From assembly GCA_028275825.1 (NCBI GenBank), contig JAPWTX010000018.1, forward strand, positions 1 to 33,852: a stretch of 33,852 nucleotides of DNA. Direction: 5' to 3'. Shown here one piece after another: positions 1-33,852 of this stretch. The DNA comes from Ignisphaera sp. GTDB taxonomy: Archaea > Thermoproteota > Thermoprotei_A > Sulfolobales > Ignisphaeraceae. Made by a program: the position numbers and the translations under genes. The notes beneath the pieces were generated by a model. It saw nothing but the letters and a program-made list of their open reading frames with translations, had not been told where the DNA came from and did no database searches. Each line of letters starts with the position of its first letter. Within the stretch, counting starts at the first letter, position 1.

Positions 1-2
1 AG

Positions 3-215
3 GCTGTTGAGGATCCAGATACCCTCTACACTAGGGAAAGGATACTACTGCTCCACAAACTTGTAGAGCTTAACCTAATAGTTGATGAGATTCCTCGCAG
101 AGACCCCGTGTCCTGGGTTGATGAGCCTCCTCCAGAGAAGGATCATGAGCTAGGCATTGGAAAGCTAGCAGCTTGGCAAACACCACTACATAGAGAAGCT
201 GTCAAAAAGTCTTGA
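3..215 (+). CDS. 3' end of an unrecognised protein gene (partial)
   Basis: The reading frame is open from base 3 to the TGA at 213-215 and gives about 70 residues with a protein-like composition: an amphipathic stretch (ERILLLHKLVELNLIVDE), then an acidic, proline-rich part (DEPPPEKDHELG). The 5' part lies outside the window. I do not recognise a family. From 169 a second frame stays open to the TAA at 331-333 and encodes a helical, charged stretch (HYIEKLSKSLEKALKLVE) that looks more like real protein than the last 14 residues of the first frame. A frameshift near 170-190 in a longer gene is therefore possible, which would make this a decaying gene. From 334 to the tRNA at 532 I see nothing convincing. 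Confidence 0.4.
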   Translation, partial: AVEDPDTLYTRERILLLHKLVELNLIVDEIPRRDPVSWVDEPPPEKDHELGIGKLAAWQTPLHREAVKKS

Positions 216-531
216 AAAAGCACTAAAATTAGTTGAGCTTGTCATGGCTGTAAAAATAGCTGAGATAGATTCTCAAGAACTTTGTTATATAGGAGTGGGT
301 ATCAAGATGAAAAGCCTTGGCACAAGCCTGTAATTAATTTCTCAACAGCTTCTAGATCCATTGCCCCTGGCTATGGGAGTTTGTCTATTCCTCTAACATG
401 CAGGAGAATCGTGAGCGATATTCTTCAGGTCAATGATTTCTTTCATTGCATGTCTGATATTCATCACATGCAATGTGAAATCAGTTTAACGATAAAAAAT
501 TGAAAATGAGTTTCATCAGCATTCTATTGTG

Positions 532-610
532 TGGCGGGCCCGAGGGGATTTGAACCCCTGGCCACCGGCTCCGAAGGCCGGCGCTCTATTCCTAGCTGAG
601 CTACGGGCCC
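532..610 (-). tRNA. tRNA-Arg (anticodon TCG), CCA encoded
   Basis: Read on the minus strand, this folds as a complete tRNA: acceptor stem GGGCCCG with CGGGCCC, a D arm with AGCTCAGCTAGG, an anticodon stem CCGGC/GCCGG enclosing the loop CTTCGGA (anticodon TCG, reading CGA), and a T arm AGGGG-TTCAAAT-CCCCT. The discriminator is G, followed by genomically encoded CCA at 534-532. There is no intron. A T/A-rich sequence (GTTAAAAAGC on the minus strand, about 633-642) lies at the right distance upstream to be the TATA box. Confidence 0.97.
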
Positions 611-663
611 ATATAGTATTTAGCTTGTAACAAGCTTTTTAACTATCATTTTCTAGACTCTTC

Positions 664-720
664 TCAGTGTGATGATAGGTCCGCTTCTGAGTTGTGATGT
701 TAGAACCCGAGTCTGAGTCT
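664..720 (+). ncRNA. C/D box guide sRNA (2'-O-methylation guide)
   Basis: All four boxes are present with canonical archaeal spacing: C box GTGATGA (669-675), 11-nt guide TAGGTCCGCTT, D' box CTGA (687-690), a 3-nt linker, C' box GTGATGT (694-700), 12-nt guide TAGAACCCGAGT, and D box CTGA (713-716), followed by a T run at 720-724. Such RNAs bind L7Ae, Nop5 and fibrillarin and direct ribose methylation of the target base paired five nucleotides upstream of D or D'. The guides would recognise AAGCGGACCTA and ACTCGGGTTCTA in rRNA or tRNA; I could not search for the targets. A 7-bp hairpin (727-744, ATGGTTC/GAACCAT) follows and may belong to its 3' end or to the adjacent insertion-sequence scar. 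Confidence 0.85.
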
Positions 721-754
721 TTTTCAATGGTTCCCGTGAACCATATTCCTAAGC

Positions 755-806
755 TGACCTCCTCCCTACCTGAAGGGATAGGGTTCCCCTCTATTTACTT
801 TAGGTC
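755..806 (-). repeat. solo IS200/IS605-type right-end scar
   Basis: On the minus strand this reads GGGGAACCCTATCCCTTCAGG and then TAGGGAGGAGGTCAG. It belongs to the signature CCCTcgccCTTCAGGgcGGGGAGGAGG repeated at six other places in the window and typical, from memory, of right ends of archaeal IS200/IS605/IS1341 elements. No tnpB remnant is recognisable beside it. Confidence 0.5.
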
Positions 807-937
807 TTAGCATTGTAAGAGCAGTTTTGCTATAAATGGTATTAGCGGAACTTAGAGCACAGCTGGCTGGTTATACTATCATTATGTGTATGTAATCAAG
901 AGTGAGTAGTTAGGGAGCTACAAAACTACTTAGCAAA

Positions 938-945
938 GTTTATAA
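938..945 (+). promoter_or_regulatory. TATA box of vapBC pair 1
   Basis: TTTATAAG lies about 37 bp before the TTG start at 979, preceded by a purine-rich segment that could be the BRE. Transcription would begin near 965-970 and leave a very short leader. This supports TTG 979 as the start, since no in-frame ATG exists upstream. Confidence 0.5.
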
Positions 946-978
946 GTGTTATAGGTATGTAGTTATATGGTGATATAG

Positions 979-1206
979 TTGCAAAAGTATGTCACTATAT
1001 CTGTTTTGAAAGAAGTTAAAGAATTGCTTGAGAAAGATAGGGGAAATAGTGATTGGAGTGAATACCTGCTGAGGCTTTACAATGAGGTTAAGGAGCTTAG
1101 AGCTAGGCTAGCTCTTGAGGAGTTGAGGCGTTTGCTTAGCGATGAGGAGCTTGATGAGATTTTAAAGTCTAGTAAAGAGTTTAGGGAGAGGTTTAGATTG
1201 CGATGA
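979..1206 (+). CDS. VapB-type antitoxin (pair 1)
   Basis: A 75-residue, highly charged protein whose N-terminal part resembles the short DNA-binding segments of crenarchaeal VapB/CopG-type antitoxins (YVTISVLKEVKELLEKDRG, W-SEYL). It is followed by a long helix rich in Glu, Leu and Arg that would embrace the toxin. It overlaps the next gene by 4 bp (ATGA), the usual translational coupling of antitoxin and toxin, and the neighbour is a clear PIN-domain protein. Expected role: neutralise the VapC ribonuclease and autorepress the operon through the TATA region at 938. The exact antitoxin subfamily is not certain. Confidence 0.75.
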   Translation: MQKYVTISVLKEVKELLEKDRGNSDWSEYLLRLYNEVKELRARLALEELRRLLSDEELDEILKSSKEFRERFRLR

Positions 1207-1556
1207 AGCTTTTCGACACAAGCATTGCTATTGAGCATATTAAGAAGGGGGTGTTTGAAAAAGGAGCAATATCGGTAATCACGCTAATAGAAATTTTAAG
1301 AAGGGTGGCATCGGAAAAGAGAGCAAGGGTTAAGGAGCTTCTTGAGAAAGTATATAGTGTTATAGATATCAGTAACAATGCTATATTAAAGTACTGCGAG
1401 CTCTATTCCCAACTCAAGGAGAGGGGAGAGGTGCTATCAGATGCAGACTTACTTATAGCAGCAACAGCAATAGCACACGACTTTGTATTGGTTACAAAAG
1501 ATAAAGACTTTCAACGGATAGCTAATTACGGTCTTAAATTGGAATTAAGAACATAG
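1203..1556 (+). CDS. vapC: VapC-type PIN-domain toxin ribonuclease (pair 1)
   Basis: This 117-residue protein has the PIN-domain layout: Asp5 in FDTS at the N-terminus, Glu30 in ISVITLIEIL, Asp82 in LSDADLLIAATA and Asp100 in VTKDKDF. These acidic residues coordinate Mg2+ or Mn2+ in VapC ribonucleases, which cleave tRNA or rRNA when released from the antitoxin. All are present, so the enzyme is probably active. The ATG overlaps the stop of the antitoxin gene. Length is normal for the family. Confidence 0.9.
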   Translation: MKLFDTSIAIEHIKKGVFEKGAISVITLIEILRRVASEKRARVKELLEKVYSVIDISNNAILKYCELYSQLKERGEVLSDADLLIAATAIAHDFVLVTKDKDFQRIANYGLKLELRT

Positions 1557-1567
1557 TCAAAGCATTT

Positions 1568-1675
1568 CCCGCCAACGGTGCATGATGATATTCTGTATTT
1601 CTGTTAGCGGGACTGGGCCTCGGCATGTGTTCACTAACCACACCCACACACACCATGGACTCCAGGTAGAGTCCA
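1568..1675. repeat. two hairpins in the gene-free stretch 1557-2042
   Basis: CCCGCCAAC (1568-1576) pairs with GTTAGCGGG (1603-1611) with one mismatch, which is a G-U pair in the minus-strand transcript. Downstream, TGGACTC (1656-1662) pairs perfectly with GAGTCCA (1669-1675) and is flanked by two CCATGG sites. This could be a degenerate member of the structured element described at 6790-6954, but no conserved core is visible. A 105-codon frame on the minus strand over this stretch (1557-1874) has no recognisable features and I do not call it. The rest of the stretch up to about 1995 shows nothing clear. Confidence 0.3.
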
Positions 1676-2042
1676 ACGCCATGGAGCCCCTCAACAAAGG
1701 CTTCATGAATCTCTGGATCCCTAACAAGTCTACCCTCCCAAAAACCAATATCATTAGGTCCAACAACAAGATGGAGTCTAACAGTTGATACAGTAACCCT
1801 AGAGTCAAAACCCTAGACAAGGTATAGGGATTTATGAATGCTAATGTCTCTATAGGTAACATACCCCCTCCCAATACAGCCTAGACAGCCACTAATTTAG
1901 TTTCTACAGCTATTAGCTGCACCTTGTTATTGGAGTTGCTAAGAAACTTGTTGAGCTACTTGGTGAGGTGGTGAAGAGAGTGTAATGTGTTATACCTTAA
2001 TATATATTTTCCCGTATTGCGTAATTTATATTTGTGGTGTAT

Positions 2043-3275
2043 ATGCTTAAGAAGGCTATTTTTCCTTTGGGTGGTTTGGGTACGAGGCTTTATCCACTTA
2101 CTGTAGAGACTTCTAAGGCTGTTGTACGATTTCTTAACAGGCCTTTGATAGAGTTTTCTATTGTTAAGCTTGCTAGGCAAGGTATTACAGAGTTTTTCAT
2201 GGGTGTGAGCGGGTATTTTAATTATAAGGAGGTTTATGACTACTTTGGCGAGGGTCTTAAGGTGAGGGTGAAGTACGGTCTTCCGGATGTGAGAATAAGG
2301 TACCAGCCTAACGAGGATAGTGTGGGGAATGCTGATAGTGTTAGGATAATTATGAATTATTATAATATTAGGGAAGAGATTCTGGTTGCCCAGGCTGACC
2401 TGCTCTTCGATGTAAACATTGCTGAACTCTATAATTATCACGCAAAGAAGGGTGCTTTTATGACTATAGCTGTAAAACTTCTTGATAGGGGAGAGGATAT
2501 AAGACACTTTGGTGTAGCTGATTTAAGTGATGATTGGAGGATTAAGCGCTTTGTTGAAAAGCCGAGGCATGTAAGCGAAGCCCCCAGTAGATACATAAAT
2601 ACGGGTATCTATGTGCTCTCCAAGGATTTCAGGGACTTTATAGAATCGCCCAAGATACTTGAATACAGAGAGAGGGGCATGATGGATTTCGGCCAGCACA
2701 TAATACCTCTCATAATAGAGCTAAACAAAGGTGTTTATGCATATGAGTTGAAGGGCTATTGGTTTGATGTTGGAACACCAGAGAGATATTTAGAAGCAGC
2801 TCTTCACCTATTAAGAAGCCTCTCACCAGAAGATCTAGAAGCAAAGACACTTACAAATAACGTTAAGGTTCAGGGAAAAAGCAGAGAGTCTATGGAACTG
2901 CACAAACGCATTCTATCTCAGATAAACAGTGGAGAGGTAAAAGTCGATGGAGAGAATCTGATAGGAAGACATGTTATGCTAGGAAAAAACATAGCATTGG
3001 CTGATGCAATTATAGATAACTATACAATAATCGATGATAACACATCAATATACCACAGCGTTATTATGGACAGGTGCAGGATAGGAGCAAACACCGTAAT
3101 AAGAAATAGCATTATAGGAAGACACACTAGAATAGGTAAGAAAGCATTGATAGAGAGTTCTGTAATAGGAGATGATGTTATAGTGGGTGATGAGGCTAAA
3201 CTAGTAAACGCCAGGGTATGGCCCCACAGAGAGGTGCCAGCAGGTTCACACATAGAGAACATGACCCTGAGATAA
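2043..3275 (+). CDS. sugar-phosphate nucleotidyltransferase with left-handed beta-helix domain
   Basis: The enzyme transfers a nucleotidyl group from an NTP to a sugar 1-phosphate to give NDP-sugar and pyrophosphate. The N-terminal half is a Rossmann-like nucleotidyltransferase domain with the signature FPLGGLGTRLYPLT at the start and metal and sugar motifs further on (QADLLFD, FVEKP, YINTGIYVL, YWFDVGTPERYLEA). From about residue 290 the protein has isoleucine-rich hexapeptide repeats (NSIIGRHTRIGK, SSVIGDDVIVGDEA) of the beta-helix type. Homologues act as mannose-1-phosphate guanylyltransferase, glucose-1-phosphate thymidylyl- or uridylyltransferase or ADP-glucose synthases; the sequence alone does not decide the substrate. 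Proximity to two GH57 genes would fit glucan metabolism. GTG 2034 is an alternative start; ATG 2043 puts the motif at the usual distance from the N-terminus, and a TATA-like AATATATAT at about 1999-2007 fits. Confidence 0.88.
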   Translation: MLKKAIFPLGGLGTRLYPLTVETSKAVVRFLNRPLIEFSIVKLARQGITEFFMGVSGYFNYKEVYDYFGEGLKVRVKYGLPDVRIRYQPNEDSVGNADSVRIIMNYYNIREEILVAQADLLFDVNIAELYNYHAKKGAFMTIAVKLLDRGEDIRHFGVADLSDDWRIKRFVEKPRHVSEAPSRYINTGIYVLSKDFRDFIESPKILEYRERGMMDFGQHIIPLIIELNKGVYAYELKGYWFDVGTPERYLEAALHLLRSLSPEDLEAKTLTNNVKVQGKSRESMELHKRILSQINSGEVKVDGENLIGRHVMLGKNIALADAIIDNYTIIDDNTSIYHSVIMDRCRIGANTVIRNSIIGRHTRIGKKALIESSVIGDDVIVGDEAKLVNARVWPHREVPAGSHIENMTLR

Positions 3276-3343
3276 CGATGCTAAAAAGCTAAAACATACC
3301 TCTACAACCATTTTATCCTTACTCAAAAACTCACTTCATTAGG

Positions 3344-3378
3344 AGGTATCGCCCTTCAGAGCTGGGAAGAGGTTGGAG
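3344..3378 (+). repeat. solo IS200/IS605-type right-end scar
   Basis: The sequence TATCGCCCTTCAGAGCTGGG followed by AAGAGGTTGG is a diverged copy of the right-end signature (CGCCCTTCAGGGCGGGGAGGAGG) seen elsewhere in the window. It lies in the 190-bp gap between the convergent nucleotidyltransferase and GH57 genes and has no transposase remnant. Confidence 0.4.
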
Positions 3379-3466
3379 AAGCTCCATGCCAATCACTACA
3401 TACTCTCAACAATTATCAACACGCTCATCTCTCGTAAAATATTCAGCATTTAATCTTGGTCCCTAA

Positions 3467-5026
3467 TTATAAATGTGACAAAGCTCTGTCAAGAGCTTTA
3501 TGCATCTCACTTAACCACATCTTTATCGCTCTAGGGTTCCAGAACTCTGTCCACCAATAATCGCTATCGATGGCATGGTAAAGAGCCCAGTAAGCTTCTC
3601 TAATATTCTTATCAGAGTTTCCAAATACATGTTTATATAGTTTGAGCCTGTGATACGCTTTTTCAACCTCCATCCACATGTACCTCTGCTCATCTAATTC
3701 GCCATCCCACTTATGGAAGCCATTCACCCAAGAGTTTATAGGTATATAGAAAATCCTTTTGCACCCATCTTTACATAGCTCAGAGGCTTCATGACCTGTC
3801 ATACTTTTTACAAATCCCTTCTCCTGAAGAACATTAATGTATTTGTAGAGCTGTTCGAAGAAGGGGTATGTGTTTTTAGGATACTTAGAGAATATCATCC
3901 AGTTCTCTCCATCCAAGGCAATTGTTACAAACCCCCTCCTACTCATAATTTGAAGCATTGTATCTAGTGCTGCTTTCAAAGCCTCTACCCTTGTAGCAAA
4001 GTTGTTTCTAAAACCTATCAAATCGCTGAGCACTTGATCTCTGAACAAAATCCTAAGACTTTTCCCATTATATATAGCCTCATAGGGCTCGTAAATAGAG
4101 TTCTTGTTACCTAAAGCCCTTGCGAAATGGCTTTTCCCACAGAGAACCGTGTACTCAATACCAAGATCGCTATAGATTTCCACAAGCCTGTTGTGCCAAG
4201 CCATTTCAGGCGTCCATACCCCATAAGGCTTTAAACCAATTGCATTTTTCGTTATCTGCAACCCCATTTCAAGCTCATCTCTAACAACCTCCACCATATC
4301 AAACTTGTAGAGAATGTAGCCCAGAATTGTGTGTGCATATACAGAGGACATAACCTCTATAGTGCCTTGAGAGACAAGGCTTTTATACTCCTCAAGAGTG
4401 TGCCTAACAAGTTCAATTCTTCTATCTGTAGCTGAAACAACATCCCCGCTTTCCAAAACATAACCCCTTTCCATGCCCATCATCCACTGCGCCAAGAGAC
4501 TTGGGGATAGATGAACCGTGGTCTTGACCTTTGGAAACTTTCTGTAGATCAAGGCATGCACATAGTAAGGACCACCACTTACATAAGGTTCGAATAGGTT
4601 GTACCAAACCCACTTAAACGGATAATCAGCAAAGAACCTGCCATCAGGAGTGTAATTTGGTGGCTGATGGTTGTGCCACACAATAACGAGGTTCACAAGA
4701 TTTTTAGCTGTGCTGAAAACAGGTAGCACTAACTTTTCTTGGTCGCTCTCCCCACACCCCTGAGCCTTGGCAACAAGTGTCAAGAGGTACTGGTCTGCAT
4801 CGGCTGAAGGAACCTCGAAAGAAAACTGTGTAAAGACCTCAGATTCATCACTTTTCACAGTCTTCGATTCGCTAAAAACGCTCTTCTCAGTTACATCAAT
4901 CACTGCTATTGCAGTAAGTGAAATTACGGTATCTGCGCATATCACATCCTTATGAACAACCACATCAACTTTTGCCAAATCTTTCTGCAAATATATTGCA
5001 GAGTCCGGCACAATAGCTATCTCCAC
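3467..5026 (-). CDS. GH57 family glycosidase (alpha-amylase / amylopullulanase type)
   Basis: A 519-residue protein. The first ~105 residues form a beta-rich extra domain; the GH57 barrel begins with VIVWHNHQPPNY (about 115-125). The expected catalytic nucleophile is Glu274 in GVWTPEMAWHN and the acid/base is Asp372 in FVTIALDGENW. GH57 enzymes hydrolyse or transfer alpha-glucans with retention of configuration. I see no convincing signal peptide, so it probably acts inside the cell, but the N-terminus should be checked. The GTG start at 5026 is preceded by a weak GGGTG. It is followed at once upstream by a second GH57 gene in the same orientation, separated by 107 bp, suggesting joint function in glycogen or maltodextrin turnover. 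Confidence 0.9.
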   Translation of the reverse strand: MEIAIVPDSAIYLQKDLAKVDVVVHKDVICADTVISLTAIAVIDVTEKSVFSESKTVKSDESEVFTQFSFEVPSADADQYLLTLVAKAQGCGESDQEKLVLPVFSTAKNLVNLVIVWHNHQPPNYTPDGRFFADYPFKWVWYNLFEPYVSGGPYYVHALIYRKFPKVKTTVHLSPSLLAQWMMGMERGYVLESGDVVSATDRRIELVRHTLEEYKSLVSQGTIEVMSSVYAHTILGYILYKFDMVEVVRDELEMGLQITKNAIGLKPYGVWTPEMAWHNRLVEIYSDLGIEYTVLCGKSHFARALGNKNSIYEPYEAIYNGKSLRILFRDQVLSDLIGFRNNFATRVEALKAALDTMLQIMSRRGFVTIALDGENWMIFSKYPKNTYPFFEQLYKYINVLQEKGFVKSMTGHEASELCKDGCKRIFYIPINSWVNGFHKWDGELDEQRYMWMEVEKAYHRLKLYKHVFGNSDKNIREAYWALYHAIDSDYWWTEFWNPRAIKMWLSEMHKALDRALSHL

Positions 5027-5133
5027 AAACTACACCCATTCTAAAAATTCATTACCTCTTACAATATATTAAAGATTTGAGACTGCAGGGAATTCTTTAG
5101 CTTCAAGGTGTTAGAGCTGAAACTACACTTACT

Positions 5134-6675
5134 TCAGATACTTGATAAAGTCTTTAAAAGCTCTTCTCTCAACTCCTTGATATCTATAAATCCTTCCCTA
5201 ACCCTGGCTCCTAGAATCTCCAGCTCCTTAGCCACATCGTCTAGGAAAAACATTTCTCTGAGCCACTTTGCCAAATCCCCTCTCACCACATGATATGCTA
5301 AAGACTCTGGAGGGGCTAGAGATGACGTTATCGCAATGAGCTCTTTCAAGCTTCTGGCTCTATATGGCAGAGGTGTGCCAGGTCCTGCATAAAACTGAAA
5401 TGCCTTGGAATATGGCAAAACAATTCTATGGCTATACATTCTCGGTTTTGATGATATCTCTTGCAACACCATTGTAGATAGAATGGCTAAAGATTCCATC
5501 ATTGCTGTATAAGCTACTGAAATATCTTTATATGGAGAGAAGTAGTTATGCACATCACCTGCAGGCCCTATTTTTGTTGCCATGTAGTATAAGTGGTCGC
5601 TTGTCCCAAGATACCTCCATATGCGTAAAGCCTCTCCACCAACAGCTTTCACATATGGCTCTAAAGAGGTATAGATGTCGAAAACTGTGCGCTGCATACC
5701 ATTACCAAGCCATGCAGATAAATCTCTCTCATCAGCCCAGCTTATCGTTTCCCATATGGGGACATCTATGAGATCCCTGGGCTCATGCCTCTGCACAGCT
5801 TCAGATGGTGCAACAACATTAATGTTGCTATACTTCGCTAATTCTATTGGAAGCCATTTAAGAAACTCTAGAATCCCTGTAGATGGGTGATGATGTTCGC
5901 CAAAGGTTTCATAATCCATCGCTATGAGAACAACATCTCCAGGGGTATTCGCTACCCATGATGCATACTTATCTGCTGTAAGGGGGTACTGATCCCAGCT
6001 CTTATCAGAGAACCTGAATCCTATATCGTCACTAAGTCTGTAATTTCTCAGCAAGATTCTCGCCTCGTTGCCCTTAGCCCTATAGACATAATTAGGGCTC
6101 CTCCAACCAAGAATTTTTTCACTGCCCTCTGTCAAAATAGTGCTGTATCCTAGTCTACTAAGCATATATGCAATGTCATTATTATATATAAACTCAGTGT
6201 TTTCAGCCACCCTAGGCTCAACACCAAATAGTTGCTTTACAACAGCTCTGTGGAGCAGCATCTGTTCTGCAAACTCATCAGAAGAGAAGAGAGAAGCCAA
6301 GCTATGATAGTATGTTTGCTCCACAAGCTCTACAACATCCCTAGATACAGCCTCTTGCACAACATCAACAACCCTTTTATCCCATTTCAACGCCTGTTCA
6401 ATTAGCACCCCACTCAAACTTAAAGCAAACCTAAAGTCTTTTCCAGAACCCCTAACAACCTTTACAGAATCCAAAAGAATTTTAGTGGCCCTTACATAGC
6501 ACTTCTCAGAGACCCTGGCAAAGATCTCCTCATTCACCTTGCTATCAAACAGCACATCAAATAGCTTCTCAAAGCTCAGCCTCCCCTTAATACCATCAAT
6601 AACCAGGTTCCTGAGAACACTCCTCCTCAGTCTAAAAGGCTGATGCACCTCAAAAACAAATACCACATCAACCAT
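5134..6675 (-). CDS. GH57 family alpha-amylase-like enzyme
   Basis: This 513-residue protein starts directly with the GH57 fold (VVFVFEVHQPFRLRR). Conserved motifs are present: Glu161 in VAENTEFIYNND as nucleophile and Asp254 in VVLIAMDYETFGEHH as acid/base. The arrangement resembles the intracellular archaeal GH57 alpha-amylases and 4-alpha-glucanotransferases. A helical C-terminal region (about 400-513) completes it. No signal peptide is seen. ATG 6675 is the natural start; a TATA-like CATATATG lies upstream at about 6700-6707 on the plus strand. Exact specificity (hydrolase or transferase) cannot be read from the sequence. Confidence 0.9.
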   Translation of the reverse strand: MVDVVFVFEVHQPFRLRRSVLRNLVIDGIKGRLSFEKLFDVLFDSKVNEEIFARVSEKCYVRATKILLDSVKVVRGSGKDFRFALSLSGVLIEQALKWDKRVVDVVQEAVSRDVVELVEQTYYHSLASLFSSDEFAEQMLLHRAVVKQLFGVEPRVAENTEFIYNNDIAYMLSRLGYSTILTEGSEKILGWRSPNYVYRAKGNEARILLRNYRLSDDIGFRFSDKSWDQYPLTADKYASWVANTPGDVVLIAMDYETFGEHHHPSTGILEFLKWLPIELAKYSNINVVAPSEAVQRHEPRDLIDVPIWETISWADERDLSAWLGNGMQRTVFDIYTSLEPYVKAVGGEALRIWRYLGTSDHLYYMATKIGPAGDVHNYFSPYKDISVAYTAMMESLAILSTMVLQEISSKPRMYSHRIVLPYSKAFQFYAGPGTPLPYRARSLKELIAITSSLAPPESLAYHVVRGDLAKWLREMFFLDDVAKELEILGARVREGFIDIKELREELLKTLSSI

Positions 6676-6789
6676 GGCGCATCACACAATTCAACAAAGC
6701 ATATATGACTAAAGCCTTCTACCTACAGCTGTCTGTCAAATAACTCATCATACCCCCTAACACCTCCTCACTATAGAGACCTAACCACC

Positions 6790-6954
6790 TAGCGCGATGA
6801 GCCACTCACCAAGACCTGTAATTACCTGTGAATAGCTGTAGATACTTAGTGAGCGGCTCATCACACTACCCCCAAGCCCACTCACCGCAGAAGCTCAAGC
6901 CCCTGCCGCCAGAGGCTTCAAAGCCCTGCGGGCCTCGGAAACTCGGGGACACCG
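6790..6954 (-). ncRNA. solo copy of the TnpB-associated structured element (copy A)
   Basis: Two arms of 24 nt (6790-6813 and 6845-6868) form a long hairpin; its four plus-strand mismatches are all G-U in a minus-strand RNA. The 31-nt loop contains three tandem 10-mers (CTGTAATTAC, CTGTGAATAG, CTGTAGATAC). Next to it lies the core shared with copy B: CCCCAAG (6870-6876) with CTCGGGG (6942-6948), CCGCAG (6885-6890) with CTGCGG (6926-6931), and an apical hairpin AGCCCCT/AGAGGCT whose sequence differs from copy B although pairing is kept. A palindromic TTTATAAA at 6977-6984 would start minus-strand transcription near 6954, just outside the core. No tnpB follows. RNA identity and strand are inference. 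Confidence 0.5.
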
Positions 6955-7031
6955 TTAAGTATGTAAATCTCTTTGGTTTATAAATCTTGTAGAGGCTCAG
7001 CACTTCTGTTGACAGCCCTTAAAATCACTAC

Positions 7032-7163
7032 AGTTCTCGGAAACCCAAGGACGTTATAAAATTACAACCTCCTAAAGCTTAAAAACCTTCTTGAGCTATG
7101 ACATTATAGAACACAAAGCTTTACAACTGAAAGCTTGCTATTTATGGTGGGGAGGAGATCAGA
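7032..7163 (+). mobile_element. remnant or miniature IS: partial left end plus right end, no gene
   Basis: At 7036-7090 a partial left end recurs (TCTCGGAAACCC, then GTTATAAAATT and CTTCTTGAG), similar to the segment upstream of tnpB at 12483-12545. At 7120-7163 a good right-end signature follows (TTTACAACTGAAAGCTTGC, then GGTGGGGAGGAGATCAG). With about 30 bp between them this looks like an internally deleted, MITE-like derivative. It may be two unrelated scars that happen to be adjacent. Confidence 0.4.
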
Positions 7164-7268
7164 GATGTCTCAAATCTATTCAGAATGATGATAACCCTGC
7201 TTCGAGTTCTATGCTGCTAAAAGCCTTAGCACGTCATTTCAAACTTCATACAGCTTCACAATAGCTGC

Positions 7269-7322
7269 TCTGGCCCCTACTCTAAAAAGCAAGGCTTTTA
7301 GCTGTAAAAGTTGTTATAGGCT
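7269..7322 (-). repeat. solo IS200/IS605-type right-end scar, inverted
   Basis: On the minus strand the sequence reads TTACAGCTAAAAGCCTTGC and then TTTTTAGAGTAGGGGCCAG, a diverged copy of the signature ACAACTGAAAGCCTCGCCCT. It faces the right end at 7120-7163. Part of it lies directly before the deoxyhypusine synthase gene and may now contribute to that promoter. Confidence 0.4.
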
Positions 7323-7348
7323 TATTAACCTGCTGGCATGCGGCTTAA

Positions 7349-8428
7349 TTGCAGTATACATATATCCGTGACTTGAAAATGGTTCTCACAAACAAGGAGA
7401 AGGACAACCCATATCTTGTTGAAAGACTAAGAACATTTGAGATGAGGTCAAGGTCTGTAAAGGATTTGTTGAGAGACATGGCTGATACAGCTTACCAGGG
7501 CAGGGCCTTAGGAGAGGCGTATAGCATAATTGTGGATATGTTGAAAGAGAGTGGAAACACGATATTCCTCGGGCTTGCCGGCTCTATGAGCACAGCTGGG
7601 ATGTGGAAGATTATTAAGTGGCTTGTTGAAAACAGGTATGTTGATGTTGTTGTCTCTACAGGTGCAAACATATCTGAAGATATATATGAAGCCATGGGTT
7701 TTAGCTACTATAAAGGCTCTCCTTATGTAGATGATAGCGAGTTGCTTAAATACAAGGTGGATAGGTTTTATGATGTCTATGCTAGCGAGCTGCATTATAG
7801 AAGAATGGAGAATTTGATAAAGGAATTCATATATACACTTCCCAGAGGAGCGCAGTATTCCACAGCTGAGTTCCTTTACCTATTTGGAAAGTACCTAAAT
7901 GAGAAGGGTATAGACTGCATAGTTTCTGCTGCTTATAGAGTAGGAGTACCAGTGTTCTCTCCAGCACTAGTTGATAGTGGATATGGTGTTGCAGCAGTTC
8001 TAGCCCTTAGAGAGAAAGGCCATAGTATAGTGCTGGATATGGTTAAAGATTTTGATCAAATAATTGAAATAGGTAGAAGATCTGAAAAGATGTCAGCCAT
8101 ATACATAGGTGGCGGGGTTCCCAAAGACTATGTAAATCTCGTTGCAGTTATGCAAACCCTTATAGGCTTGCTGGAAAAGGGTGAAGATGTTTACAAACCC
8201 CTAGAGTATGTGGTGCAAATAACAACTGATGCCCCACAGTGGGGGGGACTCTCTGGTGCAACACTAGAAGAAGCTGTGAGCTGGGGTAAGGTATCGCCTA
8301 GGGCTAGGAAGAGAGTAGTCTATGCAGATGCTACAATAGCGCTTCCACTAATAGCCCAAGCACTCTATGAAGATAATGTGAGGAGGGAAAGCAAACCAGG
8401 CTTTGACTGGCTTTTTAAACACCTATAA
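7349..8428 (+). CDS. dys: deoxyhypusine synthase
   Basis: Catalyses the NAD-dependent transfer of the aminobutyl group of spermidine to one lysine of the translation factor aIF5A, the first step of hypusine formation. Family motifs are plain: FLGLAGSMSTAGMWK, VSTGANISEDIYEAMG, KVDRFYDVYASE, IYIGGGVPKDYVN and, at the end, TDAPQWGGLSGATLEEAVSWGK, where Lys314 corresponds to the catalytic lysine that forms the enzyme-substrate imine. The length of 359 residues is typical. The TTG start at 7349 fits a near-leaderless transcript from TATA-like GTTATAGG (7313-7320); ATG 7379 is an alternative that would remove ten residues. Confidence 0.95.
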   Translation: MQYTYIRDLKMVLTNKEKDNPYLVERLRTFEMRSRSVKDLLRDMADTAYQGRALGEAYSIIVDMLKESGNTIFLGLAGSMSTAGMWKIIKWLVENRYVDVVVSTGANISEDIYEAMGFSYYKGSPYVDDSELLKYKVDRFYDVYASELHYRRMENLIKEFIYTLPRGAQYSTAEFLYLFGKYLNEKGIDCIVSAAYRVGVPVFSPALVDSGYGVAAVLALREKGHSIVLDMVKDFDQIIEIGRRSEKMSAIYIGGGVPKDYVNLVAVMQTLIGLLEKGEDVYKPLEYVVQITTDAPQWGGLSGATLEEAVSWGKVSPRARKRVVYADATIALPLIAQALYEDNVRRESKPGFDWLFKHL

Positions 8429-8500
8429 CCCGTGTTTATCCTACACAAAACTTTATTTATTTTTTGACAAAATAGATAACAATGCTGTAAAGTTTCGGTG

Positions 8501-9220
8501 ATGCTGTCAGCTATGGTTGAGAAGGATATAGGATATGAAGAGAAGCTAGTTGTTGTAAAGGTTCTGAAGGCGCTGAATAAGTTCTATAGTTTGAGAGATT
8601 TGGAGCAGGTGCTTGACATACCATTCCAAAATCTTTGGAAATACATCAACTTAATTGGCATGCCTAGTGATGAGGTTGCTGAAAACTTGCTAGAGAAGTT
8701 CTCTAAGCTGAAAATAGTTGATGAAATTCTCTCTTCAGAGTCTAAGAAAGCTAAAAACACTCCACAGTACATTGCTTCAAACATAGGCTTCTTAGAATTA
8801 TATGTAGTGAAGATAGGTAGAGAGCTGCGGAAGAGGGATATAGATGTAGTAGTAGCACTCTCCTATAACGCAATACCCTTTGCAACACTACTAAGCATAG
8901 AAGTAGATTCAGATATATGCATACCTATATCGAATGAGCATCTTGCTACAGAAACTGTAAAGTCATTAACATACTTTTCTCACTCATTAAAAAGAGTTGA
9001 AATGCTTATCTACCCGAGGCACTGCATGAAAGAGGGTAAGAAGGTGTTTTTAACGGATGTATTACTTGCAGATATAGACAAGGTGGAGTCAGTCAACAGC
9101 TTGATTAAGTCTAGAGAGGGAGAAGTAGAAGGGCTTGCAACAGTATACATAACGAGAGAAGTTCTCGAGAGAATAAGTCAATTCAATATAAAAACAGTGT
9201 ATTACTTAGACGTAATATAA
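8501..9220 (+). CDS. HTH plus degenerate phosphoribosyltransferase-like protein, probable regulator
   Basis: The N-terminal ~70 residues look like a helix-turn-helix unit (LVVVKVLKALNKFYSLRDLEQVLDIPFQNLWKYINLIGMP), where DLEQVLDIPFQNLWKYI suits a recognition helix. The remaining ~170 residues show the alternating strands and helices of a type I PRTase (KIGRELRKRDIDVVVALSYNAIPFATLLS). The usual PRPP loop with two acidic residues and TGGT is replaced by VFLTDVLLADIDKVESV, so catalysis is doubtful. Archaeal HTH-PRTase proteins of this build sense nucleotides or PRPP as regulators. It lies 72 bp after deoxyhypusine synthase, past a T-rich stretch, so it is probably a separate unit. GTG 8498 is an alternative start. 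Confidence 0.6.
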   Translation: MLSAMVEKDIGYEEKLVVVKVLKALNKFYSLRDLEQVLDIPFQNLWKYINLIGMPSDEVAENLLEKFSKLKIVDEILSSESKKAKNTPQYIASNIGFLELYVVKIGRELRKRDIDVVVALSYNAIPFATLLSIEVDSDICIPISNEHLATETVKSLTYFSHSLKRVEMLIYPRHCMKEGKKVFLTDVLLADIDKVESVNSLIKSREGEVEGLATVYITREVLERISQFNIKTVYYLDVI

Positions 9221-9235
9221 ATCATAAATACAGAT

Positions 9236-9258
9236 TCTAGAGGCAAAGCTAGATTTTT
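9236..9258 (+). terminator. short stem plus T run after the HTH-PRTase gene
   Basis: TCTAG (9236-9240) pairs with CTAGA (9249-9253) and is followed by five T residues. Archaeal termination depends mostly on the T run, so the stem may be incidental. Confidence 0.4.
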
Positions 9259-9329
9259 AGTAATGTTAGACCATGATACAAAAACTTAAGTTATAGTTAA
9301 GATTAGTTAGCTAAAGATAGGTGCAAGAA

Positions 9330-9395
9330 ATGTCCAAGCCTGAGAAGAAAGCTGAAAAGGCTGAGAAGAAAGAGGGTAGAAAGAGAAAGAAGTAA
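9330..9395 (+). CDS. micro-ORF, 21-residue Lys-rich peptide
   Basis: ATG at 9330 is preceded by AGGTG at 9319-9323 and encodes a peptide of Met, Ser, Lys, Pro, Glu, Ala, Gly and Arg only, ending GRKRKK. Eleven of its 21 residues are basic. A possible promoter (ACTTAAGTTATAG) lies about 40 bp upstream, and T runs follow the stop (9441-9446 and 9454-9459). The ribosome-binding site, promoter-like sequence and terminator-like run around so small a frame argue for expression. It could be a tiny nucleic-acid- or ribosome-binding peptide; no family is recognised. Confidence 0.4.
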   Translation: MSKPEKKAEKAEKKEGRKRKK

Positions 9396-9458
9396 GCTAC
9401 TTGAATAAGCTTTGAATATATTCAACAAAATCCTACCACTTTTTTATTAAAGCATTTT

Positions 9459-9851
9459 TTATTCTGCTCTGAGCTTTACAAGAGCATTGCCTTCCCTTAC
9501 AAAAGACCCTCTCACAACATAGACCTTTTCAACAATGCCCCTCCTTGGACTTGTAATCTCGATCTCCATTTTCATGGACTCCACAATAGCTATTAGATCT
9601 CCTTCGTTTATAGCGTCCCCCTCCTTCACAAAGACCTCAACAACCCTTCCAGGCACTTCAGATGTAACTATAACCTCTTGCTTTCCACTAGCTTCTTTCG
9701 GCAACCTTGCTGCAAAAACTCCTTTAGGCGTCATCTCCACTATATATTCTCTCTCACCTATCTTAACTCTAAATACACTCTCTCTTTCCACAGCTATCAA
9801 CACTTCTATATCTCTGTCTTTTTCTCTAACAACGACCTTTTGCCACTGCAT
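9459..9851 (-). CDS. biotin carboxyl carrier protein (biotinyl domain)
   Basis: A 130-residue protein. Residues 1-60 form a beta-rich lead segment, and residues 62-130 are a biotinyl/lipoyl domain with the hallmark ESMKMEIEI, in which Lys94 would carry biotin attached by biotin protein ligase. It shuttles CO2 between active sites in acyl-CoA carboxylases or from a carboxyltransferase in decarboxylases. It is divergent from the carboxyltransferase gene at 9972 and shares a mirror-image promoter with it, so the two are very likely subunits of one complex. No biotin carboxylase gene is present nearby. A ribosome-binding AGAGGT lies before the ATG at 9851. Confidence 0.93.
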   Translation of the reverse strand: MQWQKVVVREKDRDIEVLIAVERESVFRVKIGEREYIVEMTPKGVFAARLPKEASGKQEVIVTSEVPGRVVEVFVKEGDAINEGDLIAIVESMKMEIEITSPRRGIVEKVYVVRGSFVREGNALVKLRAE

Positions 9852-9885
9852 TTATTCAAAAACCTCTTGCAGATTTTGCGACAGC

Positions 9886-9949
9886 TATAGCGATAAATAA
9901 GGCTTCTGCTTGCATGTTGATGAGAGCATAACTCTTATTTATCGCTATA
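9886..9949. promoter_or_regulatory. mirror-symmetric divergent promoter of the carboxylase genes
   Basis: TATAGCGATAAATAAG (9886-9901) and CTTATTTATCGCTATA (9934-9949) are a perfect 16-bp inverted repeat with a 32-bp spacer. Each arm contains an A/T-rich core at the expected TATA distance: the right arm lies 23-38 bp before the ATG at 9972, and the left arm 35-50 bp before the ATG of the biotin carrier at 9851. The identical arms suggest equal expression of the two subunits, or a regulator that binds both promoters. Confidence 0.65.
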
Positions 9950-9971
9950 TTGTTACATACCTGGGATTTTT

Positions 9972-11540
9972 ATGAATGGTGTGAGGAGAGAGATTGAGGA
10001 GCTGAGGAGAGTTGTTGAAGAGGCGAAGCTTGGAGGTGGGGTGGAAGCTATAGGTAGACAGCACTCATCAGGGAAACTAACAGCTAGGGAGAGGCTAGAA
10101 CTTCTATTTGATGATGGGAAGTATACTGAATTCGACATGCTTGTCACGCACAGAGCAACGGAATTTGGTATGAGTGAGAAGAAGGCTTATGGCGATGGTG
10201 TTGTAACAGCCTTTGGCAGGGTTAGTGGTCGGAATGTTGTTGGCATTGCACAGGACTTTACATTCATGGGGGGATCTGTTGGGGAGATGCATGCTGCTAA
10301 GATAGTGAAGGCAATGCAGTTCGCTTTAAGTGTTGGTGTACCCGTTGTATTCTTGAATGATTCTGGTGGTGCTAGGATACAGGAGGGTGTAGATTCTTTA
10401 AAAGGTTATGGAGAGATATTCCACATGAATGTTACAGCCTCTGGGTCAATACCTCAAATAGCTGTGATAATGGGTCCTTGTGCTGGTGGTGCTGTGTATT
10501 CCCCAGCCCTCATGGACTTTATAATAATGGTTTCAAAAACTTCTTACATGTTCATAACAGGGCCCAGGGTGGTGAAAGTGGCTATAGGTGAGGAGGTGAC
10601 AGAGTATGAGCTTGGAGGAGCAGAAGTTCAAGCAAGTAGAAGTGGGGTAGCACATTTTGTTGCTGGGGACGATAGAGAGGCTATAGAGATTGTGAAGAGG
10701 CTCCTATCCTATTTGCCTTCAAACAGCTTAGAACTGCCGCCAAGGGTTGAAACAGGTGATGACCCCTATAGGGAGGAACCCTACTTAGATAATGTGATTC
10801 CTGAAGACACAGCAAAGCCTTATAACATGTATGAAATAATCCTGAGGATTGTGGATAGAGATACATTTCTCGAGGTTCAAAAAGATTTCGCTAAAAACGC
10901 TATAGTAGGCTTTGCGAGACTCGATGGCTACACAGTCTGTGTTGTTGCAAACAACCCCCTTTACTACATGGGATCCCTGGACATAGACTCTTCAGATAAG
11001 ATAGCTAGGTTTGTGAGATTCTGCGACTCTTTCAACATACCAATAGTCACATTTGTTGATGTACCTGGCTTTGTGCCAGGAACTTTTCAGGAGCACAGGG
11101 GGATAATAAGACATGGTGCGAAGATAATATATGCCTATGCAGAGGCTACAGTACCAAAGCTTACAGTAATTGTGAGAAAAGCATATGGAGGGGCATACAT
11201 AGCCCTTGGATCCAAACACCTAGGAGCAGACTTTGTAATGGCATGGCCAACAGCTGAAATAGCTGTAATGGGCCCTGAAGCAGCTGCAGAAATAGTATGG
11301 AGAAAAGAGTTGCAAGCCATTAAGAATGAAAATGAGAGGACAGAACTCTTGAAGAAACTAGCTGAGGAATATAGAAGGAGACTAACAACACCTTACTATG
11401 CAGCATCTAGAGGATATATAGATGCTGTTATAGAACCTTCACAAACGAGAAAAACACTTGTTGAAGCACTGCACCTATTCATAACCAAGAGGGAGATAAG
11501 GGCAAGACCACCGAAGAAACATGGCCTAATACCCCTCTAA
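9972..11540 (+). CDS. acyl-CoA carboxylase carboxyltransferase subunit (propionyl-CoA carboxylase beta / methylmalonyl-CoA decarboxylase alpha type)
   Basis: A 522-residue protein with the full two-domain crotonase-fold layout of this family. It has the N-terminal signature RQHSSGKLTARERLELLFD, the N-domain oxyanion region NDSGGARIQEGVDSLKGYG and GPCAGGAVYSPALMDFI, and the C-domain VDVPGFVPGTFQEH, RKAYGGAYIALGSKHLGAD and MGPEAAAEIVW. It transfers carboxyl between biotin and an acyl-CoA such as propionyl- or acetyl-CoA. Its partner is the divergent biotin carrier. Archaeal carboxylases also need a biotin carboxylase, absent here; the same subunit works in sodium-pumping methylmalonyl-CoA decarboxylase, whose membrane subunit is also absent. 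The direction of the reaction is therefore open. Confidence 0.93.
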   Translation: MNGVRREIEELRRVVEEAKLGGGVEAIGRQHSSGKLTARERLELLFDDGKYTEFDMLVTHRATEFGMSEKKAYGDGVVTAFGRVSGRNVVGIAQDFTFMGGSVGEMHAAKIVKAMQFALSVGVPVVFLNDSGGARIQEGVDSLKGYGEIFHMNVTASGSIPQIAVIMGPCAGGAVYSPALMDFIIMVSKTSYMFITGPRVVKVAIGEEVTEYELGGAEVQASRSGVAHFVAGDDREAIEIVKRLLSYLPSNSLELPPRVETGDDPYREEPYLDNVIPEDTAKPYNMYEIILRIVDRDTFLEVQKDFAKNAIVGFARLDGYTVCVVANNPLYYMGSLDIDSSDKIARFVRFCDSFNIPIVTFVDVPGFVPGTFQEHRGIIRHGAKIIYAYAEATVPKLTVIVRKAYGGAYIALGSKHLGADFVMAWPTAEIAVMGPEAAAEIVWRKELQAIKNENERTELLKKLAEEYRRRLTTPYYAASRGYIDAVIEPSQTRKTLVEALHLFITKREIRARPPKKHGLIPL

Positions 11541-11714
11541 AGAACCACAAACACACAGACAATACTTTACTCCTATTCAAAGTGGAAAATAGATCACATA
11601 GAGAGCTTTTAGAGGTTTTAAATAGGCTTCAAAGACTGAGTAAGAAGTAATATAATTGAACTCTTCTTATTCTCATACTCATACTATAACACCATACACT
11701 TCAACATTTTAAAT

Positions 11715-11951
11715 TCAGTTATCCACCCCCTCATACAATACCCAATCTGTTGTTGGTATGTTTGCTTCGTATTTTGCTATGTAGAGGAATTCATCAACAG
11801 CCATGCCGGCTATTTTGGCTGCTGTTCTGAAGTCCCCCGTCTCTATATAGTACTCCAATGCAAGTACTCCCAGTTTGCGTATCTCCTCCTAATCTCTCTC
11901 CTCTCTAAACCTCTCTATTCAATTCTTCAACCTCTCATCAACATTGCTCAT
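11715..11951 (-). pseudogene. decayed UPF0175-like antitoxin gene
   Basis: On the minus strand one frame runs from ATG (11951) to TGA (11715) over 79 codons and is broken by two in-frame stops, a TGA at codon 11 and a TAG at codon 21. The intact part reads RKLGVLALEYYIETGDFRTA and then AKIAGMAVDEFLYIAKYEA, close to what I know of UPF0175 antitoxin proteins (a helix-turn-helix with GDFRTAAKIAGMS). It lies directly upstream of, and divergent from, the second vapBC pair. No toxin partner is recognisable in 11541-11714, which otherwise holds a short open tail (a frame ending RELLEVLNRLQRLSKK) and nothing else clear. Confidence 0.65.
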
Positions 11952-12041
11952 CAGGAATTGTCGCCAGTTATTTGTTATGATTCAAGCTCAAATATATGCA
12001 CTTAGTATATGTGGCTATGTATGCATAAGGATATATATCTA

Positions 12042-12053
12042 TTAATATATAAT
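12042..12053 (+). promoter_or_regulatory. TATA region of vapBC pair 2
   Basis: The run TTAATATATAAT lies 15-26 bp before the ATG at 12068 and is the strongest TATA-like sequence in this gap. With the start codon so close, transcripts would be leaderless or start at ATG 12074. Confidence 0.5.
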
Positions 12054-12067
12054 TTGGTATCTGAGTT

Positions 12068-12292
12068 ATGTCTATGGCTGTTTTGTCTGTTAGGATTAAG
12101 AAGGAGCTTAAGGAGGAGGCTGAGAGGCTAGGTATAGATATTAGGCGTGTTGTTGAGAGGGCCTTAGAGGAGGAGATTGAGAGAGTAAAGATGGAGAGGC
12201 TGAGGGCATTAATTGAGGAGGCATTAAAGTATATGAATGTTTCTGTTAATGAGTGGGTTAAGACTGTTAAGGAGAGTAGGTATGAAAGGTGA
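12068..12292 (+). CDS. VapB-type antitoxin (pair 2)
   Basis: A 74-residue charged protein with an N-terminal beta strand and helices typical of ribbon-helix-helix or VapB antitoxins (LSVRIKKELKEEAERLGIDI, RRVVERALEEEIERVK). The C-terminal helix would contact the toxin. Its stop TGA overlaps a GTG (sequence GTGA, 12289-12292) that begins the vapC reading frame, giving the coupled gene pair normal for vapBC. Because that toxin gene is now split by an insertion, this antitoxin may have lost its partner. ATG 12074 is an alternative start. Confidence 0.75.
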   Translation: MSMAVLSVRIKKELKEEAERLGIDIRRVVERALEEEIERVKMERLRALIEEALKYMNVSVNEWVKTVKESRYER

Positions 12293-12339
12293 TAGGTCTG
12301 AATAGACATAGGTATTTACTTGATGCTTCAGCTGTATAC
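12289..12339 (+). pseudogene. vapC: 5' part of split vapC (pair 2)
   Basis: Starting at the GTG that overlaps the antitoxin stop, 17 codons read MIGLNRHRYLLDASAVY, the standard N-terminus of a PIN-domain VapC with the first catalytic Asp in LLDASA. After the Tyr codon at 12337-12339 the frame runs into the left end of the tnpB element and stops at 12460-12462. The rest of the toxin is found at 13685-14059. Joining Tyr (12337-12339) to Pro (13685-13687) is in frame and gives a VapC of about 141 residues, normal for the family. Confidence 0.8.
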
Positions 12340-12504
12340 CGTTTCTCGGTAGATAGTGGTTCACAGCCTCTCATATCTATTGATTTCAAGGCTCTCCACC
12401 ATCTACTTCTCAACGGTCTCCCCAAGCCCCCTCACCGCAGAAGCTCATCGCTAGTTGCCTAGCGATTCATAGCCCTGCGGGTCTCGGAAACTCGGGGTCA
12501 CTGA
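12339..12504 (-). ncRNA. TnpB-associated structured element, putative divergent ncRNA (copy B)
   Basis: A boundary hairpin pairs 12339-12359 with 12396-12416 (CCGTT/AACGG, then GTAGATAGTGG with CCACCATCTAC, plus AGCC/GGCT inside). The core follows: CCCCAAG (12420-12426) with CTCGGGG (12491-12497), CCGCAG (12435-12440) with CTGCGG (12475-12480), and an apical hairpin TCGCTA/TAGCGA (12448-12453, 12460-12465). Copy A has the same layout with different apical and boundary stems. The helix mismatches become G-U pairs on the minus strand. The TATA at 12527-12533 would start a minus-strand RNA near 12504, about 166 nt long, ending at the element boundary. Structure is seen; transcription and strand are inferred. 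Confidence 0.5.
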
Positions 12505-12508
12505 TACG

Positions 12509-12533
12509 TTTATAAGCTTCTGAAGCTTATAAA
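12509..12533. promoter_or_regulatory. perfect 25-bp palindrome with two TATA boxes upstream of tnpB
   Basis: TTTATAAGCTTC (12509-12520) and GAAGCTTATAAA (12522-12533) are perfectly inverted around one T. Each arm carries a TATA box. The right one lies 22-28 bp before the ATG of tnpB at 12555 and suits a leaderless transcript. Read on the opposite strand it would fire toward the structured element. It may act as a bidirectional promoter or a repressor site. Confidence 0.55.
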
Positions 12534-12554
12534 TTTTCTTGAGGGATTCCCCAA

Positions 12555-13646
12555 ATGACTTACATAACGCTCACGTTTCCGTTTAATGTTTGTTGTGATG
12601 TTGCGAAGAGGTTTTTGTCTACTGCATGGCTGTTCAAGATTGCTACACATAAGCTTCTTAGTGTTGCTAAGCAGTCTCCTGTTCTCCCAGGTACTGATAT
12701 TGGCTGGAAGAACACCTTTAGAAAGATTGTCTATGAGGTTATTTCTAATAGGAGGTATGCTGATGGTGTAATCATGCTTGTTAGAAGTGTTTATGAGTCT
12801 TGTAGGCAACTCGGAGTAGATTTTAGAAGTGTTGAGTTATCTGATTGGCTAATGTTTCAGCAGAGCGAGTTGGAATACCCAGCAAAAAGCATTACTCTCA
12901 AACCGAGTTACGAGTTCCACATAACAACAGCGGACTACAGCAAGAATAGCTATAGAGATGTTGTAAAGCCTATAGTACCAAAGAGCTACAGGCTTCTGCT
13001 AGAAAAGATTTTGGAGGAGAGGCAGAGGTACGCAGGTAGAGTAGCTATAAAGAGCTACGGCATTAGAAAAGATAGTCTGTGGATTCGTGGAGAAGTGCAG
13101 ATAACGATACCGATAGACTTCTACTACAAGCACATGGCAAGACGCAGAGAACCTAAAGGCAGTCTCATAGGCGGTATAGATGTAAATGTAGATAGGCTAA
13201 ACCTAGCAGTAATTGATGAGAAAGGAAACTTGCGGGACTGCAAAACCTTCTGGTTCTCAGAGGCAACGACTAGAGGGTTTTCAAGGAGGAGTGCTAAAAG
13301 CATTATAGGTGCGAAGATTCGTGAAATGCTTAGCTATGCCTATCATCACAACATTAAAACATTGTTTTTAGAGAACCCAGGTGTTCTAGGAAAGCTAAAG
13401 CTCCTATGGGTTAGGAACGGCGATAGAAAGCACGAGAACTACAACTACAAGAAAGCTGTTTTCAGAAGCTCTGTCATTGAGATGATAGCGTTGAAAACAC
13501 CACTATACGGCATAGAAGCTAAATACGTAGACCCAAAGGGGACAACAAGCTCTAGAGAGCATGACGAAATCATGAAGAGATATGGGCTAGACAGACATGC
13601 CGCATCAGCATACCTAATAGCATTAAGAGGTCTTAGAAATCAATGA
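12555..13646 (+). CDS. tnpB: TnpB / IS605 OrfB-family RuvC-like nuclease without zinc finger
   Basis: A 363-residue protein. The N-terminal 200 residues correspond to the RNA-binding half of TnpB. The RuvC-like nuclease has Asp209 in IGGIDVNVDRLNLAVI, Glu273 in TLFLENPGVLGKLKLLW and Asp346 in YGLDRHAASAYLIAL, so all three catalytic acidic residues are present. The CxxC...CxxC zinc finger usual between RuvC-II and RuvC-III is missing; only GTTSSREHDE occupies the place. TnpB proteins are RNA-guided DNA nucleases that cut the donor site after excision and so maintain the element. The gene stands alone, without tnpA. The ATG at 12555 follows a TATA box at about 25 bp. The stop overlaps the next ORF by 4 bp. 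Confidence 0.88.
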   Translation: MTYITLTFPFNVCCDVAKRFLSTAWLFKIATHKLLSVAKQSPVLPGTDIGWKNTFRKIVYEVISNRRYADGVIMLVRSVYESCRQLGVDFRSVELSDWLMFQQSELEYPAKSITLKPSYEFHITTADYSKNSYRDVVKPIVPKSYRLLLEKILEERQRYAGRVAIKSYGIRKDSLWIRGEVQITIPIDFYYKHMARRREPKGSLIGGIDVNVDRLNLAVIDEKGNLRDCKTFWFSEATTRGFSRRSAKSIIGAKIREMLSYAYHHNIKTLFLENPGVLGKLKLLWVRNGDRKHENYNYKKAVFRSSVIEMIALKTPLYGIEAKYVDPKGTTSSREHDEIMKRYGLDRHAASAYLIALRGLRNQ

Positions 13647-13684
13647 ATATGAACACTACAAATGATTATGAAGACCAAAACAGC
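13629..13684 (+). repeat. right end of the tnpB element
   Basis: GGTCTT (13629-13634), within the last codons of tnpB, pairs with AAGACC (13671-13676). Between them lies ATATGAACACTACAAATGAT (13648-13667), which recurs with two changes at 21742-21761 downstream of the second, decayed tnpB. This repetition supports assignment as an element terminus. Confidence 0.5.
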
Positions 13685-14059
13685 CCCCTAATACTTAACC
13701 TAAGGGAGAGGATCATAAAATTCAAGGATTTCTTTGTCATACTAGATCTAACCATTTATGAGATTGGTAATGCTATATGGAAAGACTATAGAAGAGGTAG
13801 GATTTCAAATCCTATTGTTGTTGCAAGGCTCTTTATTGAGGTATTGAAGGAGTTAAAGAGGTTAAGTATAGGTAGTAATGAAATTACTGATGTTCTGCAG
13901 ATCGCTATTGAGAATAATTTAACTTTTTATGACGCTTCTTATCTCTATGTAGTCAAGAGATATGGATTAAAGATCGTTACACAAGATCAAGATTTACTGA
14001 AATTTCCCGAGGCAATAAGTGTTGAAGATCTAATCAAAATTTTTAGTACAGAAAAGTAG
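13643..14059 (+). pseudogene. vapC: 3' part of split vapC, now fused to insertion-sequence sequence
   Basis: Codons 15-138 of this frame are a PIN domain without its beginning: PLILNLRERIIKFKDFFVIL, then DLTIYEIGNAIWKDYRRGRI with the conserved Glu, then NNLTFYDASYLYVVKRYGLK and IVTQDQDLL with the conserved Asp residues. The first 14 codons come from the right end of the tnpB element, and the ATG overlaps the tnpB stop (ATGA). The first catalytic Asp and first strand are missing, so a protein translated from here should be an inactive toxin, though it might still bind antitoxin. It matches the N-terminal piece at 12289-12339 in frame. Confidence 0.8.
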
Positions 14060-14093
14060 TGATAGCGCATCATATCCCATTATTTTAATTTAT

Positions 14094-14378
14094 GATTATG
14101 GTTTAGCAGCTACTAGTCCAAATGCTCAGCACCTTATTGATGAGGCTCCACATCAGCTCTATCACAACGAGGGCGCTTTCTTTGTTAAGGTTGAGTACCA
14201 GGGAAAAACATACTTTTACTGCCCATTCATGTGAGCATACATAAACGTTTCACTGGTTAGAGGGCTCTTGGCTAGATGGCCAAAGAAATTAGTGAGTATT
14301 GCTGTTACAAAGCTTTATCCCAATGTTGCCAGCGTTGATAGCTTAATTGTGGTGACTAAAGTATCTGTAATACCCTGA
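14094..14378 (+). pseudogene. decayed gene of unknown function with one in-frame stop
   Basis: One frame, free of other stops, encodes NEGAFFVKVEYQGKTYFYCP and, after a TGA at 14232-14234, AYINVSLVRGLLARWPKKLV and SIAVTKLYPNVASVDSLIVV up to the TGA at 14376-14378. The composition is protein-like on both sides of the stop, so I read this as one broken gene tail. No family is recognised. No start codon or promoter can be assigned. Confidence 0.4.
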
Positions 14379-14712
14379 GCTACTCCAACAAAATTGTTGT
14401 GAAAGTCTATGCAAAATGCATTGACTAGAAATTGTAGATCACCTAGTAAAGTAAGAAAGAAAATTCGCTGCATTGCTAAGTTTCATGGTACCTGAAAAGA
14501 TAGAAACAGAGTATAAATATTTTAAGTATTGTATGAGCACTTTAGTAATGTAGATGTGCTGTGATTGGGATGGATAAAGAGTTGTTTAGAGAGTTTTCAA
14601 GATTTCGTATAGTAGTAGAGGTAGGTATAGGGTTAGCAGGAGAAGTGTAGCAGACGTTATTAAACTAGGTCTTCTTGCTAAAGAGCTTACCTCTGGAAAG
14701 GGGATGTAATCC
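14379..14712. other. gene-poor stretch with a promoter-like site and short gene fragments
   Basis: TATAAATATTTTAAG at 14513-14527 resembles a strong archaeal promoter. Downstream, ATG 14570 opens a short frame (MDKELFREFSRF) that stops early, and a neighbouring frame continues with VADVIKLGLLAKEL to TAA at 14706-14709. These could be pieces of one frameshifted small gene, for example an antitoxin, but I cannot show it. Confidence 0.25.
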
Positions 14713-14767
14713 CAAACCTCCCCACACTAGTGGGAACCCTCGCACTTCAGGGCGGGGAGGAGGCCAG
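14713..14767 (+). repeat. solo IS200/IS605-type right-end scar
   Basis: The sequence GGGAACCCTCGCACTTCAGG followed by GCGGGGAGGAGGCCAG is the best-preserved right-end signature in the window. CTTCAGGGCGGGGAGGAGG is the hallmark shared by many archaeal tnpB elements. Only short gene fragments precede it. From here to 15043 I see no further gene. Confidence 0.55.
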
Positions 14768-15043
14768 AATGACATCCTGGAATAGCTCAAAAAACAATAG
14801 AGTACAGAAAGTCTCATACCCGGTCTTGAGAAACATGTTGTTGATCTAAAGGTCGCAAATACGAAGGCACGCAGCTTATCTAGTATATTTAGTTAGAGTA
14901 CTTTATTAAGCAAATAGTTGAGGTGTCTTGGCGGAGAAGAGCTTCTATGGATTTCTGCATCTGATTCTATATTTCGATAACAAGACCTCTTTATTTTTAT
15001 GACTTATCTCTAGAAACCATTGAGTAAAACAACTTAGTTTTAA

Positions 15044-15811
15044 TTATTTTGGGTAGAACCTCATTGTTTTTGAGTCTATGTATAGAGTTACCTCTATAAA
15101 GTCTTCTAAAAGGCTTGTTCTTATCTTTGGCAATAACACGGCTTCTAGTTGGAAGAGCCCGGCCATGTCGGTTACATGGACTGAGATTTTAATTGGTTTC
15201 GATGTTCCCTCTAATATTTCGACACGTTTTATGCTTAAGGCTGAGACTGAGTGCATATCGACTTTGCCTAGCTTATATGGTATTCTAGCCCTTCCCTCAG
15301 CCATGTCTAGTCCATCGGATACCTTTGTAATTCCGCATTCTATTGTTAGGCACTGTGCATTGTATTCAGTAGAGTAAATTGTGTGCATAACCTCTTGACG
15401 CAGCTCCACAGCTCTCTTCACATCATAACCTAGTTTAGATAGCACCCTATCTAAAATATCTTTAGATAGTAGAGCACCTATAAACTCGTGGTTTTGTCTA
15501 TGAATAGAGTTGCCAATGTCATGAAGGTATGCGGAAAGCAGTATCACAAGCTTTACTTCATCCAAATTCTTTGCAGTGCCATCCCTTAGTGTTGTGAACT
15601 CAACACCATGCTTATTCAAAATGCTGGCAATCTCTAATGAAGTTCCAGCCACAATTCTTGCATGTGTTACTCCATGATCATTATATTTAAGCCTGGCAAC
15701 AGCCATTATGTTACTCATTTTCAGTAGAGATGAAACTTCAGCATCTTCTTCAAGTAGTTGAAATGCTTTTTTAAGTAGTGGCGAAGCCTCTACATGCTGA
15801 AGTATTAGCAT
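15044..15811 (-). CDS. HD-domain metal-dependent phosphohydrolase
   Basis: The HD signature is clear: a first His in NDHGVTHARIV, His-Asp in LLSAYLHDIGNSIH, further His in RQNHEFIGA, and a late Asp in ITKVSDGLDMAEGRARIP. HD enzymes of this type hydrolyse phosphate esters of nucleotides or related molecules. The C-terminal ~80 residues form a beta-rich domain of the kind found in conserved archaeal HD proteins of unknown substrate. I chose ATG 15811 because the TATA box (TTTATA on the minus strand, 15845-15850) would place transcription start near 15822; the longer frame begins with TTG at 15829. The gene is divergent from the one at 15899. Confidence 0.85.
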   Translation of the reverse strand: MLILQHVEASPLLKKAFQLLEEDAEVSSLLKMSNIMAVARLKYNDHGVTHARIVAGTSLEIASILNKHGVEFTTLRDGTAKNLDEVKLVILLSAYLHDIGNSIHRQNHEFIGALLSKDILDRVLSKLGYDVKRAVELRQEVMHTIYSTEYNAQCLTIECGITKVSDGLDMAEGRARIPYKLGKVDMHSVSALSIKRVEILEGTSKPIKISVHVTDMAGLFQLEAVLLPKIRTSLLEDFIEVTLYIDSKTMRFYPK

Positions 15812-15898
15812 TGGAGAGACTGTGACCAAGGTTATTCACAAAGCTATAAATATCTCGATTAGAGGAATATATTCTATATATCTTGTTGGGTAGCTGAT

Positions 15899-16192
15899 AT
15901 GAGTAGAAGAGCAGTTGAAGAAATTATAGAGGGTTTAGAAGCAGAACTTGGTATAGTGGGGGCTGTGGTGCTAGTCAAAGGAAGTGTTGCCTGTGGAGAG
16001 AAATGCATGAGAATTTTTGTCGAGGATTTCGAATCCTTTAAGAAGATATTGATAGCTTTAGTTAAGCAAGGTGTTTCAACAGGTGGTCTCCCAATAGTTG
16101 TGCTAGAAAATGAAGGAGTTGACGCTCTCGAGCTTTCTATAGTAGACTACATAGATGGATTGATAGTGACTTACACAACTAGAAAGAGATAA
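15899..16192 (+). CDS. small conserved-looking protein of unknown function
   Basis: A 97-residue protein with alternating helix and strand (AVEEIIEGLEAELGIVGAVV, LVKGSVACGEKCMRIFVEDF, GGLPIVVLENEG) and two Cys at positions 32 and 36. The N-terminal helix plus strand vaguely recalls Roadblock-type dimer folds, but nothing diagnostic is present. A TATA-like TCTATATATC lies about 20-30 bp upstream. It is divergent from the HD gene, sharing a 70-bp promoter region. Confidence 0.6.
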   Translation: MSRRAVEEIIEGLEAELGIVGAVVLVKGSVACGEKCMRIFVEDFESFKKILIALVKQGVSTGGLPIVVLENEGVDALELSIVDYIDGLIVTYTTRKR

Positions 16193-16282
16193 CTTTATAC
16201 AGCTGAAAGCCTGCATTTTAAGGTGGGATGGAGAGGGAAAGTATTTTGGGTAGAGAGCTTAATGGTGGGGAAGAGGTCAGGG
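16192..16282 (+). repeat. solo IS200/IS605-type right-end scar, partly duplicated
   Basis: ATACAGCTGAAAGCCTGC, then AAGGTGGGATGGAGAGG, and a second block GGTGGGGAAGAGGTCAGGG at 16264-16282 follow the signature ACAACTGAAAGCC...GGGGAGGAGGTCAG seen at 7120-7163. The GGGG block seems present twice. It fills the gap between two convergent genes. Confidence 0.45.
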
Positions 16283-16801
16283 ACTCGAAAACGATTTTCC
16301 AAGCTCAGTCAAAAATTCTCCAAGCATCTTCAGCTTTGCAACATCTTCATGGCCCTTGATGCTGTGAACACATGCAGAGCTCGGTAAAGGTGTAACGAAG
16401 TTTTTTGTATTGCAGACTATCAGGAGATAGGTATTGCTGGTCGAAGTTCTTTTGATTACTATTGTAAAGTTTTCAAAAGTCTTGTAACCAACTATTCTTT
16501 GAGGTTCTGAGGGTACAGGGTTAAATCCAAGTCTCTTCATAACAGCTTTGATATCGTTACTGCACTTCACCAAGTACCCTAATTCAGCCACAGCAAACCC
16601 TTTAACCATTGTGATGCACTCTAGCTTCTCTAGCCCCCGAATACTCACAGCAACTGTATTGCGAAAGCCGTTAACATGTATATTCTCAGCTTTTAAACCG
16701 CAGTTTAGCAATGTTTTCACAGTCCGCACAAGGCCAAAAGATTCATCTATAGCTATAGTGATAAAAAGAGTGAGCATAGCGCTCAGCACGTGGCTATACA
16801 C
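16277..16801 (-). CDS. unknown protein downstream of valS
   Basis: A 174-residue protein beginning 15 bp after the stop of the valyl-tRNA synthetase gene, preceded by AAGG six bases before its GTG start, so it is very probably co-transcribed. It has a hydrophobic first segment (VLSAMLTLFITIAI), mixed alpha/beta content and five Cys. I do not recognise a family. A role tied to translation is only suggested by the neighbour. Confidence 0.6.
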   Translation of the reverse strand: MYSHVLSAMLTLFITIAIDESFGLVRTVKTLLNCGLKAENIHVNGFRNTVAVSIRGLEKLECITMVKGFAVAELGYLVKCSNDIKAVMKRLGFNPVPSEPQRIVGYKTFENFTIVIKRTSTSNTYLLIVCNTKNFVTPLPSSACVHSIKGHEDVAKLKMLGEFLTELGKSFSSP

Positions 16802-16816
16802 AATCGCCTTCTTTCC

Positions 16817-19300
16817 CTATGAAGCGAGGTCTTCAACGGATAGATAACAGCCCTTAGCCACCTCTACAAAAGCTCCTTGTGGGGGTTCGAAGGAGATTTT
16901 CGAAACCTTGTGGAGGTTCGTAATGTCCTTTGCAAATATTTTCAGCTCTTGTGGCAGGTATAGCGTTGCCTTCAATGGCTGTGAGAATCTGATGTTATGC
17001 TCCTTCTTAAACTTCCATAAACCGCTATTAATGCTGATTAGTGTTTCAAGGTGTTTCTCTAGAACACTTGCCTCTTCTGGCAGAGGTATTTTATCTGGTA
17101 AAGATTCTCTATGTATAGAGGTATTTTTATAAAGCTTTCTCCATATATAATCAGTCACAAAAGGCATTACTGGTGCAAGCAAGAGTAGAACTGTTTTAAC
17201 CACCTTGTGAAGTGTGTAAAGAGCGCTTCTCTGTTCCCACTCGCTGTAGCTGCCAGAGGTGTTATATAGCCTTGGCTTCACCATCTCTATATAATGATCT
17301 GCAAACACATCCCATATGAAGTGGTAAAGTGTTTGAGCTGGTTCATAGAAGTCCATGCCTTCATAACCTCTCCTAACAACCTCTATAACATTGTTTAGTC
17401 TAGAGAGAATAGCAATGTCGAGTGGGTAGAGTTTTTCAATATCCTCAACTAGTGGAAATGAAGAAACAAACCTAGCTATATTCAGAAGCTTTGTAACGAA
17501 TAGAGCTCCAGTTCTAATCAATTGCTCTGAAAACCTATAATCGCTACCCAGCTTTGCTGAAACAGCTGACCAGAACCTAAATGCATCAGCTCCATACTTC
17601 TCTATATATGGATCGGGCAAGACTATGTTACCTTTGCTCTTATGCATAGCTTCCCCCTTCTCATCCAAGCCCATGCCACTAACCCTTACAAAGTCAAAGG
17701 CGATCTTATTATAGAGTTGGTAAACCCTTAGAAGCGAGTAATAAAGCCAAGTCCTTATGATGTCATACCCCTGAGGTCTCAACGCCTTGGCTTCGCCCCC
17801 TAAATACAATTTAAAGACCTGAGGATACTTTGTTATGCCAGCAGCATATAGCACTGATATAGATGAATCGAACCAAGTGTCAAAAACCTTCGTCTCCCCA
17901 ACAATATTCTCCTTTGGAGCTCCACACACAGGGCATTTATCCCATGGCGGTGCATCTCTCCAGGGTCTGTAATATTTTCCTGGCTGAGGAACTAGAATAG
18001 AGTTGCACCTAGAACATCTCCAAACAGGAACTTCAGTAGCATAGTACCTGCTCTTTGATATCGGCCAATCCATTGAGATAGACTCTATCCAATTCAGTAA
18101 CCTAGCCCTATGCTCCTCTGGCAAAAACCTTAGCTCTCCAGCGACCCTCTTCATATCCTCCTTAAACTCCAGCTGCTTTAGGAAAAACTCCTTCACATGA
18201 ATGAACTCAATAGATGTGCCACAACGCCAACACACAGGTATATTCCTCCGTATCTTTTCAATTCTAGTCAAATAACCCTGGGAGGTGAGAAGCTCAACAA
18301 TTCTTCTCCTAGCTTCTTTCACTGTAAGACCCTTTAGAACATCATCAATCATTTTACCATCTTCATCTATAACTATTTGCGGCTTTAATCCAAGCTCTCT
18401 AATTACCTTCACATCCATTTGATCACCATAGCTACATATCATCATAATTCCTGTGCCAAAGGATGGGTCCACAGATTGGTGCTCAATTATCTCGACTTCG
18501 CGGTTGTACACAGGTACGATAGCTTTCTGACCTTTGAGGTGCTTGTACCTCTCATCACCTGGATTGTAAGCAAGCACAAGGCAAGAGGCTAGCAGTTCTG
18601 GTCTTGTTGTTGCTATGGTAACCTCCCCCTTCGCATCTTTCAATAGGAATTTTATGTAGTAAAGCTCTGCATCCTCCTCCCTATACTCCACCTCAGCCTC
18701 GGCCAATGAAGTCCTACACCTAGGGCACCATATAACAGGTCTCTCAGCCTCATATATCATCCCTCTCCTCCACAGATCAATGAATGTTGACTGAGTGATT
18801 CTTCTATACTCTTCACTATCTGTACCACTCTCCCAGTACTCAAATGAGCATCCCAGAGCTCTCCATAGAGCTATGAACTCCTTTTCTACAGAATCTAAAT
18901 GCCTTTTGCAGAGCTCAAGAAACTTTTCCCTACCTTCAGAAGTCTTAGCAATATGGTGTGGGTTTATGCCATAAGTTCTCTCTACAAAAACTTCAACTGG
19001 TAGCCCATTTCTATCCCCATAGAAAGGCACGAGAACATTGTAACCAAGCATTCTATATGCCCTTGCAATCATGTCTATCTGGATGTAGTGCGCTACCTGC
19101 CCCACATGAGGCTTTCCAGATATGTATGGCGGTGGAGTATCTATAATCAATGTGGGTTTAGATGGGTTAAAAACAAATCTATTTAGACCCTCTCTTTCCC
19201 ATACCTCTACAAGCTCTTTCTCAATTTCCCTACGCCATCTAGTCTCCTCCAGCTTAGGCTTAAACAGCAGTTGTTCAGACTCTATAGTGTAGCACCTCAT
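16817..19300 (-). CDS. valS: valine--tRNA ligase
   Basis: Charges tRNA-Val with valine in the cytoplasm. Class I signatures are present: DTPPPYISGKPHVGQ near residue 60-70 (the HIGH-type motif) and MHKSKGN (the KMSKS-type loop). WCPRC and WRCGTS are Zn-binding-like pairs, and the CP1 editing domain has IATTRPELLASC, the conserved editing-site TTRPE. The C-terminal anticodon-binding helices complete the ~827 residues. The ATG at 19300 is preceded by AGAGGT at a good distance; a TTG just before it is the alternative start. Confidence 0.96.
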   Translation of the reverse strand: MRCYTIESEQLLFKPKLEETRWRREIEKELVEVWEREGLNRFVFNPSKPTLIIDTPPPYISGKPHVGQVAHYIQIDMIARAYRMLGYNVLVPFYGDRNGLPVEVFVERTYGINPHHIAKTSEGREKFLELCKRHLDSVEKEFIALWRALGCSFEYWESGTDSEEYRRITQSTFIDLWRRGMIYEAERPVIWCPRCRTSLAEAEVEYREEDAELYYIKFLLKDAKGEVTIATTRPELLASCLVLAYNPGDERYKHLKGQKAIVPVYNREVEIIEHQSVDPSFGTGIMMICSYGDQMDVKVIRELGLKPQIVIDEDGKMIDDVLKGLTVKEARRRIVELLTSQGYLTRIEKIRRNIPVCWRCGTSIEFIHVKEFFLKQLEFKEDMKRVAGELRFLPEEHRARLLNWIESISMDWPISKSRYYATEVPVWRCSRCNSILVPQPGKYYRPWRDAPPWDKCPVCGAPKENIVGETKVFDTWFDSSISVLYAAGITKYPQVFKLYLGGEAKALRPQGYDIIRTWLYYSLLRVYQLYNKIAFDFVRVSGMGLDEKGEAMHKSKGNIVLPDPYIEKYGADAFRFWSAVSAKLGSDYRFSEQLIRTGALFVTKLLNIARFVSSFPLVEDIEKLYPLDIAILSRLNNVIEVVRRGYEGMDFYEPAQTLYHFIWDVFADHYIEMVKPRLYNTSGSYSEWEQRSALYTLHKVVKTVLLLLAPVMPFVTDYIWRKLYKNTSIHRESLPDKIPLPEEASVLEKHLETLISINSGLWKFKKEHNIRFSQPLKATLYLPQELKIFAKDITNLHKVSKISFEPPQGAFVEVAKGCYLSVEDLAS

Positions 19301-19340
19301 CAAAAACCTCTAAGCTGTATTTGAGTTTCGTAGCATCAGA

Positions 19341-19350
19341 TTTTATAAGT
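19341..19350. promoter_or_regulatory. single near-symmetric TATA box between valS and the glycosyltransferase gene
   Basis: TTTTATAAGT is almost its own reverse complement and is the only TATA-like sequence in the 78-bp gap. It lies 29-38 bp before the TTG start of the glycosyltransferase gene and about 40-50 bp before the valS ATG on the other strand. Both divergent genes may use it. Confidence 0.45.
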
Positions 19351-19378
19351 CTTAATAGAGGAGGTTACAGAAACTTAA

Positions 19379-20683
19379 TTGACACTAAAATTTATATTCA
19401 AGTTGCGCAACACTAACTATATTACTGAGGCTGGCTTCATGCTGGCGCTTATCTGGTACCTCCCATCATCAATAATAATCCTCTCACTTCTCTATGGCAT
19501 ACCCTCGCTTTTCAGCATATTGCAGAACCTTAAGGAGCGTACATGGATTCGCATAGATGTTGGAGATGATCCACCAATACCTCCAAATTCTATAGATATA
19601 GCAGTTGTGGTTCCCCTATATAAGGAGGATATGCACTCAATTGATGAGACTCTTAAGAGTATTGCTAAGCAGAGGCATACCTATGGAAAGATAGATGTTT
19701 ACATAGTGGTAGAGCAGGGTGATAGAGAAACGATTCTCAATGTCCTACACTCCATGCACATCCTTTGCAAGAGAGGCATTTCTACATATCTATTTATAAA
19801 CGGGGGTGGGAGGAAATCCAAGGCATCATCCATTAACGCACTCCTCAAGCATGTGAAAGAGTTCTACAGAGCTGTAGTGGTTTTCGATGGTGGGGACAAG
19901 GTACTGGATGAGTATTATATTGAGAAAGTATCTAGACTAATATCAGAGGGCTATAGCGTAGTGGGGGCAAAAGTCTATAGAGTTGGTCGCAACATTCTTG
20001 GCAAGCTATCGTACATAGACACACTTCTCTGGTACAACGTAGGTTTACCCGGGTTAGCAAAAATTGTTGGCACTCCTCTAGTAAGTGGAGAAGGATTAGC
20101 GCTATCAACGAGCTTCTTAAATAAAATACATGGCTTTCCAGAGGTTTTAGCGGAAGATGCCTACCTAGCAATTCTAGCCTCATATTATGGCGAGAAAGTG
20201 GCTCTACTCGACAGCATCATATTAGAAGGGGCTCCAGTAAACCTGAAGAGCTTAGTAAAGCAGAGAATAAGATGGTACAGAGGCTCTCTCGAGTGCCTCA
20301 AAGATGTTATAACAAAACATAGAAGAAGACTTAGTAAGAAGAAGCTAATTCTACTAATTATAGCATATCTGCAGCCAGTAGCATTAACAGCACCTTTCAT
20401 AGCGACAATAGTTTTGGCAATGTCAATGATAGTCCAAGTACCTCATATAACAATCACCTTAGCGAAAATAGAGCTCATCTCAATAGCCTTTGCCCCAACA
20501 TACCTAGTACTCTCCTACAAACTCTTAGACCCAGCACTAGTACTAGCTCCACTTCACTGGGTATTCCAAGGACTACTAGCATTAATAGCATTAACACCAA
20601 TGAAAATCACATGGCTTAGAACCACAAACAGATCCAACATAAACATAGTTGAAAAACCCCTAGAATGGTCTAGAGCGCCATAG
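19379..20683 (+). CDS. membrane-bound family 2 glycosyltransferase
   Basis: A processive-type GT2 enzyme of 434 residues. One N-terminal membrane segment (about 18-45, WYLPSSIIILSLLYGIPSLF) is followed by the GT-A domain: IDIAVVVPLYKED at the nucleotide site, VVFDGGDKVLDEYY as DxD-type region, SGEGLALST and LAEDAYLAI (acidic ED catalytic motif), and KQRIRWYRGS (the QxxRW-type motif). Three or more membrane spans fill the C-terminal ~110 residues. It probably polymerises or transfers a sugar at the membrane with an NDP-sugar donor. GGAGGT (19359-19364) lies 14 bases before the TTG start, somewhat far; ATG 19439 would remove the first 20 residues. Confidence 0.88.
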   Translation: MTLKFIFKLRNTNYITEAGFMLALIWYLPSSIIILSLLYGIPSLFSILQNLKERTWIRIDVGDDPPIPPNSIDIAVVVPLYKEDMHSIDETLKSIAKQRHTYGKIDVYIVVEQGDRETILNVLHSMHILCKRGISTYLFINGGGRKSKASSINALLKHVKEFYRAVVVFDGGDKVLDEYYIEKVSRLISEGYSVVGAKVYRVGRNILGKLSYIDTLLWYNVGLPGLAKIVGTPLVSGEGLALSTSFLNKIHGFPEVLAEDAYLAILASYYGEKVALLDSIILEGAPVNLKSLVKQRIRWYRGSLECLKDVITKHRRRLSKKKLILLIIAYLQPVALTAPFIATIVLAMSMIVQVPHITITLAKIELISIAFAPTYLVLSYKLLDPALVLAPLHWVFQGLLALIALTPMKITWLRTTNRSNINIVEKPLEWSRAP

Positions 20684-20953
20684 CTCTATAGAAACCCTTG
20701 GCAACTGTTTTAAGCTTCATGCGAGTTCGCACAGTTCTGCATGAACTGATTTTGATAAAAATTTGTAAAACGCGAGACACACACTCTTTAGAGCAGCAAG
20801 TAATGTACCCAAGATGTGGGGTTCCCCTGGGCACTTCTGAAAGCCCCCAAGGCATACGCAGATCCAAGGAGCTGTGTGAGGGAGAAGGAGATGAGGCTAT
20901 GACCCCATCAAGTTACATGAACCTATATGAGAGCTGAACCCCTGGTGGGTTTC
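20684..20953. other. gene-free stretch with possible transposase debris
   Basis: A frame over 20698-20937 contains YPRCGVPLGTSESPQG, which might be a worn zinc-finger piece of a tnpB gene (CPRCG), but no other TnpB motif supports it. The sequence is locally rich in GGGG and CCCC blocks. I see no intact gene. Confidence 0.2.
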
Positions 20954-21014
20954 CCCGAGGCAATCACTTGTAAATAGCTGTAATTAGTTGTGACTACATT
21001 TTCTTGCCCCGGGG
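20953..21014 (-). repeat. degenerate boundary hairpin of the TnpB-associated element (copy D)
   Basis: CCCCGAGGCAA (20953-20963) pairs with TTGCCCCGGGG (21004-21014) with one mismatch that is a G-U pair on the minus strand. The loop again holds three near-repeats of a 10-mer: TTGTAAATAG, CTGTAATTAG and TTGTGACTAC. The stem sequence is unrelated to copies A, B and C while the loop type is shared. The same CCCCGAGGCAA recurs at 21431-21441. Confidence 0.4.
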
Positions 21015-21226
21015 GTTCCCGGGCTCTGTTCGGCTCTTCATAGCATCACTACCCGGGCTATCAGGGCTTCACATAACCCTAGAGCCCCTCATCAGCTTCA
21101 GCCCCTCGCCCACACCTTGGGGGCAACCAGGGGTTGCCAAACCCTCATCGATATGTGTTCACAGGGGCTCTGAAGGTGTTAGGTGTTTGGCGCGGTTATA
21201 TTTTTAGGGGTTGGTGAAAGTGTTGT

Positions 21227-21322
21227 GTTGCTAGACCAATTCATCTAAAGCTATTCACAGATATTTACAGTTGATACGGATCCAGCTACGGCTCACAGCC
21301 CTACGGATCTCGGAAACCTGGG
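21227..21322 (-). repeat. degenerate TnpB-associated structured element (copy C)
   Basis: GTTGCTAGACC (21227-21237) pairs imperfectly with GGATCCAGCTAC (21278-21289). The loop holds the 10-mer triplet on the opposite strand compared with copies A and D (minus strand: CTGTAAATAT, CTGTGAATAG, CTTTAGATGA). Next to it AGCCCTACGGATCTCGGAAA matches the core of copies A and B (AGCCCTGCGG, CTCGGAAACT). It lies ~100 bp upstream of a tnpB fragment. A TATA-like TTTATAATC is at 21382-21390. Confidence 0.45.
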
Positions 21323-21417
21323 CTGTTTCGGTCTTCATAATCATTTGCAACACTTATTTTCATTGATGTTTAAGAGTTAGGTTTATAATCTCTGGTTCTG
21401 CTTAATTATTACAGCTG

Positions 21418-21660
21418 TTGATGAGGGGCGATGCCCCGAGGCAACTCAAATGCCCTAGATGTGGGTTTAGATCTGGCAGAGATGTAATAGCCGTGTTAAA
21501 CCTCGAGAAGAAGTATTTAACTCTCAAGGGGTGCGTGCCGTTCACCCCAATGCCCCGTGACCCTGCTCTGGAGGTAGCAGTGCTACCAATGAAGGGGTGG
21601 GCGAGGAGAAAGTCCCTAGATGCAACGAATAAACATGAACTAATGAGAATGAGCATCTAG
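21418..21660 (+). pseudogene. tnpB: C-terminal fragment of a zinc-finger-type tnpB
   Basis: Eighty codons encode only the end of a TnpB: LKCPRCGFRSGRDVIAVLNL, holding the second CxxC of the zinc finger and the last RuvC motif (GRDVIAVLN with its Asp), then the tail KGWARRKSLDATNKHELMRM. The rest of the gene is missing, so this is a remnant. Its C-terminus is of the zinc-finger type, unlike the intact TnpB at 12555, even though related termini flank both. A hairpin GGGGC-GAT-GCCCC (21423-21435) lies at its 5' edge. Confidence 0.8.
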
Positions 21661-21740
21661 GGACAAACGGTCACTACAAGATTATAGGTATCTGAATTTT
21701 ATAGACTTTATAGGATTTTCCAAGAACTTGAGTACTAATA

Positions 21741-21775
21741 GATATGAACACTGCAGATGATTACAAGAACTGAAG
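21741..21775 (+). repeat. right-end repeat of the decayed tnpB element
   Basis: ATATGAACACTGCAGATGAT (21742-21761), then TACAAGAAC, matches the right end of the intact element at 13648-13676 and lies about 80 bp after the tnpB remnant. From here to the ferredoxin promoter region no gene is seen. Confidence 0.45.
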
Positions 21776-21975
21776 TAGCTCAATTGGGATAGAGGTAATG
21801 GGTTGAGTGAGCTGAAGATGAAATGCGATTCTAAACCAATGAATTGTTTAGAAATTCCAGCGCTTTAGGTTGAGGGGATGTTAAATTCGTGCAGTTATGT
21901 GAGCTGGATGCAGAGAGTTTAAAATGTTAAACCTTTTAAGCTGAGTCCTTGAAGTTTGTTTCTTGGGTGTGGTAA

Positions 21976-22206
21976 ATGGCAAAGGTGGTAGTAGATAAAG
22001 AGACATGCATAGCGTGTGGAGTCTGCTGGGCTCTTGCGCCAGACATATTTGAGTTGGATCCAGCAACAGGAAAGACTAGGATTAGAGATCCTTACAGGAA
22101 AAACGATAGTGAGAAAGAGTCAACAGGAGAAGTACCTGATAACCTAGCTGAGGTAGCGAAAAACGCTGCAGCCTCCTGTCCCACAGGCTCGATAAAAGTT
22201 GAGTAA
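21976..22206 (+). CDS. ferredoxin, single [4Fe-4S] cluster type
   Basis: A 76-residue electron carrier. Cys11, Cys14 and Cys17 in ETCIACGVCWALAP plus Cys68 in AASCPTGSI would bind one [4Fe-4S] cluster. The middle of the chain (LDPATGKTRIRDPYRKNDSE) is a charged insertion replacing the second cluster motif, as in several archaeal monocluster ferredoxins. It is a likely electron donor for the neighbouring radical-SAM enzymes or for the anaerobic ribonucleotide reductase system, but that is inferred only from proximity. A TATA-like CTTTTAAG lies about 40 bp upstream. Confidence 0.93.
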   Translation: MAKVVVDKETCIACGVCWALAPDIFELDPATGKTRIRDPYRKNDSEKESTGEVPDNLAEVAKNAAASCPTGSIKVE

Positions 22207-22321
22207 GCAGTAGGTAAGGCTCAAAACAAACCATTAGCTACTTTTTTGCTTGCTTTAATAAATCCATTGGTTAATGTGTTGATGACTACAATTTTCTGTG
22301 TAGAGTCATTGAGTGTGGAAG

Positions 22322-23641
22322 TTAGCATGGGCTGATCTTGAGGATCTTGAGATTTTCTGAAAAGCTGTAGATAAATTTCTTTCTCCTAAGTTCGCTGATC
22401 ATCATAGCCAGCCTTTCTTGCTCTATCCAATAGCCATAAGCCTTCCCCATACCAACAAACTTTGCTAATACAGCTTTTTTCCAACTATCTAGAGTTGTTG
22501 AATTAGCATCTGATAGGGGTGTTCCTGGAAGTGGTATAAAGGTGTGTAGGTGGAACCTGACATTCTTATCAACATTCCTATTCATAAATTTAACTGTCTC
22601 CTCAAAATCATCACTGGTTTCAAAGGGGAAGCCAAATATGAGGTCTATATCCACGGAAAAACCGCTTTGTGTAAGCACATCTATAGCGTTTTCAACATCT
22701 TCAACAGTGTGTCCTCTGTGCAACACTTTCAAAACATTGTTTGAGCCACTCTGAGCACCTACAATAACCCTCCTGTTGTGTGCAAAAAACCTCAAAATCC
22801 TTACACTATCCATGTTCACAGAATCTGGCCTAATCTCGCTGGGGAAGGTGCCAAAGAATATTCTGCCGTTGAAGTTTTTGGCAACCTTGCTAAGGCTGTG
22901 TAGAAGAACATATAGAGCATCTAAATTCGGTTTCACACCATCTCTACTACCATAGCCAAGCGAGTTAGGGGCTATGAATCTCAGATCCCTCAGACCCCTC
23001 TCCATAGACACTCTTGCGAGTTCAGCAACCTTCTCCACACTTCTATACCTAGGCAAACCAAATGAGTAGGTCACCTGGCAAAAGTGGCATGCAGAAGAAC
23101 AGCCTCTCATAATCTCAATAGGGTTTACAATATTTCTCCAGTATGGGAAAGGAGGGTATAAGTCTAAGTCAATGTACCTACTCCTTTTCCTAAGAATAAC
23201 CCTATCCCCATCAAGATATGCAGTACCGCAAACCCTATACTCACTACTTTCGGCATAGTGCCTGAGGAGCTCTATAATTGTTTCCTCACCCTCGCCATAA
23301 ACAATAACATCAAAGCCAAGCTTTTTCAATGTCCCCAGGGGATCCCCAGTAGCATGAGGACCTCCAGCTACAAGCAGCACATTTGGTGCATATATCTTTA
23401 GCAGCCTAATCAAATCAGCGATGTATGGAATTTGCGGTGTCATGAATGAAAAGCCTGCAACTATCTTTCGGCACATTTTTTGCATATCTAAAATGGTTTG
23501 AACAACATCTAGAACTCTGTAGAGCGGTATGCGAAATACCTTTACACCAGTATTATATTGCTCAACAGCAGCCATTATAGCGTTGGCGCTATACCTGTTA
23601 TCCTTGTCAAATACTATGGAAAAGCATAGATCGCTGGACAT
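22322..23641 (-). CDS. B12-binding domain / radical-SAM protein
   Basis: A 439-residue protein. Residues ~1-150 form a cobalamin-binding-like Rossmann domain (LLVAGGPHATGDPLGTLKKL, FDVIVYGEGEETIIELL) and residues ~170-400 a radical-SAM barrel. The cluster motif is CxxxCxxC in MRGCSSACHFCQVTY, with later strands IRPDSVNMDS, VGAQSGSNNVLKVLHRGH and IDLIFGFPFET. The layout matches the archaeal B12-radical-SAM group that I remember as the MJ_1487 family (TIGR04013); I could not verify this. The usual DxHxxG cobalamin motif is not evident, so B12 binding is uncertain. The substrate is unknown. It is divergent from moaA. Confidence 0.85.
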   Translation of the reverse strand: MSSDLCFSIVFDKDNRYSANAIMAAVEQYNTGVKVFRIPLYRVLDVVQTILDMQKMCRKIVAGFSFMTPQIPYIADLIRLLKIYAPNVLLVAGGPHATGDPLGTLKKLGFDVIVYGEGEETIIELLRHYAESSEYRVCGTAYLDGDRVILRKRSRYIDLDLYPPFPYWRNIVNPIEIMRGCSSACHFCQVTYSFGLPRYRSVEKVAELARVSMERGLRDLRFIAPNSLGYGSRDGVKPNLDALYVLLHSLSKVAKNFNGRIFFGTFPSEIRPDSVNMDSVRILRFFAHNRRVIVGAQSGSNNVLKVLHRGHTVEDVENAIDVLTQSGFSVDIDLIFGFPFETSDDFEETVKFMNRNVDKNVRFHLHTFIPLPGTPLSDANSTTLDSWKKAVLAKFVGMGKAYGYWIEQERLAMMISELRRKKFIYSFSENLKILKISPC

Positions 23642-23729
23642 CTTAATTACTCAACCGCAGTGCTTAGAACAGTCACTTAAGCAACACTTATATTTTTTGA
23701 CTGCGTATTGAGGATGAGATGGTTTTGAA

Positions 23730-24683
23730 ATGCTTGTGGATAGATGGGGGAGGATTCTCGATAGCTTAAGAATAAGTTTGACGAGCTTCTGTAACTACAG
23801 CTGCATATATTGTCATAGAGAGGGGTTTGCCAATAGAGGTAATGGGCTGAAACCTGATGAGTATAGAGCAATAGCTTATGTAGCCACCTCACTAGGTATA
23901 GCAAGGTTTAAGCTCACAGGTGGTGAACCGCTTCTGAGGAGGGATGTGGTTGATGTTGTCAAGGTGTTTTCAGAGGCAAAGCCTGATGACCTCTCCATGA
24001 CTACAAACGGCTTTTACCTAGAGGAACTGGCTCAGAAGCTTGTTGAAGCAGGTCTCAGGAGGGTCAATGTAAATGTACCCTCCTTAGATAGGGAGAGGTA
24101 TAAACGTATAACAAAAGTTGATGCTCTTGACAAGGTTTTGAAAGGGCTTAGAGCAGCTCATGATGCAGGGCTAGAGCCCATAACAATAAATGTTACAGTT
24201 CTCAAAAACTTTAATGATGCTGAGTTCGCAAACTTCATAAACTTTGCCTCACAGAATGGCTATAGACTGAGGTTCATAGAGCTTGAGCCCATATCCCTAC
24301 CTAAACCTGTATTTGAAGAGCTTTATGCCTCACTAAATCCAGTAATAGACCATTTAGAGAGAGTCTCTGTACGCAAGTATATTAGAAAGCTACATGCGAG
24401 ACCTGTATATGTTTTGGATACTGGGATCGAAGTGGAGATAGTTAGATGGACGCACAACACAGCATTCTGCATGGGTTGTACAAGGGTTAGGCTCTCTGCA
24501 GATGGGGTACTCCTTCCATGCATAATGGCTACAAAAGGTGTTGATCTCAAGCCTTTTCTAAGGCCAAGAATAGATATGGGGAGGCTTAGAGAATCTTTCA
24601 TAGCAGTTAATGGGATGAGGTTTCCATACAATTTGTTGCTAGAGAAGCGCGGGTTTAACGCAAATAAGGTTGTTGAGATATAG
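23730..24683 (+). CDS. moaA: GTP 3',8-cyclase MoaA (molybdenum/tungsten cofactor biosynthesis)
   Basis: A radical-SAM enzyme that rearranges GTP to the precursor of cyclic pyranopterin monophosphate, the first step of molybdopterin synthesis. Residues: N-terminal cluster Cys21, Cys25, Cys28 in TSFCNYSCIYCHREG; SAM-binding FKLTGGEPLLRRD; C-terminal cluster in FCMGCTRVRLSADGVLLPC, with the CxxC...C spacing typical of MoaA. The length of 317 residues is typical. The expected terminal GG pair is not present (the protein ends NKVVEI), which differs from most MoaA proteins. GAGGATGAG lies 10-18 bases upstream of the ATG at 23730. Tungsten enzymes are common in such archaea. Confidence 0.9.
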   Translation: MLVDRWGRILDSLRISLTSFCNYSCIYCHREGFANRGNGLKPDEYRAIAYVATSLGIARFKLTGGEPLLRRDVVDVVKVFSEAKPDDLSMTTNGFYLEELAQKLVEAGLRRVNVNVPSLDRERYKRITKVDALDKVLKGLRAAHDAGLEPITINVTVLKNFNDAEFANFINFASQNGYRLRFIELEPISLPKPVFEELYASLNPVIDHLERVSVRKYIRKLHARPVYVLDTGIEVEIVRWTHNTAFCMGCTRVRLSADGVLLPCIMATKGVDLKPFLRPRIDMGRLRESFIAVNGMRFPYNLLLEKRGFNANKVVEI

Positions 24684-24706
24684 AGGCATAGGCTGGGTTG
24701 CAAGCC

Positions 24707-25966
24707 ATGACTCTGTATAGAGATAGGATAGTATATAGTGAGCGGGCTGTGCAAGTAGCTTATAGAGATGGCTCTGTTGAGGTCAACAACCTTTTGGCAA
24801 GTGTTAGTGGTGTGAGGGTTAATAGAGATGGCTGCTGGTATATAGCCTCTAAGCAGGGAATGGAGGTGAATTTTGATGAGTTGGAGAAGAAGGTGCTAAG
24901 CATTGCTGAAGCTGGCAGCTGTGGCGATTTTGCTGAGGCTGAGCTATTTAAGGGTGTTGTGGATATAGGTAGGGAGCTTCCAAGAGAGGAAGAGGTTGTG
25001 AGCCTCTTAAAGGATGTGTGCCAAGAGGTTAAGGTGTCTTATGGTGTTAAGTGTGAGGCCCTCGTAGTTTTACGCGATGTTACAAAGGCTTTGACTAGGG
25101 AGAATGGGGAAGAGGCTATGGAGAGGAAGAAGCTAGCGGAGCTAGAGATAGGGCTCCTAGGAACTACACCCTATGGACACCAGCTATTCTCCTCAGCATA
25201 CCTAGCCATGGTGTCGTGGTCAGAGCACCATGTGCTCAAAGCAATAGATGCTATATTTAGAGAGACATCTTCAAAGCTGGGTAAGGGAATTGCGGTGAAG
25301 TCTCTAAAGCCGTATGAAGTTGGTAAGGCAACACTAATTCTCGACGGCATAGCCTCAGGGGCTCTGATTCATGAGCTCTCTCACCTCCTCAATCCACTTT
25401 ATCAAGGCAGTTCGAGGCTCTTAGGGCAAAAGCTTTTTCATGAGAGTTTTGAGCTTTATGATGATCCTCTAGTTCCAGAAGCACCATCAATGAGGTTTTT
25501 CGATGATGAGGGTGTTGCAACGAAGAAAAGAACGCTTGTGGAAGAAGGTGTTGTACGGGATCTTCTACACACAAGAACAACATCAAAAGAGTTTTCATCA
25601 GAGCCTGGCTCTGCTTATGGGCTTTTCACAAAGCCTGTGCCGTTTCATGCAACACTTGTTTTGAGATCTGGGGACTGGGGCGATAAGGAGATTTTGGAGG
25701 AGACTAGGAATGGTTTTCTCATAGAGGGGGTGGCCATAGCTATGCTGGAAGAGGGGTACATCAGAATGGTGCCACAGTACAGCTTTGCTGTAGAAAATGG
25801 CGAGATCAGAGAAGCGGTTAGGGTTAGAGAGGTAAAAATCCCCTTCGCGGCAATGAAAGCTATAAGTGCTATATCGAAGAACCAGAAAATGAGGGTATCA
25901 GTAGAGAAGAACTGGATCGTTACTGAAGTAGCGCCAAGGATCAGGATTGAAGGATATGTGAGCTAG
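24707..25966 (+). CDS. TldD/PmbA-family metalloprotease (U62)
   Basis: TldD-type proteases cleave peptides in a closed dimer chamber. Family features: the helical region SSAYLAMVSWSEHHVLKAID, the metal site GALIHELSHLLNPL, and FFDDEGVATKKRTLVEEGVV with DLLHTRTTSKEF, the conserved TldD DDEG block. The usual TldD motif is HExxxH (HEAVGH); here it is HELSH, one residue shorter and identical to an HExxH zinc motif. The protein of about 419 residues is also somewhat short. It begins 23 bp after moaA and is probably co-transcribed with it. TTG 24698 is an alternative start. The 3' end overlaps the convergent gene at 25941 by 26 bp. Confidence 0.85.
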   Translation: MTLYRDRIVYSERAVQVAYRDGSVEVNNLLASVSGVRVNRDGCWYIASKQGMEVNFDELEKKVLSIAEAGSCGDFAEAELFKGVVDIGRELPREEEVVSLLKDVCQEVKVSYGVKCEALVVLRDVTKALTRENGEEAMERKKLAELEIGLLGTTPYGHQLFSSAYLAMVSWSEHHVLKAIDAIFRETSSKLGKGIAVKSLKPYEVGKATLILDGIASGALIHELSHLLNPLYQGSSRLLGQKLFHESFELYDDPLVPEAPSMRFFDDEGVATKKRTLVEEGVVRDLLHTRTTSKEFSSEPGSAYGLFTKPVPFHATLVLRSGDWGDKEILEETRNGFLIEGVAIAMLEEGYIRMVPQYSFAVENGEIREAVRVREVKIPFAAMKAISAISKNQKMRVSVEKNWIVTEVAPRIRIEGYVS

Positions 25967-26555
25967 ATATAAAAAATGCTAGAAAAATAGCATTAAGCAA
26001 CACCACTTCAAGCACATTCGCATCAAACATACATCGAGACTTCAGCACAACCTTCTCATCCCCCAAGCCATACTGGAGCCTCACTTCATAAAGCTCTCTT
26101 AAATCAAGAACCTTGGCAATATAGGTGACAATAGTCTGCACAGCGCAGTCAATATCAGGACAATTAACGAGATTATCTGTAAGTATGTGAAAAACCCTTG
26201 ACCTACCATCAAACACAATAGCAAGTGAGGTACTAATCTTCCTAGACCTAACAGCAATAACCACCTGAGCAACGCCATCAAACTTATCAAGGGCTTGAGA
26301 TACCTTAAGCCTTAGAATACTGGCCGCGGCACTCAATTCCGCATCATCAATAGGTCTGCAGAGTTCATTAAGATACCTATAGAGCTCACCTTTATCCCTA
26401 AAAACCTTATAAAGCTCAGCATCGATATGTATGCAACAAGTATTCCACCTCCTCACTCTCTTTATAGCAGGGACTATGCTTTCATATATGTTCATAGCTA
26501 TTATTTCATCTCCTCCCTCAACACCCATCTTAAAAACTCTTTCATAACTACCCAA
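25941..26555 (-). CDS. unknown protein with C-terminal hydrophobic segment
   Basis: A 204-residue protein of mixed alpha/beta content ending in a hydrophobic stretch (VLEVVLLNAIFLAFFI) that may be a membrane anchor. GGAGGG five bases before the TTG at 26555 supports that start. No family is recognised. It is convergent with the tldD-like gene and overlaps its 3' end. Confidence 0.55.
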   Translation of the reverse strand: MGSYERVFKMGVEGGDEIIAMNIYESIVPAIKRVRRWNTCCIHIDAELYKVFRDKGELYRYLNELCRPIDDAELSAAASILRLKVSQALDKFDGVAQVVIAVRSRKISTSLAIVFDGRSRVFHILTDNLVNCPDIDCAVQTIVTYIAKVLDLRELYEVRLQYGLGDEKVVLKSRCMFDANVLEVVLLNAIFLAFFISSSHILQS

Positions 26556-26842
26556 GAGACCCTCCCTGCATCTCGAGCATATAATTTACTACTCTAAAGA
26601 ATATGTTTTATGCTTTACAAATTTTTAGTGGCATCAATTTACATGAAGCTATATGAACTCATATGAAACTCAAAATAGTTACCAATGGCTTATAAGCTCC
26701 GCAAAGCTCATGTATTTATGGTTACCCAGGTCTCTGAGAACAGCTTTAGAAGGGTGTGGGGGTTTAGGGGGCAGTGATGAGCTTGAGAACTGTCTTAAAA
26801 GAGCTTAAAACACTATAGACAACAGCTCTAGAGTGAACAGCC

Positions 26843-26861
26843 TCTGACTGCTCTAGTCAGA
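26843..26861. repeat. perfect 7-bp hairpin
   Basis: TCTGACT (26843-26849) and AGTCAGA (26855-26861) are perfectly inverted around a 5-base loop GCTCT. No T run follows. It could be a protein-binding site or the stem of a small RNA; its role is unknown. Confidence 0.35.
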
Positions 26862-26972
26862 TGACAGATATGACCCTAAATATATGTGGAGAGCCTATGA
26901 ATAGTGTCTGGAAGATTGTTGCCATGCTTCAGAGTGGGGGAATCAATGTGTCTAGTTGAAAAGTTTTGTGTG

Positions 26973-27022
26973 GTGATGAGTGGCGATGGCATTGATTGGT
27001 GATAGAACCGGGATAGAGCTGA
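26973..27022 (+). ncRNA. candidate C/D box guide sRNA
   Basis: Boxes in order: C box GTGATGA (26973-26979), 12-nt guide GTGGCGATGGCA, D' box TTGA (26992-26995, one base off consensus), 3-nt linker, C' box GTGATAG (26999-27005), 13-nt guide AACCGGGATAGAG, and D box CTGA (27019-27022). Size and spacing match the certain sRNA at 664-720. The D' and C' boxes are imperfect, and no promoter is obvious, so this is a candidate only. Confidence 0.45.
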
Positions 27023-27213
27023 TTCTATAGATGAGGGTTTTTCAGGTAGTGATCTAGCTCGATAGTATTGATTGGGAGAGGAGTAGAGGTATTGAGGACA
27101 AGTCTTATAAAACTTCATCACAGTTCTATTTAATTAATCTCTCGTCCTTGGCTTCGCAACTCTCAACACCTTTTTATCGGGATTTGCTTCAATCAGCTTT
27201 ACTTGCTATAGCT

Positions 27214-27256
27214 AATCCCCTTCCCCTCTCTGAAGGGCGAGGCTTTTAGTTGTAAC
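27214..27256 (-). repeat. solo IS200/IS605-type right-end scar
   Basis: On the minus strand: TTACAACTAAAAGCCTCGCC followed by CTTCAGAGAGGGGAAGGGG, a close match to the right-end signature. It has no tnpB remnant next to it. Confidence 0.55.
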
Positions 27257-27497
27257 ACATTTTTGTCAAAGGCTTTTGTAGAAGGGGTTTTCAGCATCTT
27301 GGTTTTGGTTTATGTTTAACAATGCTCAAGGTACTAGGTCTTTGTGAATTGGTGGTGGTTTTATAATTTGTGTGGAATTATGGTTGAGGTTGTGTTTGGT
27401 GTGAATGCATGTTGGTGTTGATGAGGCTAATTAAGGTTTATAAGTGTTATCCTAGCTGTAGTTTTGACTTGAATGCTTTACCTGTGGGGCGCTTAGT

Positions 27498-28502
27498 TTG
27501 AGTTCTGTATTGCTTGAGCTAGCCAATGCACAGGCTTATTATAGGCAAAGTATGGGTGCTATTCAAAGAACCATTAAGGCAGTTGATGGTGTTTCGCTGA
27601 GGATTTTTGAGAGAGATGTTGTTGGTGTTGTTGGTGAGAGTGGTTCTGGGAAATCGACACTGGCAAATGTTATGATGATGAATATTAGGCCTCCTCTAAT
27701 GTTTGTTGGAGGCTCTGTGAGGCTTAATGTGGGTAAAGAGGTTCTGGAGTTGCAGAAGCTCGATAGGGATGTTCTTAGGGAGAAAGTGTGGGGAAGGGAG
27801 ATAGCAATAGTTCCCCAATCAGCCCTCAACGCTCTTATGCCCACTCTAAAGATAAGAAAGCTTATACTCGATGTTGTGAAGTCACATAATCCTGATGTTG
27901 TTGAAGACGAGGTTATAGGTCTTGCTTTAAAGAGATTTAGGGAGATAGGGCTACCTGAAATAGCTATTAACATGTATCCATTCGAGCTTTCTGGCGGTAT
28001 GAGGCAGAGAGCAGTTATAGCTATTGCAACTCTTCTAAACCCAAGGCTTTTGATAGCAGATGAACCCACATCAGCACTAGATGTTGTGACACAGAAAATG
28101 GTTCTAAAGACATTTCTCGATGTGTATAACAGGAATATTATCAAGAGCATAGTGTTCATAACCCATGACATAGCCACGGTTAGGCAGATAGCAACCAGGA
28201 TTGTTATTATGTATGCAGGTAAAATAGTTGAAGATGGTTCTGTAGAGGAAGTTGTAGCAAAGCCTCTGCACCCCTATACAGATGGGTTGCTAGGTTCAGT
28301 GCTAACACCTGAAGAGGAAATCAGGAAGAGGGGATTGAAATATATACCAGGTCAACCACCTGACTTAGCTAATCCCCCACCTGGCTGCAGGTTTCATCCT
28401 AGGTGCCCATTTGCCATGGATATCTGTAGAAGGGAAGAGCCACCCTTCATAGAGGTTGAGAAGAGTCGTTTTGTTGCGTGCTGGCTATATTCAAAGAGGT
28501 GA
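27498..28502 (+). CDS. Opp/Dpp-type ABC transporter ATP-binding protein (OppD-like)
   Basis: One of the two ATPases that drive an oligopeptide or, in many archaea, an oligosaccharide importer of the Opp/Dpp family. Walker A is GESGSGKST, Q-loop region VPQSALNALMP, ABC signature LSGGMRQR, Walker B LLIADEPTSALD and H-loop FITHD. The C-terminal oligo_HPY tail has CRFHPRCPFAMDICRREEPP, a Cys-rich motif usual in OppD/DppD. At 334 residues it is full length. The TTG start at 27498 lacks a strong ribosome-binding site; a TATA box (GTTTATAAG) is at 27435. The next ATPase gene starts 6 bp after the stop. Permeases and a binding protein are absent from the window. Confidence 0.93.
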   Translation: MSSVLLELANAQAYYRQSMGAIQRTIKAVDGVSLRIFERDVVGVVGESGSGKSTLANVMMMNIRPPLMFVGGSVRLNVGKEVLELQKLDRDVLREKVWGREIAIVPQSALNALMPTLKIRKLILDVVKSHNPDVVEDEVIGLALKRFREIGLPEIAINMYPFELSGGMRQRAVIAIATLLNPRLLIADEPTSALDVVTQKMVLKTFLDVYNRNIIKSIVFITHDIATVRQIATRIVIMYAGKIVEDGSVEEVVAKPLHPYTDGLLGSVLTPEEEIRKRGLKYIPGQPPDLANPPPGCRFHPRCPFAMDICRREEPPFIEVEKSRFVACWLYSKR

Positions 28503-28508
28503 TTTTCT

Positions 28509-29312
28509 ATGTCCATGCTGGAGGTGAAGAACCTTACAAAGGTATATGAGATGGGTCTCATAAGAAAGAGAAGAATTGTTGCAGTAAATGATGTCTCATT
28601 TGATGTGAGTGAGGGAGAGATAGTATCATTGGTGGGGGAGAGCGGCTCTGGAAAAACAACTACAGCAAAAATGGTTCTGAGACTGCTACCTCCAACGGCA
28701 GGTAGTGTGGTGTTTCAAGGGAGAGATATTTGGAGGGAGTACAAGACTAAAGAGGATTTAAAGGAGTACTGGAAGAATGTTCATGCAGTATTTCAAGATC
28801 CTTACGCTAGCTACAACCCATTTTATACAGTTGACAGGATACTGAACCAAGCACTAAGACTTTTGAATATTGATCCTAAAAGCAGTGAGGGAAAGAGACT
28901 AGTGAGAGAAGCGCTATCTTATGTAGGCCTAGTACCAGAAGATGTGCTGGGAAAGTATCCTCATCAGCTTTCAGGTGGGCAGAGGCAGAGGATCATGATA
29001 GCCCGTTGCTGGCTCTTAAAACCAAAGCTAATATTGGCAGACGAGCCTGTGTCTATGATAGATGCATCAATGAGAGGGGCAATAATCAAGCTATTCATGA
29101 ATTTGAGAGACGATTACAAAACATCAACAATATTCATAACACATGACATGGGATTAGCATACTACGTCTCAGACAAGATACTCGTTATGTACAAGGGGAA
29201 GGTAGTTGATCAGGGGTCTCCAGACGAATTAATAAAGAATCCAAAGCATGAATACACAAAGAAATTGCTAGCAAGCGTCCCAACATTATACAAGAAGTGG
29301 TCGTGGGAGTAG
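28509..29312 (+). CDS. Opp/Dpp-type ABC transporter ATP-binding protein (OppF-like)
   Basis: The second ATPase of the importer: Walker A GESGSGKTTT, Q-loop VFQDPYASYNPFYTV, signature LSGGQRQR, Walker B LILADEPVSMIDA and H-loop FITHDMGLAYYV. At 267 residues it lacks the long Cys-rich tail of OppF and ends soon after the nucleotide-binding domain. AGAGGTGA, overlapping the stop of the preceding gene, serves as ribosome-binding site for ATG 28509. It forms a heterodimer with the upstream ATPase on the cytoplasmic side of the permeases. Substrate cannot be told; sugars are possible given the GH57 genes, but these are 20 kb away. Confidence 0.93.
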   Translation: MSMLEVKNLTKVYEMGLIRKRRIVAVNDVSFDVSEGEIVSLVGESGSGKTTTAKMVLRLLPPTAGSVVFQGRDIWREYKTKEDLKEYWKNVHAVFQDPYASYNPFYTVDRILNQALRLLNIDPKSSEGKRLVREALSYVGLVPEDVLGKYPHQLSGGQRQRIMIARCWLLKPKLILADEPVSMIDASMRGAIIKLFMNLRDDYKTSTIFITHDMGLAYYVSDKILVMYKGKVVDQGSPDELIKNPKHEYTKKLLASVPTLYKKWSWE

Positions 29313-29518
29313 TGAGTACATATCCAGATACGCACAAATACTTCCTAACAATACTTCTATGGGCCCTCATACTCGAGATAATAGTTATGGCCTATTACGC
29401 TAGTAAGGGGGATCTGGGCTTCTACTTTCAGCTAACAGCATTCATAACACTCATAACAGCTTTGGGTATATGGGCTATAATAAGCAGGATAAGGAAAGAG
29501 ATTAAGGAGGGTCTCTAA
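29312..29518 (+). CDS. small membrane protein at the end of the ABC operon
   Basis: Two hydrophobic segments (ILLWALILEIIVMAYYA and TAFITLITALGIWAIISRI) with a short polar loop and a basic tail RKEIKEGL predict a two-span protein of 68 residues. I chose GTG 29312, which overlaps the stop of the OppF-like gene by one base (TAGTG); in-frame GTGs at 29297 and 29303 lie inside that gene. Coupling suggests a role with the transporter, such as stabilising the complex. No family is recognised. Confidence 0.65.
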   Translation: MSTYPDTHKYFLTILLWALILEIIVMAYYASKGDLGFYFQLTAFITLITALGIWAIISRIRKEIKEGL

Positions 29519-29862
29519 GTATTTGACTTAAGCATAGTGAACTCCAGGAAGTTGGGAAATTTCTTGTCATAGCTCTCCATTCTTTTCGACTTTAAGTCAT
29601 GAGCGTGTTGTGAATGTATATACATAGTGTTTTCAAGTATTGCTAATTTATTGCCTTGGGTAAAAAGTTCTATTACTTGCTTTGTTCGAAACTTTTTTGT
29701 GAAATAATTTTTAGATTCGGCTTCCTCTAATAGAAATTACCCCCTCTCCTCCGATATTACTACAGTAGCACTAGCCTGAACTGTTTGTGTAAGTGGGTTG
29801 TTTATGGCTGTAAAACAAAACCCTTTGTTGCTAATAATATTGTTTGCTAGGGTGTTTAGATC
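29515..29862 (-). pseudogene. decayed gene of unknown function with one in-frame stop
   Basis: On the minus strand a single frame stays open from about 29880 to the TAG at 29515-29517, except for one TAA at 29737-29739. Before the stop it reads INNPLTQTVQASATVVISEE, after it EEAESKNYFTKKFRTKQVIE, LFTQGNKLAILENTMYIHSQ and SYDKKFPNFLEFTMLKS. This is charged, protein-like sequence on both sides of the stop, so I read it as one gene broken by a nonsense mutation. Its 5' part would run into the nrdD start region. No ATG, GTG or TTG start precedes the frame suitably. I do not recognise the family. Inverted TGACTTAA/TTAAGTCA (29524, 29592) flank its end. Confidence 0.4.
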
Positions 29863-31740
29863 TTGACAAGCGCTAGGTCGTTAATAGAGGAGTACATATC
29901 TGGTTTGGAGTGGGCTGTGAGGGACAATGCTAATGTTCCTGTGACAGTCTCTGGGCTCATGGCTCATCTCCTCGGCTCTATACTATATGATGAGGCCTCT
30001 ACAGCTATTCCAAGATCTGCTCTCAGGCTTCATGAACAGGGCTGGCTATATATATACAAGCTTAGGGATGGCTCAGTTATAAGGCCTTACTGTGGTGGTA
30101 TAGATTCTAGGCTAGTTGTTGAAAGGGGTTTGAAAACCCCTACAACTGTATCTAGACCTCCAAAACATATGGATTCAGCTGTTGACCAACTTGTGAATGC
30201 AATCTACATATTTAGTCAGGAAAGAACAGGGGCTGTTGGGCTATATGGGGTGGATCTAAACTTAGCACCCTTTGCAAGAATGGATAAGCTTAGCTATGCC
30301 TCTGTTAAGCAGAACATCCAGAGGTTTATCTACAACCTTAATTACCCTTTGAAGAGTGGGCAAAGCCCATTCTCAAATGTTGTGTTTGCAGCTAGTAACA
30401 AGTTCTATAGACAATTGCCAGCACCTATGCAGAGTAGTGGTGATAGGTTCAGGACGCAGCTAGCTCAAGAAAGCTATGAGAGTTACTTGGATGAAGCTAA
30501 GCAGATTATAAAGGCATTTCTAGAGGTGTTTGGCGAAGGCGATGCTGTGCACCAGCCCTTCACATTCCCAATACCAACAACAATATTTAACCAAGACCTC
30601 GTTAAAATGCTTGATGATGATCCTGAGCTTCGCGACGCTTACTGGACAATGATTGCCAGGACAGGGCAGATGTACTTCCTAAACGGTTTTAACAATAGCA
30701 ATGCTGAGGATTTGTTTAGCTTTTGCTGCAGGCTTCTCAGCGACATGAAGAGGGTTAGGGAGATACTGCACCAAGCTAAGGGTGTGTGGGATATGCCTCC
30801 TTCAGTAGGCTCTATAAACGTAATCGTTGTAAATATGCCGAGGCTAGCAATGATTGCAAGGACAAGTGATGATAGGAGAATGCTTGATGCATTAGATAAC
30901 CTGCTGGAGATCTCTAGAGCTACCCTGATGTGGTTTAGGGCTAGGTATGAGAAGCTGTTCAGAGCAGGGATGTATCCAATGACAAGGGAATACATAGACC
31001 CTGTAAACCCATTCAAGTATTACTACAACACCGTTGGAGTCATTGGAATGGCTGAATATATATCCACAATGCTTGGCGAGCCATTCTTCTGGCAACAAGT
31101 GCAGCCCAGCGACATCCCGAAAATCGTGAAGCTCTACAGCGATATATTGAGCTATATAAACAAGAGGCTTCAGGAGTTTGAAGAGCAAGATGAGGTTCTG
31201 TACAACGTTGAGGAGGTTCCAGGAGAGACTCTAGGCGTTAAACTAGCTTGGAAGGATCTGGAATTCGCTAAAGAACTCTCAGCATCTGAAGATATGAGGG
31301 CTTACATACCAGTTGGAGAGGTTGATGGGAGGAAGCAACCGTTTTACACAAACCAGCTCACACCACCCTACACAGACCTCCACCTTAGGTGGCAACTAGA
31401 AATAGAGTCTAAGTGTCAGAAACTTTTCACAGGTGGTGTAATAAAGCATGTATTTGTTGATGAGGAGCTCGATGCAGAGACCATGGCAAAGTTTATTGAG
31501 AGAGTTATGAGAGACACAGAGGTTATTTACATGAGTATAACGCCAACGATATCAGTGTGCCCAAGCTGCGGCTTTAGAGCTGTGGGCAGGCTCTCTAAGT
31601 GTCCAAGGTGTGGAAAGCCCTTGGATCTATGGAGTAGGATAGTAGGCTACTACAGACCAATATCATCATGGAATTCTGGTAGGGTAGCAGAATTCGTACT
31701 AAGAAGGGATATGGGGAGAGATATTCTGGAAATGGTTTAG
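29863..31740 (+). CDS. nrdD: anaerobic (class III) ribonucleoside-triphosphate reductase
   Basis: Makes deoxyribonucleotides from ribonucleoside triphosphates by a glycyl-radical mechanism under anoxic conditions. Seen in the 625-residue protein: Cys77 in IRPYCGGIDSR and Cys288-Cys289 in DLFSFCCRLLSD (candidate active-site cysteines), YFLNGFNNSN, a C-terminal zinc site with Cys566, Cys569, Cys580 and Cys583 (CPSCG...CPRCG), and the radical loop SRIVGYYRP with Gly595, followed by the family's NSGRVAEF. There is no N-terminal ATP-cone. The activating radical-SAM enzyme NrdG is not adjacent. The TTG start at 29863 is preceded by GGGTG. A stem-loop follows the gene. Confidence 0.94.
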   Translation: MTSARSLIEEYISGLEWAVRDNANVPVTVSGLMAHLLGSILYDEASTAIPRSALRLHEQGWLYIYKLRDGSVIRPYCGGIDSRLVVERGLKTPTTVSRPPKHMDSAVDQLVNAIYIFSQERTGAVGLYGVDLNLAPFARMDKLSYASVKQNIQRFIYNLNYPLKSGQSPFSNVVFAASNKFYRQLPAPMQSSGDRFRTQLAQESYESYLDEAKQIIKAFLEVFGEGDAVHQPFTFPIPTTIFNQDLVKMLDDDPELRDAYWTMIARTGQMYFLNGFNNSNAEDLFSFCCRLLSDMKRVREILHQAKGVWDMPPSVGSINVIVVNMPRLAMIARTSDDRRMLDALDNLLEISRATLMWFRARYEKLFRAGMYPMTREYIDPVNPFKYYYNTVGVIGMAEYISTMLGEPFFWQQVQPSDIPKIVKLYSDILSYINKRLQEFEEQDEVLYNVEEVPGETLGVKLAWKDLEFAKELSASEDMRAYIPVGEVDGRKQPFYTNQLTPPYTDLHLRWQLEIESKCQKLFTGGVIKHVFVDEELDAETMAKFIERVMRDTEVIYMSITPTISVCPSCGFRAVGRLSKCPRCGKPLDLWSRIVGYYRPISSWNSGRVAEFVLRRDMGRDILEMV

Positions 31741-31757
31741 CTAATGCACTTAAAAAC

Positions 31758-31772
31758 TGCTTAAAATAAGCA
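31758..31772. terminator. short hairpin between convergent genes
   Basis: TGCTTA (31758-31763) and TAAGCA (31767-31772) are inverted around AAA. It lies just after the nrdD stop and before the end of the convergent gene at 31829. A CTTTTATAAAAG palindrome follows at 31814-31825. Either could serve transcription ends of both genes. Confidence 0.3.
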
Positions 31773-31828
31773 AAAGAAGCCTCTTGACACACCATTCATA
31801 CAAATCAAAAACACTCTTTTATAAAAGG

Positions 31829-32200
31829 TTAGGGCGACTCTATAACTGCAACTTCTAAGGACTCCTCAATAGCAGTGCTTATTACCTCCGCATTGCCAGT
31901 ATCATCATTAATTGTAGTGCTGGAGCCATGTTTAAGGCTGTTTATAAAGTCTTTGTAGAGATGAAGAACTTTTTTGAATCTGATGCTAAAGTCTTCATCA
32001 AGCATCCCAGCCTCTCTGTATGCATCAACAAGTATAGATGCAACTACATATCCTGTAACACCGGTTTTATAAGCAGTATTATATTCTTTTAAGAGACTCC
32101 ATGCCTTTACATTCTCCAGATGATCTAATACCACATCAGCGAGCTGTTGGCATATCAGGTCACAGCTCTTCAAAATATTGCCACCTATAGCAAACTTCAA
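31829..32200 (-). CDS. unknown helical protein
   Basis: A 123-residue protein that is mostly helical in its first 90 residues (CQQLADVVLDHLENVKAWSL, VTGYVVASILVDAYREAGML) with an acidic, low-complexity tail. A TATA-like TATTTTAAAG on the minus strand lies about 15-25 bp before the TTG at 32200, fitting a nearly leaderless gene. No family is recognised. Confidence 0.55.
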   Translation of the reverse strand: MKFAIGGNILKSCDLICQQLADVVLDHLENVKAWSLLKEYNTAYKTGVTGYVVASILVDAYREAGMLDEDFSIRFKKVLHLYKDFINSLKHGSSTTINDDTGNAEVISTAIEESLEVAVIESP

Positions 32201-32331
32201 AAGGGTATTATTCTTTAAAATATGCAGCTCATTATGTAGTGAAAGATTTATTGCACAACTCTATTGAAAAACTTTTTATAGGTGTTCAAAACTTGTGTAG
32301 ATAAATAACATGATATTGGTGCTCTGCTCTG

Positions 32332-33177
32332 CTATTTAGCAATCCATATTCTGATGTTAGATAGCATACCTTTTAACACCATGTTTTTTGCTGAGGATCC
32401 GCAGAATAGCTCTCCTTTCGAATCCTCTACTTCAAAATAAAGAGTTTTCTTGCTTGTGTCAAGCAATATCCTAGCACTTCCTCCAGGTAGTGTAGCTGAA
32501 ACATATACATATCTAGGGTTAGCTGTGCTAGTTATAGACATTATCTTCTCAAAAACTTCGTCATAGCTAGCACTACTCAGCTGGGTAGCAATGTTAGCAA
32601 CTTTAATTATTGCATAAAGTTTGTAGGGGTCCTCGCAACTCTCAGTCACTGTGTATTCCACAAGCTTTTGTTCAGCTTTTGGCTGTTGAGGAGTTTGTAT
32701 AGGTACTGGTATAGGGGTGGGTATCTGAGCCTGAGGCCCTACTTGTTGCAGGGCTTGGGGTGTTGGTGGGGTAGGTAAGGTTAGAGGTATTTCAGCTTTT
32801 AGCATATCTGAAAACCATTTAGGCGTCTCTTGCTGAGAAATAGCGCTGTATGGAAATACTAGTATATCTAGGTATATCATGCTCTCTGAAAGAGAAACCA
32901 CCTCTACAGATCCATCAGGAGTCTGCAAGTATTTACCTAAGGCACTTATGCATGTAGCACCCTCAATAACAGAGCCTTTTTCAATACCCCTACATGCGAC
33001 TAAACCCCCTCTCAACACCTCTATGGATATGTATATACCTGTAGACAGGTTTCTAAAGGTTATTCTACCAGTAAAGCCCTTACCAACATACTCTGAAATT
33101 ACCTTAGCTAAAGGCTTGAGCGAGGCATCTACAGTAGTCAAAACTTCGCCACTACTCAGAAACACTTCTCTCGCCAC
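32332..33177 (-). CDS. unknown two-domain protein with Pro/Gln-rich linker
   Basis: Residues 1-115 form a beta-rich domain (FTGRITFRNLSTGIYISIEV, LRGGLVACRGIEKGSVIEGA) resembling, loosely, the DUF4388/DUF2226-type domains of archaea. Residues about 130-170 are a linker of Pro, Gln, Thr and Ile (PTPPTPQALQQ, PIPVPIQTPQQP). Residues 175-281 form a second alpha/beta domain. GTG 33177 has AGAGGT five bases before it. A divergent gene starts at 33303, and TATA-like sequence (GATATATAGC on the minus strand) lies at about 33205-33214. The function is unknown; such linkers suggest a signalling or adaptor protein. Confidence 0.6.
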   Translation of the reverse strand: MAREVFLSSGEVLTTVDASLKPLAKVISEYVGKGFTGRITFRNLSTGIYISIEVLRGGLVACRGIEKGSVIEGATCISALGKYLQTPDGSVEVVSLSESMIYLDILVFPYSAISQQETPKWFSDMLKAEIPLTLPTPPTPQALQQVGPQAQIPTPIPVPIQTPQQPKAEQKLVEYTVTESCEDPYKLYAIIKVANIATQLSSASYDEVFEKIMSITSTANPRYVYVSATLPGGSARILLDTSKKTLYFEVEDSKGELFCGSSAKNMVLKGMLSNIRIWIAK

Positions 33178-33302
33178 AAAACCTCTTACAGTAACAAGAA
33201 TATATCGCTATATATCCTTTTCTCTCCAAAACACATAATGTGGGAAAAGTTTATAAAGCCCTCATTCTCCTATACAACAAGATACTTAAGAGGCGTGTCT
33301 TT

Positions 33303-33713
33303 ATGAGCTATGTTGTAAGAGACTTTAACAATGTTGGAGAGTTCATGAAATTCCTAGATGAGGAAATTGCGCAGTATAGAAGAGTTCTTGGTGAGTTGTT
33401 GAAGAAATTGGAAGAGTTGAGGGTTAGAGCAGAGTATGAAAAGAAGATTAGAAGTACCTTGGCAAAGCTAGGGCTCCCTGAAACAAGCCCTACAAACGAG
33501 ATATCGTTAAGAAGTGTAAAGATTATTGTTAATCCATCAGCATCGCAAGAGCTCTCATCACTAGAATCAGCTATAGAGGCTTTAAACAATAAGTTAACGC
33601 AGCTTACTGCAATAAGAAAAGAGGTTGAGGTTCTTGGGGGTGTAGATGTGGATGTAAAGCTCTCTGTAGTGTATATGGATGGACTTCCAAAGCTTATCAT
33701 ACTCAGAATATAA
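33303..33713 (+). CDS. unknown coiled-coil protein
   Basis: A 136-residue protein. Residues ~15-60 form a heptad-like coiled coil (DEEIAQYRRVLGELLKKLEE, LRVRAEYEKKIRSTLAKLG), and a second helical pair follows at ~85-115 (LESAIEALNNKLTQLTAIRK), then a short beta end (VKLSVVYMDGLPKLIILRI). The frame is open from 33240, but that part contains a TATA box (GTTTATAAAG, 33249-33258), so ATG 33303 is the likelier start, about 25 nt after the expected transcription start. It is divergent from the two-domain gene at 33177. No family is recognised. Confidence 0.6.
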   Translation: MSYVVRDFNNVGEFMKFLDEEIAQYRRVLGELLKKLEELRVRAEYEKKIRSTLAKLGLPETSPTNEISLRSVKIIVNPSASQELSSLESAIEALNNKLTQLTAIRKEVEVLGGVDVDVKLSVVYMDGLPKLIILRI

Positions 33714-33753
33714 AAACAATTTTTATGTTTTGAATACTATTCTCTCCAGAACC

Positions 33754-33852
33754 CTAAAACACCTCCTCTTCTCTAACAAGCCTTCTCGCTATAAGCGCCC
33801 TTATCTTAAACCCTATGTAGACAGCTATGCCAATACCTATTAGAGTAGCTAT
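33754..33852 (-). CDS. 3' end of a gene for a membrane protein (partial)
   Basis: On the minus strand the frame enters from the window edge and ends with TAG at 33754-33756. The 32 residues are a membrane span (IATLIGIGIAVYIGFKI) followed by a basic and acidic tail (RALIARRLVREEEVF), the typical end of a membrane protein with a cytoplasmic tail. The gene starts outside the window. Confidence 0.55.
   Translation of the reverse strand: MATLIGIGIAVYIGFKIRALIARRLVREEEVF

What the first reader, a model, noticed from the sequence alone, without database searches (positions are those of the whole stretch)
6790..6984. Gene-free copy of the same structured element with compensatory stem changes and G-U bias to the minus strand
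Copy A keeps the order and sizes of copy B's helices, while the apical stem (AGCCCCT/AGAGGCT versus TCGCTA/TAGCGA) and the boundary hairpin have entirely different but still paired sequences. In the helices I traced across all copies, about eleven transition mismatches become G-U pairs on the minus strand and only one (edge of copy D) on the plus strand. This indicates selection for a minus-strand folded molecule. The predicted start from palindromic TTTATAAA (6977-6984) gives ~165 nt, the same as copy B. A solo copy could be an RNA acting in trans or a domesticated remnant.
Basis: partly seen in the sequence, partly recalled or inferred. Interest (0 to 1): 0.72.

Follow-up and report, generated by a model that had tools for sequence, protein, structure and literature searches.

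The report
Gene-less copy of archaeal guide-RNA transposon
The folded element is a small, gene-less relic of a family of archaeal jumping genes that pair a Cas12-like cutting protein with a guide-like RNA made from the opposite strand by its own promoter; the family layout looks new, whereas this copy itself is probably decayed.

Summary
Copy A (ncRNA 6791-6954, minus strand) and copy B (12338-12503) share one architecture, supported by strong covariation over 31 copies and over 17 gene-less copies alone. The minus strand folds better in 28 of 31 copies; G-U cells exceed A-C cells 126 to 25. A TATA box lies about 30 nt upstream in 25 of 31, copy A included.
The RNA is half of a mobile element. 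In 22 of 22 relatives with readable upstream sequence it lies divergently beside a ~363-aa gene. That protein has an invariant D-E-D triad and a full-length Cas12f/TnpB fold (Z 20.9). Elements begin beside GGG and the RNA ends exactly at the other end. This is IS607-TnpB/reRNA logic with the gene inverted and the guide RNA given its own promoter. Sulfolobaceae-like relatives carry Rfam Sso133 there.
Copy A is a 224-bp gene-less derivative, absent at the same locus in congeners, nested in an older relative; its guide-proximal junction is zipped shut. Domestication is not supported. Guided cleavage is inferred, not shown.

The parts
6792..7016 (-). copy A: gene-less (solo) element, about 224 bp, A-type ends (GC cores at about 6792-6793 and 7015-7016; right boundary uncertain by a few bases)
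   Evidence: ends compared with L002, L052, L056, L198
6791..6954 (-). copy A ncRNA (P1-P2-P3 5' domain plus 3' hairpin), 164 nt
   Evidence: covariance model R1, 94.2 bits, E 4.7e-21 over 6858-6954
6977..6984 (-). TATA box of copy A, 30 nt upstream of the ncRNA 5' end
6816..6843 (.). three 10-bp repeats in the loop of the 3' hairpin; same motif dispersed in the genome; by analogy with IS607 ends a transposase-binding array
   Evidence: analogy from PMC6188088 passages
7017..7052 (-). 5' piece of an older, decayed ncRNA copy into which copy A inserted
6744..6791 (-). 3' piece of the same older ncRNA
   Evidence: joined flanks score 76.3 (100 shuffles: mean 46.9, max 67.0; wrong order 45.2) and fold as P1-P2-P3
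12338..13683 (.). copy B: the gene-bearing element, 1346 bp, B-type ends, GGG at its left (gene 3') end
12338..12503 (-). copy B ncRNA, 166 nt, ends exactly at the element end; what follows is flank
   Evidence: 112.4 bits
12528..12533 (-). TATA box of copy B ncRNA
12555..13646 (+). divergent gene: 363-aa TnpB/Cas12f-like protein, RuvC triad D209-E273-D346 invariant in the 18 aligned sequences
13643..14059 (+). rest of a PIN-domain (vapC-like) gene that copy B interrupts
   Evidence: PF01850, E 2.4e-6; its start lies left of 12338 by eye

Best explanation
The family is a non-autonomous, IS607-like transposon of Thermoproteota. It carries a minimal TnpB/Cas12f-like RuvC nuclease and, divergently and from its own promoter, a ~130-165 nt scaffold RNA whose 3' end coincides with the transposon end, so that its transcript runs on into the flanking DNA as a guide. 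The nuclease would use this RNA to cut the empty site (GGG plus guide match) and so keep or restore the element. Gene-less copies keep promoter, scaffold and both ends, are probably moved by a transposase in trans, and could be served in trans by one nuclease. Copy A is such a copy: an A-type solo element inserted in an older relative, now probably inactive because its guide-proximal junction has become a continuous duplex. Shown: structure, covariation, promoter-like TATA, divergent linkage, predicted fold and triad, ends, GGG adjacency, nested insertion, absence in congeners. Inferred: transcription into the flank, RNA-guided cleavage, trans service, the transposase.
For: Covariation in 31 copies and in 17 gene-less copies alone (94.8% paired, 51 double-change cells against 21.8 shuffled, 0/500). 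Divergent ncRNA in 22 of 22 gene loci with readable upstream (L048 is cut by its contig). Co-occurrence over 147 genomes of the order: 27 of 39 ncRNA genomes have the protein against 17 of 108 without ncRNA (relatedness not corrected). Fold: Cas12f Z 20.9, TnpB-omegaRNA (8h1j) 15.3, ISFba1 TnpB 14.4, ISDra2 TnpB 14.1, aligned from end to end of the model; the top 22 Foldseek matches are Cas12f, Cas12k and Fanzor2. Sister proteins hit TIGR01766 (TnpB-related) at 1.4e-9, 3e-8 and 2.2e-7. GGG beside the left end: G at -3 and -1 in 23 of 23, at -2 in 21 of 23, like the GGG TAM of IS607 TnpB ISXfa1 (PMC10711439 passage). TATA at a fixed distance. Sister loci L155, L156, L158 carry Rfam Sso133, an annotated sRNA. 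Copy A.
Against: No cleavage, binding or transcript data for this family. No Pfam or NCBIfam family for the window protein itself, and no zinc-finger cysteines among its invariant columns. 12 of 39 ncRNA genomes had no protein at E 1e-10, one of them (G026) with 14 copies at 96% completeness, so the RNA elements persist without this nuclease. No transposase gene in the element; links to the genome's serine recombinases by end sequence are weak (L059 score 38 against shuffled 27.8 sd 2.9, max 39; L058 and L060 no better than shuffled).
Confidence: 0.7

Rival explanations
1. The conserved structure is needed as single-stranded DNA (hairpins recognised by a transposase, as in IS200/IS605) and the RNA is incidental.
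For: Strand-biased G-T pairing fits ssDNA as well; the last hairpin holds the repeat arrays near the element end.
Against: No Y1 transposase (PF01797) in the genome; most of the covarying structure lies away from the end; TATA at a fixed distance in 25 of 31; sister loci carry an Rfam sRNA; ends show GG or GC cores as serine-recombinase elements do.
Confidence: 0.1
2. Gene-less copies are plain MITEs: they spread because a transposase recognises their ends, and their structure is inherited, not selected.
For: Solo copies with both ends and different flanks; genomes with many copies and no family protein; copy A's junction is changed.
Against: Double changes that keep pairing among 17 solo copies exceed all 500 shuffles, and TATA spacing is kept; part of this could be inherited from different gene-bearing parents, which I did not separate by a tree.
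Confidence: 0.3
3. A regulatory RNA or attenuator of the neighbouring gene, or a host sRNA later captured by transposons.
For: The divergent promoters lie within about 100 bp; a palindrome between them is seen in many gene-bearing copies.
Against: The RNA ends at the element end in all classes, solo copies lack any gene to regulate, and copy A's locus is empty in congeners.
Confidence: 0.1

Closest known systems
IS607-family TnpB with reRNA (ISFba1, ISXfa1)
   Same: GG core at the ends, GGG or AG-rich motif at the left end, phased repeats near the ends, RuvC nuclease, RNA ending at the element end (PMC6188088, PMC11061315, PMC10711439 passages)
   Different: there the reRNA is downstream of tnpB on the same strand; here the gene is inverted and the RNA has its own promoter; no tnpA in the element; no zinc finger seen
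Rfam RF02814 Sso133 (Sulfolobus sRNA133)
   Same: found in the divergent position beside sister TnpB-like genes (L155, L156) and near one more (L158); similar CCGAG-GGGAG..CUCCC-GUAG hairpin by eye
   Different: copies A and B themselves do not match it
Cas12f (type V-F CRISPR nuclease)
   Same: closest full-length fold, Z 20.9
   Different: no array or tracrRNA arrangement seen at these loci; the RNA ends in transposon flank
IS200/IS605 TnpB-omegaRNA
   Same: nuclease fold (8h1j Z 15.3, 8bf8 Z 14.1) and end-of-element RNA logic
   Different: omegaRNA overlaps the 3' end of tnpB (PMC12817955 passage); Y1 transposase absent from this genome
IS110 bridge-RNA elements
   Same: ncRNA in the element end next to a RuvC-type protein (recalled)
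   Different: model aligns with Cas12f/TnpB over its whole length with RuvC at the C-terminus

Membership tests
TnpB/OMEGA (TnpB-reRNA) systems | TnpB/Cas12 fold with RuvC D-E-D triad | tested here: met
TnpB/OMEGA (TnpB-reRNA) systems | reRNA at or overlapping the 3' end of tnpB, same strand | tested here: not met
   divergent in 22 of 22 readable loci; L139's same-strand copy is a separate solo element with its own left end
TnpB/OMEGA (TnpB-reRNA) systems | C-terminal zinc-finger cysteines | tested here: not met
   no invariant cysteine in A1
TnpB/OMEGA (TnpB-reRNA) systems | TAM next to the left end | tested here: inconclusive
   G at -3 and -1 in 23 of 23 and at -2 in 21 of 23; cleavage not tested
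TnpB/OMEGA (TnpB-reRNA) systems | RNA-guided DNA cleavage with a flank-derived guide | not testable with these tools
   needs biochemistry
IS607 transposons | 2-bp core at both ends, no other duplication | tested here: met
   L002 sits in a B-type ncRNA loop whose empty form is known from other copies; by eye; core there is GC, GG in B-type elements
IS607 transposons | own serine transposase gene (tnpA) | tested here: not met
   1290-1346 bp elements hold one gene; four PF00239 matches elsewhere in the genome
Rfam Sso133 | match to the family model | tested here: not met
   no match for A or B at gathering nor at E<=1 around A; met in three sister loci
MITE-like non-autonomous derivative | short, gene-less, both ends shared with a gene-bearing relative | tested here: met
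   span 224 bp for copy A, 224-267 bp for own-genome solos with both ends found
IS110 bridge RNA | DEDD recombinase fold with N-terminal RuvC-like domain | tested here: inconclusive
   not in the listed structure matches; RuvC part is C-terminal

The most novel reading that the evidence does not exclude
A dispersed guide set: one Cas12f-like nuclease served in trans by about a dozen separately mobile, separately promoted guide-RNA elements, each aimed at its own empty insertion site, so that guide elements spread on their own and the nuclease gene is only one member of a guide-RNA population. Copy A would be a dead member of that set.
Probability: 0.35. Interest if true: 0.88.

Novelty: new variant of a known kind. 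Interest (0 to 1): 0.7.

Why it matters
In known TnpB systems the guide RNA comes from the 3' end of the nuclease's own message, which ties the guide to the gene. Here the two are uncoupled: the guide has its own promoter on the other strand, and gene-less guide elements outnumber genes (18 model matches in this genome and 13 in G036, one full gene each). That is a natural intermediate between a transposon's single guide and a set of separate guides as in CRISPR. It also offers a partner and a reason for an orphan Sulfolobus sRNA (Sso133), testable in laboratory Sulfolobus strains. Copy A alone would be of little note.

Tried and rejected
Canonical order: an apparent ncRNA downstream of a sister gene on the same strand (L139) first looked like the usual TnpB order; it is a separate solo element with its own left end, and that gene also has a divergent ncRNA.

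Known RNA family: Rfam at gathering gives only a tRNA in the window; around copy A only mir-3473 at E 0.55, far below its cutoff. IS200/IS605 transposase: absent. PADLOC: nothing. PHROGs: only weak matches, E 0.012 (unknown function) and 0.028 (resolvase). PDB by sequence profile: nothing useful. IS110 recombinases are not among the listed structure matches, which excludes nothing. End similarity to the genome's serine-recombinase elements: weak or none.

Domesticated RNA: rejected for copy A on synteny. The kink-turn is not family-wide: consensus in 16 of 31, a GAGAA internal loop in 12, other in 3 (copy A, L006, L052), by regular expression; L056 matched at a wrong place but fits by eye.

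Rows dropped: A5 left out L172 (has a gene), L177 (identical to L176), L179 (inverted loop) and the own A-type copies (other 3' hairpin). L042 (partly masked) and L048 (cut) were left out of A2; L048, L050, L051, L053, L056 (frame broken) and L057 out of A1. A3 and A4 left out L006, A4 also L054 and L055.

Literature searches for a divergent TnpB guide RNA: (open-access library only); no paper listed was seen to describe it. for Sso133 names gave nothing on the RNA in the listing.

Full report
What was checked. The finding describes a gene-free copy (A, 6790-6984) of a structured element that also lies beside the gene at 12555-13646 (copy B). I extracted 31 full ncRNAs: 10 from this genome (copy B, copy A and eight more) and 21 from relatives. 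Individual folds give one architecture, a 5' domain P1-P2-(P3) and a long 3' hairpin, with the minus-equivalent strand more stable in 28 of 31. RNAalifold on the MAFFT alignment recovers P1 and P2 only, with 12 of 16 pairs showing double changes. With the 3' base helix and P3 added by hand, 29 pairs give 91.4% paired cells and a covariation score twice the shuffled one, 0 of 500 shuffles as high, and all slid versions fall to 39-50%.

What it is part of. Copy B's neighbour has no Pfam, NCBIfam or PADLOC match at the thresholds used. A scan of genome contigs found 23 relatives in Desulfurococcales, Caldivirga, Vulcanisaeta and other Thermoproteota records. In 22 of 22 with readable upstream sequence the same kind of RNA lies divergently just upstream. 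The 18-sequence protein alignment keeps D209, E273 and D346 without exception. The predicted structure (mean pLDDT 84.8) matches Cas12f, Cas12k, TnpB and Fanzor2 over its whole length. The protein is therefore a divergent, minimal member of the TnpB/Cas12 superfamily by fold and by transitive sequence links.

Ends and mobility. In RNA sense the element starts with CTG or CAG next to GGG: G at -3 and -1 in 23 of 23 and at -2 in 21 of 23 GG-type elements. It ends with AACGG-Y at the last base of the RNA's base helix, after which sequences are unrelated. Gene-bearing elements span 1290-1346 bp and the own-genome gene-less ones 224-267 bp. This matches IS607 logic, where crossover occurs at GG dinucleotides and ISXfa1 TnpB uses a GGG TAM (PMC10711439, passages) and where TnpA binds phased 9-bp repeats near the ends (PMC6188088, passages); here inverted subterminal repeats sit in the loop of the RNA's last hairpin (by eye). 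A second end class (A-type, to which copy A belongs) has GC cores and 10-bp CTGTRAWTA repeats. L002, an A-type solo, sits exactly in the apical loop of a B-type ncRNA; the empty form of that site is visible in other B-type copies, which shows a clean insertion with only the 2-bp core in common (by eye). The genome has four serine-recombinase matches and no Y1 transposase, but I could not tie a particular transposase to these ends.

Copy A. The genes on its two sides are neighbours in congeners: in the five compared (G052, G068, G034, G098, G024) the intergenic stretch is about 145-240 bp, against about 680 bp here, so copy A is an insertion of this lineage. [quoted passage not shown] shuffles mean 46.9, sd 5.7, max 67.0; either side alone 41.0 and 43.9; wrong order 45.2) that folds as P1-P2-P3. 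Copy A keeps promoter and 5' domain (94.2 bits with model R1), but where relatives have a kink-turn (16 of 31) or a GAGAA loop (12 of 31) beside the guide end it has a continuous duplex. I read this as quasi-palindrome correction, an inference, and expect copy A to be inactive as a guide.

Gene-less copies in general. The genome holds 18 R1 matches at E<=0.1 and one full gene plus C-terminal scraps. Over 147 genomes of the order, 39 have the RNA (E<=1e-3) and 44 the protein family or its sisters (E<=1e-10), 27 both. Among ncRNA genomes without the protein, G026 has 14 copies and G091 11. Fetched copies from G036 and G026 have different flanks and mostly both ends (L171 and L191 show no clear left end; L176 and L177 are identical). 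Among 17 gene-less copies alone covariation exceeds all 500 shuffles on three of five measures, and on the other two 11 and 7 of 500 shuffles reach it. Some of this may be inherited from different gene-bearing parents.

Link to a known RNA. Three sister loci carry Rfam Sso133: in L155 and L156 exactly in the divergent position upstream of the TnpB-like gene, in L158 upstream of a partial gene. In other sister loci the divergent RNA is found weakly by models R1 or R2 (L140, L141, L142, L143, L144, L154 at E 0.003-0.11) and elsewhere only by eye. That Sso133 came from an L7Ae-bound library is recalled, not read; the 2017 L7Ae RIP-seq paper mentions 21 sRNAs of unknown function, and the word search found no transposon term in it (PMC5539422, one passage seen).

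How it most likely works. The RNA is transcribed from its own TATA box away from the gene, runs through the scaffold and past the element end, and the flank becomes the guide of the divergently made nuclease. The nuclease recognises GGG plus the guide match, the empty donor site, and cuts it so that repair restores the element. The gene can be lost without losing guide, promoter or ends, which explains the many solo elements. The steps after transcription are inferred from TnpB biology (PMC11061315 and PMC10711439, passages).

Filing. By fold it belongs to the TnpB/Cas12 superfamily. It is not filed as a canonical TnpB-reRNA element, because gene-RNA order and zinc finger were tested and not met; it probably works like one. 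I found no paper describing the divergent layout in the searches named in Tried and rejected, which covered open-access papers only.

Noticed in passing
window 21243-21375: 28-nt repeat array next to an ncRNA scrap fused to a B-type left end (GGGCTGTTTCGGTC), followed by a short ORF with a TnpB-like zinc-finger motif by eye (21418-21660).
   Followed up: partly
window 20950-21030: Hairpin (CCCCGAGGCAA/TTGCCCCGGGG) whose loop holds three 10-nt TGTAAATAG-like repeats, the same motif as in copy A's loop.
   Followed up: no
window 7114-7168: Another dispersed repeat around GGGGAGGAGATCAGA, with more than a dozen matches in this genome and some in congeners.
   Followed up: no
L179 (G036:C99), last hairpin: The loop of the last hairpin is inverted relative to the sister copies seen while its stem is intact, as a recombinase acting on the stem could do.
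   Followed up: no
window about 12541-12552; upstream of L035-L057 genes: A short palindrome (GGGGAATCCCC or like) between the two divergent promoters in many gene-bearing elements, not seen by eye in the gene-less ones.
   Followed up: no
L139-L156, upstream of the sister TnpB-like genes: By eye a small ORF (like IYIPKE..HLHGKEV) precedes several sister genes; similar ORF ends precede the dispersed 28-nt arrays.
   Followed up: no
window 12338-13683 and L198 (G052:C3): Two separate elements of this family interrupt PIN-domain (vapC-like) genes (L198 by eye).
   Followed up: no
G026 (14 copies), G091 (11 copies): Genomes with many ncRNA copies but no protein of the family at E 1e-10.
   Followed up: partly
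window 9459-11540 and 16817-19303: By eye ordinary genes: biotin carrier and carboxyltransferase subunits, and a leucyl-tRNA synthetase-like protein.
   Followed up: no

What the first reader, a model, noticed from the sequence alone, without database searches (positions are those of the whole stretch)
12339..12533. Putative ~166-nt structured RNA transcribed divergently from a zinc-finger-less tnpB, ending at the element boundary
Seen: nested helices (boundary hairpin; CCCCAAG/CTCGGGG; CCGCAG/CTGCGG; apical TCGCTA/TAGCGA) occupy the whole space between the left boundary and a perfect 25-bp palindrome with two TATA boxes. One TATA faces tnpB; on the other strand the second would start RNA at about 12504, just outside the helices. 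Known: TnpB normally uses an omega RNA from the right end whose guide is the flanking sequence. Inference: here the RNA may run leftward, with its 3' end at the left boundary and the host flank as possible guide. That would be a different layout for a TnpB system.
Basis: partly seen in the sequence, partly recalled or inferred. Interest (0 to 1): 0.82.

Follow-up and report, generated by a model that had tools for sequence, protein, structure and literature searches.

The report
Divergent guide-RNA gene beside inverted tnpB
In hot-spring archaea, a large family of small Cas12-like transposon nucleases appears to take its guide RNA from a separate gene that points the opposite way and ends at the transposon edge, an arrangement not described for such nucleases in the papers I could search.

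Summary
Window 12339-12502 folds very strongly on the minus strand (z -8.2). The same structure lies directly upstream of, and divergent from, tnpB in 52 of 52 homologous loci with enough sequence, and in 12 more distant ones. In 49 of these loci, 25 of 31 base pairs show compensatory changes (0/500 shuffles), and G-U pairs mark the minus strand as the RNA. A BRE/TATA promoter sits about 30 nt before the RNA start. The usual omega-RNA place, the 3' end of tnpB, has no structure (mean z -0.3). The element (12339-13683) interrupts vapC exactly and has no target duplication. Its ends match canonical IS607 elements of the same genomes: G-rich flank|CTGTTT... and ...AAACGG|guide. The window's left boundary is therefore the IS607 right end: the RNA sits where an IS607 omega-RNA belongs, the putative TAM is on the opposite flank, and it is the tnpB gene that is flipped. 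The protein keeps RuvC D-E-D residues, lacks the zinc finger, and its model matches Cas12f/TnpB. Dozens of RNA copies lack tnpB. Best reading: an independently transcribed omega-RNA for an inverted tnpB. Expression, binding and cleavage are inferred. I found no description in the open-access library.

The parts
12339..13683 (+). Whole mobile element, IS607-like by its ends; IS607 right end = window left (12339), IS607 left end = window right (13683)
   Evidence: Joined flanks read through vapC in frame and align without a gap to uninterrupted homologues in G005, G009 and a paralogue on G000:C21; ends match canonical IS607 elements. One base of slippage (C) is possible.
12339..12502 (-). Predicted omega-RNA scaffold, two domains: 5' stem-loop domain (about 12418-12502) and 3' hairpin domain closed by CCGUU/AACGG (12339-12416)
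   Evidence: z -8.2; model R1 85.9 bits; covariation in 49 homologues; half-swap test
12319..12338 (-). Predicted guide: host flank directly 3' of the RNA scaffold (UAUACAGCUGAAGCAUCAAG); length taken from known TnpB systems
   Evidence: RNA structure ends at ACGG|Y in 52/52 loci and the following bases show no motif beyond position 1; inference by analogy
12526..12540 (-). BRE + TATA box of the RNA gene (AAGAAAATTTATAAG)
   Evidence: In 47 loci A-rich BRE at -35 to -33 and TATA-like 6-mers peaking at -31 to -28 from the RNA start
12509..12533 (.). 25-nt palindrome holding TATA boxes for both directions (bidirectional promoter)
   Evidence: inverted repeat I6
12545..12553 (.). Short palindrome just before the tnpB start codon, possible operator
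   Evidence: A perfect palindrome of 8 nt or more lies between tnpB start and RNA promoter in 43 of 50 loci; GGG...CCC peaks in the logo. Function unknown.
12555..13646 (+). TnpB-like nuclease, 363 aa, RuvC D209/E273/D346 kept, no zinc finger; only full-length copy in this genome
   Evidence: Alignment; AlphaFold2 pLDDT 85.8; Foldseek best hits Cas12f 8j3r E 4.7e-11, IS607-type TnpB 8iaz E 3.0e-5; own-genome search
13629..13683 (-). IS607-type left end of the element (minus strand reads CTGTTTTGGTCTTCATAATC...)
   Evidence: Shared by copies without tnpB; matches canonical IS607 left ends CTGTTTYGTATTTGATG
13684..13688 (-). Putative TAM / IS607 target motif, minus strand GGGGG, on the flank opposite the guide
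   Evidence: C-rich right flank over 99 mechanically called ends, information 1.12/0.62/0.39/0.33 bits at positions 1-4; G041 copies all have CCC at positions 2-4
12068..12292 (+). vapB-like antitoxin gene next to the insertion (host DNA)
   Evidence: Sequence reading
13684..14059 (+). 3' part of the interrupted vapC (PIN toxin); the 5' part lies directly left of 12339
   Evidence: Pfam PIN E 2.4e-6 for the ORF 13643-14059; joined reading LDASAVY|PLILNL

Best explanation
12339-12502 (minus) is the omega-RNA scaffold gene of an IS607-like mobile element whose tnpB gene has been inverted. A bidirectional promoter at about 12509-12540 drives the RNA leftward and tnpB rightward. The RNA runs through the IS607 right end (12339) into host DNA, so its 3' tail copies the flank as a guide. 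TnpB binds this RNA and cuts matching DNA next to a G-rich motif (TAM) that lies on the other flank of the empty donor site (minus strand 5'-GGGG|TATACAGC...). This would favour retention of the element after excision, as proposed for other TnpBs. Movement would be by an IS607 serine transposase acting in trans. Shown here: conserved structure, strand, divergent position, promoter, exact boundaries, IS607-type ends, nuclease fold. Inferred: transcription, RNA-protein binding, guide use, TAM function, trans-mobilisation.
For: RNA: z -8.2; 25 of 31 pairs with compensatory change, 88.3% of cells paired against 41.7-51.6% when slid by 1-3 columns, 0/500 shuffles; half-swapped chimeras lose 11-13 kcal/mol; G-U cells 173 against A-C 44, so the minus strand is the RNA. 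Position: divergent and directly upstream in 52/52 loci and in 12 more distant TnpB loci. No structure at the tnpB 3' end: mean z -0.26 against -5.38 for the RNA, n=38. Promoter logo. Ends: canonical IS607 elements in the same genomes read GGG|CTGTTT... and ...GGGACAAACGG|, and model R1 weakly hits exactly that end, on the tnpB sense strand, in 6 of 7 canonical elements (E 0.006-0.15). No target duplication and insertion after (G)GG, as published for IS607 (PMC6188088). Known IS607 TnpB TAMs are G-rich, AGGAG or GAGGG (PMC11061315). Protein.
Against: No RNA-seq, binding or cleavage data. IS607 target preference alone would produce the G-rich flank, so the TAM role is not independent evidence. 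One subfamily has 5-7 variable bases between its right-end motif and the CCC, which does not fit a simple TAM-next-to-end model. G041, a complete genome with 11 copies, has no detectable serine or Y1 transposase. Family-level sequence matches to TnpB models are weak.
Confidence: 0.8

Rival explanations
1. The structure acts as DNA: a transposon-end hairpin or transposase binding platform, not an RNA.
For: It lies at an element end and is kept in copies without tnpB, as end sites would be.
Against: Strong G-U bias on one strand (173 against 44 cells) is an RNA signature; a conserved promoter points into it; it spans 160 nt while the other end needs only about 55; IS607 ends are described as short direct repeats without inverted repeats (PMC6188088).
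Confidence: 0.08
2. The RNA is a real noncoding RNA carried by the element but not the TnpB guide, for example a regulator of tnpB or of transposition.
For: No binding data; it shares a bidirectional promoter with tnpB.
Against: It does not overlap tnpB, so it is not antisense to it; it is present at every tnpB of the family; its 3' end is exactly the element end as in known omega-RNAs, and the model finds the 3' end of canonical IS607 omega-RNA places.
Confidence: 0.1
3. [quoted passage not shown]
For: All characterised TnpBs do this (PMC8612924).
Against: 38 loci show no structure there (mean z -0.26, none below -3); only about 40 nt lie between stop codon and element end; the G-rich motif would then be on the guide side.
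Confidence: 0.02

Closest known systems
IS607-family TnpB with RAGATH-18-derived reRNA (ISFba1; PMC11061315)
   Same: IS607-type element, RuvC nuclease fold (8iaz among the PDB hits), RNA ending at the transposon right end, G-rich motif at the left-end flank
   Different: There tnpB is upstream of and in line with the reRNA; here tnpB is inverted, the RNA has its own promoter, the protein lacks the zinc finger, and no Rfam family (including RAGATH-18) matched the region at gathering scores
ISDra2 TnpB-reRNA (IS200/IS605; PMC8612924)
   Same: About 150-nt RNA with its 3' guide from the flank beyond the transposon right end; TAM at the other flank
   Different: reRNA overlaps the tnpB 3' end and is in sense; TAM is TTGAT; Y1 transposase. 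Here the RNA is divergent, the motif is G-rich and the ends are IS607-like
Canonical IS607 elements of the same crenarchaea (e.g. G000:C4, L286)
   Same: Left end (G)GG|CTGTTT..., right end ...GGGACAAACGG|, 3'-terminal hairpin before AAACGG
   Different: They carry tnpA and an in-line tnpB of about 436 aa; the family described here has no tnpA and an inverted tnpB of about 363 aa
IscB omega-RNA (known from general knowledge, not tested)
   Same: Guide RNA gene lies on the upstream side of the nuclease gene
   Different: There the RNA is in line with the gene and the guide is at the RNA 5' end; here the RNA is divergent with the guide at its 3' end
CRISPR-Cas12f
   Same: Closest solved folds (8j3r, 8j12)
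   Different: No evidence of a CRISPR array at the locus; the RNA ends at a transposon boundary

Membership tests
TnpB (RNA-guided RuvC nuclease) | RuvC D-E-D catalytic residues | tested here: met
   D209 and E273 invariant, D346 nearly invariant in 18 homologues
TnpB (RNA-guided RuvC nuclease) | TnpB/Cas12 fold | tested here: met
   AlphaFold2 model, Foldseek Cas12f E 4.7e-11, TnpB 8iaz E 3.0e-5
TnpB (RNA-guided RuvC nuclease) | Recognised by curated sequence models | tested here: inconclusive
   NF040570 guided_TnpB matches 7 of 18 members, best E 3.2e-5; the window protein itself stays below cut-offs
TnpB (RNA-guided RuvC nuclease) | C-terminal zinc finger (target nucleic acid-binding domain) | tested here: not met
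   No cysteine pairs in any of 18 members; canonical IS607 TnpBs of the same genomes match PF07282, up to E 4.1e-20
TnpB (RNA-guided RuvC nuclease) | RNA-guided DNA cleavage | not testable with these tools
   Needs biochemistry
Omega-RNA / reRNA | Conserved structured RNA ending at the transposon end | tested here: met
Omega-RNA / reRNA | 3' tail is the flanking host sequence used as guide | tested here: inconclusive
   Scaffold ends at the boundary and flanks lack a shared motif; guide use not testable here
Omega-RNA / reRNA | Located at the 3' end of tnpB on the sense strand | tested here: not met
   It is upstream and divergent in all loci; no structure at the 3' end
IS607 transposon family | No target-site duplication, insertion at (G)GG, GG at the element end | tested here: met
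   definition from PMC6188088
IS607 transposon family | Encodes serine transposase tnpA | tested here: not met
   None in the element; four Resolvase-domain hits elsewhere in G000
IS200/IS605 family | Y1 transposase in the element or genome | tested here: not met
   No PF01797 match in G000 or in complete genome G041

The most novel reading that the evidence does not exclude
A TnpB clade spread over Thermoproteota has uncoupled guide RNA from nuclease mRNA: the guide RNA is its own gene, tnpB is inverted, and many tnpB-less RNA copies per genome form a dispersed, trans-acting set of guides served by one or two nuclease copies, functionally similar to a scattered CRISPR array that protects all insertion sites.
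Probability: 0.4. Interest if true: 0.88.

Novelty: new variant of a known kind. Interest (0 to 1): 0.8.

Why it matters
[quoted passage not shown] A clade in which the guide RNA is a separate divergent gene would show that this coupling is not obligatory, gives a possible step on the path from TnpB to Cas12 (guide genes separate from the effector), and raises a clear test of trans-acting guides because genomes hold up to 20 RNA copies with one or two nucleases. It is also a source of roughly 363-aa, zinc-finger-less, hyperthermophilic RNA-guided nuclease candidates. The RNA matched no Rfam family at gathering scores and the protein is missed by Pfam, so annotation pipelines overlook both.

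Tried and rejected
Considered IS200/IS605 with a Y1 transposase: no Y1 in this genome or in complete genome G041; dropped in favour of IS607, whose ends match. Considered terminal inverted repeats: one subfamily shows similar sequence at both ends, but main-family ends are not inverted repeats (CCGTT against CTGTTT). Considered that some distant relatives might keep the RNA downstream in the canonical layout: L046 has an RNA hit there, but it also has its own divergent hit upstream, so the downstream one is read as a separate copy. Junction search in same-genus genomes gave no orthologous empty site for the tnpB-less copies; only the vapBC homologues were informative. First motif-based helix search and first end-calling regex were crude and partly failed; the end-calling regex also picked internal motifs in some loci, so the C-rich bias is an underestimate and the G041 listing is the cleaner evidence. 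Literature: six searches bearing on TnpB layout found no description of a divergent omega-RNA or inverted tnpB, but subscription papers and preprints outside PMC are not held.

Full report
What was checked. The window is one contig of a 1.81 Mb, 86-contig genome; related loci are mostly Desulfurococcales and Thermoproteales. The minus strand of 12339-12504 folds at -79.1 kcal/mol (z -8.21, 0/200 shuffles), the plus strand at z -5.16.

It is a repeated element. The region has more than ten further copies in the same genome, nearly all without tnpB; these carry about 200 nt of the left part and about 55-70 nt of the right part. Only one full-length tnpB exists in the genome. A covariance model finds copies in 53 of 147 genomes drawn from the order, up to 20 per genome; full or partial TnpB relatives occur in 48 of 398 genomes drawn from the phylum.

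The RNA is conserved and divergent from tnpB. In 52 of 52 loci with a tnpB homologue and enough upstream sequence, a structured stretch lies directly upstream on the opposite strand, ends at ACGG/ACGC (or close variants), and is followed by a pyrimidine and then by sequence without a shared motif. In two of these (L114, L145) the 5' part is truncated and they were left out of later tests. Every sequence examined forms the same two domains, with very different stem sequences. On 49 sequences, 88.3% of cells pair, 25 of 31 pairs show compensatory change, no shuffle of 500 reaches this, and sliding one arm by 1-3 columns drops pairing to 42-52%. The alignment was made by sequence and the structure was drawn from it, so some lean towards the structure is expected; the size of the contrast makes this unimportant. 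Swapping half-sequences between loci costs 11-13 kcal/mol. G-U cells outnumber A-C cells 173 to 44, so the minus strand is the RNA strand.

Promoter and absence of a canonical omega-RNA. In 47 loci an A-rich BRE and a TATA box stand at about -35 and -31 to -25 from the RNA start, in the direction of the RNA. In 38 loci the last 110 nt of tnpB plus 40 nt downstream have mean z -0.26 on the sense strand, none below -3, against -5.38 for the divergent RNA.

The protein. The 363-aa ORF misses Pfam, but 7 of 18 homologues match the NCBI guided_TnpB model, best E 3.2e-5; profile comparison with canonical IS607 TnpBs aligns the RuvC region at E 5.6e-5 with 66% probability. RuvC residues D209, E273 and D346 are kept and no zinc finger is present in any member. 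The AlphaFold2 model (pLDDT 85.8) matches Cas12f (E 4.7e-11) and an IS607-type TnpB (8iaz, E 3.0e-5) in the PDB.

Boundaries. Joining window 12338 to 13684 restores an open vapC reading frame, LDASAVY|PLILNL. Uninterrupted vapBC homologues in two other species of the genus and a paralogue in this genome align across the joint, without a gap at the joint in the two species. The element is 12339-13683 with no target duplication; one C of slippage is possible.

Polarity. Canonical IS607 elements (serine transposase plus in-line tnpB) in the same and related genomes begin (G)GG|CTGTTT... and end ...GGGACAAACGG|. The element here, read on the minus strand, begins GGGG|CTGTTTTGG... and ends ...GAGAAACGG|. 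So its left window boundary is the IS607 right end. The published IS607 rules, no duplication and insertion at (G)GG, fit (PMC6188088), and experimentally found IS607 TnpB TAMs are AGGAG or GAGGG (PMC11061315). The covariance model also touches, weakly (E 0.006-0.15), exactly the 3' end of tnpB on the sense strand in 6 of 7 canonical IS607 elements. Relative to the transposon ends, then, RNA, guide flank and motif flank are canonical, and tnpB has been flipped and given a shared bidirectional promoter. Twelve more distant TnpB loci, whose family-level similarity to the window protein is far lower, show the same divergent layout, so the arrangement is old.

Mechanism, with steps marked. Shown by sequence: structure, strand, position, promoter, boundaries, IS607-type ends, nuclease fold. 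Inferred: the RNA is transcribed and runs into the flank; TnpB binds it; the flank acts as guide; the G-rich flank acts as TAM; IS607 transposase moves the element in trans; tnpB-less RNA copies use TnpB in trans. The G-rich flank is expected from IS607 target choice alone, so it supports but does not prove the TAM role.

Loose ends. One subfamily has 5-7 variable bases between its right-end motif and CCC. G041, complete and with 11 near-identical copies, has neither a serine nor a Y1 transposase by Pfam. Novelty rests on an open-access library only; searches found no description.

Noticed in passing
12068-12338 and 13684-14059: The element splits a vapBC toxin-antitoxin pair inside vapC; the 3' half of vapC is now fused in frame to a start inside the element (ORF 13643-14059).
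   Followed up: yes
6802-6953 (-) and 26720-26840 (+): Two further copies of the RNA in the same window (E 5e-12 and 5e-9), apparently without full-length tnpB.
   Followed up: partly
21418-21670: Remnant of a canonical IS607 tnpB C-terminus with a weak RNA-model hit at its end on the sense strand (21556-21670, E 0.0042).
   Followed up: partly
12545-12553 and equivalents: Short perfect palindrome (GGGATTCCCC, GGGATATACCC or GGCTATAGCC types) between tnpB start and RNA promoter in 43 of 50 loci; possible operator.
   Followed up: partly
L133-L146, L253-L258: Subfamily in which 5-7 variable bases separate the right-end motif AAACWG from the conserved (A)ACCC.
   Followed up: no
L203-L212 (G041): Eleven near-identical RNA copies, mostly about 300-bp derivatives keeping the last 23 codons of tnpB, in a complete genome without a detectable transposase of either type.
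   Followed up: partly
L130: A family member on a contig of a Thermococcus MAG, the only clear non-crenarchaeal case; could be binning error or transfer.
   Followed up: no
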